Assembly (NCBI GenBank): GCA_944386455.1 | Contig: CALXBC010000008.1 | Location: forward strand, 1-64,000 | Source of the DNA: an uncultured Clostridia bacterium | GTDB lineage: Bacteria > Bacillota > Clostridia > Oscillospirales > Ruminococcaceae | Length of the DNA stretch: 64,000 nucleotides | Direction: 5' to 3' | Shown: piece after piece, positions 1 to 64,000 of the stretch | Numbering within the stretch: position 1 is the stretch's first letter | Layout: each line of letters begins with the position of its first letter | Made by a program: the position numbers and the translations under genes | Notes under the pieces: model-generated | Seen by the model: the letters and a program-made list of their open reading frames with translations, nothing else | What the model was told of the DNA's origin: nothing | Databases searched by the model: none

Positions 1-2305
1 TGTTTACCGATACCGCGCCTGTGTTGTGGCAGTTTGTGATAGTGCTATCACCTGCATACCCCGCAATTCCGCCTACATGGACATTGATATATTGAGATGG
101 TTCGCCGCCAGCAGTTACCAATACGACCCCTGTATTGTAGCAATTTGTAATGGTGCCACCAACTGAAGAAACCGCGACTTTACTTATACACCCCGCAATT
201 CCGCCTACGTAGGCAGAGGCATATTGAACGGTTACTGACACCGCTCCTGTGTTGTAGCAGTTTGTAATAGTGCTATCACCTGCATACCCCGCGATCCCGC
301 CTACGTAGGCGGAGGTGTATTGAACGGTTACCGACACCGCTCCTGTGTTGTAGCAGTTTGTAATAGTGCTATCACCTGCACTCCCCGCAATTCCGCCCAC
401 ATAAGTAGCACCATATTGAGAAGTATCAACGGCTGCCGACACCGTACCCGTATTATAGCAATTTGTGATAGTGCCATTATCTGCCCGCCCTACGATTCCG
501 CCTGCATAAGCATCGATAGAAGAGGAGACAGATATACTGCCGTTTAACATCCCCAAATTCTTGATTATTCCTTGACTGTATCCAAATAGTCCTGCACATG
601 CAAGTTCGTCAGTTGTGCGTATGTCCACATACAGACCTTTGATTGTATGACCGTTTCCATCAAGCACACCGGTAAAAGAGGAATCGTAATCTGATCCGAT
701 CGGGTTCCATCCGGCTCCGTTATTGTAAAATTTTCCACCTTCGGTATAGTCAGCTTCAGTAAAAACAATATCGTTTGTCAGATAGTAATAACCGTCCAAT
801 GGATATTCATTCCCTATCATATTCAGTTCTTCGGGCGTAGAAATACTAATGGCATTTTCCGGCTTTGCAACTGTGACAGTGCAGGATACAGATTTTTCTC
901 CTCGCGCCGCAGTTGCGGTGATCACTGCTTTCCCTTCTGAACATGCAGTGACAACGCCGTTTTCAACTATTGCAACCGATTTATCCGATGTTGTCCATTG
1001 TAGCTGCTTTATAGACGGAACAGTTTCCCCGAAATCGGGCGTTAATGTCGCTGCTTCGCCAAAAACCAGCGATAAAGCATTTGGCATAGTCAATTCCGTA
1101 ACTGGAACATAGGTGAGACTTTCCATTTTCAAGTGCGGATAATCAAACATCTCCCAAGTGTTTTCGAAATCGAATCTATAATAGGTGGACTGATGCCGCA
1201 TCAGTTCATATGACAGACCGTCGCGAATATTGCCCTGTTCCTGATAATAGCAGTGCTCGACTGATCCAGCGCCTTCGTTTTTTCCCAAAATACCTCTATT
1301 TTGGTAAGCGGAAACACTACCGGTATTATAACAGGTGCTGATTACTCTGTGATAAAACTCCCCCTCTTTCTCAACACCTACCACATTGCCCCCGGCAATA
1401 CCTCCGGCATAGGAATAATAAGAATCGTTGGAACCGGAAACACTACCGGTATTATAGCAGTTGCTGATTGCGCCGATGTTTCCTCCGGCAACACCTCCGG
1501 CATAGGACTCGACAGAGGAATCGGAAGAGAAGGCGGATACACTGCCGGTATTGTAGCAGATACTGATTATGCTGATGTTTCCTCCGGCAATACCTCCGGC
1601 ATAAGGATGAGAAGTGGCAGAGGAAACGGAAACACTGCCGGTATTATAACAGTAACTGATTGTTCCACCCTCGTTATATCCTGCAATTCCTCCCGCATAG
1701 GCATAGGCAGAGGTAGAAGCAGCGGTAGAGGAAACATTACCGGTGTTATAACAGTTGCTGATTGTCCCACTGCTACCTCCCGCGATCCCTCCTGCATAGG
1801 AATCGGAAGAGGAAACACTTCCGTCCAACATTCCCAGATTCTTAATCGTACCACGTACATATCCAAACAAGCCAGCATAGACTACTTCGCTTTGAGTCTT
1901 GATGTCCACAAATAATTTTTTTATGGCATATCCATCTCCGTCAAACACACCAGTAAACGCAGACTTTTCATCTACTCCAATCGGTTCCCAACCTTGCCCG
2001 TCATTATAAAACTCTCCGCCCTCGGCAAAATCCGCCTCGGTAAATTCAATATCCGCCACCATCTTAAAATGGGCGTCCAAATAATTGCGCACGTTATTAA
2101 GGTGTGTTTTGTTGGAAATCAAATATGGATTTTCTTCCGTACCGTTTCCTCCTAAAAACTCAGTAGTGTTTTCGGTTAATGCAGTGACAACGTTGTCAAT
2201 CCCTTGGGCGCATACGGTCAGCAGCTGTACGGGTATCATTGTGAAAATCAACGCGGCGGATAATATGTAAGAAAAAAAGCGTTTTTTTCTCTGTTTATTA
2301 TTCAT
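1..2305 (-). CDS. GLUG-repeat cell-surface protein, 3' end beyond window
   Basis: An open frame runs unbroken from ATG at 2305 off the window edge (768 residues visible). SD GGAGGT lies 9-15 bases upstream. The N-terminus has basic residues, then a hydrophobic stretch ending near VCAQ, so it looks like a secretion signal. After residue ~50 come a strand-rich unit (GLFGYVRGTIKNLGML) and about five GLUG repeats of the form GGIAG-x-TISNCYNTGSVS. A bacterial Ig-like (BIG2-type) domain follows at roughly 385-465, ending in ACSEGKAVITATA. A second strand-rich unit and a second GLUG array then run to the window edge. GLUG proteins are secreted or wall-bound beta-helix-like adhesins; the anchor, if any, is outside the window. 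Neighbouring repeats are nearly identical in DNA (96-bp period around 241-432). The ligand is unknown. Confidence 0.85.
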   Translation of the reverse strand, partial: MNNKQRKKRFFSYILSAALIFTMIPVQLLTVCAQGIDNVVTALTENTTEFLGGNGTEENPYLISNKTHLNNVRNYLDAHFKMVADIEFTEADFAEGGEFYNDGQGWEPIGVDEKSAFTGVFDGDGYAIKKLFVDIKTQSEVVYAGLFGYVRGTIKNLGMLDGSVSSSDSYAGGIAGGSSGTISNCYNTGNVSSTAASTSAYAYAGGIAGYNEGGTISYCYNTGSVSVSSATSHPYAGGIAGGNISIISICYNTGSVSAFSSDSSVESYAGGVAGGNIGAISNCYNTGSVSGSNDSYYSYAGGIAGGNVVGVEKEGEFYHRVISTCYNTGSVSAYQNRGILGKNEGAGSVEHCYYQEQGNIRDGLSYELMRHQSTYYRFDFENTWEMFDYPHLKMESLTYVPVTELTMPNALSLVFGEAATLTPDFGETVPSIKQLQWTTSDKSVAIVENGVVTACSEGKAVITATAARGEKSVSCTVTVAKPENAISISTPEELNMIGNEYPLDGYYYLTNDIVFTEADYTEGGKFYNNGAGWNPIGSDYDSSFTGVLDGNGHTIKGLYVDIRTTDELACAGLFGYSQGIIKNLGMLNGSISVSSSIDAYAGGIVGRADNGTITNCYNTGTVSAAVDTSQYGATYVGGIAGSAGDSTITNCYNTGAVSVTVQYTSAYVGGIAGYAGDSTITNCYNTGAVSVTVQYASAYVGGIAGCISKVAVSSVGGTITNCYNTGVVLVTAGGEPSQYINVHVGGIAGYAGDSTITNCHNTGAVSVN
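191..432 (-). repeat. 96-bp tandem coding repeats in the GLUG array
   Basis: The string beginning CCGCTCCTGTGTTGTAGCAG occurs at 241 and again at 337, a 96-bp (32-codon) period, with diverged copies near 12, 140 and 440. The unit encodes one GLUG motif plus linker. Near identity at the DNA level suggests recent expansion or gene conversion, so repeat number may vary between strains. Confidence 0.75.
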
Positions 2306-2565
2306 TCTTCTCTACCTCCGTTTTGTTTTCCATGAGCAATATAATGATAAAAGAATGCAAACGAATAACTTTTGCAAGTCAAAACGTCCCCAACCCTATA
2401 TAACACAAGACTTTTCGATCCCCAGTTAAAACAAAATATATTTTTATTCACACATTATTTACTTTCATTATAAAACCCACATTTCGTTCTGTCAACGATT
2501 ATCACTTTTTTCTTCCATATATTTCCATCTTCTTATTAAAATAAAAATAAGGGGATGAGAAACAT
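2306..2565. other. AT-rich divergent intergenic region
   Basis: This gap separates the surface gene (leftward) from the broken XRE gene (rightward). It is strongly AT-rich. I see the two SD sites at its edges but no convincing -35/-10 pair or operator. Confidence 0.5.
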
Positions 2566-2948
2566 ATGCTATTTCACGAAATTTTGCGATTGCTGATAGA
2601 AGAACGTGGGTTAACCCAAAAACAGACGGCAAAGGATTTACATATACCAGTTTCTACTATGGGCGGATATGTACAGGGAACCAGCGAACCGGATTTTGCA
2701 ACCTTAAATTTGCAACCTTAAAACTGTTGGCAGAATATTTTGATGTGTCGACCGATTACCTGCTGAATGTCAGATCGGGAAAATCCAAAACGCATGAAGA
2801 AGATGAAATTCTCCGTATTTTCCGTTCCCTTACTCCCGAACAAAAGATATTATATCTAGAGCAGGGCAAAGTCTATCTGAAATTCAATCAAAAAGAACAG
2901 CTAAAATTATCAAAATCGACTTTGGAAAGCAAAAATAACGCGGGATAA
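2566..2948 (+). pseudogene. XRE-family regulator frameshifted by a 14-bp tandem duplication
   Basis: The ATG at 2566 follows AAGGGGATGAG and opens an HTH_XRE protein (MLFHEILRLLIEERGLTQKQ) that stops at 2719-2721 after 51 codons. The 14-mer TTTGCAACCTTAAA occurs twice in tandem, at 2695-2708 and 2709-2722. Removing one copy joins DFATLKLLAEYFDV in frame and gives a 122-residue regulator: an HTH, the usual FDVSTDYLL helix and a polar tail ending at 2948. The gene is divergent from the GLUG surface gene across 260 bp of AT-rich DNA. A perfect tandem duplication can collapse again, so this may be an OFF state and not permanent decay. The downstream piece could still be translated from TTG 2727, but it lacks the HTH. 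Confidence 0.85.
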
Positions 2949-2965
2949 GAAATATGCACGCATAA

Positions 2966-3001
2966 AAATGCCATTCGCTCGTAGCAGAACGAATGGCATT
3001 T
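2966..3001 (+). terminator. Hairpin terminator after the XRE gene
   Basis: A perfect 12-bp stem (AAATGCCATTCG, 2966-2977, with its complement 2990-3001) encloses a 12-nt loop. The A and T tracts at its ends would let it work in both directions. Confidence 0.7.
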
Positions 3002-3015
3002 CAATATTTTAAATT

Positions 3016-3310
3016 TTATCGTTGATTCACAGGGATCTGATTGATTGCAAATAATGCGTAGCACAAAACAGGAATTACAAGATCATGAGATATGATATCT
3101 ATTCCTTGTTTCAGTTTTCCTATTTTATCTCCTTTTCTAAAGCTCAGGCATCTGTTTACCACTAAAAAAATTGTTCCCAGCGCCATGAAGATAACGATTG
3201 TCCAAGTATTGATAAAATTTGGGACTGCAACATTCAGAACCACAAATATCATCGCTATAAAACATGATTGTGCAAAACCGTTCCATATATTTTGAAATTT
3301 ATAATCAGAA
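3016..3310 (-). pseudogene. 3' remnant of a small membrane protein
   Basis: The frame encodes two or three hydrophobic segments (AMIFVVLNVAVPNF, IVIFMALGTIFLVV, LVIPVLCYALFAI) and ends at 3016. Upstream, the same frame runs into DNA that codes for a PolC-like fragment in a different frame, so the N-terminus seems to have been lost at a junction near 3310. The usual start is absent, although an internal ATG near 3250 could in principle start a short protein. The family is not recognised. Confidence 0.5.
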
Positions 3311-3591
3311 TCCCGGCAGGGACAGGACGTCATCTCCGTAAACCGCGCTGACCCCGTCGTTGACAAAGTAGTCTTCCACGCCGTAGATAACTTTAAAATC
3401 CCCGCCTTTTTTCGGATTTTGTCCACAGTCTTTACCGCCTCCGGATACGCCTGCACCACACCGTGGTCTGTGACAACGACGGCCGGATGCTATCACCGGG
3501 CGGCATGGTTTATAATATCAGTCACGGAGGTCACGTCGTCCATGGCGGACATTTTGGTATGTACATGTAGTTCTACCCGTTCCTTATCCAT
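3311..3591 (-). pseudogene. PolC-type DNA polymerase III PHP-domain remnant
   Basis: Reading leftward from ATG 3591 (SD AAGGAG), the DNA encodes VELHVHTKMSAMDD, then after two in-frame stops (TGATAG, where PolC has Trp-Gly) HPAVVVTDHGVVQAYPEA. After a frame change in an A-tract it reads FKVIYGVEDYFVND. This is the PHP metal-site region of Gram-positive PolC, in which HxH and TDHG bind metal. Stops, a frameshift and the missing rest of polC mark it as a dead fragment; the functional polC must lie elsewhere. It starts 32 bases after the reconstructed ancestral stop of the 577-residue gene, so it may once have been the tail of that operon. Confidence 0.75.
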
Positions 3592-3641
3592 CGCTTTCGC
3601 TCCTTGTATTTAAGCCAACAATATCAATAACTCTCGTTATG

Positions 3642-3864
3642 AGCGTGTCGAAAAAGCCGACACGCTCTCGGGGGACAAACACAATCACTGCGGCAAAGCC
3701 TTGTTCTGCGTTTTTCCCCCGACTCCCCCTTTTCAGTCAAAAACCGGCTCCGCAGGAGGCTTCGCCTCCGCTCACCGCCGGTTTTCTATCAAAGAGCCAC
3801 TCCGGCGGCGCATGTCCGCCTGCGTGACGATTTTTTATTTTTTTACCCTTTTTTCGACAGACTG
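3642..3864. mobile_element. MITE-like non-autonomous element with TIRs and 14-bp flanking repeats
   Basis: The 14-mer TAACTCTCGTTATG occurs at 3628-3641 and again at 3865-3878. The DNA between them has near-terminal inverted repeats, TGTCGAAAAA at 3646-3655 and its complement TTTTTTCGACA at 3849-3859, extendable to about 14 bp with mismatches. Inside are a 10-bp stem (GAGCGTGTCG, 3641-3667) and a longer hairpin whose arms are AAAACCGGC and GCCGGTTTT. No transposase is encoded. Removing the element and one 14-mer rejoins the neighbouring gene to a natural TGA (3624-3626). Confidence 0.7.
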
Positions 3865-5576
3865 TAACTCTCGTTATGTTTCCCAGTATATTCTGAATTT
3901 GTTTTCACCCGCTCATAATCCACAGAAATTCCCTGCTGTTTCGCCCAGCTGTCAATAGCACGAAGCAGCGGCATATTTTTTTCCAGCGGCTTTTGACCGA
4001 CTTGGTATATACGGCGAATCTTTCCATTCGCACAAACAAGCACAGCAATATATAACTGTTCCTGACGGATACCGACTGCAAAATAATCCGTTGAAATATC
4101 GGACGTCGGCAGCAATGCTCCCCACGGAGTCAGCCCCATGCACAAATGGTTTAGCACACGCCGGCTTTCTTCTACGTTGCTCAGCAATTGAAAATGATAG
4201 CTTTCTATCATGCAGTTTTGGATCTGCGGTTTCGTTAAAAACAGATAATTCGTATCACCGCTTGCTAATTCTTCCGCAAGCGGCTCCATGCCTTTTGCGC
4301 CGCAATATTTTCTTTCCGGTATATAATGGGATATCCCGGTAAAAAATTGCTTCTGCTTGGCATCCGAAAGCAACAGTACCGTTCCTGCTATGGTTTTCAA
4401 TCGATGGACCAGACCGTGCCCTTCTAATTGTAGAATAAACTGCAGTACGGTTGCTTCGCCTCTTGCTGCGGCCAACCGCAACAAAAAGGTGGCGATCCCC
4501 GGCATCCTGTGGATTGCCGCTAAAAGACTATAAATGTACGGAGAATTCAGAACCTGAACCAGATTTTCGATGCTAAAGGGTAGCATCAGGATTTCATTTG
4601 CATAAAACAGTAAGGCGGGATTTGCATAAATAACCTGCTTTACCCCCGGGTGATCAGGAAGACGGCTCATCCGAAACGCCGACTCCAGGTTTTGAATATG
4701 GTGAAGGCGCTTCGCTGTTTCCAAAAAATCCGCCTCAACTCCGGAGCCACAAAACGGAATGGCATCATAAAAAGAACGAGGAAACCCCAAAAAACGATTA
4801 AATAGAATCAGCTTTTCCAAAGTCACCTCGTCTGGAGAGAACGGAAAGTTACCGGCTTTTTTCTGAAATATATCGATTAAAGCGACCCTCAACGGTGTAT
4901 CGGAATTGATTTGGATTTTCATGGCATATTCATCCAGAGGGTTCTTTACAAAAGTAGCCTCTCTTTCAGCGGCTGGCTCATCTTCTGTTTCTCTCCAAAA
5001 GATTCTTCCCGTTTCATGATTGAATGTAAGCTCCAAAAAAATCGGAAAGCGCTTTCTCTGATATCCTTTTTCCCGGCGTACCGGTACTGGCGTAACATCA
5101 TTCGGATCCATCCTTTGGGTAATAACGGTTTTTGTCTCATCGCTTCGAAGCGTATAGCGCATAATCGCATTTGACGCCTTTGCCGAGAAACCGCAGTGGG
5201 AGCAGCCCAGAGTAACCCCCGCACTGGGCGGTGTTATAAACGCAAACAACTGACCGTCAACAGGTTCCGGAAACCCGTAAGGCGGAACTTCCAACAAAAT
5301 CCGGTTATGCCATTGGATTTCATAGTCGGTATGATGCGGAAGAAAAATGGCGTCGGTTAAACGAAACGTCTTTCCGCAATGCGGACATTCGTACATCTGA
5401 CGATAGAGTACCACCGTTCCGTCTTTTCGTTCAGCGAGATAATGAAAATCATTGTCCGGCCGAGTATCCGTTTCCGCTGTCAAATTTTCTTCCCGCTCCC
5501 AAAACAATCGATGACCTTTATACGGGATTTCAAGTACTCGCGCATTCGATAAAGTAGAATCTTTTCCTATATTCAT
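3843..5576 (-). CDS. Hypothetical protein with two CxxC pairs, fourth gene of nuclease-like operon
   Basis: A 577-residue soluble protein that I do not recognise. It has two CxxC pairs, ECPHCGKTF (C64, C67) and GCSHCGFSA (C125, C128), which probably bind one zinc together. A long helical middle follows, then a C-terminal segment (ALLPTSDISTDYFAVGIRQE, then IRRIYQVG) that faintly recalls PcfJ-type proteins; this is a weak impression. Its ATG overlaps the stop of the metallo-hydrolase gene by 4 bp (5573-5576), so the two are translationally coupled. The last six residues (SLSKKG) come from the inserted MITE-like element. The ancestral protein would have ended after NESY at 571 residues. Confidence 0.75.
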   Translation of the reverse strand: MNIGKDSTLSNARVLEIPYKGHRLFWEREENLTAETDTRPDNDFHYLAERKDGTVVLYRQMYECPHCGKTFRLTDAIFLPHHTDYEIQWHNRILLEVPPYGFPEPVDGQLFAFITPPSAGVTLGCSHCGFSAKASNAIMRYTLRSDETKTVITQRMDPNDVTPVPVRREKGYQRKRFPIFLELTFNHETGRIFWRETEDEPAAEREATFVKNPLDEYAMKIQINSDTPLRVALIDIFQKKAGNFPFSPDEVTLEKLILFNRFLGFPRSFYDAIPFCGSGVEADFLETAKRLHHIQNLESAFRMSRLPDHPGVKQVIYANPALLFYANEILMLPFSIENLVQVLNSPYIYSLLAAIHRMPGIATFLLRLAAARGEATVLQFILQLEGHGLVHRLKTIAGTVLLLSDAKQKQFFTGISHYIPERKYCGAKGMEPLAEELASGDTNYLFLTKPQIQNCMIESYHFQLLSNVEESRRVLNHLCMGLTPWGALLPTSDISTDYFAVGIRQEQLYIAVLVCANGKIRRIYQVGQKPLEKNMPLLRAIDSWAKQQGISVDYERVKTNSEYTGKHNESYSLSKKG

Positions 5577-6748
5577 AGCTGCAGTTTCTCCTCATCCTGT
5601 AAAATTATAATTTTTCTGTCCGGCAGTAATTTTCTAAAACGTTCCGGCATTTCTCCGTGGATCGGGATTAGACCACGTTTTGGGCAGACTGTTTGACAGA
5701 GCCGTACCAAGTCTTGTGGTCTGGCATGGCCACTCGTATGAAGATGAATGGGATGATAAGGTTCAATAAAAGCGGCCAGTGCTTCGTTTCTGGTATTCCC
5801 TTTCAAATATCCGTCCCACATTGAATAAATCACCCGGCTTCTGCCTTGATAGCGCTGAAGCAGTTGGAAATATACAGCGCCCTGCCGGATGATCATACAA
5901 AATCCCTGTTTTTCCATCCGTTCATCTAAATTGGGAGCATAGCTGTATAAGTGCTGAAAATCATAAAATTTGCTGTACTTTGCATGATACATCCGCACAA
6001 GTCTCAACTGTTCTTTTTGATACTGGTCACACAGAAAAAGCCGTCCCGGCGGATTGGCATGGTAAAAAGCTGCAATTCGGTCGATATTGGTACTGGAGCA
6101 AAAAACAAAGACATAGGGACATCCTTGCATAAGGATTTTGGCTTTATGCTGCAGTTCCCGTTCCGTAATAAACTGAGCAGTTTCCCGAGAAAGGGTGGTA
6201 CCTTCGCAAATCAGATAATCAATGTCCGATGCATACCGACCAAGCATATGCAAGGACTTCCCACCCCGAAATCCGTGCAAGCGGAAATCACCCGTATGCA
6301 AAATCCGCTTTCCCTCTGCCTCGATAATAAACATATAGGCGTCAAAGGCGGAATGATCGATCATCAGCGGCATGACAGAAATATCTCCGATCCGGACGGT
6401 ATCCAATGGCATAAAGGAATGAATGCTCTCGATCAAGGGTAAATTTGCGCTGTGAACACGCTGTGCATAATTTAGGTACAGCGCCTTTGCGGTTTTTCCC
6501 ATATAGATCGGCAGTTCTGGCAAAACTTCTCCCAGCCGCCCTACATGATCGCCGTGATAATGCGTGAGGAATAAAGCACTTTGCGATCCATCCGAGACGG
6601 TCAGGCCAGCGATTGGAAAGGAAGCCTCCTGAGATGCATTGCCAGGAAGATTCGAACCGAAATCTATAAATACCTTGGCACGGTTTGAGTCGATTTCCGT
6701 CACACAACCGCCAATCTGATGAGTGCCGCGGTGAATTATAATCTGCAT
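5573..6748 (-). CDS. RNase J-like beta-CASP metallo-beta-lactamase-fold hydrolase
   Basis: The 391-residue protein carries the metallo-beta-lactamase metal motifs LTHYHGDHVGR (H63, H65, D67, H68), DH at 131-132 and HTGDFR (H151, D154). C-terminal HTSGHA (337-342) and PIHGE (H364) are typical of the RNase J/beta-CASP group. The family contains RNA and DNA nucleases, so a zinc-dependent nuclease is likely. It is shorter than RNase J (about 555 residues) and lacks that protein's long C-terminal domain, so it is an accessory paralogue. It overlaps the upstream PD-(D/E)XK-like gene by 13 bp and the downstream CxxC gene by 4 bp. Confidence 0.8.
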   Translation of the reverse strand: MQIIIHRGTHQIGGCVTEIDSNRAKVFIDFGSNLPGNASQEASFPIAGLTVSDGSQSALFLTHYHGDHVGRLGEVLPELPIYMGKTAKALYLNYAQRVHSANLPLIESIHSFMPLDTVRIGDISVMPLMIDHSAFDAYMFIIEAEGKRILHTGDFRLHGFRGGKSLHMLGRYASDIDYLICEGTTLSRETAQFITERELQHKAKILMQGCPYVFVFCSSTNIDRIAAFYHANPPGRLFLCDQYQKEQLRLVRMYHAKYSKFYDFQHLYSYAPNLDERMEKQGFCMIIRQGAVYFQLLQRYQGRSRVIYSMWDGYLKGNTRNEALAAFIEPYHPIHLHTSGHARPQDLVRLCQTVCPKRGLIPIHGEMPERFRKLLPDRKIIILQDEEKLQL

Positions 6749-7419
6749 GGCTCTATACCGACTATCTTGTCACTGTCATCGCTTTCAAGGGTGGCAATAA
6801 AGCATTCTACATCTAGCTTTTTCATCAAATCCACAAGGGCTTTGGAATCTTTTTTCAGTTTTCCGCAGATTGCAGGAGCGGGCTGTTCAAAAAGAATGAT
6901 CGCCTTTTTCAGTTTTATGGCTCCTTTTGCGGCGGAGTGGAACAAAAAGTGTTCACTGTTATTGCCGCCCAGCTGCTTCCAGTAGGTATAAATTTCCATA
7001 ATCGCCCGCAAAGGGTGCTCCGTGCTGTCCGGAACCTTTAACTCTAAAAGATAAGCCGTGTCTCCGTTGCGGGAAAGCAGATCCACTTTTCCCATCCCTT
7101 CACAGCCCTTACGATTGTGTTTTAACGGCACCTGATAATCTACAATCGTTCCTATCAATGGCAGCGTACGCCCCATACACATTTTGCACATCCATTCTTC
7201 TTTACGAAAATTGGGCGCTGATTTTGCCTTTTCATAGGCTTCCGGATTAAATGGATACTTGTGAGATGATACTTGATAATCATCGCGGCTGCTTTCTGCG
7301 TACTCCCCATTAATAATCTCTGACAAATTGGCGGAAATTTGCTCCAGCACGGCAGGAGCAGTGCTTACTTTAATCATCTTATAAAGCGAATTGACATCCA
7401 GTTTTCCCGTGAGTGCCAT
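6736..7419 (-). CDS. PD-(D/E)XK nuclease-like hypothetical protein
   Basis: The 227-residue protein contains GKVDLLSRNGDTAYLLELKV. This gives D113 and E126-x-K128 on adjacent predicted strands, the arrangement of a PD-(D/E)XK nuclease core. VDYQVPLKHN precedes it, and a helix (HPLRAIMEIYTYW) follows, as in that fold. CKMC at 78-81 might bind metal. No close family comes to mind. SD AAAGGAGGAG lies inside the end of the preceding gene, with a 3-bp gap between them. The stop overlaps the start of the metallo-hydrolase gene. Nuclease activity is inferred from the motif only. Confidence 0.6.
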   Translation of the reverse strand: MALTGKLDVNSLYKMIKVSTAPAVLEQISANLSEIINGEYAESSRDDYQVSSHKYPFNPEAYEKAKSAPNFRKEEWMCKMCMGRTLPLIGTIVDYQVPLKHNRKGCEGMGKVDLLSRNGDTAYLLELKVPDSTEHPLRAIMEIYTYWKQLGGNNSEHFLFHSAAKGAIKLKKAIILFEQPAPAICGKLKKDSKALVDLMKKLDVECFIATLESDDSDKIVGIEPCRL

Positions 7420-7422
7420 AAA

Positions 7423-7821
7423 TTACTCCTCCTTTGCTTTGATAAAATAAGTAGCGGTTTTTACACCGAAGTGTGTGTGCATGGAAACCGACACATTTTT
7501 TTGCGCAGGATATCCAAGTGCTTTTTTAAACACCATTCCCCAAAACGCACCGATACTCTTTTTTTCAAACAGCGGCAAAATAGCCCTGTCATTCCCGGTC
7601 AGTTGCTTAAAATCCTCGGTGTAATAGGTCAAAAAGGTCTTAACAGGAGGAATACAAAACAAATCATTACAAAAAATAATATGAGACAGCAGCTCTTGAT
7701 CGCGTACTGCCGCCATGCACTGATCCCAATACGGCTTATATTCGGGATTCATCTGAAATTCTTTGAAGTGTGTGTAAACTTGAGAAAATTCGTTTTCAAC
7801 AATTTTTGCAACTGTATTCAT
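7423..7821 (-). CDS. Small hypothetical protein, first gene of the nuclease-like operon
   Basis: A 132-residue soluble protein of unknown family, starting MNTVAKIVENEFSQ. An in-frame ATG at 7869 is excluded because it lies upstream of the predicted transcription start. ATG 7821 has SD GGTGG at 7826-7830, though the spacing is short. The protein is rich in aromatic residues and Lys, with no membrane segment and no recognisable motif. It leads the four-gene operon and could be a partner, sensor or inhibitor of the putative nucleases, but nothing in its sequence decides this. Confidence 0.65.
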   Translation of the reverse strand: MNTVAKIVENEFSQVYTHFKEFQMNPEYKPYWDQCMAAVRDQELLSHIIFCNDLFCIPPVKTFLTYYTEDFKQLTGNDRAILPLFEKKSIGAFWGMVFKKALGYPAQKNVSVSMHTHFGVKTATYFIKAKEE

Positions 7822-7833
7822 AATACCACCATA

Positions 7834-7858
7834 TACATATGTAAAATTAACATATGTA
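7834..7858 (-). promoter_or_regulatory. Twin palindromic operators
   Basis: TACATATGTA (7834-7843) and AACATATGTA (7849-7858) share the palindrome ACATATGT, 15 bp apart, and lie directly downstream of the -10. This is the position where a repressor blocks a strong promoter. The TACA-N2-TGTA form resembles BlaI/MecI-type sites, but no such regulator is in the window, so the binding protein is unknown. Confidence 0.7.
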
Positions 7859-7859
7859 G

Positions 7860-7888
7860 ATAATATCATGTTTTTAATAATCTGTCAA
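7860..7888 (-). promoter_or_regulatory. Sigma-A promoter of the four-gene operon
   Basis: On the minus strand, TTGACA (7883-7888), a 17-bp spacer and TATTAT (7860-7865) form a near-consensus promoter. The start would fall near 7853, inside the palindromic operator pair. Confidence 0.8.
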
Positions 7889-8102
7889 CAGGTAAAATAA
7901 TAGTATTCTGAAAAAATAATAGAATTTATCGCTCTACGAAGAAGTATTGCTTTTATATAAAGATAGTATCGAACGAATTAAAAAATCTGCATATCATCAA
8001 AAAAGCATCAAAAGGCGCTGGGAGGTGTTCCTCGGGTTTCAAAGCGCTTCAACACTGCGAATACTTTACTGTTACATGTCTGCCAATTATTTTTCACATC
8101 CA

Positions 8103-8147
8103 CTCCAAAACCGCGTGCCGAGGGTTCAAGTCCTTCTGCCCCTGCCA
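8103..8147 (+). other. 3' half of tRNA-Trp, attachment-site remnant
   Basis: The sequence starts at an anticodon loop CTCCAAA (CCA, Trp). It continues with the 3' anticodon stem ACCGC, a variable loop, the T-arm GAGGG-TTCAAGT-CCTTC, the acceptor strand TGCCCCT, a discriminator G and CCA. The 5' half is not upstream, so this is not a gene. A tRNA 3' segment from the anticodon loop to CCA is the usual duplicated att core of elements that integrate into tRNA genes. In this orientation the intact tRNA, and hence the element, should lie to the left. Confidence 0.8.
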
Positions 8148-8218
8148 GTGAAAAAGACACGGAAAGCCTTGATTTTACAAGGTTACGATAAAGATACCTT
8201 TGTATTTATCGGTATCAG

Positions 8219-8248
8219 AGGACAGGAAGTGCGTAAGCACTGCCTGTC
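8219..8248. repeat. Hairpin between att remnant and recombinase remnant
   Basis: GGACAG-GA-AGTGC pairs with GCACT-GC-CTGTCC around a GTAA loop. It lies just beyond the stop of the leftward recombinase remnant and may be its old terminator. A wider pair, ATCGGTATC (about 8208) and GATACCGAT (about 8274), encloses it. Confidence 0.45.
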
Positions 8249-8259
8249 CTTTGGTATTT

Positions 8260-8874
8260 CTACACTTCTCCCACGATACCGATATGGGTGAAGTAGATGT
8301 CGATTTGCTGCTCCGAATGTCGTTTGTACCGTTCACTGCGCTCATGGATAACAATCTTGGATATAAAGGTGTGCAGGATTTCCGGCGTCAGTTCTGTAAT
8401 GCGGGTGTACTTCTTTGCAAGGGTTATGAATTTGTCCACATTGCTTACCGACTCGGTAAGCTGCCCGATTTCTTCATCCAGCTCCGGCAGACGAAGATTA
8501 AGCGCTTTCTGCTCGTCCGTATAGCCGTCAGCCAGCATACGGAACTGTTCGTTGTTGATTCGCCCGAGCACATTGTCTTCATACAAACGTTTGAACAAGG
8601 CGTTCAATTCTACTTTTCGCTTGGTAAGCCTGTCATGTTCCATTTGCTTTGCTGTCAGCTCCTTCCGGTTTTCGGAGGAACTTTTTTGGTTGATATATTC
8701 CGCAAATTCCTGTTCCCTGCTTCTTGCCGCATAAGTTACCCGCCGTAACTCTTCCAGCAGGATTTGGTCGAGAACGACTTCTCGGATTCGGTGGGGTGTG
8801 CATTTTTCCTTGACATTGTTCCGATAGTGAGAACAGTTATCATAATCATGTAGAAGTTTTTCCTGAGAAAGCTG
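8260..8874 (-). pseudogene. Large serine recombinase, C-terminal remnant
   Basis: The frame reads HDYDNCSHYRNN, CTPHRIREVVLDQILLEELR, LFKRLYEDNVLGRINNEQFR and LDEEIGQLTESVSNVDKF, ending at 8260. This is the zinc-ribbon end and coiled-coil/C-terminal part of Tn4451-type large serine recombinases (recombinase and DUF4368-type regions). A TGA at 8875-8877 interrupts the frame upstream, and the N-terminal catalytic resolvase domain is missing, so the protein cannot recombine DNA. An internal ATG (8643) leaves only a 127-residue C-terminal piece. It marks a decayed mobile element next to the tRNA-Trp scar. Confidence 0.8.
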
Positions 8875-8913
8875 TCAAAAAGGCTGTCAGAACGCCAATG
8901 AAAGCAAAACAGT

Positions 8914-9079
8914 CTATGCGGCTCCATCTTGCAGCATTTGTTTCGCGCTGCTGAGTGCCGCTGTGAACTCGCCCTTACCTTCGTCTTCATACATCGTTTT
9001 TTTCCGCCTCCATGCTTTCGTTTTCTTTACACAATTGCCGAAACCTTTCCGTCACAGCATCTTTTTCTTTTACTCCCAT
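8914..9079 (-). CDS. Two overlapping tiny ORFs upstream of the recombinase remnant
   Basis: SD GAGGTG precedes ATG 9079 (30 residues, MGVKEKDAVTERFRQLCKEN, stop 8987). ATG 8994 overlaps its end and encodes 26 residues (MYEDEGKGEFTAALSSAK, stop 8914). Both are charged and soluble and lie in the orientation of the recombinase remnant. They are probably relics of the same element; neither family is known to me. Confidence 0.35.
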
Positions 9080-9189
9080 ATAATCACCTCAAATATATTG
9101 TGTATGGGTTTATTCGCGACTGCGTATACGCATATGCGTTATTTTTTAATCAGTGATATATAAATAAGAAAATAAAATCCGGTAAAAAT

Positions 9190-9214
9190 AAAAAAGCGAC
9201 AGCCAAACGTCGCT
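9190..9214 (-). terminator. Probable leftward terminator hairpin
   Basis: AAGCGAC and GTCGCTT form a stem around AGCCAAAC. On the minus strand it is followed by a T-run. No leftward gene now ends here, so it may be left over from the mobile element's edge. Confidence 0.4.
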
Positions 9215-9244
9215 TTCAGTTATATTGGAAAGGATGGATTAAAA

Positions 9245-9457
9245 ATGGCGCAAAAAAAATCCAGTCATCGTAAAACACATATAAGCTATGACAAAAACGG
9301 CAGATATGACCCGCAGTATCATACAAACCAGTCTGTTTCAAAAAAAGTGAATCAAATCATCTCTATGGCAAATTATGACACAGACCCGTTGGGCAGTTAT
9401 ACTGGTCTGCCTGAAAATAATCAGGAAATCCCCACACAGGATGCTGATGATCTATAA
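9245..9457 (+). CDS. Small conserved-looking hypothetical protein
   Basis: A 70-residue hydrophilic protein (MAQKKSSHRKTHISYDKNGR) with SD AAAGGATGG and its own downstream terminator. It is basic at the N-terminus and acidic at the C-terminus (DPLGSYTGLPENN, then QDADDL). No cysteine, membrane segment or known motif. A good SD plus terminator argue it is expressed. Function unknown. Confidence 0.65.
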   Translation: MAQKKSSHRKTHISYDKNGRYDPQYHTNQSVSKKVNQIISMANYDTDPLGSYTGLPENNQEIPTQDADDL

Positions 9458-9472
9458 AAAACGTGTATATTT

Positions 9473-9503
9473 ATCCAGCCAGTCACTGGCTGGATATTTT
9501 TTG
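9473..9503 (+). terminator. Rho-independent terminator
   Basis: ATCCAGCCAG (9473-9482), loop TCA and CTGGCTGGAT (9486-9495), then ATTTTTTG. It ends the 70-residue gene. Confidence 0.9.
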
Positions 9504-9523
9504 ACATTATTTGCAGAAAGTAC

Positions 9524-9552
9524 TTGCATTTCCAGAAAGTCAGTGATACAAT
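9524..9552 (+). promoter_or_regulatory. nrdJ promoter
   Basis: TTGCAT (9524-9529), a 17-bp spacer and TACAAT (9547-9552). The -10 lies within the first NrdR box, so binding there would block transcription. Confidence 0.65.
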
Positions 9553-9590
9553 ATATTGTGTCATATATTCGGATGAATACAATATATTGA
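9547..9590 (+). promoter_or_regulatory. Pair of NrdR boxes upstream of nrdJ
   Basis: ACAATATATTG occurs at 9548-9558 (extended ACAATATATTGTGT) and again at 9579-9589, 31 bp apart. This matches the known NrdR box (ACWATATATWGT type) and its usual spacing of about three helical turns, so repression by NrdR is predicted. Confidence 0.85.
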
Positions 9591-9611
9591 TATGTAGAAA
9601 GGATGGTTCCC

Positions 9612-11873
9612 ATGCAGATAACAGAAAATGCACGGCTTGTTCTGGAGCGGCGTTATTTAATCAAAAACGAAAAAGGAGAGGTCGTCGAAACGGTAGATGG
9701 TCTGTTTCGGCGTGTTTCTTCCGCAATTGCGGCGGCTGATCAAAATTTTGACAAAGCAGCAGATATTAAAGCCACAGCAGAATCGTTTTATCAAATGCTT
9801 ACCAATCTGGAATTTCTTCCCAATTCCCCAACTCTGATGAACGCTGGCAGGCCGCTGGGACAATTGTCCGCCTGCTTTGTCCTGCCTGTCGAGGACAGCA
9901 TGGAAGGGATATTTGAAACAATAAAACGTGCTGCGCTGATCCATAAATCCGGCGGCGGAACCGGTTTTTCCTTTTCCCGTCTGCGTCCGAAAGGCGCGCC
10001 TGTCAATACCACCGGCGGCGTCGCGTCCGGCCCGATCAGTTTCATGAAAGTATTCAATATGGCTACTGAAGCCGTAAAGCAGGGCGGTACCCGCCGCGGT
10101 GCAAACATGGGGATTCTGCGTGTCGATCACCCCGACATTTTGGAATTTATCGACTGTAAACAGGATTTGACTGAAATCACCAATTTTAATATTTCGGTTG
10201 GCATTACGGAAGCATTTATGGAAGCGGTCAAAAGCGGTGCCGATTATGAACTCGTCGATCCGTCCACCAAAAAGGTAACAGGAAAGCTCAATGCTGCTGA
10301 GGTATTTGATAAGATCGTTTCCAACGCCTGGAAAACCGGCGAACCTGGAATTATTTTCCTTGACCGTTTGAATCGTGACAATATCGTACCGGAATTTGGA
10401 GAAATCGAAAGCACAAACCCTTGCGGAGAACAGCCGCTGCTTCCCTATGAGAGCTGCAATCTCGGCTCTGTCAATCTGGTGGCAATGTTGGAAGAACAGA
10501 AAGACGGCAGCTATCGAATCGACTATGACAAGCTGGCCGCCACAGTGGACAAAGCCGTGCATTTTCTGGACAATGTGATCGAGGTCAACAAGTACCCGCT
10601 TGAGGAAATCGAGGAAACCACTAAAAAAATCCGCAAAATCGGACTGGGCGTCATGGGCTTTGCCGACATGCTGTTGTATCTCGGCATCCCCTACAACTCT
10701 GAAGAAGGCGTTGCGCTTGGAGAAAAGATCATGTCGTTTATCACGGCCCGCGCCAGAAAAATGAGTCAGAAACTAGCACAAACGCGCGGCGCATTTCCGT
10801 TGTTTGAATCCAGTACTCTCAAAGATGGTGCGCCCGTCCGCAACGGCACTGTTACAACAATTGCTCCAACTGGTACCCTTTCTATTATTGCGGGAGTCAG
10901 TTCAGGCATCGAGCCTGTCTTTGCATATGTCTTTATCCGCAACGTGATGGACTCTACAAAAATGGTGGAAGTCAATCCGGTTTTAAAACGGGTTTTGGAA
11001 CAACGCGGACTTTACAGCGATGAATTGATGGAAAAAATCGCTTCTGCAGGCTCTCTGGCTCACATTGAAGAGATTCCGGCAGATATCCGCCGCGTTTTTG
11101 TTTCCTCTCATGATATCAGCCCCGACTACCATATCCGGATGCAGGCCGCTTTTCAGCGCCACACTGACAATGCGGTTTCCAAAACGGTCAACTTTGTATC
11201 GACTGCTACCAAAGAGGACGTGCGCGAGGTCTATATGAAGGCTTATGAGGATGGCTGCAAGGGGGTCACCATTTACCGTGACGGTTCCCGCGACGGGCAG
11301 GTTTTGAACATCAAAAAGGATGAAAAAAAAGCGGCAGATACTGCTGAAAAACAAACTTATCCCCGTGAAATCTCTCCTCGTCCCCGTCCCGCTGTTACCA
11401 TGGGAATGACCGAACGGATGCGGATCGGCTGCGGGAACCTCTATGTCACTGTCAATTATGATGAAAACGGAATCTGCGAGGTGTTCACCAGTACCGGAAA
11501 AGCAGGCGGATGCCCATCTCAGTCTGAAGCAACGGCGCGTTTGGCATCGATTGCCCTGCGCTCCGGAATTTCGGTGGAGGAGATTCTGAATCAGCTGAAA
11601 GGAATCCGCTGTCCTTCCACAGTGCGTCAGCAGGGGATGCAGTGTACATCTTGCCCGGATGCAATTGCAAAGGTCATCAAAAAGGTCTATGATATGCAGA
11701 AAAACGGCACGCCATTGATTCCGTCACCGGTGATGGGAGAAAGTGCCGGAAAAAAGGAAGAAGTTCAAACCGCATCTAAAGCAATCAAAAATTGCCCCGA
11801 ATGCGGCGCAGTGTTGGAACATGAAGGCGGCTGTGTCATCTGCCGCAATTGTGGTTACAGTAAATGCAGTTAA
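9612..11873 (+). CDS. nrdJ: Adenosylcobalamin-dependent ribonucleotide reductase, class II
   Basis: A 753-residue class II reductase that converts ribonucleotides to deoxyribonucleotides by a B12-derived thiyl radical, independently of oxygen. The catalytic barrel shows GQLSACFVLPVEDSMEGIF (C88), KQGGTRRGANMGILRVDHPD, NPCGEQPLLPYESCNLGS and APTGTLSIIAG. A TSCPD-type domain (YVTVNYDENG, then GGCPSQSEATARL) and a C-terminal zinc ribbon (CPECGAVLEHEGGCVICRNC) complete it. An in-frame ATG at 9603 abuts the SD, so 9612 (spacing 9) is preferred. Two NrdR boxes in the promoter predict nucleotide-responsive repression. It is monocistronic, with a terminator shared with clpC. Confidence 0.95.
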   Translation: MQITENARLVLERRYLIKNEKGEVVETVDGLFRRVSSAIAAADQNFDKAADIKATAESFYQMLTNLEFLPNSPTLMNAGRPLGQLSACFVLPVEDSMEGIFETIKRAALIHKSGGGTGFSFSRLRPKGAPVNTTGGVASGPISFMKVFNMATEAVKQGGTRRGANMGILRVDHPDILEFIDCKQDLTEITNFNISVGITEAFMEAVKSGADYELVDPSTKKVTGKLNAAEVFDKIVSNAWKTGEPGIIFLDRLNRDNIVPEFGEIESTNPCGEQPLLPYESCNLGSVNLVAMLEEQKDGSYRIDYDKLAATVDKAVHFLDNVIEVNKYPLEEIEETTKKIRKIGLGVMGFADMLLYLGIPYNSEEGVALGEKIMSFITARARKMSQKLAQTRGAFPLFESSTLKDGAPVRNGTVTTIAPTGTLSIIAGVSSGIEPVFAYVFIRNVMDSTKMVEVNPVLKRVLEQRGLYSDELMEKIASAGSLAHIEEIPADIRRVFVSSHDISPDYHIRMQAAFQRHTDNAVSKTVNFVSTATKEDVREVYMKAYEDGCKGVTIYRDGSRDGQVLNIKKDEKKAADTAEKQTYPREISPRPRPAVTMGMTERMRIGCGNLYVTVNYDENGICEVFTSTGKAGGCPSQSEATARLASIALRSGISVEEILNQLKGIRCPSTVRQQGMQCTSCPDAIAKVIKKVYDMQKNGTPLIPSPVMGESAGKKEEVQTASKAIKNCPECGAVLEHEGGCVICRNCGYSKCS

Positions 11874-11887
11874 AAGCTCCTATATGA

Positions 11888-11928
11888 AAAAAGGCTTTGA
11901 ACGGACATCATCCGTTCAAAGCCTTTTT
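11888..11928. terminator. Bidirectional terminator between nrdJ and clpC
   Basis: An 18-bp perfect stem, AAAAAGGCTTTGAACGGA (11888-11905) with its complement at 11911-11928 around CATCA. A-run and T-run ends serve both convergent genes. Confidence 0.9.
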
Positions 11929-11929
11929 C

Positions 11930-14398
11930 TTATTCTTTTACTGGCTCCGGCTGGAACGTAAAAGTACCGTCCTCAAACCGAAGTATCAAGCGGTCTCCGG
12001 ATTTCACCTGACCGCTGAGTAAATATTCCGACAGCTTGTGCTCGATTTTATTGGTAATGGCACGCCGAAGCGGTCTTGCACCATAAATCGGTTCATAGCC
12101 TTCTTTCGCAATTTCAGCAACAGCCTCATCAGATACCGTCATGTCGATACCGAGCTGCTTGACTCGTCCAACCAACTGATCCAGCATCTTGGACGCGATC
12201 TTTTGGATATCCTCGTCGGTCAGCTTATGGAAGACGATAATGTCATCCACACGGTTGAGGAACTCCGGACGGAAATGCTTTTTCAGTTCGCCCATGACGT
12301 CATCCTTAATTTCCTTGTCGTCTTTCATCTGGGCTTCGTGATCCCCAAATCCCAAACTCTTGGTATCGGTGATCATCCGCGCCCCAATGTTGGACGTCAT
12401 AATGATGACCGCGTTACGGAAATCGACTCTGCGGCCCTGAGAGTCAGTCAAAATGCCGTCTTCCAGGATTTGCAGCAACATGTTGAAAACGTCGGGATGC
12501 GCTTTTTCAATCTCGTCAAACAACACGACCGAATACGGATTCTGACGGATTTTCTCCGTCAGCTGACCGCCCTCGTCGTATCCGACATATCCGGGAGGTG
12601 AACCGACCATTCGAGATACGCTGTGCTTTTCCATGTATTCGGACATATCCAGCCGTATCATGTTGTTTTCATTTCCGAATAACGCCTCTGCAAGCGCCTT
12701 GCACAGCTCGGTCTTGCCGACGCCTGTCGGGCCGAGGAAGATAAAGGAGCCAATCGGCCGCTTGGGGTCTTTCAGGCCAACACGTCCACGACGGATCGCC
12801 CGCGCAACAGCCTCCACTGCTTCGTCCTGCCCAATCACACGCTGATGGAGAATATCCTCCATATGGAGCAGACGTTCGCTCTCCTGTTCGGTCAGCTGTT
12901 TTACCGGCACCCCGGTCCAACTGGACACGATCTCTGCGATATCCTCCGCAGTGACCTCACCGGAGTTGTGGGCGTTGGTTTCCTTCCACTGCTGTTTTGA
13001 TTTTTCATATTCTGCATTCAGTTCTTTTTCCTGATCCCGGAACTTCGCCGCCGCTTCAAAATCCTGTGCATTGACCGCAGCCGCTTTCTCTTCGCCTGCT
13101 TTTTTGATTTTATCTTCCAGTTCTTTCAGATCCGGCGGAGCAGTAAACGCTTTCAATCTCACTTTAGACGCCGCCTCATCAACCAAGTCGATAGCCTTAT
13201 CAGGGAGATAACGGTCGGTAATATAACGGGATGACAGCTTAACTGCCGCATTCAAAGCCTCATCCGTGATTTTGATTTTATGATGTGCCTCGTATTTGTC
13301 TCTCAACCCAAACAGAATCTTAACCGCATCCTCTTCGCTCGGTTCTGCGACCATAACCGGCTGGAAACGCCGTTCCAATGCGGCATCCTTTTCAATGTGT
13401 TTCCGATATTCCTCAATCGTGGTTGCACCAATGATCTGGATCTCGCCTCTGGCCAGCTGCGGCTTGAGTATGTTGGCGGCATCAACCGCCCCCTCCGCTG
13501 CCCCGGCTCCAATAATGGTGTGAATTTCGTCGATAAACAGGATGACATTTCCCGCCTTGACAACCTCGTCCAGAGCCCCTTTGATACGCTCCTCAAAATC
13601 GCCGCGGTATTTTGCACCCGCCAGCATTGCGGTCAAATCAAGTGAAAAGATCTTTTTATCCTTTAAGGTTTCCGGAACCTCTCCGGAAACGATCTTTTGC
13701 GCAAGCCCTTCTGCAATTGCAGTCTTGCCGACACCAGGCTCACCAATCAGACAGGGGTTGTTTTTTGTCCGTCTGGAAAGAATCTGGATCACCCGTTCGA
13801 TCTCATTCTGCCGTCCGATCACCGGGTCGATTTTATTGTTTTTGGCAAGCTCAGTCAAATCACGGCCGTATTTGGAAAGAATGCCATTTCCGCCTTTGGA
13901 TTCTTTTCCGCCTGCTCTGCCCTGCGGACTGTCATATCCGTTATCTCCCGACGTTTCGGGATTGCCGATTTCACTGACACACTCGCTGTACAAATCCCGT
14001 ACATTAACGCCCATTTCCTGCAGGAACAAAACGCCGTAGCTGTCCTGTTCCTTAAGCATGGCCATCAAAATGTGCTCTGTTCCGACATAGGAATGTCCAA
14101 GTCGTCTTGATTCTGTAATCGCCATTTCCAGGATTCGCTTTGTCCTCGGGGTAAAATCAGCCGGTGTCACTTGAGATGGCATACCACGGCCAATCGTGGA
14201 TTCCAGCTTTTCCTGGATCATTTCCTTGGTCACGTTTTTCTTATTCAGCAATGCCGCAGCAACACCGCTGCCCTCCGCCGCGAGTCCATACAGAATGTGC
14301 TCGCTGCCGATATAGGTGTGCCCAAGCTGTGAGGACACTGCAATCGCCAGGTTCAAAGCACGGTTTGCTTTTTCGGTAAATCCATCAAACAAAAACAT
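11930..14398 (-). CDS. clpC: ClpC ATPase, AAA+ unfoldase of the Clp protease
   Basis: An 822-residue HSP100 protein. It has two N-terminal Clp repeats ([20 protein letters not shown], then [20 protein letters not shown]), a first AAA domain with Walker A GEPGVGKT (219-226), a UVR motif ([17 protein letters not shown]) that marks ClpC over ClpA, a second AAA domain with GPTGVGKT, and a ClpB-D2-small domain. It unfolds substrates for ClpP, including proteins marked by McsB arginine phosphorylation. It is the last gene of the ctsR-mcsA-mcsB-clpC operon under the CtsR operator at 16487. Confidence 0.97.
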
Positions 14399-14436
14399 AA
14401 ACGATCATCCTTTCTGATGTAAATGGTTGTGCATTT

Positions 14437-15471
14437 TCATTCTTTCAATGCTTCCTGTACTATTTTTGCCCGAAGCTCATCTCGTTCTTCCGCCGTCAGA
14501 TCGCGTCCTTCTTTCTGACAGAGCGTCGCCCCGCCGATTTGAAACAACAAACAGTTAAACCGCTCAGGTGACAATCTTTGAAATTCAGAGCCGGTTAGGA
14601 TTCCCCTGGAAATTCCGATTTGGAAATCGGATATCAACTCAAAAAATTCTTCCGTAGAAATCATTTTTGCATATTTCAGTGTGCCAAAGCAGCGATAAAT
14701 TCGATCCTGAAACCGAGCAGAAGTCACAAGCGCTTTTTGTGCTTCCCGTTCTTTTTCCACAATCTGAGACACAATTTCACGCAGGTTTTTAATCGCCTGC
14801 TCTTCCGAAATTCCCAATGTAATCTGATTGGAAATCTGATATAGTGACCCAACCGCTTTGGTTCCCTCACCATAGGTTCCCCGCATCGTCAGTCCCAGCT
14901 TCGACAAAGTACCGGACAGCCGGTTGAGCGATCCCGCCTTTTCCAGTGCAGGAATATGCAGCATCACCGATGCGCGCAGTCCTGTTCCCAAATTGCTAGG
15001 ACAAGCTGTCAGGAATCCCAGCTGACTGTCGAAAGCATAATTCAAGCTGGCGTCAATCGCATCGTCTATCTTACTGGCGACCTCAAGTGCACTGTCCAAA
15101 TCCAGCCCGCTTGTCATCACCTGAATTCTGATATGATCCTCCTCGTTGACCATGATGCTGATCGACTCATCCTGAGAAAGGACCAGCATCCGTCCGGTTC
15201 CGTCCTGGATAAAGTCTGGACTCACAATATGGTTTTCAACCAACGACATTCCCCGATATCCCGTCAATTCATCGCCGCTGAGAAATGAAAGGCTGTTATC
15301 CCCTAAATTGATGTTTTCCAGTGACGCTTTGACATCACCAGCTAAGCGGTTCATCTGTTCTTCTGTCATATGTCCGTAAAACGGGTAGTTGGACAGATTC
15401 CGCGCCAGGCGTATCCTGGAGCTTATCACGACATCCGGCTCGCTGCCGGGCTTTTCATACCATTTCACCAT
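14437..15471 (-). CDS. mcsB: Protein-arginine kinase McsB
   Basis: A 344-residue phosphagen-kinase-fold protein that phosphorylates arginines on damaged proteins as a degradation tag for ClpCP and inactivates CtsR during heat stress. Nucleotide-binding motif SSRIRLARNL lies near the N-terminus and GTYGEGTKAVGSLYQISNQI in the C-terminal half. The open frame extends to 15531, but that part is out-of-frame mcsA. ATG 15471 (MVKWYEKPG) overlaps the mcsA stop by 17 bp, giving the usual coupled mcsA-mcsB pair. Confidence 0.95.
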   Translation of the reverse strand: MVKWYEKPGSEPDVVISSRIRLARNLSNYPFYGHMTEEQMNRLAGDVKASLENINLGDNSLSFLSGDELTGYRGMSLVENHIVSPDFIQDGTGRMLVLSQDESISIMVNEEDHIRIQVMTSGLDLDSALEVASKIDDAIDASLNYAFDSQLGFLTACPSNLGTGLRASVMLHIPALEKAGSLNRLSGTLSKLGLTMRGTYGEGTKAVGSLYQISNQITLGISEEQAIKNLREIVSQIVEKEREAQKALVTSARFQDRIYRCFGTLKYAKMISTEEFFELISDFQIGISRGILTGSEFQRLSPERFNCLLFQIGGATLCQKEGRDLTAEERDELRAKIVQEALKE

Positions 15472-15976
15472 TGTCCCGCATCCCCTTTTCAATCGCATTG
15501 ATTTCATCCCGATACTGGGCAGCATGCTCAAAGTCCTGCGTTCTGACTGCCTCTTCCAGCTTTTTCTTCAAACTGTTCAGCTGCGCTTTTTTTCTGGCTT
15601 CCTCTCCGGCTGAACGCGGCAGCTTTCCCTGATGGTTCACCCTGCCGTGCAGCTGTTCAATGGTGGGCAAGAGTTCATTTCGAAACGTCGTATAGCAACG
15701 GGCGCATCCCATTCTTCCAGTCTCACTGATTGATTTCAGATCGCTGTGGCACTCTGGACACACTTTTCGTTCCAGTGAAGGAGCCGAACCAGAAGAGACA
15801 CTCCCAAGCAGCCCGCCAAACATATCACCAATATTGAAGTGAAAGCCGTGAAACAAGTTGTTCAGTCCCATCTGCTCTGCGCATTGCGCACACACATGAT
15901 AAACTGTGGTTTTTCCGTTAATTGTCTGTTTAAAATGGGAAGTAGCTTCCCGCTGGCCGCATTTTTCACACAGCAT
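15455..15976 (-). CDS. mcsA: McsA, zinc-binding activator of McsB
   Basis: A 173-residue protein with CxxC pairs at MLCEKCGQREA, CAQC, CPEC and CARC (zinc or heavy-metal binding), and a C-terminal UVR motif (VRTQDFEHAAQYRDEINAIE) that docks on ClpC-type partners. McsA stimulates McsB kinase activity and modulates CtsR. It lies between ctsR and mcsB in the stress operon. Confidence 0.93.
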   Translation of the reverse strand: MLCEKCGQREATSHFKQTINGKTTVYHVCAQCAEQMGLNNLFHGFHFNIGDMFGGLLGSVSSGSAPSLERKVCPECHSDLKSISETGRMGCARCYTTFRNELLPTIEQLHGRVNHQGKLPRSAGEEARKKAQLNSLKKKLEEAVRTQDFEHAAQYRDEINAIEKGMRDNGEMV

Positions 15977-16000
15977 AAATCTATCATCCTTTCTTAGTCT

Positions 16001-16450
16001 TTACATGAAATTCAACAGCATGGATTTCAAAATATTTGCCCGCACCCGTCCTCTGGTTTCCGGTGCCAGTTCCCTCAACACATTGTCTGTGAGTGCCGCC
16101 AATACTATTTTAGCCTCTTTCATCGAAATAATATTGTCGGAACAAAGATTCTGCAAAATGATCCTTACTGAATGTTCATCAATACTGCTTCCAATCGAGT
16201 TGATCAAGTGCATGAGAATCTGTTTTCCATCATTTCCAACGCGAACGATCTGAATAAAACCACCGCCGCCGCGCTTGCTCTGGACGATATATCCCTGCTC
16301 CGGCGTAAAACGGGATGTAATCACATAATTGATCTGGCTTGGAACACATCCTATTTTTCCCGCGAATTCATTTCGATTGATCCGTGCTGTCCCATGATGT
16401 TCATCCAGCATTTCCTGGATCGCCTGTGCAATAATATCTGTGATGTTCAT
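16001..16450 (-). CDS. ctsR: CtsR transcriptional repressor
   Basis: A 149-residue heat-shock repressor. The N-terminal winged helix shows VPSQINYVITSRFTPEQGYI and the glycine-rich thermosensing wing KRGGGGFIQIV; the C-terminus is the dimer domain. ATG 16450 follows SD AAAGGGATG. A longer frame to 16558 would start inside the promoter and is rejected. It represses its own operon through the CtsR boxes at 16487-16559. Confidence 0.95.
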   Translation of the reverse strand: MNITDIIAQAIQEMLDEHHGTARINRNEFAGKIGCVPSQINYVITSRFTPEQGYIVQSKRGGGGFIQIVRVGNDGKQILMHLINSIGSSIDEHSVRIILQNLCSDNIISMKEAKIVLAALTDNVLRELAPETRGRVRANILKSMLLNFM

Positions 16451-16486
16451 TTCCGATCCTGTACATCCCTTTCTATGTAATTTGAC

Positions 16487-16559
16487 TTTGACTTTCTTTG
16501 ACTTTCTGAATTTTATTATATACCGAATTTTTATAAAGTCAAAGTCAGTTAAAGTCAAA
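16487..16559 (-). promoter_or_regulatory. ctsR operon promoter with CtsR boxes
   Basis: The minus strand carries AGTCAAAGAAAGTCAAA (16487-16503), an exact match to the CtsR consensus RGTCAAANANRGTCAAA, plus a third GTCAAA overlapping it. The promoter is TTGACT (16537-16542), 16 bp, TATAAT (16515-16520). Inverted AGTCAAA-type repeats at 16536-16559 overlap the -35. Boxes thus flank the promoter on both sides. Confidence 0.92.
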
Positions 16560-16753
16560 TCATAATGTTTTTCGCTTATATTTTTAAAATACCCGTTTCA
16601 TGCTCTTTATTTCTAATGTTTTCTCTTTATTTCGCTTTATTTTAAAATTTAAATTTCTTTGAGGAACCGAATTGTATTTTCCGGCATAAGATGGGATTGT
16701 AATCAGGAAAACCTGTTACAAATCATGACAATCCAATTAAGGAGGATTTCACT
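16560..16753. other. AT-rich intergenic region ahead of the Cys-rich peptide
   Basis: Between the ctsR promoter and the small peptide. It contains an imperfect inverted repeat (GATTGTAATCAGG with CCTGTTACAAATC, about 16694-16723) just upstream of the SD. No clear sigma-A promoter for the peptide was found. Confidence 0.4.
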
Positions 16754-16888
16754 ATGGGCTGTGGTAATAACTTTTTCGGCGGTAACTGCACTTGGATACT
16801 TATTCTGATTTTGGTACTGGTTTGCTGCTGCGGCAATAACAATGCTGCTCTGGCAAACAACGACTGTGGCTGTGGCTGCGGCTGCTAA
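16754..16888 (+). CDS. Tiny cysteine-rich single-TM peptide
   Basis: A 44-residue peptide, MGCGNNFFGGNCTW, then a hydrophobic core ILILILVLVCCC, then a Gly/Asn stretch ending DCGCGCGC; nine cysteines in all. SD AAGGAGG at 16738-16744 is near perfect and a strong terminator follows. It resembles in style the short Gly/Cys/hydrophobic peptides of Firmicutes spores (YjcZ-like), but the family cannot be assigned. It is likely a membrane-inserted peptide with a metal- or disulphide-forming tail. Confidence 0.7.
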   Translation: MGCGNNFFGGNCTWILILILVLVCCCGNNNAALANNDCGCGCGC

Positions 16889-16902
16889 TTTCTCAGCAAA
16901 GT

Positions 16903-16941
16903 AAAAAGGCCTTTCCGGTATTAAACCGGAAAGGCCTTTTT
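16903..16941. terminator. Bidirectional terminator between Cys-rich peptide and recN
   Basis: A 17-bp perfect stem AAAAAGGCCTTTCCGGT (16903-16919) with its complement 16925-16941 and loop ATTAA. Confidence 0.9.
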
Positions 16942-16943
16942 GT

Positions 16944-18608
16944 CTATTTTCCCTGTTTGAGCATTTCCTCCGCATTCTTAAGCGTGAGCTCTGTAATATG
17001 ATCTGTTCCGATGATCCGTGCGATTTCCCGCTTTCTGCCCTCAAAATCAAGCTTATGCACATTGGTAAAGGTCTGATCCTGTACAAATTCCTTTCGGATC
17101 AAAAAGTGCGTATCCGCAAGCGCCGCAATCTGAGCCAAATGGGTCACGCAAATAATCTGCCTGTGACGGGCAACATCTTTGAGCTTCAGCCCCACTTTTT
17201 GAGCAGCACGGCCGCTGATGCCGGTATCTACCTCATCAAAAATCAATGTCGGCACCTCATCACGGTCAGCCAGTACATTTTTGATTGCCAGCATAATTCT
17301 GGACAGTTCTCCGCCGGATGCAATTTTAGAAAGCGGCTTTGGCGGCTCTCCCGGATTCGTGGAAATAAAAAATTCCACTGCATCTCTGCCGCCGGAGCGC
17401 AGCTTTGTCTCCTGAAAATCAACCGCAAGTCTGACATTGGGCATGTCCAAAAAACGCAATTCTTCTCCGATTTCATATACCAACCGCTCAGCAGCAGCTT
17501 TTCGATGTGCGGTCAGACGATCTGCATATTTTCTTGCCTCTCTAAGCGCTTCTTTTTCTGCTGCCTTCCATTCTGCCAGACGCTCTTCCGACATTGTAAT
17601 GCTGTCCAGTTCTCTTTCTGCTTCTTCCAAATAATGCAGAATATCGGCAATAGAATCTCCATATTTTCTTTTGAGCTTATAGATCAGATCAAGCCGTTCC
17701 TCGATTTCATCTAACTGACGCGGACTATAATCCATCTCCTGGAGCGTGCTGCTGATCTCCTGAGAAATATCTTCGATTTGATAAGATAAATCCGTCAGTC
17801 TGCTGCTGATCCCAGTAAGTCCGCTGTCAAATTCCGCTGCTGCAGACAACGCCTGCACTGCTTCGGAAAGCTGATCGGCTGCTCCTGTTGCTTCCTCATT
17901 TCCAAACAAGCATTCATAGGCAGTCTGGAGCTGTTCCAATATATTGCTATAGTTAAGCAGCACTTTCCTGTCGTTTTCCAGCTGCTCATCTTCTCCAAGC
18001 TGAAGCTTTGCGGCTCTGATCTCCTGAATCTGGTAGGACAGCAGGTCGATTCGCCGCTCCTTTTCCGACTCGCTAGTATCAAGCGCAACAATCTGCCGAT
18101 GAATTTCCAGCAGGTGCCGATAAGCCGTCCGATATTCCTCCAAAAGCGGCGCCGTCTCTCCAAACGCATCCAGAATATCAATGTGCTTGTCCGGCCGCAA
18201 AAGGATCTGGTTATCATGCTGCCCATGAATGTTAATCAACAAACTGCCGATTTCCCGCAGCACCGACACGGTCACCGGACGTCCACTGATTCTGGCACTG
18301 CCTTTTCCGTCACCGGATATTTCCCGCTGGACCAAAAGCTCCCCGTCTTCTGCCTCATAGCCATACGCAGCAAGCTTTTCAGACACAGCTTGACTAATAT
18401 TGGTAAAAACAGCCTGAATGACCGCTTTATCAGTCCCGCTTCGAACGATTTCTTTTGAAGTACGCTGCCCCAAAATCGCATTAATCGCATCAATGACGAT
18501 GGATTTTCCTGCGCCGGTTTCTCCGGTAAACACATTAAAACCTGCTTCAAAAACCACGTCTGCTTTTTCGATGACCGCTAGATTTTTGATATATAGTTCG
18601 GACAGCAT
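16944..18608 (-). CDS. recN: DNA repair protein RecN
   Basis: A 554-residue SMC-like ATPase in double-strand break repair. Walker A GETGAGKS at 29-36, a long coiled-coil middle, then the signature KIASGGELSRIMLAIK and Walker B LIFDEVDTGISG. Full length. It ends the leftward block that begins near nusB/xseA; argR is directly upstream, the usual Firmicutes order. Confidence 0.96.
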   Translation of the reverse strand: MLSELYIKNLAVIEKADVVFEAGFNVFTGETGAGKSIVIDAINAILGQRTSKEIVRSGTDKAVIQAVFTNISQAVSEKLAAYGYEAEDGELLVQREISGDGKGSARISGRPVTVSVLREIGSLLINIHGQHDNQILLRPDKHIDILDAFGETAPLLEEYRTAYRHLLEIHRQIVALDTSESEKERRIDLLSYQIQEIRAAKLQLGEDEQLENDRKVLLNYSNILEQLQTAYECLFGNEEATGAADQLSEAVQALSAAAEFDSGLTGISSRLTDLSYQIEDISQEISSTLQEMDYSPRQLDEIEERLDLIYKLKRKYGDSIADILHYLEEAERELDSITMSEERLAEWKAAEKEALREARKYADRLTAHRKAAAERLVYEIGEELRFLDMPNVRLAVDFQETKLRSGGRDAVEFFISTNPGEPPKPLSKIASGGELSRIMLAIKNVLADRDEVPTLIFDEVDTGISGRAAQKVGLKLKDVARHRQIICVTHLAQIAALADTHFLIRKEFVQDQTFTNVHKLDFEGRKREIARIIGTDHITELTLKNAEEMLKQGK

Positions 18609-18646
18609 TTTCTCTCACCACGCTCATTTTCAACTAAAGTCCGTCA

Positions 18647-19099
18647 TTATGGAATATATTTTTGCAGCTCATGAACAAAACGTCCGGCGTCCTGCTCTGT
18701 TTTCAACACAACGAAAATCGTATCATCCCCGGCCAGCGTTCCCACTACTCCGTTCCATGGCGTCTGGTCAAGACAGGCGCAGGCTGCCTGTGCCATTCCC
18801 ACATGGCATTTTATCACTGCCATATTGCCTGCACTTTCTGCATGAATAAGTGCCTCTGCCAGAATCGAATAATATTTGCTGCTGTAATCCTTTGGCGTGC
18901 TGCTTCTGGACACCGTGTATTTATAGCTTCCGGATGGCGAAAGCACCTTAACCAGCTGTAATTCCTTGATGTCACGGGACACCGTAGCCTGTGTAACTTC
19001 CAACCCGCTCTCCCGAAGTCCCTTCAGGATGCCTTCCTGTGTATCAATATCCTGTGCTGTGATCAATTCGATGATTTTCTGCTGGCGCACACTTTTCAT
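18647..19099 (-). CDS. argR: Arginine repressor ArgR/AhrC
   Basis: A 150-residue regulator with an N-terminal winged helix (GLEVTQATVSRDIKELQLVK) and a C-terminal hexamer/arginine-binding domain (NGVVGTLAGDDTIFVVL). It senses arginine and controls arginine synthesis and breakdown. Located between nadK and recN. Confidence 0.95.
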   Translation of the reverse strand: MKSVRQQKIIELITAQDIDTQEGILKGLRESGLEVTQATVSRDIKELQLVKVLSPSGSYKYTVSRSSTPKDYSSKYYSILAEALIHAESAGNMAVIKCHVGMAQAACACLDQTPWNGVVGTLAGDDTIFVVLKTEQDAGRFVHELQKYIP

Positions 19100-19119
19100 G
19101 ATGCCCGCTTCCTGCCTTT

Positions 19120-19983
19120 CTAATCGTTCATTTTTTCGAGTATCTTTTCATTCAATATCTCATAAAACGGTTTGTCCACCAGCCGAAGAAAGCGGACAAA
19201 AATCTCACTTTTTTCTACCAGCACGCTGTCGCCGCTTTCCAGCCGCAGCCCCTGTTCCCCATCAACGCTCAAAAAGGTTTCATGCTCCTCGTCTACCTTA
19301 GCACGAACGGACAGCACCTTGTCATCCGAAAAAATAATAGAGCGGCTCAGCATAGAGTGAGAACAAATAGGCGTCATCGAAATGCAGTCAATGGCCGGAT
19401 CGATAACAGGACCGCCCGCAGACAGTGAATAGGCCGTCGAGCCGGTGGGAGTAGAAAAGATGATACCGTCTGCCCGGTGAGAAATCACCTTTTCTCCGCC
19501 GCAATCCACCTCTAAGTCCACAATTTTGGCAAGCCCTCCCTTGGAAATGACTGCATCGTTTAAAGCATACATAATGTCCGCCATTCCATTCGCGGACTGC
19601 CTGGTGATTTTCAGCATCATTCTTCTGTCAATCGTATAGCGTCCTGCCGCAAGATCGGCCAAACGGTCCAGTTCGGTTGCTTCCAGTCCGGCAAGGAAGC
19701 CGAGCCTGCCCGCGTTGATACCGAATACAGGCTTGTTTTCCTGCATGGCATACTTTGCAGTATGTAAGATCGTGCCGTCGCCGCCAATGGCAATTACGAC
19801 GTCACACATTTTCAATGCCTCTCGGAAATCAGCAAACCGAACATAGTCAAAGGAAGAAAAGGTACTTTTTATTTTTACATCCAGCAGTACATCTACGGCA
19901 AGTGCATGAAGCCGTTCAAGGGTTTCTGCTGCACAGGGCAGCGCGTTTTTCCTGCTGAGGTTCGGCATGATGAACACCTTCAT
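19120..19983 (-). CDS. nadK: NAD kinase
   Basis: A 287-residue ATP-NAD kinase making NADP+. Diagnostic GGDGT at 67-71, INAGRLGFLAGLE and the second motif DGIIFSTPTGSTAYSLSAGG. Full length, cytosolic. Lies between tlyA and argR with gaps of about 20 bp, consistent with one transcript. Confidence 0.95.
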   Translation of the reverse strand: MKVFIMPNLSRKNALPCAAETLERLHALAVDVLLDVKIKSTFSSFDYVRFADFREALKMCDVVIAIGGDGTILHTAKYAMQENKPVFGINAGRLGFLAGLEATELDRLADLAAGRYTIDRRMMLKITRQSANGMADIMYALNDAVISKGGLAKIVDLEVDCGGEKVISHRADGIIFSTPTGSTAYSLSAGGPVIDPAIDCISMTPICSHSMLSRSIIFSDDKVLSVRAKVDEEHETFLSVDGEQGLRLESGDSVLVEKSEIFVRFLRLVDKPFYEILNEKILEKMND

Positions 19984-20007
19984 GGTAATGCTTCTCCTTT
20001 TCTGTGG

Positions 20008-20814
20008 CTATTTCAGTTTCTGATGTGACAGCGCCACAAGTTCTTTGAGCCGATGTATTTCAATTTCCCCTGGCTCAGACGTTTTGACCAAGTAAATCAG
20101 ATATTCGATATTTCCTTCCAGACCTTTGATGGGAGAAAAATCCAGATCCATGATGCGAAACCCGCATTCTTTGCAGAAGGAACAAATGTGTTCCAGCACC
20201 TCAATGTGTGTTTCAGGATTCCTGACAACTCCTTTTTTCCCCACGTTTCCTTTCCCGGCTTCAAACTGCGGCTTAATTAAGCAGACCGCCTTCCCGTTAT
20301 CCCGCATCAAACGAAATAAAACAGGCAGCACCAGGGTAAGAGAAATAAAGGAAACATCGACACTTCCAAAATCAACCGGCTCCGGAACTTCTTTGTTTGT
20401 AACGCTGCGGATGTTCGTCCGCTCCAGATTGATCACCCGCGAGTCATTGCACAAGCTTTCTGCCAGCTGTCCGAAACCAACATCCACCGCGAACACTTTT
20501 CGCGCACCTTTTTGCAGCATACAGTCGGTAAAACCGCCGCTGGATGCACCGATATCGATACAGACATTACCAGTCAGATCAATATGATGCTTTTCCAGCA
20601 TCTTCTCCAGCTTGAGTCCGGCGCGGCTGACATAGCGGAATGGTTGAAACAGCAATGCTGGTATGCAGTTTACGTCTACAAGTATCCCAGCCTTTTTCAT
20701 GATGCTGCCATTGCATGTAACCGCTCCGGCGGCAACCAGTTCCTTTGCTTTTTCTCTGCTGGCGGCAAGCCCTTTTTGAACCAGCAGCACGTCCAGCCTA
20801 ACTTTTTCAGCCAT
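20008..20814 (-). CDS. tlyA: TlyA-family rRNA (cytidine-2'-O)-methyltransferase
   Basis: A 268-residue protein. It has an N-terminal S4 RNA-binding domain (RLDVLLVQKGLAASREKAKE) and a C-terminal FtsJ-like SAM methyltransferase with CIDIGASSGGFTDCMLQKGA and IKPQFEAGKGNVG. ATG 20814 (MAEKVRLD) has SD AAAGGATGG and is chosen over the in-frame 20823. It sits directly after dxs. Confidence 0.9.
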   Translation of the reverse strand: MAEKVRLDVLLVQKGLAASREKAKELVAAGAVTCNGSIMKKAGILVDVNCIPALLFQPFRYVSRAGLKLEKMLEKHHIDLTGNVCIDIGASSGGFTDCMLQKGARKVFAVDVGFGQLAESLCNDSRVINLERTNIRSVTNKEVPEPVDFGSVDVSFISLTLVLPVLFRLMRDNGKAVCLIKPQFEAGKGNVGKKGVVRNPETHIEVLEHICSFCKECGFRIMDLDFSPIKGLEGNIEYLIYLVKTSEPGEIEIHRLKELVALSHQKLK

Positions 20815-20826
20815 GCAAGCCATCCT

Positions 20827-22680
20827 TTATTGCAGCATTTTAACATCACGAATCATCGCCGCTCTGTCCAGTTCCAGATCCGCCAATAATTCATATATTT
20901 TTCCATGCGGCACGAATCCGTCAATGGCATGCAGCTGAAATTTTCCGTCAAAGCCCCGCTCATACAATCCGTTAAGCAGCAGCTGCCCCAGTCCGCCATT
21001 TCGGATTCCCTCCTCGTAAAATAAAACGTGCTGATACTGTTTGCAAATTTCATATATCTCATCAGCAACCGGAACCAAGCGGGTTATCTTTAGAAAGTCC
21101 ACCGATATCCCTGCCTCAGCAAGCGTCCGCCTTGCAAAATAGGCTTCTTCTGAGAGTCGGCCATATGTGACGATCAGAGCATCTGCTCCCTCTCCAAACC
21201 GAAAATAAGGATATTCTTTCTCCGGCCACGGAATCGCTGTATTTTCTGTGCCGCGCGGATACCGCACAGCAACGACGCCGCTCTCCTGCTTCACCGCACG
21301 GCGCAGGCATAGTTCCAGTTCCCAAAAACCGCAAGGAGAGTCGATTACGATACCCGGCACCATGCTCAAAAAGGAAACATCAAAAATGCCCTGATGGGTT
21401 TCTCCGTCTTCACCCACGATTCCGGCGCGGTCGACCGCCAGCACAACATGCTGAGGCTCGATCGCGGCGTCATGAATGATCTGATCAAACGCCCGCTGCA
21501 AAAACGAAGAATAGACTGCAAAAACAGGAACCAACCCGGAAGCCGCAAGTCCGGCGCAGAACGTCATTGCATGCTGCTCCGCTATCCCAACATCATAAAA
21601 GCGGTCTCGGTAAGCATGTGCAAAATCCTGCAGTCCGGTCCCGTATTTCATTGCGGCAGTGACCGCACAAATTCTGCTGTCTGTTTCCGCCATTTCCGTC
21701 AGGACACGGCCAGCGACCTGGGAATAACACTCTTCCTGAATGGCATTTGGCAGCCCGGTATCCACATCAAATTTGGATATTCCATGAAATGCCCCGGGAT
21801 TTTCTTCCGCAAAAGAGTATCCTTTCCCTTTCACGGTATCGACATGAACCAATACGGGCTTTTTCCTGCGTTTTGCGTCCTCCAGCGTGGTGATCAGCTC
21901 CGGCAAATTATGCCCGTCAATCGGCCCCAAATAAATAAACCCAAAGTCCTCAAAAAATGTACTGTGATAAAGAAGATTTTTAATGGCAGATTTGGACGTC
22001 TGAAGCGTTTCTTTCAGATGCCGCCCGATCAGCGGCGTATGATCCAACAGCTTTTCAACTCGCTCCTTCATCTTTAAATAATTCGGATTGGAACGTCTGG
22101 CTGCCAAATAGCGCGCAAACCCACCAACATTCTTGGAAATAGACATTTCGTTGTAATTTAAAATTACGATAAGATTGTCAATATTCTTCCCTGCGTTATT
22201 TAATGCTTCATAAGCCATACCGCCGGTGAAAGCACCGTCCCCGATTACAGCAATCACATGGTCATCTCTGCCCTTTAACCGATTGGCGGCACAAAGTCCG
22301 ATTGCAGCCGAAATCGACGTACTGCTGTGGCCGCCGATAAACGCATCATATTCACTTTCAGACGGCCGCGGAAAGCCGGAAATCCCGCCTTTCTGCCGCA
22401 GCGTATGAAACGCTTCCCGCCGTCCAGTCAGTATTTTATGCGTATAGCTTTGGTGACCAACGTCCCAGATGATTTTATCCTGCGGCAGGTCAAATACTTT
22501 ATGAAGTGCAACTGTCAGCTCTACTGTTCCAAGATTGGACGCCAGATGTCCCCCGGTCACAGAAACCGTATCCACGAGAAAAGAGCGGATCTCTGCACAT
22601 AAGCGCTCCAGCTGGTCCGCAGGCAGCTTTTTGATGTCCCGCGGACTACTGATGCTTTCTAAAATTGTATTTATCATCAT
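20827..22680 (-). CDS. dxs: 1-deoxy-D-xylulose-5-phosphate synthase
   Basis: A 617-residue thiamine-diphosphate enzyme joining pyruvate and glyceraldehyde 3-phosphate, the entry to the MEP isoprenoid pathway. Visible: SNLGTVELTVALHKVFD, the ThDP site GDGAFTGGMAYEALNNAG, GPIDGHNLPELI and the transketolase-like VGIAEQHAMTFCAGLA. Full length. It shares the block with ispA, which uses the pathway's products. Confidence 0.96.
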   Translation of the reverse strand: MMINTILESISSPRDIKKLPADQLERLCAEIRSFLVDTVSVTGGHLASNLGTVELTVALHKVFDLPQDKIIWDVGHQSYTHKILTGRREAFHTLRQKGGISGFPRPSESEYDAFIGGHSSTSISAAIGLCAANRLKGRDDHVIAVIGDGAFTGGMAYEALNNAGKNIDNLIVILNYNEMSISKNVGGFARYLAARRSNPNYLKMKERVEKLLDHTPLIGRHLKETLQTSKSAIKNLLYHSTFFEDFGFIYLGPIDGHNLPELITTLEDAKRRKKPVLVHVDTVKGKGYSFAEENPGAFHGISKFDVDTGLPNAIQEECYSQVAGRVLTEMAETDSRICAVTAAMKYGTGLQDFAHAYRDRFYDVGIAEQHAMTFCAGLAASGLVPVFAVYSSFLQRAFDQIIHDAAIEPQHVVLAVDRAGIVGEDGETHQGIFDVSFLSMVPGIVIDSPCGFWELELCLRRAVKQESGVVAVRYPRGTENTAIPWPEKEYPYFRFGEGADALIVTYGRLSEEAYFARRTLAEAGISVDFLKITRLVPVADEIYEICKQYQHVLFYEEGIRNGGLGQLLLNGLYERGFDGKFQLHAIDGFVPHGKIYELLADLELDRAAMIRDVKMLQ

Positions 22681-22760
22681 AACAGCGGCAGTCTATCATC
22701 AAATAATATGACTGCTTGCCCACTCCCCTTATCGCTCAGATCAGCCATATCTTTCTCTGA

Positions 22761-23213
22761 CTATCTGGGCACAATCATCGCAATCAAGATACCAAGCAGC
22801 GCGCCGGCTAAAACCTGTAACGGCGTATGACCTAAAAATTCTTTTAACTCGGTCTGCTGTTCGATTTTGTTTTCGTCATCAGGCTGCTTTTCCAACATTT
22901 TGTTCAACACCTTGGCTTGTTCCCCAGCTGCCCGTCGAACTCCCATCGCATCATACATCACAATCGCGGCGAGAATAAACGAAATTGCAAATTCGGGGGA
23001 TGCAAACCCAATTTCGCGTGAAATTGCGACCATCAGACCGCAGACCGTTGCCGAATGCGCACTGGGCATCCCGCCGGCTCCGACAAGCCGTTCCGGATTG
23101 AATTTTTTTGTCATCAGCAACGTGGCCAGCGTCTTCAATACTTGAGCCGTGAACCAGGAGATCAGTGCCACATTCAAAACATAATTATGCAGCAGCCCTA
23201 CTATTTTATCCAT
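22761..23213 (-). CDS. Divergent PAP2-family (DUF212) membrane protein
   Basis: A 150-residue membrane protein with four likely TM segments and the family motif VGAGGMPSAHSATVCGL, a PAP2-like phosphatase signature as in YuiD. The substrate is unknown; its place between ispA and dxs hints at a lipid or isoprenoid phosphate, which is an inference from context. Confidence 0.85.
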   Translation of the reverse strand: MDKIVGLLHNYVLNVALISWFTAQVLKTLATLLMTKKFNPERLVGAGGMPSAHSATVCGLMVAISREIGFASPEFAISFILAAIVMYDAMGVRRAAGEQAKVLNKMLEKQPDDENKIEQQTELKEFLGHTPLQVLAGALLGILIAMIVPR

Positions 23214-23239
23214 GATTTCCTCCGAGCAGCTTATTGCTC

Positions 23240-24124
23240 TCAGCGGTCTCTGACCGCTAATTTTCTTGTAAACATTTCCAAAAACTCAGCATTATCAAAT
23301 GTCTTTAACGCTTCCAATGCAGACTGTGTATAAGCATCTGCGTCTTTTTTTGCTTTTTCCATACCATAAACTGCAGGATATGTCCTTTTTCCGTTAGCCG
23401 CATCACTGCCGGTCTCTTTTCCAAGGAGAGTACTGTCTCCTTCAATATCCAGGATATCGTCCACGATTTGGAACGCAAATCCCAAAGCCGTTGCATAGCT
23501 GCGTGCAGATGCAAGCTGTTCTTCCGATGCTCCTGCAGCAATGCAGCCAAGCTCGCATGCCGCTCTCAGCAGCGCCGCGGTTTTCAGATCATACATAGAT
23601 TGCAGCGTTTGGGGCTGGACAGACTTTCCTTCACTTTCCAGATCAATCACCTGGCCGCCGATCATCCCCATAACGCCTGCATATCCAGACAGAACGGCAG
23701 CTGCTGCTACCATTCGCTCCGCCGGAAGCTTTGCCCGGGAAATAAGTTCAAAGGCCATGGTCAGCAAACCATCTCCGGCGAGCAAAGCGGTTGCCTCTCC
23801 GTATGCTTTATGGCAGGAGGGTCTGCCGCGTCTGAAATCATCATTATCCATACATGGCAAGTCATCGTGGATCAGTGAATAGCTGTGCACCAGTTCAACA
23901 GCCGCAGCAAAAGGAAGTGCCGATGCCGGGTCTCCGCCGCAAAGGCGGCAGAACTCCAAAGTCAGAATCGGCCGGACACGTTTTCCGCCTGCTTCCACGC
24001 TGTATGCCATTGCGCTCAGCACGTTTTTCTGCCTCACATCAGAAACAGCAAGGCATTGTTTTAAATAAGACTCTATCTGATTGGTATATTCTTTCAGTTT
24101 GCTGTTAAAGTCCAATTGATCCAT
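23240..24124 (-). CDS. ispA: Farnesyl/geranyl diphosphate synthase
   Basis: A 294-residue trans-prenyltransferase that extends allylic diphosphates with IPP. First Asp-rich motif DDLPCMDNDDFRRG and second DDILDIEGD bind magnesium-diphosphate. The order xseA-xseB-ispA-dxs is typical of Firmicutes. Confidence 0.95.
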   Translation of the reverse strand: MDQLDFNSKLKEYTNQIESYLKQCLAVSDVRQKNVLSAMAYSVEAGGKRVRPILTLEFCRLCGGDPASALPFAAAVELVHSYSLIHDDLPCMDNDDFRRGRPSCHKAYGEATALLAGDGLLTMAFELISRAKLPAERMVAAAAVLSGYAGVMGMIGGQVIDLESEGKSVQPQTLQSMYDLKTAALLRAACELGCIAAGASEEQLASARSYATALGFAFQIVDDILDIEGDSTLLGKETGSDAANGKRTYPAVYGMEKAKKDADAYTQSALEALKTFDNAEFLEMFTRKLAVRDR

Positions 24125-24129
24125 TCCTT

Positions 24130-24357
24130 TCAGCGAGCTTCATCCTGAGGCTGCTCTTCTGCATCCGCCTTTTTGGCAGCAGTCAGCTCTTCCAGCTTAA
24201 GCTGAGCCTTAAGCAACTCATTTTTACAAAAGGCGGTGTATTTGACGCCCTTCTCATAAAGCTCCAAAGAACGCTCCAGCGGAAGATTTCCTTTTTCCAT
24301 CTCTTCCACGATTTTTTCCAGTTCTGCAATTGCGGTTTCAAAGGTCATTTTTTCCAT
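24130..24357 (-). CDS. xseB: Exodeoxyribonuclease VII small subunit
   Basis: A 75-residue helical subunit (TFETAIAELEKIVEEMEKGN, SLELYEKGVKYTAFC). It partners XseA. It ends 5 bp before ispA begins, so the two are likely coupled. Confidence 0.93.
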   Translation of the reverse strand: MEKMTFETAIAELEKIVEEMEKGNLPLERSLELYEKGVKYTAFCKNELLKAQLKLEELTAAKKADAEEQPQDEAR

Positions 24358-24392
24358 AGCAGGGTTAATTCCTTTCCGGTATCATTTTATAA

Positions 24393-25604
24393 CTACGCAG
24401 TTTCTGGTGTCACCGACGTTACCGTACTGGTAATTACACCGTCTTTCAGTCTGGTCGTGATTTGTCTTCCTGTTTCGATTTCAGATACTGATGTTAAAAT
24501 CCGTTCCTGATCAAAGGTGATTGAATAACCGCGTGTTAATACCTTCAGCGGACTCAATGCATCCAAAACCTCCACAGCGTTTTGCAGACGCTTATCCTTT
24601 TCCTCAACACCAGAGCGAAATGCCGCCGCAAACCGTTTTTCCAGATGAGATAAAGCATTGCAGCTATTGGTGACCGATAGAGATGGCGACATCAATTTAA
24701 GCCTGCCCGCCAGTTCTTTCAGCTTTTGAAATTTTGACTGCATCAGGTTAACTGTATAATTATACATCAAATTATTCGTGTTGTCGAGCCCTTGGCTTAC
24801 AATTCCAAGATCAGGCGCAACCAATTCTGCTGCCGCAGATGGGGTAGGTGCTCTCAAGTCTGCTACAAAGTCCGCGATCGTATAATCAATCTCATGCCCT
24901 ACAGCAGATATAACAGGAATGCGGCACTGATAGATTTCACGCGCCACATCCTCGCTGTTAAACGCCCAAAGGTCCTCAATCGAACCGCCGCCGCGCCCTA
25001 AAATGATAACGTCAATATCATCCCTCTGCTGAATCAGGCGAAGAGACGATATAATGCTTTGAGGAGCGTTTTCCCCCTGCACCAGCGTCGGGACCAGCAC
25101 CAAAGTGGCCAATGGATACCGGCGCCCCAAAATGTTGATGATATCCTGAAGCGCTGCGCCTGTTTTCGCAGTCAACACGCCGATCTTCATCGGCATGGCG
25201 GGAATCTGCTTTTTATGCGCAGGATCAAAGAGTCCTTCCCTTGCGAGCTTTTCTTTCAGCTGTTCAAAAGCAAGATACAAAGCGCCGATGCCATCCGGTT
25301 CCATTGTTTCACAGTAAATTTGATAGGCTCCATCCCGCTCAAAAACCTGCACCGAACCGGTGACGATCACATTCATACCGTTTTCGGGAATAAAACGCAC
25401 TTTGGAAGCATAACCGCGGAACATCACTGCGCGGACTGCACTTGTTGTATCCTTTAAAGTAAAATAAAAATGCCCTGTTTTTTTATGGTCTGTAAAGTTG
25501 GATATTTCGCCTTTCAGGCAAATTGATTTCAGATGGACATCTTCCGACAGCACTGCTTTGATATAACGGTTGAGCTGTGATACTGTGATGGCATTCTGTG
25601 GCAC
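24393..25604 (-). CDS. xseA: Exodeoxyribonuclease VII large subunit
   Basis: A 403-residue single-strand exonuclease subunit. N-terminal OB fold (VSQLNRYIKAVLSEDVHLKS), then the catalytic region with DVIILGRGGGSIEDLWAFN and SAVGHEIDYTIADFVAD. The open frame continues to 25715, but that part overlaps the TsaD-like gene. GTG 25604 with SD AAAGGAG at spacing 7 is the better start and fits the family N-terminus. Confidence 0.93.
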   Translation of the reverse strand: MPQNAITVSQLNRYIKAVLSEDVHLKSICLKGEISNFTDHKKTGHFYFTLKDTTSAVRAVMFRGYASKVRFIPENGMNVIVTGSVQVFERDGAYQIYCETMEPDGIGALYLAFEQLKEKLAREGLFDPAHKKQIPAMPMKIGVLTAKTGAALQDIINILGRRYPLATLVLVPTLVQGENAPQSIISSLRLIQQRDDIDVIILGRGGGSIEDLWAFNSEDVAREIYQCRIPVISAVGHEIDYTIADFVADLRAPTPSAAAELVAPDLGIVSQGLDNTNNLMYNYTVNLMQSKFQKLKELAGRLKLMSPSLSVTNSCNALSHLEKRFAAAFRSGVEEKDKRLQNAVEVLDALSPLKVLTRGYSITFDQERILTSVSEIETGRQITTRLKDGVITSTVTSVTPETA

Positions 25605-25620
25605 AAAACCGCTCCTTTCA

Positions 25621-26553
25621 TCAAGCGCTCGCCTTAGCTGCCAGGATCGCAGCGCCGGCTCCATTATCTGACGAATAGGCAGGCTCTGCAAAAAAGCCGC
25701 CGAAACGGGCGGCAAGCTCCTGCCTGATCATGGAATTTGACATCACGCCCCCCGCATAAAGGACGTGCTTTTCCCCATATTTTTGAAACACCGCCTGCGT
25801 CATAGCAGAAACCGTTTCCAAAATAAACATGATGCAATACTTTGCAATATACTCCCGGGAAACACCGTTGCCCAGCAACGCTTTACATTGATTTTCCAGA
25901 CCGGACAGCGAACAGTCAAGCCCCTTGAGACAGGGCCTCACTTTTTCAACGATGTCGCCGCTCTTTCTGGAAAGCGTGTCCAGCTCCGGCCCCGCAGGAA
26001 ATGGCAGTCCCAGCATCGCTCCCACCCGGTCTACTGCTTGTCCGGCCTTTAAATCCAGCGATCTGGAAAGAAGCTGAATTTGAAATTGCTTATCCTCATA
26101 ACGAACCAAAAGACATTCCGTCGTCCCGCCGGATATATGAAATGCATAAAATTCCTCATCCAAAAAGTCCATTTTTCCAGCTGAGAAAAGAGCCGCCATG
26201 ATATGCCCTTCCTGATGAGAAAACTCATATAGCGGCACCCCGGCAGCAAATGCCGCCGACTTCGCCGCCAGCTTCCCCGTAAGGAAGCATGGCATATAGG
26301 AGCCGCTTTGTCTGCGCGGCATAGCAGATACGCCGATCCCGTCCAGTACCGGCTTTTTTCCGCCATACAGCTGTTCCAGCACTTCCGGGAGCTGGCGCAC
26401 ATGATGAAAAACCGCGTCAGACTGCTTTAATCCGATTTTTCCCTTTGGGACAGGAAGCAGCTTTTTCTCCATCCGCACGTTCCCGGTACCACTGTCATAC
26501 AGCGCTGCGGATGTTGTATAATTGCTGGTATCAATCCCTAAGTATATTCCCAT
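25621..26553 (-). CDS. TsaD/Kae1-like paralogue (ASKHA fold)
   Basis: A 310-residue Kae1/TsaD-domain protein. It keeps LGIDTSNYTTSAALYD (phosphate 1 motif), SHQEGHIMAAL (metal-binding HxxGH), HISGGTTECLLV, CSLSGLENQCKALL and LYAGGVMSNSMIR. True TsaD makes the t6A modification of tRNA; this shorter, divergent copy beside nusB/xseA is a clostridial paralogue whose substrate I cannot infer. Its start codon overlaps the nusB stop (TGATG). Confidence 0.8.
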   Translation of the reverse strand: MGIYLGIDTSNYTTSAALYDSGTGNVRMEKKLLPVPKGKIGLKQSDAVFHHVRQLPEVLEQLYGGKKPVLDGIGVSAMPRRQSGSYMPCFLTGKLAAKSAAFAAGVPLYEFSHQEGHIMAALFSAGKMDFLDEEFYAFHISGGTTECLLVRYEDKQFQIQLLSRSLDLKAGQAVDRVGAMLGLPFPAGPELDTLSRKSGDIVEKVRPCLKGLDCSLSGLENQCKALLGNGVSREYIAKYCIMFILETVSAMTQAVFQKYGEKHVLYAGGVMSNSMIRQELAARFGGFFAEPAYSSDNGAGAAILAAKASA

Positions 26554-26984
26554 CAGTGTATGTTCTCCGCCTCAGCAGGCTTCTGTTTCTCACGGTACTG
26601 CCTTACCAGCGAACCGAGGACGCCATTGACAAATGAAGTATCTTCCTTTGTCGTATATGTTTCACAAATCTTTACAGCTTCGCTGACAGAAATATCGGCA
26701 TCAATATCATCGACAAAAAGAATTTCATAAACCGCTACTCTCAAAGCTGCCAGCGATACCTTTGTGATACGCTCAAGCGTCCACTTCTTCAAGTGCGGTC
26801 TGATACAGGCATCGATCTGATCCCGGTTTTGCTCCACTCCGCGGAATGCGGCCAGTACTGCATCATTGACCGGGACTGCTTCGGACTCTTTTGCCGTCTC
26901 AATGATCTCATTAACATCCTCGCCCGTCAGCGCCCGCTCAAATACCAGCATAAACGCCGACTCGCGCATCTCATGTCGTGTCAT
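26553..26984 (-). CDS. nusB: Transcription antitermination factor NusB
   Basis: A 143-residue all-helical protein (RHEMRESAFMLVFERALTGE; ISVSEAVKICETYTTKEDTS; FVNGVLGSLV). It binds boxA RNA with NusE for rRNA antitermination. ATG 26984 has SD GGAAAGGATT; the longer frame to 27089 has no SD and overlaps the hairpin at 27051. Confidence 0.93.
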   Translation of the reverse strand: MTRHEMRESAFMLVFERALTGEDVNEIIETAKESEAVPVNDAVLAAFRGVEQNRDQIDACIRPHLKKWTLERITKVSLAALRVAVYEILFVDDIDADISVSEAVKICETYTTKEDTSFVNGVLGSLVRQYREKQKPAEAENIH

Positions 26985-27050
26985 ATTATAATCCTTTCCA
27001 GTTTTTATCTGCAACACCATCAGACTGTCTATATCTGAAAAACGCAGCCA

Positions 27051-27080
27051 GCCTTGTACTGCCGCACAGCAGTACAAGGC
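27051..27080 (-). terminator. Hairpin between asp23 and nusB
   Basis: A 12-bp perfect stem GCCTTGTACTGC (27051-27062) with complement 27069-27080 and a 6-nt loop. It sits 11 bases after the asp23 stop. The T-run follows 8 bases later, so it may act as a leaky terminator or attenuator that sets nusB-block expression. Confidence 0.55.
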
Positions 27081-27091
27081 AGGTATCATAA

Positions 27092-27448
27092 TTATTCCGC
27101 AGTATCCTTGACAGCACCGGCTATATAGATATTGACAGCCGAAACGGTAATCCCTGTCATATTCTGAACTTCTTCTTTGATGGTATCCTGAATTTTTTCC
27201 GCCAGGTCTTTTACCTGATAGCCAATCTTCAAAACAACTCCCAGATTGATTACGGCAACATCTCCATTCAGCGTAATCCTGACCGGCTTTGCCACTCCTG
27301 AAAACAGCAGTGCTTCTTTTGCTGTTACCGGCGGAGACGTCAGTCCGCTTACCCCATCCATGTCGCTGATAACCTGTTTGACGATCGTTGACACAACATT
27401 TTCAGATACTTTCAAATTTCCAGCCGTAGCCGGTCTGTTCTGTTCCAT
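27092..27448 (-). CDS. Asp23/Gls24-family protein
   Basis: A 118-residue protein with the family pattern VSENVVSTIVKQVISDMDGV, VAVINLGVVLKIGYQVKDLA and the C-terminal MTGITVSAVNIYIAG. These are small cytosolic, often membrane-associated envelope-stress proteins. In many Firmicutes one copy lies upstream of nusB, as here. Confidence 0.9.
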   Translation of the reverse strand: MEQNRPATAGNLKVSENVVSTIVKQVISDMDGVSGLTSPPVTAKEALLFSGVAKPVRITLNGDVAVINLGVVLKIGYQVKDLAEKIQDTIKEEVQNMTGITVSAVNIYIAGAVKDTAE

Positions 27449-27505
27449 TTGTAGGCTCCTTCCTTTCTAAAGCCAATATACAGCTTTTTCAATAATTCAC
27501 CAGCT

Positions 27506-28891
27506 TTATTCTTCTACCTCTACTTCAAAAAAGCACAGTATTGGCATAAATGTTCCGCAGTCAATCGGAATAATCCTTTCAATATCCTTGCCGCTGCCGC
27601 AGGTGATGACACATCTGCCGACCAGTTCCCGCTCCAATTGAATGAAAATATCGTTTATTCCAAAATAACAGCCTTTGATTCCATTTGTTCCGTTTTCATC
27701 TGAAATGACGATGTCCAATTTCTTCATATCATCAGTAAAACCGTCCAGCATGCCACAAAGCCCATCAAATTCCAGGCCGATGCTGTCACAACCTTTTTTA
27801 TACGCCTTGCGCAGCGAAGCAGCTGTAAAAGGCGGGACTGCATGATAGACTTCTGATAACGCCAGCCATGCAAGGCGTTCACCAAGCATGATATTTCCAG
27901 CGGCACTGTTATGAATTGCATCGGACATCGGAATATCAACTGTCGGTACTACAAAACAATTTGAAATATTCCGGGCAGCCTGCCGTTGCGCTTCTCGAAC
28001 CATTCCCCACCGCCTGTTGCTCTCCCGGTCTGCACCGGCACGGTAACGGTTGAGCTGACAAGTCAAAAAGATGAGCTCCGGTTTTTGACAGTCTGAGCGC
28101 CATCTGTCCACCATCTTTTGAAAACGCTCGCCATAGCTTTCAGCAGTTTCCTGAAAGTCGGTATCACCACAGCCCTGATACCACAATACACCTTTGTATC
28201 CATTTAACAAGTTCGCTGTAATTTCCTGCATATTGCGGTATAAATAGCCGTCTTCTTCCAGATTCCAGCTTGACAGCGGTGAACCGCCCAACGCAGCCGG
28301 GACCAAGCCGATGGGAATATGCAGCTGATTGCTCAAAATTTTGGCAAAGCGAATATAAGGAGAATTCCCATGATTGGAGTCCTCCAGGCTTGCGTGATGG
28401 ACAGCGTTGGTGCAGTCGCCAAGCGGATGTGACGCCACAGTCCAGCATCCGTCATACTTTAGCGCATGTACTCCCAGCTCCGGTGCGTCCTCAGCGATTC
28501 CTTTACCGTATCCGGCACTGTTGGATTGTCCTGCGATTACATAAACATCACCGATTCCAATAAAATGCCGCATCTCCCCGGCAAGGTTCCAGTCTAAACG
28601 AGGATTACCGTTTAACTGTAGTCCAGTTTCTATTTTATATAATCCTCCGGCCGGAATATTTTGCAGCAGCACCGACCATTCTGAACCGCTCATTTCGCAT
28701 TTCGTATACGAGATTACTTCCTGCCCAGAATCTTCCATCAAAAGGCGGACATAAACTGCCGCATCGTTTGTGTCGGCTGTTCCAATCCATTTTCCAGAGA
28801 GTGCGATATCTGCATGGCCGTCACAATTTCTTTGAATAATCTCAAAATTCTGAGGCCCTTTTTCTATAAATACGCCCGGTCTTTCTGCCAT
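27506..28891 (-). CDS. Sialate O-acetylesterase-like SGNH hydrolase
   Basis: A 461-residue SGNH esterase. Block I Ser is in VYVIAGQSNSAGYGKG; LWYQGCGDTDF follows in the middle, and the catalytic Asp/His pair is in MSDAIHNSAAGN. The N-terminal 110 residues look like a beta-sandwich. No signal peptide, so it probably removes acetyl groups from imported sugars in the cytosol. ATG 28891 (MAERPG) is chosen over 28912 although the SD is weak in both cases. It appears to be a single gene between the acpP and asp23 transcripts. Confidence 0.82.
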   Translation of the reverse strand: MAERPGVFIEKGPQNFEIIQRNCDGHADIALSGKWIGTADTNDAAVYVRLLMEDSGQEVISYTKCEMSGSEWSVLLQNIPAGGLYKIETGLQLNGNPRLDWNLAGEMRHFIGIGDVYVIAGQSNSAGYGKGIAEDAPELGVHALKYDGCWTVASHPLGDCTNAVHHASLEDSNHGNSPYIRFAKILSNQLHIPIGLVPAALGGSPLSSWNLEEDGYLYRNMQEITANLLNGYKGVLWYQGCGDTDFQETAESYGERFQKMVDRWRSDCQKPELIFLTCQLNRYRAGADRESNRRWGMVREAQRQAARNISNCFVVPTVDIPMSDAIHNSAAGNIMLGERLAWLALSEVYHAVPPFTAASLRKAYKKGCDSIGLEFDGLCGMLDGFTDDMKKLDIVISDENGTNGIKGCYFGINDIFIQLERELVGRCVITCGSGKDIERIIPIDCGTFMPILCFFEVEVEE

Positions 28892-29038
28892 ATTGCCACC
28901 GCCCTGAATCAATTAGTGGTTTTTGTTTTATTATATCACAAAATTTGATGCATGGGAATAGCTTTGCACATTTATTTCAGCGTTGTTTTTCACAAAGTCT
29001 GATTGGTTATTGCCCGGCAATACTTTGCTCAAGAACGA

Positions 29039-29596
29039 TCAATCAGTCAGGGCTTCCAATTGATCGGCCAGGCTGCTAAGTTCCTTTATGTCCGGCTCAT
29101 CCTTTTCCATCGCAGTTTTACATTTTTCCACCAGCCGGTCAGCCTGTATTTTTTTCTCTCCACTCAGTCCGTTCGCTACCTGCAACAGCTGCTGAAGCCG
29201 ATGATATTCTTCAAATAGCTGGTGTTCCTTTTTCAGTTCTGAAAACAGGTCAATAACCTTCCATTCCCGGTTATGCTCTGTCAAAACCGCTTTCAAGGAA
29301 ACCGGCTCGATTCCTTCCTGTCTGCAGCGAGACAAAAAACGATCCAAGGACGAACGGCTGAAGCCGCAAAATATCATCAATTCATCCTGCGGCGCCGGAC
29401 CGGAATAGCTTTCTGTCTTTTCCGAGCTGTGTCCGCTCAACACCAAAGCGCCAAGCTTCTGTCCTAAATCCTTTTCTGCTATGGTAACCGTTTTAATCCC
29501 CATATTTTCTGCCAGCTTTCGAAGCCGTCCGCCTTTTGGCATCTCTTCATTCAAATGGTAGAGTAAAATCATTTCTCTGACAGTTCTTGCTTTCAC
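29039..29596 (-). CDS. DUF3783-domain protein
   Basis: A 185-residue cytosolic protein. The central part (ELMIFCGFSRSSLDRFLSRC; VSLKAVLTEHNREWKVIDLF) matches DUF3783 as I know it, and the C-terminal third is a charged helix or coiled coil. Function unknown. Confidence 0.7.
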   Translation of the reverse strand: MKARTVREMILLYHLNEEMPKGGRLRKLAENMGIKTVTIAEKDLGQKLGALVLSGHSSEKTESYSGPAPQDELMIFCGFSRSSLDRFLSRCRQEGIEPVSLKAVLTEHNREWKVIDLFSELKKEHQLFEEYHRLQQLLQVANGLSGEKKIQADRLVEKCKTAMEKDEPDIKELSSLADQLEALTD

Positions 29597-29815
29597 CGAC
29601 TTTGTCAGCTCCTTCGTGCAGCATTTACTCTAATATTACCACAAACCGGATATGGTATACAAGAGGCTGTTTCACAACTGCAGCGGCTTATTATTAAAAA
29701 ATTTATCATAGATCTGCTCCTACTGTTCGTACCATAAGCGGCAAATCGCAATCCTGTCATAAAGACGACTGCAACCATTTTAATTATGAAATCAAATCCT
29801 GCTACAAAAGACAAC

Positions 29816-29843
29816 AACCGGAAGGAGTGATCACCTTCCGGTT
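29816..29843 (-). terminator. Terminator downstream of acpP
   Basis: AACCGGAAGG (29816-29825) and CCTTCCGGTT (29834-29843) with an 8-nt loop; a T-rich stretch follows on the minus strand. The rest of the 29597-29889 gap shows nothing else. Confidence 0.75.
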
Positions 29844-29889
29844 ATAGGATGTCCTTACTTTTGTTTCATTGATTACAGTCTAAAGTTAA

Positions 29890-30120
29890 TTAGTCGATAT
29901 GATCTTCAATATATTTTACGATATCGCCAACAGTTTTGATGTTCTCGACCTGATCGTCTGGGATTTCAAGATCAAATTCTTCTTCCAAAGACATTACAAG
30001 GTCAACAACATCCAGAGAATCAGCACCCAAATCATCGGCAATCGAAGCTTCAAGAGTTACCTTTTCCTCTTCTACGTCGAGCTGGTCGATCAAAATGCTT
30101 TTTACCTTCTCAAAAACCAT
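29890..30120 (-). CDS. acpP: Acyl carrier protein
   Basis: A 76-residue acidic ACP; the phosphopantetheine serine is S35 in [14 protein letters not shown]. An in-frame ATG at 30132 abuts the SD, so 30120 (MVFEKVKS) is preferred and gives the standard length. It lies last, just after accA, whereas many clostridia place it near fabH/fabK. Confidence 0.96.
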
Positions 30121-30213
30121 GATTTCGTTCATCCTTTCTAAAGATTCTTTTATATTAGATCATATTTTAACAGGCTTCACCCCGTTAAGATATGATGCAA
30201 TATCCCAGCAGTA

Positions 30214-31017
30214 TTATTCCTCAAAGACGCCTATTTTTCTGAACTTATTATAACGGCTGTCCAACAATTTTGCAAGAGGTATTTTTGATAATCTGTCAAC
30301 TGCATCAAACAGATACTCTGATATGCTTTCCGCCATTTGCTGCGGATTGGTATGTGCTCCGCCAAGCGGTTCTTTTATTATAACCTCACAGACGCCAAAT
30401 TGCAACAGGTCATCCGCCGTTATTTTAGAAATATTTGCCGCTTCCATTTCACGGGAGGCGTCCTTCCACAAAATGCTGGCGCAGCCACGGGGCGAAATCA
30501 CCGAGTAAAGCGCGTTTTCCAGCATGGCAAGCTCATCGCAGATTCCAAGCGCCAGCGCACCGCCGCTGCCGCCTTCGCCAAGCACAATGGACACGATCGG
30601 GACCTTAACGTCAAAAAACTCCATCAAATTTCGTGCGATCGCTTCACCCTGACCACGTTCCTCGGCACCGATCCCGCAAAATGCACCAGGCGTATCAATA
30701 AAGCAAATAATCGGACGATGAAATTTTTCTGCCTGTCTCGCCAGACGGAGTGCTTTCCGATATCCTTCCGGGTGCGGCATTGCGAAATTACTTTCCTTGT
30801 TTTCCTCAATATTACGGCCTTTGACCTCAGCGATCACCGTGACAGCTGTTCCGCCAAGCATAGCGACTCCGCCAATGATCGCACGGTCATCACCAAAGCA
30901 TCGGTCGCCATGCATCTCATAAAAATCATCAAAGATCAAAGGGATATAGTCCCTCACAGTCGGCCGGTTTTTATTCCTAACGATTGTGAGGCGCTCCCAT
31001 GCCGTCAAATTAGCCAT
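30214..31017 (-). CDS. accA: Acetyl-CoA carboxylase carboxyltransferase, alpha subunit
   Basis: A 267-residue subunit that transfers CO2 from biotin to acetyl-CoA with AccD. Visible: [60 protein letters not shown] 31017 has SD GGGAAGGTG; the GTG at 31026 is in frame but less well placed. It overlaps the accD stop by 8 bp. Confidence 0.95.
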
Positions 31018-31888
31018 GGTATACACCTTCCCTTTCCGGCTGGTGATAGCTGATCAGCCTTGACAGGGTTTTTCGCATTTTTCTGCGCTCTACAATCATA
31101 TCAATGAACCCATGCTGAAGCAGAAATTCTGCTGACTGAAAATCATCAGGCAACCGCTGTTTGATCGTTCCCTCTATCACACGACGGCCTGCAAAACCAA
31201 CCAGTATTTTAGGCTCTGCAATAATTATATCGCCGAGCGAAGCAAATGACGCCGTGACACCGCCTGTGGTCGGATCCGTCAGCACCGTAATATACAGCAG
31301 ACCTTTGGCGCTGTGTCTGCCGACTGCCGCTGAGGTCTTTGCCATCTGCATCAGGGAGATGATCCCTTCCTGCATCCGCGCGCCGCCGGAAGCGGTAAAC
31401 AATACAACAGGCAGATTTTTTTCCGCCGCACGTTCAAATGCCCTGGTTACTTTTTCACCAACTACAGAGCCCATGGACGCCATCATAAAATGAGAGTCCA
31501 TGATTCCAATCACACAAGGCCGGGTGCGTATGGTACATTCACCTGTGATGATCGCTTCATTCATCCCGGTCTTCTGCTTCAGCTCCTGCAGCTTTTGGGA
31601 ATAATCAGGAAAATCCAGCGGATTCAGGCTGGCCATTCCCTTGTCATATTCGATAAATGATCCCTTGTCCGCCGTCATGTCCAGCCTTTCTGCGGCAGTC
31701 AGACGAGCATGATACCCACAAGCCGAACAGACCTTTGCGTTTCCTTTGAAGTCGTCCATAAACATCACGTTCTGGCAGCGCGGACATTTAAACAACAGGT
31801 CAGACGGAATCTTCACCTTGCCGCTGCTTTGGTTCTTCGGCTCCGGGTCGAATCTTGATTTTACCACATTGAAAATATCTTCAAGCAA
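31010..31888 (-). CDS. accD: Acetyl-CoA carboxylase carboxyltransferase, beta subunit
   Basis: A 292-residue subunit. N-terminal zinc ribbon [15 protein letters not shown] and [12 protein letters not shown]; crotonase-like core with [20 protein letters not shown] and [18 protein letters not shown]. Works with AccA; the genes overlap. Confidence 0.95.
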
Positions 31889-31918
31889 GAAAAGACCTCC
31901 TTACTTCACTGAAAAGAA

Positions 31919-33262
31919 TCACAGAAGCGTATTGCGGTTCAAATAGCCAATATCATATTTCGCTGTTTTAAAGGCATCGGTCCGAATCAGCTTAAGCTGA
32001 AAGTCGATATTGGTTTCGACCCCTTCGACCAAAAATTCGGCCAGCGCCCACTTCATTTTCTGAATTGCCTCTTCTCTGGTCGGCGCATAAGCGATCAGCT
32101 TTGCAATCATGCTGTCATAGTACGGCGGGATCACATAATCCTGATAAACTGCGCTGTCAATTCGTACACCCGGCCCGCCGGGCATATGCAGTCCCGTGAT
32201 TTTTCCGGGACTCGGACGAAAATTGAACCGCGGATTTTCTGCATTGATTCTGCATTCGATTGCGTGGCCTGTCATATGAACATCCTTCTGCTCAAAAGCG
32301 AGCTCTTCTCCGGCCGCAATCAGCAGCTGCTGCTTCACCAGATCTACGCCTGTCACCATTTCGGTGACAGGATGCTCCACCTGGATACGGGTATTCATCT
32401 CCATAAAATAGAAATTCTGATATTTATCCACCAAAAATTCCACGGTTCCTGCATTCCAATAGCCGCAGGCAAGCGCCGCCTTACAAGCCGCCTCTCCCAT
32501 TTTTTCACGCAGCTGCGGCGTCATCACCGGACTCGGACATTCCTCCAGCACCTTTTGGTTGCGGCGCTGCAAAGAGCAGTCCCGTTCCCCCAGATGGACG
32601 ACATGGCCATGCTGGTCAGCCAGCACCTGTATCTCAATATGTCGTGGATCGACAATAAATTTTTCAATATAAACGCCGTCGTTTCCAAAAAAAGCCAGTG
32701 CTTCCTGCCTGGCGGCAGTCACAGCCGCTTCCAGGTCTTCCGGCCGCTCTACCATTCGGATACCGCGCCCGCCGCCGCCTGCAGATGCTTTTACCATAAC
32801 CGGATAACCGATTTTTTCCGCAATTTCTTTTGCTTCGTCGATTCCCGAGACAATGCCGTCAGAACCCGGCACAACGGGAACGCCCGCGTTTTTCATGGTT
32901 TCTTTAGCGGTCGCTTTATCTCCCATCATTTCAATGGAAGCCGCAGAAGGACCGATAAATTTAACACCGCATTTGTCACAGGTCTTTGCAAATAAGGCGT
33001 TCTCCGACAAAAATCCAAAACCAGGATGGACTGCTTCCGCCCCGGTCAGTTCACAGGCCGCCAAGATTGCTTTCATATTCAGATAACTGTCCTTTGTAGC
33101 CGCAGGACCGATACAGACCGCTTCATCCGCGATCTGAGCGTGAAGCGCATGACGATCTGCCTCAGAATAAACAGCCACTGTCCGAATCGAGAGCTCCCTG
33201 CAGGCACGGATAATGCGCACCGCAATTTCTCCCCGATTCGCAATCAAAACTTTGTTAAACAT
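31919..33262 (-). CDS. accC: Biotin carboxylase of acetyl-CoA carboxylase
   Basis: A 447-residue ATP-grasp enzyme. Biotin carboxylase N-domain [20 protein letters not shown], glycine-rich [30 protein letters not shown] and [20 protein letters not shown]. It carboxylates the biotin on AccB. Full length. Confidence 0.96.
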
Positions 33263-33326
33263 ATTCTACTCCAAACGCATCCGCCATAGCGGAAAGCATT
33301 CCTTTCCATCCGTAAACTGTCTGTTG

Positions 33327-33758
33327 TTATTTGGAGAGCGCAAAGGTCAGTTCTGCCGTCACCACACGCTTGTCACCCACATACGCCGTTGCCTTTCCAA
33401 CGCCGATGGCTCCTCTGCTTTTGATCATCTCGACTTCCAGCCGCAAAGTGTCCCCCGGCAGGACCTGCCCCCGGAACCGCGCCTTGTCGATTCCCGCAAA
33501 AAACGCAATTTTACCCTTGTTTTCCGGGAGAGAAAGCGCACAAACAGCTCCTGTCTGTGCCAGCATCTCAATCGTCAATACGCCCGGCTGAACAGGATGC
33601 TGCGGAAAATGGCCGCGAAACCAGTCTTCCTCCGGACGAAGATATTTTGTGGCAACCGCGCGTACGCCCGGCTCCAGCTCCAGCACCTCATCAATCAACA
33701 GGAATGGATCACGGTGCGGGATGATTTCCTTGATTTGTTCTTTATCCAACAACGGCAT
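33327..33758 (-). CDS. fabZ: 3-hydroxyacyl-ACP dehydratase FabZ
   Basis: A 143-residue hot-dog-fold enzyme. IKEIIPHRDPFLLIDEVLEL and the catalytic stretch GHFPQHPVQPGVLTIEMLAQ are diagnostic. Dehydrates 3-hydroxyacyl-ACP. Lies between accB and accC. Confidence 0.95.
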   Translation of the reverse strand: MPLLDKEQIKEIIPHRDPFLLIDEVLELEPGVRAVATKYLRPEEDWFRGHFPQHPVQPGVLTIEMLAQTGAVCALSLPENKGKIAFFAGIDKARFRGQVLPGDTLRLEVEMIKSRGAIGVGKATAYVGDKRVVTAELTFALSK

Positions 33759-33778
33759 ATTGTTTCTCCTGCCTTTCC

Positions 33779-34246
33779 TTACTGAATGAGCATGATTGGC
33801 TGGCCGAATTCCACGCCGTCCCCGCTCTTTACAAAAATCTGGGACACGACGCCGTCACACTCTGACTGAATTTCATTCATCAGCTTCATAGATTCGATAA
33901 TAAACAGCACATCGCCCTTTTTCACGCTCTGGCCGACCTTGACAAAGCATTCCTTATCAGGAGCAGGCGCAGCATAAAAGGTTCCGACAATCGGAGACTT
34001 CACAATGGTACCGCTGGATTCCTCGTTTCCTTCTTCCTGAGAGCTGCTGTCATCCGCCTCAAGAGTGGCCGCAGAAACAGAAACCATGGTTTCCTGCGGT
34101 GCACAGACCGCCGCTGCGGGAGTCTGTTTTGCTTCGAGCTTCAGGCGAACATCCCCGACTTCCAGCTCCAGCAGTCCCAGATGGGTCTTCGCCATTTTGT
34201 CCATCAGCTCTTTGACAGTATCTACTGAAAATTCAAATTCTTTCAT
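33779..34246 (-). CDS. accB: Biotin carboxyl carrier protein
   Basis: A 155-residue protein. Helical N-terminus, Ala/Glu/Ser-rich linker and C-terminal lipoyl-like domain with biotinylated Lys K121 in IIESMKLMNEIQ. Carries CO2 from AccC to AccAD. Confidence 0.95.
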   Translation of the reverse strand: MKEFEFSVDTVKELMDKMAKTHLGLLELEVGDVRLKLEAKQTPAAAVCAPQETMVSVSAATLEADDSSSQEEGNEESSGTIVKSPIVGTFYAAPAPDKECFVKVGQSVKKGDVLFIIESMKLMNEIQSECDGVVSQIFVKSGDGVEFGQPIMLIQ

Positions 34247-34264
34247 TGAGGAAATTCCTTTCCG

Positions 34265-35500
34265 CTAGTCTTCGTATTTTTTCATGCATAGCGTCGCGTT
34301 GTGACCGCCAAAGCCAAGGGAATTAGAAAGTGCGATTTTTGCATCCGCTTTTCTCGCGCCCTCGGTAATGTAATCCAGATCACAGTTGGGATCCGGCACC
34401 TTGTACCCCACTGTCGGCGGAAGGATACCGTCCTTCAGCGCCAATGCAGATGCAATCACTTCAACGGCGCCCGCCGCTCCCAGCAAATGTCCGGTCATTG
34501 ACTTTGTAGAACTGATCGCAACCTTTTTTGCCGCGTCCCCCATTGCCTTTTTGACGGCGACCGTCTCATACTGATCATTCAGTCCCGTCGAGGTACCGTG
34601 TGCATTGATATAATCCACATCTTCCGGAGCCACACCTGCTTCCTGCATGGCGAGCTTCATGGCATGCGCCGCCCCTTCTCCCTCGGGATCGGGACTTGTC
34701 ATGTGATAGGCGTCGTTCGTTGCACCATATCCGACTATTTCACCATATATGACAGCGCCGCGCGCTTTTGCGTGTTCCATCTCTTCCAGGATGACGATGC
34801 CGCCGCCTTCTCCCATCACAAAGCCGTCCCGTTCCGCGTCAAAAGGAATAGATGCCCGATCCGGGTCTGTACTGTGGCTGAGCGCCGTCATATTATTGAA
34901 GCCTGCGGTAGCAAATTTGGTCACTGCAGCTTCGGCACCGCCCGCCACACAGGCGTCCAGATATCCGTGCTTAATCAGGCGAAACGCTTCTCCAATCGCA
35001 TGGGAAGAGGTTGCACAGGCCGTTACCGGCGCATAGTTTGCACCCTTGAAGCCCGTGCGCATTGCGATCGTTCCTGCCGCCATGTTGGAGATCATCATCG
35101 GGATGAAGAAGACAGAAACCCGTTTGGAGCCCTTCTCCAAAAACTTGATATGTTCTTCTTCCAGCGTTTGGATGCCGCCGATGCCGCTTCCGACAATGAC
35201 GCCGACACGATATGGGTCAATATCCTTAAAATCTGTTCCCGCATCGGAGAGCGCCTGCGCAGCTGCTGCAACAGCATACTGGCAGTAACGGTCTGCCCGG
35301 CGGGCTTCTTTCTTGTCCATATATTCCGTCACATCAAAGTCCTTGACCTCTGCCGCCAGCTTCACCTCAATATCAGATGTATCAAAATAGGTGATCGGCC
35401 CGATTCCATGTTTTCCGCTTTTGATGCTGTTCCAAAACGCTTCTTTATTATTGCCGACAGGACTTATTACGCCTATTCCGGTAATCGCTACTCTTTTCAT
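34265..35500 (-). CDS. fabF: 3-oxoacyl-ACP synthase II
   Basis: A 411-residue elongating condensing enzyme. Active-site Cys in TACATSSHAIGEAFR; His motifs DYINAHGTSTGLNDQYE and KSMTGHLLGAAGAVE. The frame extends to 35572, but MKRVAITGIGVISPVG at 35500 is the family N-terminus. Confidence 0.95.
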   Translation of the reverse strand: MKRVAITGIGVISPVGNNKEAFWNSIKSGKHGIGPITYFDTSDIEVKLAAEVKDFDVTEYMDKKEARRADRYCQYAVAAAAQALSDAGTDFKDIDPYRVGVIVGSGIGGIQTLEEEHIKFLEKGSKRVSVFFIPMMISNMAAGTIAMRTGFKGANYAPVTACATSSHAIGEAFRLIKHGYLDACVAGGAEAAVTKFATAGFNNMTALSHSTDPDRASIPFDAERDGFVMGEGGGIVILEEMEHAKARGAVIYGEIVGYGATNDAYHMTSPDPEGEGAAHAMKLAMQEAGVAPEDVDYINAHGTSTGLNDQYETVAVKKAMGDAAKKVAISSTKSMTGHLLGAAGAVEVIASALALKDGILPPTVGYKVPDPNCDLDYITEGARKADAKIALSNSLGFGGHNATLCMKKYED

Positions 35501-35604
35501 AGATTCAAACGGCAGCTCCATATCCGTGGCCGGCAGGAGCGCCCGCATACCATCCTTTCTGACAAAGCACAAATGCCTCGTGTAATTCGAACCGCCCCGG
35601 TTGA

Positions 35605-36348
35605 TTACATGGCCAGACAGCCGTCGATTACAATCACCTGACCGGAAACATAGCTGGCATCATCAGATACCAAAAAGGAAACAACCGATGCAACCTCTTC
35701 CGGTTTTCCATACCGTCCCAGTGCGATCTGCCCCATAACCATGTTTTTCACTTTATCATCGAGTACTGCGGTCATCGGTGTTTCGATAAAACCAGGGGCG
35801 ACCGCATTCACTGTGATTCCGCGCTTACCCAGTTCCTTGGCGGCGGTCAGCGTCATACCGACGACCCCCGCTTTGGACGCAGAATAATTGAACTGCCCCG
35901 CATTGCCATAAAGTCCTGCAACCGACGAAACGTTGACGATCCGCCCGCTTCTTTGTTTAATCATCACACCGCTGACATGGCGGGTCATGTTGAATACGCT
36001 TTTATAGTTTACCCTTGTCACTGCATCAAACTGCTCCTCGGACATTCTTGCAAGCAGACCGTCCTTGGTGATTCCTGCGTTATTGACCAGGGCGTCAATT
36101 GTTCCAAACCGTTCTTTCACTGCCTTTACCATTGCTTCACAAGCCGCAAAATCAGATACGTCGCAGATAAAACATTCCGCTTCCACACCGAATGCCCGGC
36201 AGGCTTCTGCCGTCTGAACGCCGCCGTTCTCTTTTTCCGCTTCTCCGCGGCAGTTTACCGCAATATTATAGCCATCCGAAGCCAGACGCTTTGCGATACA
36301 TGCGCCAATTCCTTGGGATGCCCCCGTGATCAATGCTGTTTTAGCCAA
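35605..36348 (-). CDS. fabG: 3-oxoacyl-ACP reductase FabG
   Basis: A 247-residue short-chain dehydrogenase. NADPH motif TALITGASQGIGACIAKRLA, VNNAGITKDGLL and the YxxxK site NYSASKAGVVGM after NVSSVAGLYGN. The start is unclear: TTG 36348 has SD AGAGGTG at 6 nt, while the in-frame GTG at 36357 has none. TTG 36348 overlaps the fabK stop by 8 bp. Confidence 0.92.
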   Translation of the reverse strand: MAKTALITGASQGIGACIAKRLASDGYNIAVNCRGEAEKENGGVQTAEACRAFGVEAECFICDVSDFAACEAMVKAVKERFGTIDALVNNAGITKDGLLARMSEEQFDAVTRVNYKSVFNMTRHVSGVMIKQRSGRIVNVSSVAGLYGNAGQFNYSASKAGVVGMTLTAAKELGKRGITVNAVAPGFIETPMTAVLDDKVKNMVMGQIALGRYGKPEEVASVVSFLVSDDASYVSGQVIVIDGCLAM

Positions 36349-37297
36349 GCGTAACACCTCTTATTTTTTCAAAATTTTTGATCAGATTTTCTGCATCATG
36401 GAACATTTCTTCAATAATTTCCTTGCAGGGCTTGACATCGTGGATCATCCCCGCAATCTGTCCCGCCATAAAACTGCCTTCCTCCAAATTGCCGTCCTGA
36501 ACCGCTTTCCGAAGGGATCCAACTGTGAGGTTTTCAAATTCTTCCGCTGTAATTCCCGACTTTTCCAGTTCAACCAGCTTTTTGGTATATCTGTTTTTGA
36601 CAGAGCGCACCGGCGACAACCCGACCAGGCGACCGGTAACAGCGCTGTCAGTATCTTTCGCCTTGAGTACAAGTTCCTTATAATTCTGATGAATCTGGCA
36701 TTCCTCCGCCGCAAGAAACCGGGTGCCGACCTGGAAGCCTTCTGCTCCCAACATCATCGCAGCCGCAATCCCTCTGCCGTCTGCGATCCCGCCTGCGCCG
36801 ATCACAGGGATCTCGACCGCGTCCGACACCTGCGGAATCAGACACATGGTCGTAATCTCTCCGATGTGGCCGCCTGCTTCGGTGCCTTCTACGATCACCG
36901 CGTCTGCACCGCTGCGCTCCATCCGCTTGGCAAGCGCTACAGAGGGCACTACCGGGATAAATTTAACGCCGGCCGTTTTGAAGGAATCTGCATATTTTGC
37001 CGGATTTCCGGCGCCAGTCGTAACAACTGCGAGCTTTTCTTCACAAACCAGCTGTGCCAGCTCATCAGCATAAGGACTGATCATCATAATATTGACGCCG
37101 AATGGCTTGTCTGTCAGTTCCTTCGCCTTTAGGATTTCTTTCCGAATGACCTCGGTTGGAGCATTTCCGCCCGCGATCAGACCGACGCCTCCTGCATTGG
37201 ATACTGCGGACGCCAGCGTTGCTTCTGCGACCCAGGCCATCCCGCCCTGTATAATCGGATATTTGACACCCAATAATTCCGTAACTCTGGTTTTCAT
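36341..37297 (-). CDS. fabK: Enoyl-ACP reductase II (FabK)
   Basis: A 318-residue FMN enzyme of the nitronate monooxygenase-like family that reduces enoyl-ACP, in place of FabI. YPIIQGGMAWVAEATLASAV, VEGTEAGGHIGEITTM and PVIGAGGIADGRGIAAAMML are the FMN-barrel motifs. ATG 37297 is better spaced from SD AAAGGATG than 37309. No fabI was seen, so this is probably the enoyl reductase of the cluster. Confidence 0.93.
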   Translation of the reverse strand: MKTRVTELLGVKYPIIQGGMAWVAEATLASAVSNAGGVGLIAGGNAPTEVIRKEILKAKELTDKPFGVNIMMISPYADELAQLVCEEKLAVVTTGAGNPAKYADSFKTAGVKFIPVVPSVALAKRMERSGADAVIVEGTEAGGHIGEITTMCLIPQVSDAVEIPVIGAGGIADGRGIAAAMMLGAEGFQVGTRFLAAEECQIHQNYKELVLKAKDTDSAVTGRLVGLSPVRSVKNRYTKKLVELEKSGITAEEFENLTVGSLRKAVQDGNLEEGSFMAGQIAGMIHDVKPCKEIIEEMFHDAENLIKNFEKIRGVTLG

Positions 37298-37344
37298 CGT
37301 TGTTTTCATCCTTTCTATGGATCACGCAGCATCAGCGCTGTCAA

Positions 37345-38337
37345 TTACCACTCAAATATTGCTGCACCGTAAATGAGACCTGCTCCGAAGCCGACAACAC
37401 AGACCTTATCTCCTTTATGAAACAAATCCTTTTGCTTCATCTCATGCAGACAAATCGGAATGGATGCACTGGAAGTATTTCCATAACGGTCAATATTGAC
37501 ATAAAATTTATCAAACGGCAATCCCAGCCTGGAGGCTGCAGTCTCTAAAATCCGAATGTTTGCCTGATGGGCCACGATATGGTCGATTTCTTCCAACGTA
37601 ATACCTGCCCGCTCGGCAGCCTTGCATATTGCTTCCGGCATGGCATGAGTCGCAAACTTATATACTTCACGGCCGTCCATATAGAGCTTATGCTCCTTCC
37701 ATTCGCCGAAGCCGTCAAAATCTTCCAGTCTTTTGGACGCAATAAACGCATTCTCAATCGGGAAATTCCGCGCAAAAATAGAATGAGCACCCTTGCCGTC
37801 TGCACCAAGATAAGAAGAAAACAGTCCTTCTCCCGCTGTGACCACACAAGCAGCAGAACCATCGCCGAACAGTACGCAGGTCGAACGGTCCTCATAGTCC
37901 GTAATTTTGGACAGAAGCTCTGTTCCCACGATCAGAATATGCTTCATATCGTCCATTGCCAAATATCGCCGCGCCATATCAAGGGCATATACAAAAGCGG
38001 CACAGGCGCAGTTGATATCAATACACGCCGCATTGACTGCTCCGATCAGGCCCTGCACCACACAGGACATGGACGGACTCACATAATCGGGCGTCACGCT
38101 GGTATGGATGATCAAATCAATATCCGCAGCTGTGAGGCCAGCATCTGCAATCGCCTGTTCCGCAGACTTCACACTCATCAGATAAGCAGGAGAGCCGTCG
38201 GAAATATGCCGCGTTTTAATGCCGGTACGCGTAGTGATCCATTCATCCGAGGTTTCGACAATTTTCATATAATCCTCATTTGACGCCACCTTTTCCGGAA
38301 TACAAACTCCTGTGCCAATAATAGAAACTCCTTGCAT
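37345..38337 (-). CDS. fabH: 3-oxoacyl-ACP synthase III
   Basis: A 330-residue initiating condensing enzyme. Active-site Cys C112 in DINCACAAFVYALDMA, His in HIVAHQANIRILE, Asn in DRYGNTSSASIPI. First gene of the leftward fab/acc operon; divergent from fabD. Confidence 0.95.
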   Translation of the reverse strand: MQGVSIIGTGVCIPEKVASNEDYMKIVETSDEWITTRTGIKTRHISDGSPAYLMSVKSAEQAIADAGLTAADIDLIIHTSVTPDYVSPSMSCVVQGLIGAVNAACIDINCACAAFVYALDMARRYLAMDDMKHILIVGTELLSKITDYEDRSTCVLFGDGSAACVVTAGEGLFSSYLGADGKGAHSIFARNFPIENAFIASKRLEDFDGFGEWKEHKLYMDGREVYKFATHAMPEAICKAAERAGITLEEIDHIVAHQANIRILETAASRLGLPFDKFYVNIDRYGNTSSASIPICLHEMKQKDLFHKGDKVCVVGFGAGLIYGAAIFEW

Positions 38338-38714
38338 GATTAAAAAACCATTCCTTTCGGATATTACACCAAACCAGACCGCAAACGGCGGAAAAAATTT
38401 ACAGAAAACCGGTTGTCAGCCACACTGGTAATATGATATAGTATTGATGGTATTGCTGCATTTTATCATCTTTGCAGCACCATCGAAAATAAGCAATCGT
38501 ATTTTTATTTTAGTTTGATTTCCTGATAATGTCAATAATAAAAAGACGATATTTGAAAACTGTACTGCAATGTTTATAGTTATTTTACATTTATTTGGAA
38601 TTTTTCACATATTTCATTTTTAATCCTGCTTATTTTCGTTTTTTCTTTTTTTGTTGTTACAATTTTAAATATAAAGGAGGATTTTCTGTCAGAATGCTCT
38701 GACAGAAATAAGAA
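38338..38714. promoter_or_regulatory. Divergent fabH/fabD control region
   Basis: A 377-bp gap, AT-rich on the fabD side. It contains TGCTGCA (about 38453) and TGCAGCA (about 38472) as an inverted pair over 26 bp, and near the fabD end an SD followed by a strong hairpin. I looked for FapR (TTAGTACCT type) and FabT (TTTGATTATCAAA type) sites and saw no clear match. Promoters are not obvious. Confidence 0.55.
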
Positions 38715-38717
38715 ATG
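38674..38717 (+). promoter_or_regulatory. fabD leader: SD and start codon separated by a perfect hairpin
   Basis: AAGGAGG at 38674-38680 is followed by TTTCTGTCAGA (38683-38693), loop ATGC, and TCTGACAGAAA (38698-38708), then ATG at 38715. Unfolded, SD-to-ATG distance is 34 nt, too long for normal initiation. With the 26-nt hairpin folded it becomes 8 nt. As DNA the same palindrome could be an operator. No other SD lies closer to the ATG. Confidence 0.75.
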
Positions 38718-39632
38718 AGCAAAAATGTTTTTCTGTTTTCAGGACAAGGCTCTCAGTATCCCGGTATGGGGAAAGAGCTTCTGGACGCCGTCCCATCAGT
38801 CGGCATCATCTATGAATGCGCCGAAGATATTTTAGGATATGACCTGAAAAAAATCTGTTTTGACGGAACCTCGGAACAGCTTGCCGAAACCAGGATTTCT
38901 CAACCCGCTATTTTCGCTACCTCTCTGGCGGCACTGGCAGCTGCCAAAAGCAAAGGAATCCCTTTCAACGGCGTTGCAGGTCACTCTCTTGGCGAGTACG
39001 CCGCCATGGTGGCGTCTGGAGTTTTAACAATGGAGGATGGATTCCGTGCCATCAAGGCACGGGCTGAGGCGATGCAGGACTGCGCTCTGAGACAAGGCGG
39101 CGGTATGGTCGCCGTTCTTGGATTGGCGCCGGATATCATCGAAGCGGTTTGTAAAGAAACAGAGGGGTATGTCGTCCCCGTCAACTTTAACTCCCCCGCC
39201 CAGACTGTGATTGCCGGAGAAAAAGACGCATTGGAAAAAGCGATTGCGGCTCTTTCTGCCGCAGGCGCTAAACGAACAGTTGCGCTTGCGGTCTCGGCCG
39301 CGTTCCATTCAAAGCTGATGCAGCCTGCAGCCGACCGTTTCCATGAAGAGATCGCAGACCTGTCATTCTCAAATCCAACAGTTCCTTTTTACTCCAATTT
39401 AACGGGTGACCTGTTAAATGATTTCTCAGATATGCCCGCTTATCTCGCCAAACATATCATATCGCCGGTGCATTTCACCGATGAGCTTGCCTCTTTATAC
39501 CGGGACGGCTATACCGGCTATATCGAACTTGGGCCAAACAAAGTATTGACCGGACTGGTCAAAAAAACGCTGAAGGATGTCACCGCTTTTCACATCGAAG
39601 ACCGCAAAACGCTGGATGCAGTTCAGCTATAA
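38715..39632 (+). CDS. fabD: Malonyl-CoA:ACP transacylase
   Basis: A 305-residue acyltransferase. FLFSGQGSQYPGMGKELL at the N-terminus, the nucleophile S91 in VAGHSLGEYAAMVASG and the catalytic His in VSAAFHSKLM. It loads malonate onto ACP. Unusually it is not inside the fab operon but transcribed divergently with aroE and aroK, and has its own hairpin-bearing leader. Confidence 0.95.
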   Translation: MSKNVFLFSGQGSQYPGMGKELLDAVPSVGIIYECAEDILGYDLKKICFDGTSEQLAETRISQPAIFATSLAALAAAKSKGIPFNGVAGHSLGEYAAMVASGVLTMEDGFRAIKARAEAMQDCALRQGGGMVAVLGLAPDIIEAVCKETEGYVVPVNFNSPAQTVIAGEKDALEKAIAALSAAGAKRTVALAVSAAFHSKLMQPAADRFHEEIADLSFSNPTVPFYSNLTGDLLNDFSDMPAYLAKHIISPVHFTDELASLYRDGYTGYIELGPNKVLTGLVKKTLKDVTAFHIEDRKTLDAVQL

Positions 39633-39662
39633 GCAGCACACTCAGAAAGGATGCTGAAATCC

Positions 39663-40496
39663 ATGGCAAATACATATGGCCTGCTCGGATATCCGCTGGG
39701 ACATACCATGTCTCCGCCGATCCATAAGGCTTTATTTTCCCTTTATCACCATGACGCTGACTATCAGGTATTTGAGACGCCGCCTGATCGGCTTTCGGAA
39801 ACTGTTCCCGGGCTGCTGAGGCTTTATGGTTTTAACATCACTATTCCATATAAAGTGGAGATCATCCCTTATCTCGACCGTTTGGATGAAAAAGCACAGC
39901 AGTACCACTCTGTAAATGTCGTAAAATGCGGTGCGGAAAATGTTGGTTATAACACCGATGTGATCGGCTTCACAAAATCTATTGATATGCTGGGAGCCTC
40001 TCTGGCGTCCCGCGTGCTGCTGCTCGGATGCGGCGGCGTCGGGCGAATGATGGCAATCGAAACTGCGATCCAAGGCGGTGAGCTGACGATTGCAGTCCGT
40101 CCCAGCGGCGTTCCTTTGGCAGAAAGGGCGGCAGAAGAAATACACGCGATATTCCCGAAAGCAGATGTCCGTATCGTTTTAATTGACCGTATTTCCGGTA
40201 CTTATGACCTGGTTATCAATGCAACCCCCGCAGGGATGTACCCGAATACCGATATATCGCCGGTGGGAGACGATATCGTCAGACGGGCTGAATTTCTATT
40301 TGATGCAATATACAATCCAGTCGAAACGAAACTGATCAAACTGGCACGAGCAAACGGCGTCAAGACTTTAGGCGGAATGGCGATGCTGGTTTTACAGGCC
40401 GCGGCCGCACATACCATCTGGAACGGTGTATCCTTCACGGAAGCGGACATCGCCGGAATCACCTCTGAAATGGAAGGAAGATTAATGAATGCCTGA
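39663..40496 (+). CDS. aroE: Shikimate dehydrogenase
   Basis: A 277-residue NADP enzyme reducing 3-dehydroshikimate. GYPLGHTMSPPIHKALF, GFNITIPYKVEI, NTDVIGFTKS and the nucleotide motif LLGCGGVGRMMAIE. ATG 39663 is preferred over the in-frame 39651, which abuts the SD. Overlaps aroK by 8 bp. Confidence 0.92.
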   Translation: MANTYGLLGYPLGHTMSPPIHKALFSLYHHDADYQVFETPPDRLSETVPGLLRLYGFNITIPYKVEIIPYLDRLDEKAQQYHSVNVVKCGAENVGYNTDVIGFTKSIDMLGASLASRVLLLGCGGVGRMMAIETAIQGGELTIAVRPSGVPLAERAAEEIHAIFPKADVRIVLIDRISGTYDLVINATPAGMYPNTDISPVGDDIVRRAEFLFDAIYNPVETKLIKLARANGVKTLGGMAMLVLQAAAAHTIWNGVSFTEADIAGITSEMEGRLMNA

Positions 40497-41004
40497 AATA
40501 AAGCAGCATGTCTGGCTTTGCGGATTTATGGGCTGCGGAAAAAGTACGGTCGGCAAGTTGCTTGCAAAGCTCTGCGGCGTTCAGTTTTACGATATGGATC
40601 ACTTTATCGAGCAAAAAACGGGGATGCGTATTCCCGATATTTTTGCCGGCATGGGCGAATCCTATTTCCGTAAGCTGGAAAACCAGACGATAACGGAACT
40701 CTGCGCATCCCCTCCCTGTGTAGTCGCCACAGGCGGAGGCGCTATGGTCTCTGCAAAAAACGCGGCAGAAGCCAAAAAAAATAATGGCGTCATCGTTTTT
40801 TTAGACATCCCGTTTGAGACCTGTTACGACCGAATTCAATACTCCGACCGCCCGATCGTACAAAACAGCACCCAGGAAAAACTACGGCAGCTTTATCTGG
40901 AACGCCGTACCTCTTACACCAGCCATGCCGATATTGTATTCGGACAAGTTTTATCCCCGATGGAAACAGCGCAGGAACTGGCTTATAAAATTGCATTATC
41001 TTAA
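40489..41004 (+). CDS. aroK: Shikimate kinase
   Basis: A 171-residue kinase. Walker A GFMGCGKSTVGKLL, DMDHFIEQKTGMRIPDIF (shikimate-binding Asp), ATGGGAMVS. Phosphorylates shikimate after AroE; the overlapping genes form an operon with fabD. Confidence 0.94.
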   Translation: MPEIKQHVWLCGFMGCGKSTVGKLLAKLCGVQFYDMDHFIEQKTGMRIPDIFAGMGESYFRKLENQTITELCASPPCVVATGGGAMVSAKNAAEAKKNNGVIVFLDIPFETCYDRIQYSDRPIVQNSTQEKLRQLYLERRTSYTSHADIVFGQVLSPMETAQELAYKIALS

Positions 41005-41022
41005 TATGTTTCTTGCATTTAA

Positions 41023-42495
<1,473 letters not shown>

Positions 42496-42508
42496 AGAGC
42501 AGTATCGC

Positions 42509-42544
42509 AAAATCCCATGTATCTTTTTGGATACATGGGATTTT
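42509..42544 (+). terminator. gdhA terminator
   Basis: A 15-bp perfect stem AAAATCCCATGTATC (42509-42523) with complement 42530-42544, ending in a T-run. Confidence 0.9.
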
Positions 42545-42794
42545 TGAGTATGTTGAATAAAATATTACAGCCGACACAGGTACATCATGCCCCTGTTTTC
42601 CCAGTCTTCATCATTTCGGAATGAAAGCGTCGATACCATTATTCAAAATATTGTCACAATTTTAACGATCGTTATTCATGCCAGTCTGTTATAATTATTT
42701 TTTGAAAAAAATGTCCAGACAATTGCTGCACCTGACATTATACAAAGCATATAAAATCGCCTTTCTGTTTCTGCTTTTTTGCACGAAAAGACAA
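42545..42794. other. Intergenic region upstream of pckG
   Basis: About 250 bp without a credible ORF. It contains the palindrome AACGATCGTT near 42664 and a TATAAT near 42690 that lacks a good -35. The clear promoter is the one at 42795. Confidence 0.4.
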
Positions 42795-42823
42795 TTGACT
42801 TGCTGATTGTTATCTTTTATAAT
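42795..42823 (+). promoter_or_regulatory. pckG promoter
   Basis: TTGACT (42795-42800), a 17-bp spacer and TATAAT (42818-42823), 59 bp before the ATG. Confidence 0.85.
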
Positions 42824-42882
42824 GGTAGCTGTGGAAAGTTTGGATAAATTTTGTCAGCTCAGATTGAAAGGAGATCATAAAG

Positions 42883-44655
42883 ATGTTAACCAACAACAAA
42901 AATGTACTGACCTGGGTCGACCAGATGGTTGCGCTTTGCAAACCGGCAAAAGTCGTCTGGATCGACGGCAGTGAGGAGCAGCTCAATGCGCTCAGAGACG
43001 AGGCAGTCTCCACCGGTGAAATGGAGCGCCTGAACCCCGATAAACTTCCGGGCTGCCTGCTCCACAGAACCGATCCGACAGACGTTGCTCGTGTAGAAGA
43101 CCGGACATTCATCTGCTCTAGGACTAAAGATAATGCGGGACCAACCAACAACTGGAAGGATCCCAAGGAAATGTGGGCAATTCTCGGACCGATGTATGAC
43201 GGCGTAATGGCGGGCAAAACGATGTACGTCATTCCTTATTCCATGGGCCCGATTGGCTCTAAAATGTCCAAGGTCGGCGTTGAAGTAACCGATTCGATTT
43301 ATGTTGTCCTGAACATGGATATCATGACCCGTATGGGCAAGGACGCGTTTGTTCAGCTGGGTGATACATCCAACGATTTCGTCCGCGGCCTTCATGCTAA
43401 AGCAGACCTTGATCCGGAGAAACGCTATATCTGCCACTTCCCGGAAGAGAACTGGATCTGCTCCATCAATTCTGGATACGGCGGAAATGTGCTGCTCGGC
43501 AAAAAGTGCTTTGCGCTCAGAATTGCTTCCTACCAGGGTAAAAACGAGGGCTGGATGGCCGAGCATATGCTGATTCTCGGCATTGAAAATCCGCAGGGTG
43601 AAGTAAAATACATCTGTGCTGCATTCCCGTCTGCCTGCGGAAAAACCAATTTAGCTATGCTGATTCCGCCGGAAGTATACAAAAAGCAGGGCTACAAGGT
43701 CTGGACTGTCGGCGACGATATTGCATGGCTGCGCCAGGGTGATGACGGCCGTCTGTGGGCGATTAACCCGGAAAACGGTTTCTTCGGTGTTGCACCCGGA
43801 ACGAACTTGAAATCCAATCCGAATGCGCTCCATACAACAGAAAGAGATACTATTTTCACGAATGTTGCGCATAATCTTGATGACAACACTGTTTGGTGGG
43901 AAGGATTGGACAAGAACCCGCCGAAGCATGCAGTCGACTGGAAGGGAAATCCATGGGACGGCACCACCTCAACAGAAAAAGGCGCTCATCCCAACAGCCG
44001 GTTTACAGCTCCTGCAAGAAATTGTCCTTGTATCAGCAAAGAATTCAATAATCCGCAGGGTGTTCCGATTTCTGCGATTGTATTCGGAGGCCGTCGTGCT
44101 AAAACAGCGCCTTTGGTCTATCAGGCTTTCGACTGGGCACATGGTGTGTTCGTAGGTTCGATTATGGCTTCTGAAACCACTGCTGCTGCTGCCGGTGCGG
44201 TCGGTGTCGTCCGCCGCGATCCAATGGCAATGCTTCCGTTCTGCGGCTACAATATGGGAGATTATTTCGGTCATTGGCTTGAGATGGGAGAAAAGCTCGG
44301 TGACAAAGCGCCGAAGATTTTCAATGTCAACTGGTTCCGCACCGATGATGAAGGTCACTTCATCTGGCCGGGCTTTGGCGACAACATGCGTGTCCTGATG
44401 TGGATTCTGGATCGTTGTGAAGGAAAAGCAGATGCAGTTGAAACCGCGATCGGCTATGAACCCAAACCGGAGGATATCAACATCGAAGGTCTGGACATCG
44501 ATCTTGACACTGTCAAAGGCCTGTTGAATGTCGATGCTGCGCTTTGGAAAGAGGATGCCAAGAGCATTGAAGAATTTTACGCCAAATTTGGTGACAGACT
44601 GCCTGCTAAGCTGCGGGAAGAACTGGACGGCCTGAAGGCCAGACTAGACAAATAA
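42883..44655 (+). CDS. pckG: Phosphoenolpyruvate carboxykinase (GTP)
   Basis: A 590-residue GTP-type PEPCK, interconverting oxaloacetate and PEP. The P-loop with reactive Cys is in AAFPSACGKTNLAMLIPP; TVGDDIAWLR is the metal/kinase-2 site; NSRFTAPARNCP and FGGRRAKTAPLV are GTP-family signatures. The GTP form is less common than the ATP form in Firmicutes. In an anaerobe it may run in the carboxylating direction; that is inference. Monocistronic. Confidence 0.96.
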   Translation: MLTNNKNVLTWVDQMVALCKPAKVVWIDGSEEQLNALRDEAVSTGEMERLNPDKLPGCLLHRTDPTDVARVEDRTFICSRTKDNAGPTNNWKDPKEMWAILGPMYDGVMAGKTMYVIPYSMGPIGSKMSKVGVEVTDSIYVVLNMDIMTRMGKDAFVQLGDTSNDFVRGLHAKADLDPEKRYICHFPEENWICSINSGYGGNVLLGKKCFALRIASYQGKNEGWMAEHMLILGIENPQGEVKYICAAFPSACGKTNLAMLIPPEVYKKQGYKVWTVGDDIAWLRQGDDGRLWAINPENGFFGVAPGTNLKSNPNALHTTERDTIFTNVAHNLDDNTVWWEGLDKNPPKHAVDWKGNPWDGTTSTEKGAHPNSRFTAPARNCPCISKEFNNPQGVPISAIVFGGRRAKTAPLVYQAFDWAHGVFVGSIMASETTAAAAGAVGVVRRDPMAMLPFCGYNMGDYFGHWLEMGEKLGDKAPKIFNVNWFRTDDEGHFIWPGFGDNMRVLMWILDRCEGKADAVETAIGYEPKPEDINIEGLDIDLDTVKGLLNVDAALWKEDAKSIEEFYAKFGDRLPAKLREELDGLKARLDK

Positions 44656-44669
44656 ATTACTGATTTGTC

Positions 44670-44703
44670 AAACCACCACCGCTGAAATCAGCGGTGGTGG
44701 TTT
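44670..44703 (+). terminator. pckG terminator
   Basis: A 15-bp stem AAACCACCACCGCTG (44670-44684) and complement 44689-44703, then TTTTC. Confidence 0.9.
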
Positions 44704-44711
44704 TCATTATA

Positions 44712-44755
44712 AAAAATTAATCCCGGGAAGCAAATGCTTCCCGGGATTAATTTTT
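44712..44755 (-). terminator. gpsA-side terminator
   Basis: A 20-bp perfect stem starting AAAAATTAATCCCGGGAAGC (44712-44731), loop AAAT, complement 44736-44755. It touches the gpsA stop and can act in both directions. Confidence 0.88.
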
Positions 44756-45773
44756 ATTTTGAGGATGCTTCCAGCCAAACCTTTTCATTTTCATGCCGCT
44801 GTGCCCTGCCCATTAAATTTTTTAAAGCTGTCCGAATATCCGTCTTCTCACAAATAATGCCATAAAGCTGTTCCACGATCGGCATCTCGATCTTCATTTT
44901 TTTGGCAAGCTGATAAGCCGCTTTTGTGGCGCTGATTCCTTCAACCACCATTCCAACTCGCTCCGCTGCTTCCTCGGCAGACAGTCCCTGTCCAATCAGG
45001 ATGCCCGCGCGGCGGTTTCGGCTGTGCATGCTGGTGCAGGTAACAATCAAGTCCCCGACTCCAGCAAGTCCGGCAAAGGTTTCCGGCTTTGCTCCCAACG
45101 CAGTTCCAAGCCGTCCAATTTCCGCGAGGCCCCGGGTCATCAAAGCTGCCTTTGCGTTGTCCCCCAAACTCATGCCATCACAGATTCCTGCACAAAGTGC
45201 AATGATATTTTTCAAAGCTCCTCCAAGCTCTACACCGATGATATCGTCATTGACATAAATACGCAGCGTAGGGTTCCCAAGATGCTCCTGTACATATTCT
45301 GCACTTTTGCGGTCTTTGGATGACACCACTACTGTTGTCGGCACCCCGCGTGCAATTTCCTCTGCATGCGAGGGACCTGAAAGGACAACAACAGGATTAT
45401 GCGGCAGTTCTTCTTCTATTACCTCCGAAAAGCGCTTCAGGGTATCCGCTTCCAAGCCTTTTGCAACATTGACAACGATCGTTTTGGGGTCTATGAGAGC
45501 AGCAAGCTGTCTGGCAACACTTCGTACCGCAAATGACGGAACCGCAAGAATGGCAATATCCGCGCCCTTGACCTCGCTGATCTGGGTAGTCAGTTCGATG
45601 GCGATCCCCACTGCCACACCGGGCAGCTTCTTTTTATTTTCTCCATAAAAACGAATTTCGTCAATCTCTTCCTGAAATGCAGACCATAGCGTAACATGTT
45701 GGCCGTATTTATGCGCCATGACAGCTAAAGCGGTTCCAAATCCGCCTGAGCCCAATACAAAAATATGAGACAT
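44754..45773 (-). CDS. gpsA: Glycerol-3-phosphate dehydrogenase (NAD(P)+)
   Basis: A 339-residue enzyme making sn-glycerol 3-phosphate from dihydroxyacetone phosphate for phospholipids. IFVLGSGGFGTALAVM (NAD site), VVVLSGPSHAEEIARGVPT, and catalytic Lys in GVELGGALKNIIALCAGI. Next to plsY, which uses its product. Confidence 0.96.
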   Translation of the reverse strand: MSHIFVLGSGGFGTALAVMAHKYGQHVTLWSAFQEEIDEIRFYGENKKKLPGVAVGIAIELTTQISEVKGADIAILAVPSFAVRSVARQLAALIDPKTIVVNVAKGLEADTLKRFSEVIEEELPHNPVVVLSGPSHAEEIARGVPTTVVVSSKDRKSAEYVQEHLGNPTLRIYVNDDIIGVELGGALKNIIALCAGICDGMSLGDNAKAALMTRGLAEIGRLGTALGAKPETFAGLAGVGDLIVTCTSMHSRNRRAGILIGQGLSAEEAAERVGMVVEGISATKAAYQLAKKMKIEMPIVEQLYGIICEKTDIRTALKNLMGRAQRHENEKVWLEASSK

Positions 45774-45792
45774 TTTTGCCTCTCCCTTTCCG

Positions 45793-46467
45793 CTATTGTT
45801 CTTTTTTCTTCTGCCCCAACTTAGATTCTGTGTGATTTATTAAACGGTTGATGTTGCCGCGGTGCATAAATATGACAAGCACCGAAATCAACAAGGCCAA
45901 TCCTGCATCGATCCAAGCCGTCGGTCTGTGCATCAGCAGTTCCACACCCAACGTCGCAAACGGATAGACAACAGCCGCTGAGATAGAGCCCAATGAAACA
46001 ATACGGCTGATCAGCACAACGATAATAAAAGTGCCTAAAATCACACAAAGCACCCACGGGTCTAAAACCAACATGACACCTGCGGTAATCAAAATCCCCT
46101 TGCCGCCTTTAAAGCCGTGAAAAATCGGATAGATGTGACCGAGAACCGCAAAAAAGGCACCAATATATCCCCCCAGCATAAACCATTCTGAACCTTCTCC
46201 GACACCACCCAGATACTGAAACAGCAGCTTGCCGATCACAACCGACAAAACACCTTTCATAAAGTCTCCGACCAAAACAAAAGCCGCCGGTCCCTTGCCA
46301 AGCGTCCGCAATACATTGGTCAGGCCAGCGTTTCCGCTGCCAAAATCGCGGATGTCCTTATGGGCAAACAGCTTTGTTACAATAATGGCAAAATTAATGC
46401 TGCCCAGCAGATATGCGCACACAGCTGCCAAAAGAATCGAAACGACGATGTTCCATGTAATCTGCAT
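45793..46467 (-). CDS. plsY: Glycerol-3-phosphate acyltransferase PlsY
   Basis: A 224-residue membrane enzyme transferring acyl groups from acyl-phosphate to glycerol 3-phosphate. Motif 1 GSINFAIIVTKLF, motif 2 DFGSGNAGLTNVLRTLGK, motif 3 HIYPIFHGFKGGKGI; several TM segments. Couples with gpsA downstream and der upstream. Confidence 0.95.
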   Translation of the reverse strand: MQITWNIVVSILLAAVCAYLLGSINFAIIVTKLFAHKDIRDFGSGNAGLTNVLRTLGKGPAAFVLVGDFMKGVLSVVIGKLLFQYLGGVGEGSEWFMLGGYIGAFFAVLGHIYPIFHGFKGGKGILITAGVMLVLDPWVLCVILGTFIIVVLISRIVSLGSISAAVVYPFATLGVELLMHRPTAWIDAGLALLISVLVIFMHRGNINRLINHTESKLGQKKKEQ

Positions 46468-46497
46468 GATGATATGAACCCCTTTGGAAAATCACAT

Positions 46498-47823
46498 TTA
46501 TTTTTTTTCGTCCCGCTGCCTGATGACAAACCGGATCGGTGTACCCTCTAAGCCAAAAGTCTCACGAATCTGGTTTTCCAGATACCGCTGATAAGAAAAA
46601 TGAAACAGCTCCGCCCTGTTGACAAAGGCTACAAAGGTCGGCGGCTTTGTGGACGGCTGGGTCATATAGTATATTTTCAGCCGCTTTCCTTTATCAGACG
46701 GAGGCTGAACACGCGCGGTCGCCGCCGCCAGCAAGTCATTGAGCATTCCTGTGGAAATACGCATCGCATTCTGGTCACTGACATATTTGATGAGTTCAAA
46801 CAGCTTATCGGTGCGCTGTCCTGTTTTCGCAGATATAAAAATAAAAGGGACATAGGACATAAAGGAAAAGTCATTTTCCAGCTTCTTACGATATTCGCTC
46901 ATGGTGTGTGTGTCTTTTTCAACTGCATCCCACTTGTTAACCGCCACAATGCAGCCTTTTCCCTGCTCGTGTGCATAACCTGCCACCTTGCTGTCCTGCT
47001 CGGTAAAGCCTTCCAGCGCATCAATCACAATGACACAGACATCAGCTCGGTCAACCGCCATAAAGGAACGCAAAGCACTGTACCGCTCAATATTCCCTGT
47101 CACCTTTGATTTTTTACGAAGTCCTGCAGTATCAATAAAGACAAATTTACCGTTTTGATTTTCAACTACGGTATCAACAGCATCGCGGGTCGTTCCGGCA
47201 ATATCGGATACAATAACCCGTTCCTCGCCTGCCAGGCGGTTAATCAGAGAAGACTTTCCCACATTTGGTTTTCCAATCACAGCGACCTTGATATCGCCTT
47301 CCTCATAATCTTCTCCGTCGTCCTCTCCAAAATAGGAAAAAACCGCGTCGAGCAGATCACCTGTTCCGTGTCCATGCGCAGCAGACACCGCAATCGGATC
47401 ACCGAGTCCCAAATTATAAAATTCATAAAATTCCGCAGGCGGTTCTCCGACAGTATCACATTTATTAACACATAATACAACTGGCTTTCCACATTTCTGC
47501 AGCATGGCCGCTACATCCGAATCTGTCGCCGTCACACCGGAGCGAAGATCTGTTACCAGTATAATCACATCAGCGCGTTCCACCGCCACCTCTGCCTGCC
47601 GTCTCATCTGTGTCAGAATCACATCATCTGACGCGGGTTCAATTCCCCCCGTATCCACCAGCATGAACGTTCGGCTGCGCCATTCGCATTCCGCGTAAAT
47701 CCGGTCACGGGTGACGCCGGGTGTATCCTCCACAATGGAAAGCCGCTTCCCGACCAGCTTATTAAACAGAGTTGATTTTCCGACATTCGGGCGGCCGACA
47801 ACAGCCACAACCGGTTTTCCCAT
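46498..47823 (-). CDS. der: Ribosome biogenesis GTPase Der (EngA)
   Basis: A 441-residue double GTPase. First G domain GRPNVGKSTLFNKL and DTGG; second GKPNVGKSSLINRL, DTAGLRKKSK and NKWD; C-terminal KH-like domain. Needed for 50S assembly. der-plsY-gpsA is a common clostridial order. Confidence 0.96.
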   Translation of the reverse strand: MGKPVVAVVGRPNVGKSTLFNKLVGKRLSIVEDTPGVTRDRIYAECEWRSRTFMLVDTGGIEPASDDVILTQMRRQAEVAVERADVIILVTDLRSGVTATDSDVAAMLQKCGKPVVLCVNKCDTVGEPPAEFYEFYNLGLGDPIAVSAAHGHGTGDLLDAVFSYFGEDDGEDYEEGDIKVAVIGKPNVGKSSLINRLAGEERVIVSDIAGTTRDAVDTVVENQNGKFVFIDTAGLRKKSKVTGNIERYSALRSFMAVDRADVCVIVIDALEGFTEQDSKVAGYAHEQGKGCIVAVNKWDAVEKDTHTMSEYRKKLENDFSFMSYVPFIFISAKTGQRTDKLFELIKYVSDQNAMRISTGMLNDLLAAATARVQPPSDKGKRLKIYYMTQPSTKPPTFVAFVNRAELFHFSYQRYLENQIRETFGLEGTPIRFVIRQRDEKK

Positions 47824-47827
47824 AACG

Positions 47828-49186
47828 TTATATTCCTTTCTGTTTGGCGATGATCACGTCACCGTCATCACAGCTTTCTTCCAGCTTCAGACCTGTCAAT
47901 GCTTCCAGCAGCGCATATCCGTCATTTGGCACAGGAATAGCCGAAACCTCAAGCTGCTGTGCAACTTCCTCAGGTGTAACATCATCCAGAAATAAATCCC
48001 CCTCATGCCGCAGCATGGAAGAGGGAAACAACAGTCTGTCTCCCAGCGGCTGATCCTTTAGCTGGGCAATCAGATCACGCCCCGTCACCAGACCGGAAAC
48101 TGTGATGTTTTCCCCCAAAAAATCATTCCTGACAGCGTAAACCTTACATTCTAAATTATGCCACTTTTTTTTCAGTTCGTCAACCAAATTCCTGATAAAA
48201 TCAAACGCTGCGGTTCCTGTAGCAATGCTGACCGAAACAGGCCTGTCACTTTCCTCCAGCGTATCAAGAGCGGTCATAAAATCATGCCGCAGCAGCGTCA
48301 TCATCCCCACTCCATTTTCCAGCTGACTGTATTCTCCAAAATAATCGTAATCCGGCAACGGGGTCTCTGATTTCAGAAAGAACTCATCGGCAGGATAAAA
48401 CAGTCTGGTGCCGTACTGTGCTTCACAGCGGTCTCCGTAGTCATTGACCAGTTCAACCACCGCCCGGGCTTCTTCCTTGGTAAACGGCCGCAGCGGATAT
48501 AATCCGTCCCGGTATTTGGAGAGGCCCACGGGGACGCAGGCGACGCTTTGTACTGCCGGATAAAGTTTTTCCAGATCGTTCAGGCTGCGCCGCAGTTCCT
48601 CACCGTCATTCAGTCCCGGGCAAAGCACTAACTGGCAATTCATTGCGATTCCTGCCCGAGCCAGCTGCTCCATATACCGCAGTGCTTCTCCCGCATGTTT
48701 GTTATTCATCATTTGAACCCGCAGCTCAGGATTTGTCGTATGAACTGAAATATTGACAGGACTGATTTTCATTTTAATAATCCGGTCAATCTCATGCTGC
48801 CCAATATTGGTCAGCGTGATATAATTTCCAAACAGGAAAGACAGCCTGGTATCATCATCCTTAAAATACAAGGTATTCCGCAGTCCTTTTGGAAGCTGGT
48901 CGATAAAACAAAATACGCATTTATTGTGGCAGTGGCGCTGCCTGTCCATCAGATAGGTCTCGCTTTCCACTCCAAATTCTTCGTATTCTGCTTTTTTCAC
49001 CCTGACAGAAAACCGTTTGCCGTCGCGCTCCAGCTTGATGATCAGCTTGGGATCTGTCGCATAAAACTGATAGTCCAGAACATCGCCAATCTCCTGTCCG
49101 TTAATGGAGAGCAAAATATCTCCCGGCATGATTCCAGATTTTTGCGCGGGGCTGTTTGGTATTACAGATGAAACCAGTATTCCCAT
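47828..49186 (-). CDS. DUF512-family protein with PDZ and radical-SAM-like Cys motif
   Basis: A 452-residue protein. The N-terminal PDZ-like domain has VIPNSPAQKSGIMPGDILLS and a CHNKCVFCFIDQ motif (CxxxCxxC, as in radical SAM enzymes) follows. DUF512 forms the C-terminal half (YDYFGEYSQLENGVGMMTLL; ATGTAAFDFI). Conserved upstream of der in clostridia; the reaction is unknown. ATG 49186 (MGILVSSV) is chosen over 49210. Confidence 0.85.
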   Translation of the reverse strand: MGILVSSVIPNSPAQKSGIMPGDILLSINGQEIGDVLDYQFYATDPKLIIKLERDGKRFSVRVKKAEYEEFGVESETYLMDRQRHCHNKCVFCFIDQLPKGLRNTLYFKDDDTRLSFLFGNYITLTNIGQHEIDRIIKMKISPVNISVHTTNPELRVQMMNNKHAGEALRYMEQLARAGIAMNCQLVLCPGLNDGEELRRSLNDLEKLYPAVQSVACVPVGLSKYRDGLYPLRPFTKEEARAVVELVNDYGDRCEAQYGTRLFYPADEFFLKSETPLPDYDYFGEYSQLENGVGMMTLLRHDFMTALDTLEESDRPVSVSIATGTAAFDFIRNLVDELKKKWHNLECKVYAVRNDFLGENITVSGLVTGRDLIAQLKDQPLGDRLLFPSSMLRHEGDLFLDDVTPEEVAQQLEVSAIPVPNDGYALLEALTGLKLEESCDDGDVIIAKQKGI

Positions 49187-49295
49187 AAATATTTCCTTTC
49201 CAAATAACAAAACCGACTCCAGACATACAAAAATAGAGAAGGAAACAGGGTTCCTTCTCTACTGTGCAGTCAATCAACTGACTGAGAAAGCCAGA

Positions 49296-49478
49296 CTACG
49301 CTTCCTTTTTGATGACTTCCACGCCCTTGTAGTAGCCGCAGTTGCCGCAAACCTGATGAGGCTTTTTCAATTCACCGCACTGTGTGCACTTGGACAACGC
49401 CGGAGCATCTAATTTCCAAACGCTGGAACGTCTTTTATCTCTTCTTGTTTTGGACACTCTTCTCTTTGGTACCGCCAT
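49296..49478 (-). CDS. rpmF: 50S ribosomal protein L32
   Basis: A 60-residue zinc-type L32: MAVPKRRVSKTRRDKRRSS, then CTQCGELKKPHQVCGNCG holding four zinc-binding Cys. Start 49478 follows a good SD (AAGGAGGTG). Follows the yceD-type gene, the usual pairing. Confidence 0.96.
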   Translation of the reverse strand: MAVPKRRVSKTRRDKRRSSVWKLDAPALSKCTQCGELKKPHQVCGNCGYYKGVEVIKKEA

Positions 49479-49510
49479 GCCGAGCACCTCCTTAAATCAA
49501 AAACAATTAC

Positions 49511-50008
49511 CTATTTCAGCAGCTCACCCAACTTTTCCAGCCGGGGATCCACCTGTTTTTTCAGGCATTCACAGGTTTCGGTATTCCGATTGACTCCACA
49601 AACCGGGCACAGACCTTTACAGTCCTCTTTACAAAGATTTTTCACCGGCAGTGCCAGCAGAATGTCGGAAAGCGCCAAATCATCCAGATCCAGCATATTA
49701 TCCTCGACAACGATATAATCATACTCGTCATCTTCAGAATGAAGACTCTGCACCAGCACATGAGAGAAGTCATACGAAAACTGCCGTTCAAACGCATCCA
49801 GACACCGATCACACAAAAGTGAAAGCCGAAAAGAACAGTTCATGCTGAGTGAGACAATTCCCGCCCTGTTTTCAGCAATTCCCTTTATCTGAACCGGTTC
49901 TGCAAAAGGTTTACCGGAAAACAGCTCATAATCTGATAAATCCAGCAGGCAGTCAATTGCGACCCGTTCACCGGGAATATCAAACAGCTGTTTGCAGTCC
50001 AAAACCAT
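49511..50008 (-). CDS. YceD/DUF177 protein
   Basis: A 165-residue protein with CDRCLDAFERQ and CKEDCKGLCPVCG Cys motifs, typical of DUF177 (YceD), which is linked to rRNA processing and almost always precedes rpmF. Confidence 0.88.
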   Translation of the reverse strand: MVLDCKQLFDIPGERVAIDCLLDLSDYELFSGKPFAEPVQIKGIAENRAGIVSLSMNCSFRLSLLCDRCLDAFERQFSYDFSHVLVQSLHSEDDEYDYIVVEDNMLDLDDLALSDILLALPVKNLCKEDCKGLCPVCGVNRNTETCECLKKQVDPRLEKLGELLK

Positions 50009-50090
50009 TTTGACACCTCATAACATCACTCATAATATTATAAAGGATATTTATCAGCTTGTCAATATCAAAATCAAAATATTTTTGATT

Positions 50091-50987
50091 TTAGACCAGC
50101 TTACGAATCAGGGCTTCTTTATCGCCCGGCAGCAGATCAATCACAGGAATTTCGATCATTGTATAAGCACCTGGTGCCTGTTTCATAGATGCCCGTGCAA
50201 CATTGACAAGATTCTGACCGGTCAAAGCAGGATTGTTGATCTTCATATCAAATTCAAACAGCTGATTCTGCGTTGTTCCGGAAACGCCCTTACGGGTCAG
50301 ATTGACACCGTGTCCCATATCCTTCAGGGCATCTACGCTTTCAACCGCCATCACATGGGTTTCATCATGTGCAAAATAATCATCCGCTTTGATGCGGGCT
50401 GCAACGTCTTCCAGGGTATATCCGTCAACCAGCTCAATATAGACCATCCGGCGGTGAATGCCAGTCCCGGTAGGAATGGTCATGGAAAGGGCATTTTTGA
50501 CGCCTTCGATTGCTTTTACGGCAACTGTATGCCCCATGCTCATGCCGGGGCCGAAGTTGGTATAAGTAATTCCTTTTGGCGCACAGGACTCCAGCAGCGT
50601 CCTAACAACAGAGTCGGAACCCGGATCCCAGCCGGCTGAAATAACAGCGACACGGCCGCTCTTTTTCGCAGCCTCGTCAAGCTCCTGCTTTAATTCCCAG
50701 ATGGAAGTATGGATATCAAAGCTGTCAACTGTATTGATGCCCATCGCAAGATAGGTCTTTGCATATTCCGGGACTTTTCTGGTCGGTGTACAAAGAATGG
50801 CAACATCCGGTTTTACCGAAAGCTTGGCAATATCATCCACAACTTCAAGCCCAGAAAGCTCAGGTGCATGCGCTGTGCTGACCGTACGGCGAACGACACC
50901 AACGATCTCAAAATCATCTGCGGCGTGCAGTGCTTCCAAAACCGCTTTCCCGATATTTCCATAACCAACAATTGCAGCTTTAATCAT
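50091..50987 (-). CDS. ddh: Meso-diaminopimelate dehydrogenase
   Basis: A 298-residue NADPH enzyme that reductively aminates tetrahydrodipicolinate directly to meso-DAP, a one-step route to lysine and peptidoglycan precursors. KAAIVGYGNIGKAVLEALHA, ISAGWDPGSDSVVRTL and NFGPGMSMGHTVAVKAI. ATG 50987 follows a good SD; the extension to 51053 is not family-like. Confidence 0.93.
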   Translation of the reverse strand: MIKAAIVGYGNIGKAVLEALHAADDFEIVGVVRRTVSTAHAPELSGLEVVDDIAKLSVKPDVAILCTPTRKVPEYAKTYLAMGINTVDSFDIHTSIWELKQELDEAAKKSGRVAVISAGWDPGSDSVVRTLLESCAPKGITYTNFGPGMSMGHTVAVKAIEGVKNALSMTIPTGTGIHRRMVYIELVDGYTLEDVAARIKADDYFAHDETHVMAVESVDALKDMGHGVNLTRKGVSGTTQNQLFEFDMKINNPALTGQNLVNVARASMKQAPGAYTMIEIPVIDLLPGDKEALIRKLV

Positions 50988-51136
50988 GTGAAAAACTTCC
51001 TTTCCTGTTTTTGTTCCAAGGTATATTATACCAAATTCATAGGGTTCCCGCAAGTATAAGAATCACAGGATTTGTCCGCATTCCCGGCTGATATCTGTAT
51101 TTTCTCACCAAAGGAACCATAGAGCATCCAATATCA

Positions 51137-53350
51137 TCAAAATCTGGTATGAAAGGTACGGTTGATGACATCCAGCTGCTGTTCCCTGGTCAGCTTCACA
51201 AAATTCACCGCATATCCAGACACGCGGATCGTAAGCTGCGGGTATTTTTCCGGATGATCCATTGCATCCATCAGCACTTCACGATTCAAGACATTCACAT
51301 TGATATGGTGTCCCTTTTCCGCAAAATACCCGTCCATCAAAGTGACAAGGTTCTTTTCTTTATCTTCCTCTTCCTTGCCGAGTGCACCCGGAACAATTGA
51401 AAATGTATAGGAAATGCCGTCTTCAGAGTAATCGTACGGCAGCTTGGCAACCGATTTCATGGAAGCTACACACCCGCTGCTGTCGCGTCCGTGCATTGGA
51501 TTGGCTCCGGGCGCAAACGGTTCTCCCGCTTTTCTGCCGTCAGGAGTAGAACCTGTCTTTTTCCCGTAAACGACGTTAGAAGTGATTGTAAGGATCGACA
51601 TGGTCGGCTTACTGTCACGATAGGTCTTATGACGGGACAGCTTTTTCATAAAGTTTTTCACAACTGATACTGCGATATCATCGACACGCGGATCATTGTT
51701 GCCAAATTTCGGATAGTCGCCTTCGATTTCAAAGTCAGTAATCAGTCCTGCCTCATTCCGAATCGGCTTCACTTTTGCATACTTAATCGCAGAAAGGCTG
51801 TCCGCAATCACCGACAGACCGGCAAGGCCACAGGCTGACGTGCGTAAGATTTCTTCATCATGCAGCGCCATCTGGATTCGTTCATAGCAATACTTATCAT
51901 GCATATAATGAATGACATTGAGCGTACTGATATACAGTTTTGCCAGCCATTCGCAAACAGCGTCGAATTTCCGCATGACTTCATCATAGTCAAGATACCC
52001 GTCCCCAACCGGAGCCAGTTCCGGTCCGACCTGCATGTCATAGCGCTCATCCCTTCCGCCGTTAAGGGCGTAAAGAAGGGCTTTTGCAAGATTGGCACGC
52101 GCACCGAAAAACTGCATCTGCTTGCCAATCCGCATCGCAGACACACAGCAGGCAATTCCATAGTCATCGCCGAATTTTTCCCGCATCAGATCGTCATTTT
52201 CATACTGAATTGAGGACGTCTCAATCGATATTCTCGCACAAAACCGTTTAAAGTTTTGCGGCAGGCGTTCCGACCACAGTACCGTCAGATTCGGCTCCGG
52301 CGCAGGGCCCAGGTTGACAAGTGTATGCAGAAAGCGATAAGACATTTTGGTTACCATATGACGGCCGTCAATTCCGACGCCGCCGATCGACTCGGTCACC
52401 CATGTCGGATCGCCTGAAAACAATTCATCATAGGCAGGAGTCCGCAGAAAACGCACCATCCGAAGTTTCATGATGAAGTGATCTACAAATTCCTGGATCT
52501 GTTCCTCAGTATAAACACCGTTTTCCAGATCACGCTGTGCATAGCAGTCGAGGAAGGTTGAAATCCGTCCGATCGACATTGCCGCACCGTTTTGCTCCTT
52601 TACAGCCGCGAGATAGCCGAAATAAGTCCACTGGATCGCTTCTTTTGTGTCTCTGGCCGGTTGGGAAATATCATAACCGTATTTTGCGGCCATTTCTTTC
52701 AATTCATAAAGCGCTTTGATTTGTTCAGACGTTTCTTCCCGCTGCCGGATCATCGGGCTGTCCATCATGTCACTGAGCATATTGGCCTTGGCTTCCTGTT
52801 TCCAGGAGATCAGCTGATCGACACCATACAGTGCTACCCTTCTGTAATCTCCAATGATTCTGCCGCGCCCGTACGCATCCGGCAGACCAGTGATGATGGC
52901 GGCATGACGTGCTTTTTTCATTTCCTCAGTATAGGCATCAAATACGCCGTCATTATGGGTCTTGCGGTATTTGAAAACATTCTCCACCTCGGGGTCCATT
53001 TCATATCCATATGCTTCCAGCGAGCTTCGCACCATGCGAATCCCCCCGAAAGGCATAATGGCGCGTTTCAAGGGCTCATCCGTCTGCAAACCCACAATGG
53101 TTTCCAGTTCCCTGTCAATATATCCGGCGTCATGAGCCGCAATCGTAGAAATCGTATGAGGATCGATCGAGCGAACACCGCCGTTTTTGCGTTCTTCTTC
53201 CATAAGGGATTTCACTTTATCCCACAGCCTGAGGGTCCGTGTTGTCGGAGCAGAAAGAAAACTGTCATCCCCATCATAAGGTGTATAATTTGAAATGATA
53301 AAATCGCGGACATTAACTTCTTTTTTCCATACGGTTTCTTTAAAATTCAT
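51137..53350 (-). CDS. pflB: Formate C-acetyltransferase (pyruvate formate-lyase)
   Basis: A 737-residue glycyl radical enzyme splitting pyruvate into acetyl-CoA and formate anaerobically. Adjacent catalytic cysteines C401-C402 in [15 protein letters not shown] and the radical Gly G712 in [14 protein letters not shown]. Full length. The activase gene pflA, which usually follows, is not here: the next leftward gene is ddh. Strong promoter with an inverted repeat upstream. Confidence 0.96.
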
Positions 53351-53400
53351 TTTTACCTCCGTTTTCTTCCCGTTTACCTGTGCGTATACCGATTTCGTAT

Positions 53401-53431
53401 ATTAAACAATACCAAATCAGTATTGTTTAAT
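53401..53431 (-). promoter_or_regulatory. pflB operator-like inverted repeat
   Basis: ATTAAACAATAC (53401-53412) and GTATTGTTTAAT (53420-53431) form a perfect 12-bp inverted repeat with a 7-nt centre. It starts 3 bases downstream of the -10, over the likely start site. It does not fit the Rex (TTGTTAA-N4-TTAACAA) or CRP/FNR pattern. In RNA it would form an AU-rich stem at the 5' end. Confidence 0.75.
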
Positions 53432-53434
53432 ACC

Positions 53435-53463
53435 ATTATAAAGGATTCCCAACAAAAAGTCAA
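53435..53463 (-). promoter_or_regulatory. pflB promoter
   Basis: Minus strand TTGACT (53458-53463), a 17-bp spacer, TATAAT (53435-53440). Confidence 0.85.
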
Positions 53464-53612
53464 ATATTTATAGGACAAAGAATACAAGCATGATAATTTA
53501 ATTTTATGCAGTTTCACAATCTAAAAAAATTTTTTCCAATAAGATACATCTGCCCTCTTTATGGAAATACTAATAGCAAAAATACTTTATTTCGGGAGGA
53601 ACTCAAGGAATC

Positions 53613-54296
53613 ATGAATCCGCTGATTGAATTGCAGGACTGTTGCAAAACTTATTTGCAGGGAAAAAATACGGTGATCGCCTTGGATCATATTGACCTCC
53701 GGATCAGGCAGGGAGAATTTGTGTCAATTGTCGGCAGTTCCGGTTCCGGGAAATCAACCATGATGAATATCTTAGGCTGTCTGGATTCTCCAACCTCCGG
53801 CCGGTATTTATTTGGCAGCACTGATGTTTCCAAATTAAAAGACAGACAGCTGTCTGAAATCCGCAATCGCAAAATCGGTTTTATCTTTCAGGGGTTCAAC
53901 CTGATCCCCAGTCTTTCTGCACTGGAAAACGTCGAACTGCCGTTAAGTTACAGGGGGATCCCGGCCGCCAAAAGAAAAATAGCAGCAAAAGAAGCATTGT
54001 GTCAGGTAGGTCTGAAGAACCGGCTTCAGCATCGTCCATCAGAGATGTCCGGCGGTCAGCAGCAGCGAGTCGCCATAGCCCGTGCCATCGCTGCCTCTCC
54101 ATCCATTATTTTAGCGGATGAGCCGACAGGCAACCTTGATTCAAAATCAGGAACTGAGATCATGCAAATCCTGATTGATCTTCATCGGGAAGGCCGAACC
54201 ATCGTACTGATCACACACGACAATCAAATTGCAGCCAAAGCAGAGCGGATCATCCGCATATCCGACGGCAGAATCATCAGCGATATGGCTCTTTGA
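53613..54296 (+). CDS. LolD/MacB-type ABC transporter ATP-binding protein, no adjacent permease
   Basis: A 227-residue ATPase. Walker [16 protein letters not shown], signature [17 protein letters not shown], Walker [15 protein letters not shown]-loop LITHDN; the NLDS form is typical of MacB/LolD/FtsE-like exporters. SD GGGAGGAACTC. The partner FtsX-like permease that normally follows is missing: the next gene is a GntR regulator with its own promoter. It may be an orphan left by a deletion or may serve a permease elsewhere. Confidence 0.85.
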
Positions 54297-54333
54297 GTCA
54301 CTTTTTATCGTTTTGCAAAATATTTTAAAGGGG

Positions 54334-54378
54334 TTGACAAATCCGTATTTACTGTATATACTGTATATAAACAGTAAA
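54334..54378 (+). promoter_or_regulatory. Promoter and palindromic operator of the GntR-ABC operon
   Basis: TTGACA (54334-54339), 17 bp, TATACT (54357-54362). TTTACTGT (54348-54355) and ACAGTAAA (54371-54378) form an inverted repeat around the -10, with direct CTGTATATA repeats inside. This fits autorepression by the GntR protein. Confidence 0.8.
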
Positions 54379-54385
54379 CAAGGCG

Positions 54386-54769
54386 GTGATTCCAATCAAT
54401 ATCATTATCAGCAATGCAAACGGTCAGCCAATCTATGATCAAATCTATTCTCAAATTAAAGGCGCAATCATTACGGGAGAGCTGCCGCCCGGACAGCCAC
54501 TCCCTTCCATACGGGGGTTGGCCAAGGATCTGCGAATCAGCGTAATTACGACCAAACGGGCGTATGATGAACTGGAACGGGACGGCTTTATAAATACTGT
54601 CGCCGGAAAAGGCTGCTTTGTTGCCGAAAAAAACATCGAGCTCATTCGGGAAGAACATTTAAAGAAAATTGAAGCCTGCCTGCTGGAAGCAGTCAGCCTG
54701 GCAGATGCCAGTGGGATCAGCCGCCGGGAGTTAATGGAAATGTTCCAACTTTTTATAAAAGAGGAGTAG
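54386..54769 (+). CDS. GntR-family (YtrA-type) regulator
   Basis: A 127-residue repressor. The winged helix shows PIYDQIYSQIKGAIITGELP, LPSIRGLAKDLRISVITTKR and DGFINTVAGKGCFVAE, followed by only about 55 residues, the short YtrA form. The start is GTG at 54386, with a poor SD. It heads an operon with an ABC ATPase and an ABC-2 permease, as in PmtR- or YtrA-controlled exporters. Confidence 0.9.
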   Translation: MIPINIIISNANGQPIYDQIYSQIKGAIITGELPPGQPLPSIRGLAKDLRISVITTKRAYDELERDGFINTVAGKGCFVAEKNIELIREEHLKKIEACLLEAVSLADASGISRRELMEMFQLFIKEE

Positions 54770-54775
54770 CTACAT

Positions 54776-55615
54776 ATGAACGCATTGGAATTAAAAAATG
54801 TCAGCAAAGCCTACCGGGACTTTCAGCTTGGTGATATCAGCTTCGTTCTGCCATCCGGCTGCATCATGGGACTGATCGGTGAAAACGGCGCCGGAAAAAG
54901 CACAACCATCAAACTGATTTTGGACATGGTTCGCCGGGACAGCGGAGAAATCAGCATCCTTGGAAAAGACAATCAAAACGACTTTTGCAGGGTGAAAGAG
55001 GAGATCGGCGTTGTTCTTGACGAAGCATATTTTCCGGAAAGCATCACCGCAAGAGAAGTCAACGCCATTATGAAGCATACCTATCATCATTGGGACGAAT
55101 CGCAGTACTTTGACTACCTCCGCCGCTTTTCTCTGCCGGACAAAAAATCATTTAAGGAGTTTTCCCGTGGGATGAAAATGAAACTCGCCATCGCGGTTGC
55201 GCTTTCACACCATGCCAGACTGCTGATTTTGGATGAACCGACCTCGGGGCTGGATCCTATTGTGCGTGACGAAATTGTAGACTTATTCTACGAATTTACC
55301 CGCGAGGAATCCCACTCTATTCTGATATCATCTCACATTGTCAGCGATCTGGAAAAGCTCTGTGACTATATTGCTTTTCTCCATCGGGGAAAATTGTTAT
55401 TCTGTGAGGAAAAAGACCGTCTTCTGGAGCAGTATGGCATTCTGCGATGCAGCAAGTCTGAATTTCAGTCCATTCCTTCCGGGGCAGTCAGAGGGTTCCG
55501 CGATTCGGGCTATGGCATTGAAGCATTGGTGGAACGGCAAAAAATACCGTTTGGTCTGGCAGTCGATACCCCAGGTATTGAAGACATCATCGTCTTTATG
55601 GCCAAACAATTCTGA
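54776..55615 (+). CDS. ABC transporter ATP-binding protein
   Basis: A 279-residue ATPase. Walker A GLIGENGAGKSTTIKLI, signature FSRGMKMKLAIAVALS, Walker B LLILDEPTSGLDP. The C-terminal extension of about 70 residues is usual in YtrB/PmtA-type exporters. Starts 6 bp after the GntR gene. Likely exports peptides or antibiotics. Confidence 0.92.
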   Translation: MNALELKNVSKAYRDFQLGDISFVLPSGCIMGLIGENGAGKSTTIKLILDMVRRDSGEISILGKDNQNDFCRVKEEIGVVLDEAYFPESITAREVNAIMKHTYHHWDESQYFDYLRRFSLPDKKSFKEFSRGMKMKLAIAVALSHHARLLILDEPTSGLDPIVRDEIVDLFYEFTREESHSILISSHIVSDLEKLCDYIAFLHRGKLLFCEEKDRLLEQYGILRCSKSEFQSIPSGAVRGFRDSGYGIEALVERQKIPFGLAVDTPGIEDIIVFMAKQF

Positions 55616-55647
55616 AAGAGTTTTATCAAGGAAAGGAAAATCCGATT

Positions 55648-56274
55648 ATGAAGGGCTTATTATTAAAGGACTGGTTTGTTATATGGAAGCAATGCAAATA
55701 TCTGCTGATTGTCCCCATTGTTTTTATGCTGGTTTCAGCCTTCGGGAATGATACCGGATTCTTCGCTGCGTTCGGCAGCCTGCTGCTCGCCATGCTTCCC
55801 ATGACGGTGATGGGACTGGATGAACGCAGCAAATGGCAAAACTATGCGCTGACCATGCCGTTTTCCAGACAGGATCTTGTCATCAGTAAATACGTTCTGG
55901 CACTAATCGGCCTGTTAAGCGGCGTTGCTCTTAATTTCATTTTACTTCTGATTGGAAAAACGGCGGGAATTGTTTCTGTCAATGCTTTTCTGAACACCGA
56001 AGTGTGTCTGGTCCTGGGGGGATTGTATATTTCTTTCTCTTTTCCCATTCTGTTTAAATTCGGGACCGAGAAAGGACGGCTCTGGCTGCTGGTTTCCGTT
56101 GCTGTGATCGCCGGAGGAGGCGGTGCACTGTTCTCTTATCTGGAGTCCTCCGGATTTCAGCTTTCCGACATCCAAATACCTGCGCTGCCGGTTTTGTTTC
56201 CGTTGCTGATTGTGATTCTGCTGCTGGTGTCTGCCTGGATTTCAGTTCGTTTGTTTGACAAAAAGGAATTTTGA
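55648..56274 (+). CDS. ABC-2 family permease
   Basis: A 208-residue membrane protein with about six hydrophobic segments (LLIVPIVFMLVSAF, YVLALIGLLSGVALNFILLL, LLVSVAVIAGGG, LFPLLIVILLLVSAW). It ends in RLFDKKEF, a typical end for this family, so it seems complete. It partners the ATPase upstream. Its last 221 bases lie opposite the convergent sugar-permease frame; the rearrangement junction falls right at its stop codon. Confidence 0.88.
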   Translation: MKGLLLKDWFVIWKQCKYLLIVPIVFMLVSAFGNDTGFFAAFGSLLLAMLPMTVMGLDERSKWQNYALTMPFSRQDLVISKYVLALIGLLSGVALNFILLLIGKTAGIVSVNAFLNTEVCLVLGGLYISFSFPILFKFGTEKGRLWLLVSVAVIAGGGGALFSYLESSGFQLSDIQIPALPVLFPLLIVILLLVSAWISVRLFDKKEF

Positions 56275-57013
56275 TAGCAGTCTGCTGGATCATGACTCGA
56301 TACAAATAGAACTGTAACGGATGCAGATCCGGATTCGGCAGATACAGCATCGCATTAAACCAGGAGTTCCAAATACCAACAATAGTATAGATCGCAATAA
56401 CTGCCAAGACCGGTTTGGCTAATGGAACTACAATGGAAAGCATAATGCGGATATGTCCTGCGCCATCTATTACTGCACTTTCTTTCAGCCCTTCCGGGAT
56501 ATCCATGAAAAATGTCCGAACCAGAATGATGTTCCAAATACTCACCGCCCCGGGAATGATCATCGCCCAGACATTATTGTAAAGGCCTAACTGTGTCATC
56601 AGCAAAAATGTCGGTATCAAGCCGCCGGAAAAATACATAGGGATAATCAGAAATTTAACGACCCATTTTCTTCCTGCAAGTTTTTTGACACTAAGCGGAT
56701 ATGCTGCCATGACCGACGTTACCAGTACCAAGAGTGTCCCGGCCGTAACATAGAAAATTGTATAACCATATGCACGCCACATTTTAGGGTCAGTCAAAAT
56801 CAACTCATATGAACCAAAATAATAGTTTTCCGGCCAAATATAAGTCGTACCTTTGAGCACTTCCTGCGGATCCGCAAAGGACTGAATGAAAACGTAGTAA
56901 AAAGGATAAAGAGCAATGACACAAATCAGTCCAACTACGATATAAATAATGGCCGAAGCAATTCGCGATCCCTCTTTGATTCGATTGGGATGTCTTTTTT
57001 TAACCAATACCAC
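56054..57013 (-). pseudogene. YtcP/MalG-type sugar ABC permease, C-terminus lost
   Basis: Residues 1-246 are a normal carbohydrate permease: IIYIVVGLICVIALYPFYYV, SVMAAYPLSVKKLAGRKWVV, the EAA loop PEGLKESAVIDGAGHIRIML, and LQFYLYRVMIQQT. Just after this, near 56275, the frame enters antisense of the ABC-2 permease, giving a charged tail (SRQTPAAESQSATETKPAAQ) with no relation to the family. The final loop and last TM segment, about 45 residues, are missing, so transport is probably lost. Start GTG 57013 has SD AAAGGGGG. The solute-binding protein usually encoded next is absent. Confidence 0.8.
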
Positions 57014-57028
57014 AGCGTCTTTCCCCCT

Positions 57029-57991
57029 TTACCACAAAGAATATCCGTTGACCTTCCGCGATATTGCGTTTGTAATATACAACATCGCAAAATTAATAAT
57101 CTGCATAAACATTCCGATTGCGGTCGTATAACTAAACTGCGCCTGCTGGATACCAATTCGATAAGAATAAGTCCCGATAACATCAGAGGTTTCGTAAATC
57201 GACGGATTGTACATCAACAGGATAAATTCGGAATTTGCATTCATCAGGCCACCAATGGCAAAAATCAGCAAAATAAACATCGTGCCGCGAATCGATGGTA
57301 TCGTAATATACCACATCTGCTGGAATCGATTGGCACCGTCCATTTTTGCAGCCTCATACAACTCCGGTGAGATACCTGCGATCGTTGCCATATAAATGAT
57401 GCTGTTCCAGCCAAACGTCATCCAGACATTTGTAATAACATACACCCATGGAAAGACCGTAGGGTCTGTACTATAACTGATTGCGTTCCCGCCAAACATC
57501 GTAATAATGTTATTTACCAGTCCATCCTCAGCCAAAAGAGTCAACGCCATACTTGCCACAACGACAGCTGAAATAAAATGAGGCAGATAGCTGCAGGTCT
57601 GTACAATTTTTTTATAGCGCAAGGCCTTGACCTCATTTAACAGCAATGCAAAGCCCAATGCCGCTACAAAGCCAAAAATGATATTCAGACCATTCAAAAT
57701 CACCGTATTTTTAATCAGCCGCCAGAAATAAGTGGACTGCATAAAGGTGACGAAATGCTCCAAGCCGACCCATTCCACATCAGTGGAAAAGAAACTGCTT
57801 CCCGGGATATAGTCCTGGAATGCAATCACAATTCCATAGATCGGTATATAACTGAATATGAAAACAAAAATCAGAACAGGAGCCATAATAGCGTACAGAA
57901 CCAAATTATCCTTAATATCCTGTTTGCTCATTTTTTTCTTTGGTTCTTTGATTTTGACCGCTTTTTTCTGAATCGCCCGAGATGCTGCCAA
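57029..57991 (-). CDS. LplB-type carbohydrate ABC transporter permease
   Basis: A 320-residue inner-membrane permease with six TM segments; YAIMAPVLIFVFIFSYIPIY at the N-terminus and EAA loop ISPELYEAAKMDGANRFQQM. The start is TTG at 57991 with SD AAAGGGGG. Pairs with the truncated YtcP-type permease 15 bp downstream. Such pairs import oligosaccharides with a lipoprotein binding protein and a shared MsmX-type ATPase. Confidence 0.92.
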   Translation of the reverse strand: MAASRAIQKKAVKIKEPKKKMSKQDIKDNLVLYAIMAPVLIFVFIFSYIPIYGIVIAFQDYIPGSSFFSTDVEWVGLEHFVTFMQSTYFWRLIKNTVILNGLNIIFGFVAALGFALLLNEVKALRYKKIVQTCSYLPHFISAVVVASMALTLLAEDGLVNNIITMFGGNAISYSTDPTVFPWVYVITNVWMTFGWNSIIYMATIAGISPELYEAAKMDGANRFQQMWYITIPSIRGTMFILLIFAIGGLMNANSEFILLMYNPSIYETSDVIGTYSYRIGIQQAQFSYTTAIGMFMQIINFAMLYITNAISRKVNGYSLW

Positions 57992-58078
57992 GTCAATTCC
58001 CCCTTTGAGTATTCAAAACAGCAAATAATATCAGTTATCATTCAAACAAACCAAGTAAAACCGTTCTGGAGGCATCAG

Positions 58079-60457
58079 TCAGTCTTCAGCCGGCTGATGC
58101 TCGAGCCACTCTTTTGTCGCAGACTCTGTAATGCCGTCATTTCCAACTTTTTTTGACATAAAGCTGAGTGTTAAAGGCTTCTGACTCCGATAGATCACAA
58201 CATCCACCATCTGCTCCTCCGGCAAATGATCAAATACCTCTATAAACTGTTGGGCATTTTTGATCGGAACATCTCCGACCTTAACAATCACATCACCAAT
58301 GCCGATCGGCAAGCCGAGAACACAAAATACACCCAAGACATCACGTCCCACAATATAGGCGCCGTCATAGTTTGGCAGTCCGGCGGCGGAGCGGATTCCT
58401 TCCCCTTCCACATTGCTGATAAGAATGTCATGATAATGGAAAATATGATCAGCTGCTCTCACAGGAATATATTGAAATTTGGGTGGTTTCGGTTTTTCCG
58501 GCCGTCCAAAATCTGCATCACTCATTGGAAAATTCACAAATCCCATTTTCAATGCGGGTGAATTTTCCTTCAGTCTAAAGTCGTTTCCTTCCAAGTCAAC
58601 AAAGCAAGGATCTGCCACTTTAGAAGCAAAATCATCCTTTTGCAGGCCTGCCACCGGCTCTCCGGCATTCCAATAAAGATTGTTGGAAAAAATGGTCGTT
58701 GCCTTATCGCTGACACACAAAAGATTATATGCCTTGTTGAAGTAAACTACATTTGAATAAATCAGGTCTCGGTTTTGCTCAAATGTCATGTGAAGTTCAA
58801 ATCCGGCGCCGATCAGCATATTGTTATGCACTCTGCGGTCAAAACCGTCTCTCAGCTTGATTCCAACGCCAATACAAAGATTGTTGTAAATATCATAATT
58901 TGAAGTACCGTCGTCAAAGTCCAGTCCAAAAGCATGATTGGCAAAAACGCGGTTATGTCGAACAACTGTAGTTTTATAAGCATCCAATTCGGCAAACGCA
59001 CGCTTTTCCCTGCCATAATATCCCATTGCATCATGCTGCGGAACCGACCAGTAACGATCCCGTCCCCAGGAATTGAATGGACCGTGATCAGCGGTTTCTG
59101 TCACGCAGTCAAACAAATCATTATCCTCTATCACATGACCGCCGAATGTCCCGTTGTTAATATTGATCCCGGCACGGGATGTATGATGAACTGTGTTCCT
59201 TCTTACAGTAATATCACTGCTGATAGAAAGGCACACCGCAGCCGTTTGCTTTTCATAGGTGCCAATATCGTAAAAATAGTTGTTGCTGATTAAAACATCC
59301 CGGGGATATTCTTCTGTTTTTGGCCCGACGACAAAATCACTGATTACTGTTTTATGATTGTCATTGTCATATTCCGAAGGATCTCTGACCGCGCTGACAA
59401 GCCCGGTCACCAAAACACCGGTTGCCCCGATTCCCGTAAAGTCATTGTAATCCACCACATGTCCGCGGTTATAAGATGACATCGTGATGGCATTTCCACC
59501 GATCTGGTCAAATTCACAGTTGCGCACCGTAACCTGTTCTGCATTTTCAAGGTACAGAACTCCTGCACGCACAATTCCCCAGTCTCCCCGCAGAATCCGT
59601 TCATATTTTCCGGTAAACAAAGTTCTGGCAGTATTGATAAAGCTGATTTCCTCAATTGTAATATTACTTACAGTATGCCCCGAATCAGAGCCGACCATCC
59701 GGATAATTTCAGCATTTACGATCAGTTCAAAATCCTTTTGCAAATCTTCCAACTGTTCCGGGTAGAAAAACAGTTCTCCGGTATTGCGGTTATAAAACCA
59801 TTCTTTTGGTGCGTCCAATTCTTCAAAGATGTTTTCCACCATTCTTTTAACCGGATGCATCTGATTACCGCGGTTATTATCTCCGACCCATCGGTAAAGC
59901 AGCTGATTATCTGCGGTTTTTCCGGTTATGATATAAGAATTGCTTCCCCATTCTGCATGATGCAGAGCACGAATGTACCCTCCTGCCGGATCGTTCCAGC
60001 GAGCCACACGCTGCGGGCTGATGGCGTCCTCGCTGTAACCGTTGAGCACCACGTTTTGCTGAAAGTTGGGATAACGCGCCATTATCTGCTGCTGTCCGCC
60101 GCATACGAGACCATCAACCGGCAGACCTTTTTCGAGACTAGCAACATATATCCCATCCCGAAAGGGCTTCCACTCCGGAGCAATAGTGATTGTGCCGCTG
60201 ATCTGCGTTTTTTTTCTGCCGGCACCGATAATTTTCAGTGAAGCCAGCCGCTTGGTATCCTTTTCTGCAATGTTGATAGGAGAGGAAATATGATGTTTCC
60301 CTTCTGTCAGCCTGATTACAACATCACAGCCCGCACAATCCGGCGCCTCTGTCCGCTTGACTGCAGCAGCCAGAGTTTGAAACGGCTGTTTAACGTCTCC
60401 ATTCCAGCTGTCATTTCCATTAGGAGAAACATAAAAAACAGTATTTTCCATTGTCAT
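58079..60457 (-). CDS. Right-handed beta-helix carbohydrate-active protein with C-terminal PDZ domain
   Basis: A 792-residue protein with no signal peptide. The N-terminus NTVFYVSPNGNDSWNGD is typical of pectate-lyase-like beta-helix proteins. The long middle has repeated helix coils (VTVRNCEFDQIGGNAITMSS; ISNNYFYDIGTYEK; ISSDITVRRNTVHHTSRAGI; HVIEDNDLFDC). Residues about 680-765 form a PDZ-like domain (LPIGIGDVIVKVGDVPIKNA). Start 60457 has SD GGAAAGGA. Between a GH2 enzyme and sugar permeases, it probably acts on imported polysaccharide fragments; lyase or hydrolase cannot be told. Confidence 0.8.
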   Translation of the reverse strand: MTMENTVFYVSPNGNDSWNGDVKQPFQTLAAAVKRTEAPDCAGCDVVIRLTEGKHHISSPINIAEKDTKRLASLKIIGAGRKKTQISGTITIAPEWKPFRDGIYVASLEKGLPVDGLVCGGQQQIMARYPNFQQNVVLNGYSEDAISPQRVARWNDPAGGYIRALHHAEWGSNSYIITGKTADNQLLYRWVGDNNRGNQMHPVKRMVENIFEELDAPKEWFYNRNTGELFFYPEQLEDLQKDFELIVNAEIIRMVGSDSGHTVSNITIEEISFINTARTLFTGKYERILRGDWGIVRAGVLYLENAEQVTVRNCEFDQIGGNAITMSSYNRGHVVDYNDFTGIGATGVLVTGLVSAVRDPSEYDNDNHKTVISDFVVGPKTEEYPRDVLISNNYFYDIGTYEKQTAAVCLSISSDITVRRNTVHHTSRAGININNGTFGGHVIEDNDLFDCVTETADHGPFNSWGRDRYWSVPQHDAMGYYGREKRAFAELDAYKTTVVRHNRVFANHAFGLDFDDGTSNYDIYNNLCIGVGIKLRDGFDRRVHNNMLIGAGFELHMTFEQNRDLIYSNVVYFNKAYNLLCVSDKATTIFSNNLYWNAGEPVAGLQKDDFASKVADPCFVDLEGNDFRLKENSPALKMGFVNFPMSDADFGRPEKPKPPKFQYIPVRAADHIFHYHDILISNVEGEGIRSAAGLPNYDGAYIVGRDVLGVFCVLGLPIGIGDVIVKVGDVPIKNAQQFIEVFDHLPEEQMVDVVIYRSQKPLTLSFMSKKVGNDGITESATKEWLEHQPAED

Positions 60458-60677
60458 ATTTCCTTTCCTTCCAACTAAGGCTGATATCTGCCTTCTATCT
60501 GACATTTGACATTTTTTGTTTGTTTTAGTCAAAATATTCGATATTTTATTGTCAATTTTACACGTTTATTATAGCATGTTGTACTATATCTGTCTACGCA
60601 CAAGAAGGGGACTTCTTTGTCAAAAAGTAATATTTATAAAGAACTTTTCATTATATCTCCATTCCTTCAAAATAAAT

Positions 60678-63600
60678 TCATAAACAAACCACGTCCATCG
60701 CATCCCATGTGAACCATCCGGCAACAACTTTGACAGTAAGAGTATTCTCCTGCGCAAACAAATCACCAGGCAAAATCACCTCATAGGTTTCCGGGAAAGC
60801 AAGATGATCTGGTTTATCCTTTTGAACGCCAAAGCCTTTGCTCATCTCAATGTCAGATACTTTTCTGCCGTTAAGATATATTTCGGCCGAGCAAGGCTCT
60901 TTCGAGCTGTCTGCTATATGAATCCGCAGTTTTGCATCCTTCCGGTTCTGACTTTCAAATATAAAATCAGTTTTTCCTTCTGACAGGTAGCACACCTCGG
61001 CCGCCGGGATTTCACGTCCGGCTGCACGAACTGCAGCCACAGCCGTCGAATCGGTGTCAAAGTACCCTTTAAATTCCCTGGAAATACTGTCTCTGCGTCC
61101 CATATACAGCAGCACATCATCAGACGGCAGCACATTTACAGTTTCACTGTTAAAGCAGGTAACTGCAAATCCAGTCTGCTCCAAAGTCGTTTCTCCGCCC
61201 CTATGTGCTTTGATGACCAGTGTTCTTTCTTCCTGCGGAGGAATCGAAATGAAATTGTCACGAATGATCAAATCTGTACGGTAGTTCAGCATCGGATGCG
61301 CTTCTACAAATAAGGCCGTCATAACCCCTGTATTCTTTAATGTCACAGCAAGGTATTCATATTCTTCATCCGTACTGTATTCTGTCCCAACAGTTTCCAG
61401 CTTGGCGTCATACACTTTCATTCCCTTGATTCCGGTGGTTACATACGGAATGCCAAATTCATGGTCATTCACGCCTTCCCGTTTTACCAAAGAACGTAAG
61501 GGGGCTTTCACGCCTTCTGCACAGAAAACATATACCCGCTGTGCCAGAATCTGTCCGTCGCTGTCTTTTAATGTCAGCTCTGTGAACGCAGGACCAAATC
61601 CCATGTTCTGCGGCGGATTGATCTTGATTTCACAGAGATTAATGACTTCCTGAGAATCAATGGATACTGTGCCATTTCCCTGTCCGTAGACATTTCCGCG
61701 GCGGTCGCGCTGAACATATTCCCATTTCAGATTTTCCGCCCGCTCCGGAATATCAGCCACGATTCGCAGTGTGGCGAAATTATCTTTAAACAACGAATAG
61801 AAAATACTGTCATATTTCAGCTGAAGGGCAATTGGTTCCAACGCCTCCTGCATAAAACGATACGCCATAACAGGACGTCCGTCATAATCAATCACATAGC
61901 TGCCGGCTCCGTTTGGCCATGGTTCATTGTAATCCCACGAAGTAAATCCGCCGATCTTCTTTCCTCTTGCACGAAGTGCGTCCATCGCATATCGAATGCC
62001 TTCACCGGCAAGATATTGTCCGCCCTTGATCGTCATTTCGAGGTCATCCAGATCTCCGAAGAACCGTTCAATCAGTGACGGACGAAGCCAGTAGTCACTG
62101 TCAAATACCGCATTTAACGCATTTTTACGCCACTGAGTGGGATCCTCTTCATTTAAAGGCCACTGAGAAGCCACCGGGAAATCACGGTACCAGACTTCCA
62201 GGTTTGCAGGCGTCTGACAGCCGAATTCACCATACCGCATTAAAGGAAGTACGCCTTTATTGTCCTTTAAGTCCGAATTATAATAGTTGTAATGTAAATC
62301 AGGGTTGTAGTCCCATGGAGCGTGCCTTGAGCCTTCCACCGGACAGGTGTCACGGAACAAGCGGGTATCGTCCTCCGATTCTGCCGCATAGCGCTCGACC
62401 TCAACGCCTTTCCGATCGGCTCCCGGATTAAAATAGTAATCCAACTCATTGCCGCCGGTCCACTCCATGATGCTGGCGTGATTGCGCAGCTGCTTCACAA
62501 TGTTTCGAATAGTATCCGACAGATTTTTCAGGAACTCATCATCTGTTTCCAGACAGCAGTTCCCAATCGGGAAGTCAAACAACAGCATGATCCCCATTTC
62601 GTCACAGGCATCATACATATTCTCCGGCATAATCGGCTGGCCGCCATGATGACGCAATACAGTCATATTGCATTCCTTGGCCATTTCTACAAAGAAACGG
62701 CCGCCTCTGCCGATCCTTCCATGAAGCAGATCCGTTACTGTCAGGCAGGAGCCCATGGTGCGAATCCTTTTTCCGTTCAAAACAAGTCCAAATTTGTTTT
62801 TCAAGCCATTCGGAGCACCTTCGGTGTCCTCCCACTGAATATCTCGAAAACCAATCCGGGTAGCAATCACATCAGAAAGCTTTCCATTCACATATACTTT
62901 CGCTGTAATATCATAGAGCGGATGATCTCCATATCCGTTCGGCCACCACAGCGCCGGTTTCTCTACGGGCAAGAGCAGATTGACCTTGCTCTCCCCTGCG
63001 GGGATTTCAAACTCGGCGGACTTTTCTTCCTGACAGCCATTTCCCTTAATTTCTGCAACAACCTTGATAGCCGCAGCTGCTTTGCTGTCCAGTTCCAGTG
63101 TAAGGTCGGCATTTCCTTTGGAATAGTCCTGATACAAAAGTCCTTTTGCCTGAATGAAGTCAATTCTGACCTCTTCCGTCAGCCAAAGCTCTACCTCTTT
63201 CCAAACACCAAGTGTATAAATGTTGGTTCCCCAGTCATAACTGCAGTTGCCTGGGCATTTGAGTCCTTTCAGAGTTTGGCGGATTTTGTTGTTAGCGAAC
63301 ACAAAAAAGTGCTCGGTTCCTTCTCCGCTCATCTTGCCGTCACACTCATTGATCCAGCTCAGCAACTCTTCAGGCATAGCGTCTACTTTGATTTCCAGCA
63401 GATTTTTACCGGGTTTTATCAGTTCAGTGACATCAAACCGAAACCGCTTGAAAGTGCCTTCGTTTCTGCCCGCTTTGATTCCGTTGACATAGACATCACA
63501 GCTGTAATCAACGCCGTAAAACACCAATGTTTTCCGCTTGTCAGCATCGTTTTCTGAAATTTCAAATTCTTTGCTGTACCACCAATCGCTCAGTGCAAGA

Positions 63601-63803
63601 TTGGTCATATTCTCATCCAGCGGCCCGTACCATATCGGCTTGATCAGCTTGGCGCTTTCCACATCTGCCTGGACATTTCCGGGGACTGACGCGGGGATCC
63701 ACTTTGGATCCTTTAAAGCATCTTCCCGCCCGGTGCCTGCCTGCACAGGCCAAAGGCGCCAGTCTTTTCCGCTTAAATTCATCTTTTGAATCGTGCTATC
63801 CAT
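60678..63803 (-). CDS. Glycoside hydrolase family 2 enzyme, beta-mannosidase-like
   Basis: A 1041-residue cytosolic enzyme. N-terminal sugar-binding domain (SDWWYSKEFEISENDADKRK; VDYSCDVYVNGIKAGRNEGT), Ig-like domain (KPALWWPNGYGDHPLYDITA), TIM barrel with RHHGGQPIMPENMYDACDEM and the acid/base E453 in IMEWTGGNELDYY, later GFTSWDYNEPWPNGAGSY. The layout and the WWPNG/GGNE motifs are closest to exo-beta-mannosidase or glucosaminidase branches of GH2; the exact sugar is uncertain. The C-terminal 300 residues are extra beta-domains. Upstream gene of the permease operon. Confidence 0.88.
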   Translation of the reverse strand: MDSTIQKMNLSGKDWRLWPVQAGTGREDALKDPKWIPASVPGNVQADVESAKLIKPIWYGPLDENMTNLALSDWWYSKEFEISENDADKRKTLVFYGVDYSCDVYVNGIKAGRNEGTFKRFRFDVTELIKPGKNLLEIKVDAMPEELLSWINECDGKMSGEGTEHFFVFANNKIRQTLKGLKCPGNCSYDWGTNIYTLGVWKEVELWLTEEVRIDFIQAKGLLYQDYSKGNADLTLELDSKAAAAIKVVAEIKGNGCQEEKSAEFEIPAGESKVNLLLPVEKPALWWPNGYGDHPLYDITAKVYVNGKLSDVIATRIGFRDIQWEDTEGAPNGLKNKFGLVLNGKRIRTMGSCLTVTDLLHGRIGRGGRFFVEMAKECNMTVLRHHGGQPIMPENMYDACDEMGIMLLFDFPIGNCCLETDDEFLKNLSDTIRNIVKQLRNHASIMEWTGGNELDYYFNPGADRKGVEVERYAAESEDDTRLFRDTCPVEGSRHAPWDYNPDLHYNYYNSDLKDNKGVLPLMRYGEFGCQTPANLEVWYRDFPVASQWPLNEEDPTQWRKNALNAVFDSDYWLRPSLIERFFGDLDDLEMTIKGGQYLAGEGIRYAMDALRARGKKIGGFTSWDYNEPWPNGAGSYVIDYDGRPVMAYRFMQEALEPIALQLKYDSIFYSLFKDNFATLRIVADIPERAENLKWEYVQRDRRGNVYGQGNGTVSIDSQEVINLCEIKINPPQNMGFGPAFTELTLKDSDGQILAQRVYVFCAEGVKAPLRSLVKREGVNDHEFGIPYVTTGIKGMKVYDAKLETVGTEYSTDEEYEYLAVTLKNTGVMTALFVEAHPMLNYRTDLIIRDNFISIPPQEERTLVIKAHRGGETTLEQTGFAVTCFNSETVNVLPSDDVLLYMGRRDSISREFKGYFDTDSTAVAAVRAAGREIPAAEVCYLSEGKTDFIFESQNRKDAKLRIHIADSSKEPCSAEIYLNGRKVSDIEMSKGFGVQKDKPDHLAFPETYEVILPGDLFAQENTLTVKVVAGWFTWDAMDVVCL

Positions 63804-63831
63804 TATTTTCCCTCTCTTCAGTGGTTTTTAT

Positions 63832-64000
63832 CTATCTTTGCAATACCATAATGTCATATGGCATCAATGATATTTTTCCGCTGTATTTTTTTCCTGACAA
63901 GATATCAGTCATTTCCTCATCCAGCTGATATGTTCCGCCTTTGCCCGCATATTCCAACAGGATCAGGCCGGAATGTTTTTCTCCCTCGCGGCGGACTGCC
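63832..64000 (-). CDS. C-terminal end of a probable GH42-type beta-galactosidase
   Basis: Only the last 56 codons are in the window: LILLEYAGKGGTYQL, MTDILSGKKYSGKISL and MPYDIMVLQR, stop at 63832. A small beta-domain ending in PYxxxVL is typical of GH42 and some related enzymes. It ends about 28 bp before the GH2 start, so it should belong to the same operon. Assignment is tentative because the catalytic part lies outside. Confidence 0.5.
   Translation of the reverse strand, partial: AVRREGEKHSGLILLEYAGKGGTYQLDEEMTDILSGKKYSGKISLMPYDIMVLQR

What the first reader, a model, noticed from the sequence alone, without database searches (positions are those of the whole stretch)
3843..7888. Four-gene coupled operon with two nuclease-like proteins under a twin-palindrome promoter
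Seen: a near-consensus promoter; two ACATATGT palindromes 15 bp apart over the start site; then four leftward genes with a 3-bp gap, a 13-bp overlap and a 4-bp overlap. They encode a 132-residue unknown, a protein with a D113/E126-x-K128 PD-(D/E)XK core, a beta-CASP metallo-hydrolase with full HxHxDH/HTGDFR/HTSGH motifs but shorter than RNase J, and a 577-residue CxxC protein. Known: both enzyme folds are nucleases in many defence and RNA-processing systems. Inference: a tightly repressed nuclease module, perhaps anti-phage or RNA-repair, carried on an island. I know of no described system with this set.
Basis: partly seen in the sequence, partly recalled or inferred. Interest (0 to 1): 0.8.

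Follow-up and report, generated by a model that had tools for sequence, protein, structure and literature searches.

The report
Twin-nuclease module with swappable partner
This bacterial gene cluster pairs two different predicted nucleases; the same pairing recurs in at least eight bacterial phyla, one of the two genes is repeatedly exchanged for a very different version, and the cluster is likely a not yet described defence against invading genetic elements.

Summary
In detail: promoter, twin ACATATGT palindromes, four closely spaced leftward genes, PD-(D/E)XK and beta-CASP motifs. The quartet is not the conserved unit; a pair is. A short (391 aa) beta-CASP protein, distinct from the genome's own RNase J, has a PD-(D/E)XK-type neighbour in 44 of 49 loci examined, in eight phyla. 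The neighbour falls into at least four groups without BLAST similarity and is swapped between beta-CASP genes 79-83% identical. In reverse, window-type partners (3 hits in 325 genomes) and C-type partners (2 in 316) all lay in a beta-CASP operon. The window partner's fold, predicted at pLDDT 93.7, matches EndoMS, Can2/Card1, PaqCI and Shedu. The twin palindrome is conserved before seven operons that start with the 132-aa gene, so I infer an autorepressor. The 577-aa protein is distantly PcfJ-like. Patchy occurrence (2-3% of genomes), plasmid carriage, WYL regulators and restriction genes near some copies favour defence; no experiment shows it, and repair or element-maintenance roles remain possible. 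PolC-like polymerase genes or pieces recur in these operons, unexplained. PADLOC 2.0 has no model that fits the window's genes.

The parts
7860..7888 (-). sigma-70-type promoter, TTGACA-17-TATTAT with TG before the -10
   Evidence: 11 of 12 matches, best of 15 in 2900-9600
7835..7857 (.). twin-palindrome operator ACATATGT-N7-ACATATGT just downstream of the -10
   Evidence: same kind of site at the same place before the 132-aa gene in L074, L093, L143, L144, L145, L146
7423..7821 (-). 132-aa first gene (P132); inferred autorepressor of the operon
   Evidence: found in 16 of 396 family genomes, window included, alignment A5; no match in Pfam, PADLOC, NCBIfam (E up to 1), PHROGs (E up to 0.01) or PDB sequences (E up to 5)
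6736..7419 (-). 227-aa PD-(D/E)XK nuclease-type protein (partner group A); D113, E126, K128
   Evidence: invariant residues, AlphaFold2 pLDDT 93.7, PDB comparison
5573..6748 (-). 391-aa beta-CASP metallo-beta-lactamase-fold protein, the constant core of the module
   Evidence: Pfam Lactamase_B_2 and RMMBL over cut-off, motif alignment and tree
3843..5576 (-). 577-aa protein with two CxxC pairs, distant PcfJ-like
   Evidence: BLASTP to L161 (PcfJ at the Pfam cut-off) 21% over 549 aa, E 2.6e-20
3311..3606 (-). decayed piece of a PolC-type DNA polymerase (PHP domain), two in-frame stops and a frame change

Best explanation
This operon is one member of a widespread module in which a constant beta-CASP protein is encoded beside one of several interchangeable PD-(D/E)XK-type proteins (44 of 49 loci examined), and which likely defends the cell by cutting the nucleic acids of invading phages or plasmids. 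Shown by the calls: the pairing, the partner exchange, the conserved active-site residues of both proteins, and the conserved operator; the PD-(D/E)XK fold of the window's partner is a confident prediction. Inferred: the 132-aa first protein binds the twin palindrome over the predicted transcription start and holds its own operon off. Inferred: the PD-(D/E)XK protein is the variable, target-recognising endonuclease, which would be why it is swapped. Inferred: the beta-CASP protein is the shared follow-up nuclease, more likely acting on RNA (it keeps the motif-C histidine of the RNase J and CPSF73 type). The PcfJ-like 577-aa protein here, and the membrane-type proteins, metallophosphoesterases, DEDD exonucleases and PolC-like proteins of other loci, would be variable accessories.
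For: Pairing: a PD-(D/E)XK-type gene lies within three genes of the beta-CASP gene in 44 of 49 loci (my tally; five of the 44 by motif alone); strict motif directly upstream in 26 of 40 neighbours against 5 of 123 control ORFs (the pattern was written after seeing examples). Reverse: partner A 3 of 325 genomes and partner C 2 of 316, each time in a beta-CASP operon (with 36-38). Partner exchange: L079, L080, L081 have beta-CASP proteins 79-83% identical with partners C, D, A; L071/L072 (71%) B/A; L021 against L022 and L023 (73%) B/A; 12 state changes on the tree against a shuffled mean of 15.6 (11-20). Active sites: HxHxDH in 41 of 42 rows with letters there, motif B and C histidines in 44 of 44 rows. 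Accessory lifestyle: 9 of 394 order genomes and 12 of 391 class genomes once one unrelated hydrolase is taken from each list; not found in the one other genome of the genus searched, 83% complete; on plasmids (nine regions kept); beside DUF262, WYL and restriction-methylase genes in single loci; flanking ORFs hit 76 PADLOC families against 32 in controls. Operator: upstream half 100% and downstream half 86% pairwise identity in seven operons, against 51% in the promoter spacer and 42% in the leader.
Against: No phage challenge or nuclease assay exists. Scans of viral contigs found no relative and the phage records only distant ones, at most 30% identical. Of five other window genes scanned, two match PADLOC models only through general ATPase parts (Lon-like and RecN-like by my reading) and three match nothing, so this copy is not in a rich defence island. 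PADLOC flank results are counts of families, not of proteins; flanks span eight phyla while controls are Clostridia only, and a few module genes were among the flanks. The motif-C histidine does not fix the substrate: changing Val to His in SNM1A did not change its DNA preference (PMC4678830, passages read). The 132-aa gene was found without the nucleases in six of 16 genomes, so it may have another role, and L075 (63% identical) lacks the operator. Two loci with complete surroundings (L061, L070) have no PD-(D/E)XK neighbour. PolC-like and PolY-like genes nearby fit a repair role as well.
Confidence: 0.45

Rival explanations
1. A DNA-damage cassette: the beta-CASP protein trims lesions like SNM1A, the PD-(D/E)XK protein cuts, and PolC-like or Y-family polymerases fill in.
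For: PolC-like genes without the exonuclease segment, or pieces of them, lie in the same direction in or beside the operon in L021, L022, L023, L031, L033, L079, L087, L151 and (split contig) L099; none in 20 control regions. A Y-family-looking polymerase (recognised by eye) follows in L031. SNM1A and Apollo are weak sequence matches of the beta-CASP protein. The best-scoring structural match of the PD-(D/E)XK protein is the mismatch endonuclease EndoMS.
Against: The beta-CASP protein keeps the motif-C histidine that SNM1 enzymes lack, and RNase J matches it better than SNM1A does. Several PolC-like genes are fragments or have lost catalytic aspartates (L022, L087, L099: read by eye). No ligase or helicase match in the window operon. 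Swapping one subunit between very different families is not expected of a repair cassette (general knowledge).
Confidence: 0.2
2. An element-maintenance or addiction module: an autorepressor plus toxic nucleases that keep a plasmid or integrated element in the cell.
For: First-gene operator logic as in toxin-antitoxin operons (comparison recalled), PcfJ-like fourth gene, plasmid carriage, serine recombinase near L073.
Against: No antitoxin-like gene is shared by all loci; the 132-aa gene was seen in only 6 of the 49 loci, and partner exchange is not typical of such modules.
Confidence: 0.2
3. A paralogue of RNase J with a housekeeping RNA-processing role that happens to sit in an operon.
For: RMMBL domain and RNase J-like motifs.
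Against: Patchy occurrence, separate clade from RNase J in the tree, far below the RNase J cut-off (40 of 400 bits), recurrent PD-(D/E)XK neighbour.
Confidence: 0.07

Closest known systems
Type VII CRISPR-Cas (Cas14 beta-CASP effector)
   Same: A beta-CASP nuclease serves as an immune effector on RNA (PMC10910872 and PMC12669027, passages read).
   Different: No Cas5 or Cas7 match among the four proteins; 391 aa leaves no room for the Cas10-like C-terminal domain of about 200 aa; the partner is PD-(D/E)XK.
Nuclease-protease pairs (HamM and relatives in Hachiman, AVAST, Lamassu, DRT)
   Same: A metallo-beta-lactamase-fold nuclease is shared between defence operons as a module (PMC12799240, abstract and passages read).
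   Different: [quoted passage not shown] here the partner is a PD-(D/E)XK protein and no protease match is present.
RNase J (RnjA/RnjB)
   Same: beta-CASP fold, HxHxDH, H-x-SGH and P-x-H motifs.
   Different: 391 aa (RNase J frames listed are mostly 550-860 aa), separate clade, patchy, coupled to another nuclease-type gene in most loci.
Shedu (SduA), Can2/Card1, PaqCI and other PD-(D/E)XK immune nucleases
   Same: Same predicted fold and D...E-x-K core.
   Different: The 227-aa protein is shorter than these enzymes and no sequence match was found.
PcfJ-like proteins (Pfam PF14284)
   Same: The 577-aa protein aligns over its length with a protein of G062 that sits at the PcfJ cut-off.
   Different: No direct match to PF14284; its start codon overlaps the stop of a nuclease-type gene.

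Membership tests
beta-CASP metallo-hydrolases | MBL motifs 1-4 plus beta-CASP motifs A, B, C | tested here: met
   (RMMBL 25.5 bits, cut-off 21.6)
RNase J | score over the curated RNase J cut-off and full length with C-terminal domain | tested here: not met
   40.3 of 400 bits for TIGR00649, 391 aa; separate clade
SNM1/Artemis-type DNA beta-CASP | valine in place of histidine at motif C | tested here: not met
   histidine in 44 of 44 family rows; feature from PMC4678830 (passages)
PD-(D/E)XK superfamily | alpha-beta core with D and E-x-K on adjacent strands | tested here: met
   window's partner only; other partner groups by motif
Shedu, Can2/Card1, PaqCI (PD-(D/E)XK immune nucleases) | sequence relationship or shared accessory domains | tested here: inconclusive
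   fold matches only; no sequence match in the PDB search
Any anti-phage system in PADLOC-DB 2.0 | signature protein matched by a PADLOC model | tested here: not met
   no model for the beta-CASP, 132-aa or 577-aa protein at E up to 1; PD-(D/E)XK best 0.021; five partners of groups B, C and D: four none, one weak (PDC-S18, 4.6e-5)
Type VII CRISPR-Cas | Cas5 and Cas7 in the operon | tested here: not met
   none of the four proteins matches such a Pfam or NCBIfam family
Type VII CRISPR-Cas | CRISPR array | not tested
   no array search was run
HamM-type nuclease-protease pair | partner trypsin-like protease | tested here: not met
   no protease match in the four proteins
Restriction-modification | cognate methyltransferase in the operon | tested here: not met
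   no methyltransferase match
PcfJ-like (577-aa protein) | match to PF14284 | tested here: inconclusive
   no direct match, but homologous over 549 aa to a protein at the family's cut-off
Autorepressor (132-aa protein) | binds its own operator | not testable with these tools
   operator conservation only

The most novel reading that the evidence does not exclude
A new class of prokaryotic immune system built like a tool handle with exchangeable bits: a constant RNA-cutting beta-CASP enzyme, a swappable PD-(D/E)XK recognition nuclease that sets what is attacked, an autorepressing first gene that works as the trigger, and PolC-derived pseudo-polymerases that lure or sense replication factors of invaders.
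Probability: 0.3. Interest if true: 0.88.

Novelty: new variant of a known kind. Interest (0 to 1): 0.68.

Why it matters
Partner exchange beside a constant protein is one way in which immune systems change specificity. If confirmed, this would add a two-nuclease system seen in eight phyla that PADLOC 2.0 does not hold, give beta-CASP enzymes an immune role outside CRISPR, and put function on several PD-(D/E)XK-type groups for which I found no Pfam family. The pairing, the operator and the active sites make direct tests simple.

Tried and rejected
Rejected: the quartet as a conserved system (only the window and, judged by the equal contig length of P0003 and P0122 at 10,330 bases, probably one more contig join beta-CASP and the 577-aa protein). 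Rejected: hydrolases L068, L078, L091 as members (separate clade; they lack the DHS and H-x-SGH pattern); L078 and L091 are the G377 and G560 rows. Rejected as exclusive to the module: PolC-like extra genes, since 2 of 33 genomes chosen without the module carry one (G002, G067; a third row, G001 C76, may be its DnaE), and G420 has one far from its module. L034's polymerase is DnaE-like by eye and not counted. The window's PolC piece matches its own housekeeping PolC better (51-67%, E 1.5e-23) than L021's (52%, 6e-12), so its origin is open.

Led nowhere: literature searches on beta-CASP or MBL fold with anti-phage, antiphage, defence, defense islands, RNase J-like, operon gave no description of the pair, in an open-licence library and mostly from listings; passages were read in PMC12669027, PMC13142454, PMC11090510, PMC3710099, PMC12799240, PMC10910872, PMC4678830. 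PMC11090510 names an MBL-fold protein in a figure legend beside CoCoNuT and CARF systems; I did not follow that. PcfJ with phage gave mostly worm-plasmid papers. ARAGORN found no tRNA in the window. G001 gave no clean empty site, only that similarity to the window starts at 9543, upstream of an nrdJ-like gene. PDB sequence searches with the PD-(D/E)XK, 577-aa and 132-aa alignments gave nothing meaningful. A fold absent is not thereby excluded.

Rows dropped before counts: L068, L078, L091 (not the family), L083 (second copy in the genome of L082), L086 (near-copy of L085); from the tree and motif table also L024, L082, L088, L095 (broken or cut genes), and L075, which was recognised later. Flank scan: 146 of 156 candidates (150 drawn, four left out by me); controls: 146 of 170. 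The control regions were placed by me on known contigs, away from the module and from the housekeeping polC and dnaE hits, 12 kb each, while module loci are up to about 18 kb.
Full report
What is there. The finding reads correctly from the sequence. On the minus strand a TTGACA-17-TATTAT promoter (7888-7860) is followed by ACATATGT-N7-ACATATGT (7857-7835) and four genes: 132 aa (7821-7423), 227 aa (7419-6736), 391 aa (6748-5573) and 577 aa (5576-3843), with gap 3, overlap 13 and overlap 4.

The 391-aa protein. Pfam finds Lactamase_B_2, Lactamase_B and the RMMBL domain over their cut-offs. RNase J models match far below their cut-offs, and the genome has its own RNase J on another contig. The best solved relatives by sequence are an uncharacterised protein EF2904 (2az4, E 3e-16) and RNase J (E 6e-11 and weaker), then SNM1A and Apollo. 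In a tree with three RNase J proteins and three other hydrolases, the window protein and 43 relatives form a separate group (support of its base 84, and some rows are long). HxHxDH is complete in 41 of 42 rows with letters there; the motif-B and motif-C histidines are kept in 44 of 44. The motif-C histidine is found in most beta-CASP subfamilies and replaced by valine in the DNA-acting SNM1 group; but putting histidine into SNM1A did not change its DNA preference (PMC4678830, passages read). So RNA is the likelier substrate, not a proven one.

The pair is the unit. I collected beta-CASP relatives from 18 genome contigs, from plasmid records (18 records; ten regions fetched, nine kept) and from genome searches (regions), and listed their neighbours. 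After dropping three unrelated hydrolases and two near-copies, 49 loci remain. In 44 a neighbour within three genes has the D...(E/Q)-x-K core; in L024, L031, L033, L035 and the Mrr-like L073 the assignment rests on the motif alone. Without one: L061, L070, L082 (beta-CASP gene itself broken), L076 and L090 (near contig ends). The strict motif occurs directly upstream in 26 of 40 same-strand neighbours of 100-420 aa, against 5 of 123 ORFs of 150-420 aa from 20 control regions of these genomes and 9 of 135 flanking ORFs (I wrote the pattern after seeing examples, so the contrast is somewhat flattered). In reverse, the window-type partner profile found 3 of 325 genomes and partner C 2 of 316, each time in an operon with the beta-CASP gene (with 36-38); partners B and D were not searched this way. 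Phyla by record title: Bacillota, Bacteroidota, Fidelibacterota, Synergistota, Elusimicrobiota, Ignavibacteriota, Fibrobacterota, Pseudomonadota; five of them rest on one metagenome-assembled contig each.

Partners are exchanged. By BLAST or phmmer linkage there is group A (window type), B (by eye with an N-terminal YY-x-G-x-S region), C (SAIDLWG...ELK), D, an Mrr-like one and singletons. Three beta-CASP proteins 79-83% identical (L079, L080, L081) stand beside C, D and A; L071 and L072 (71%) beside B and A; L021 and L022/L023 (73%) beside B and A. Over 38 labelled tips 12 changes are needed; 300 shuffles gave a mean of 15.6 and a range of 11-20, so partner type follows the beta-CASP tree only weakly.

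The first gene and its operator. The 132-aa protein is found in 16 of 396 genomes of the family, the window's included. Ten of the 16 lie beside partner or beta-CASP genes (window, L074, L075, L093, L143, L144, L145 at a contig end, L146, L150, L151); in six none was found in the stretch fetched (L147-L149, L152 with only 1.8 kb downstream, L153, L154). In seven operons whose protein is 62% or more identical, the same kind of twin site follows the -10: the upstream half is identical in all, the downstream half 86%, while the promoter spacer is 51% and the leader 42% identical (three of the seven come from one genus, and all from one family). L075 (63%) has a different inverted repeat; L148 and L149, without nucleases, have degenerate versions; L021 and L150-L153 show none that I recognise. 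As the site follows this gene, I infer that the protein itself binds it. Other loci instead carry a receiver-like (by eye) plus HTH regulator upstream (L029, L030, L071, L079, L080, L081) or WYL proteins.

The fourth gene. Five homologues of the 577-aa protein were listed, from a capped candidate list, and none in the other related loci. It aligns over 549 aa (21%, E 2.6e-20) with a protein of G062 that sits exactly at the Pfam cut-off for PcfJ, so I call it distant PcfJ-like, a family I recall from conjugative elements, function unknown. Its structure could not be predicted here.

Lifestyle. At E 1e-18 searches list 10 of 394 genomes of the order and 13 of 391 of the class, the window's included in both; one row in each (G377, G560) is an unrelated hydrolase, leaving 9 and 12. 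The module was not found in the only other genome of the genus searched (G001, 83% complete), occurs on plasmids and was not found in viral contigs; phage records gave only matches of at most 30% identity. Near single copies are DUF262 proteins, an Eco57I-type methylase with a GIY-YIG nuclease, and UvrD. Among 146 flanking ORFs 76 PADLOC families were hit, among those shown type III and II methylases, PDC-S01, SoFic and WYL; among 146 control ORFs 32, among those shown mostly general ATPase, HTH and desulfurase models by my reading (25 families shown each). These are counts of families, some module genes were among the flanks, and controls are Clostridia only, so the contrast is suggestive.

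PolC-like genes. Genes resembling the PolC alpha subunit without its exonuclease stretch, or pieces of it, lie in the same direction in or beside the operon in L021, L022, L023, L031, L033, L079, L087, L151 and L099. The window has a decayed piece about 240 bases below the fourth gene. No control region had one (regions placed away from known polC), but 2 of 33 genomes without the module carry an extra one elsewhere. Some copies keep the catalytic aspartates (L023, L079; L021 in part), others lost them (L022, L087, L099; all read by eye). This is unexplained.

Interpretation. I favour an anti-element immune module: a variable PD-(D/E)XK endonuclease, a constant beta-CASP nuclease and, in this subset, an autorepressor. 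The strongest alternatives are a lesion-processing cassette and an element-maintenance module. Function is not shown. Described relatives in spirit are type VII CRISPR and the nuclease-protease pairs of several defence systems; features that define them were tested and not met. The literature searches cover an open-licence library and found no description of this pair.

Noticed in passing
window 3311-3606 (-); L021, L022, L023, L031, L033, L079, L087, L099, L151: PolC-like DNA-polymerase genes without the exonuclease stretch, or catalytically decayed pieces, recur in or beside beta-CASP operons; unexplained.
   Followed up: partly
L098:374-1891 and L097:7341-8612: Stand-alone PolC-like proteins away from the module: one of 505 aa begins with a Cro/CI-type HTH domain, one of 423 aa looks catalytically dead by eye.
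   Followed up: no
window 8260-8990 (-): Broken end of what looks by eye like a large serine recombinase, next to a stretch resembling a tRNA 3' end near 8105-8150 (ARAGORN finds no tRNA); possibly the scar of a mobile element.
   Followed up: no
L071, L072 (333-aa genes overlapping the beta-CASP gene by 4): DEDD-type 3'-5' exonuclease (Pfam RNase_T, tested on the L071 copy) with an N-terminal region that by eye resembles that of the HTH regulators of related loci.
   Followed up: partly
L061:7455-8024, L067:7215-7859, L079:10557-11255: Calcineurin-like metallophosphoesterases coupled to or near the beta-CASP gene (L061 and L079 by Pfam; L067 by its annotation).
   Followed up: partly
L093:5191-5925, L074:6528-7190, L085, L092, L094, L143: A small protein family with apparent N-terminal membrane helices (by eye) sits between the PD-(D/E)XK and beta-CASP genes.
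   Followed up: partly
L147, L148, L149: The 132-aa gene stands without the nucleases in one genus, with a weakened version of the twin operator in two of three.
   Followed up: partly
window 2-2305 (-): Large repeat-rich surface-type protein (by eye) running off the window start.
   Followed up: no
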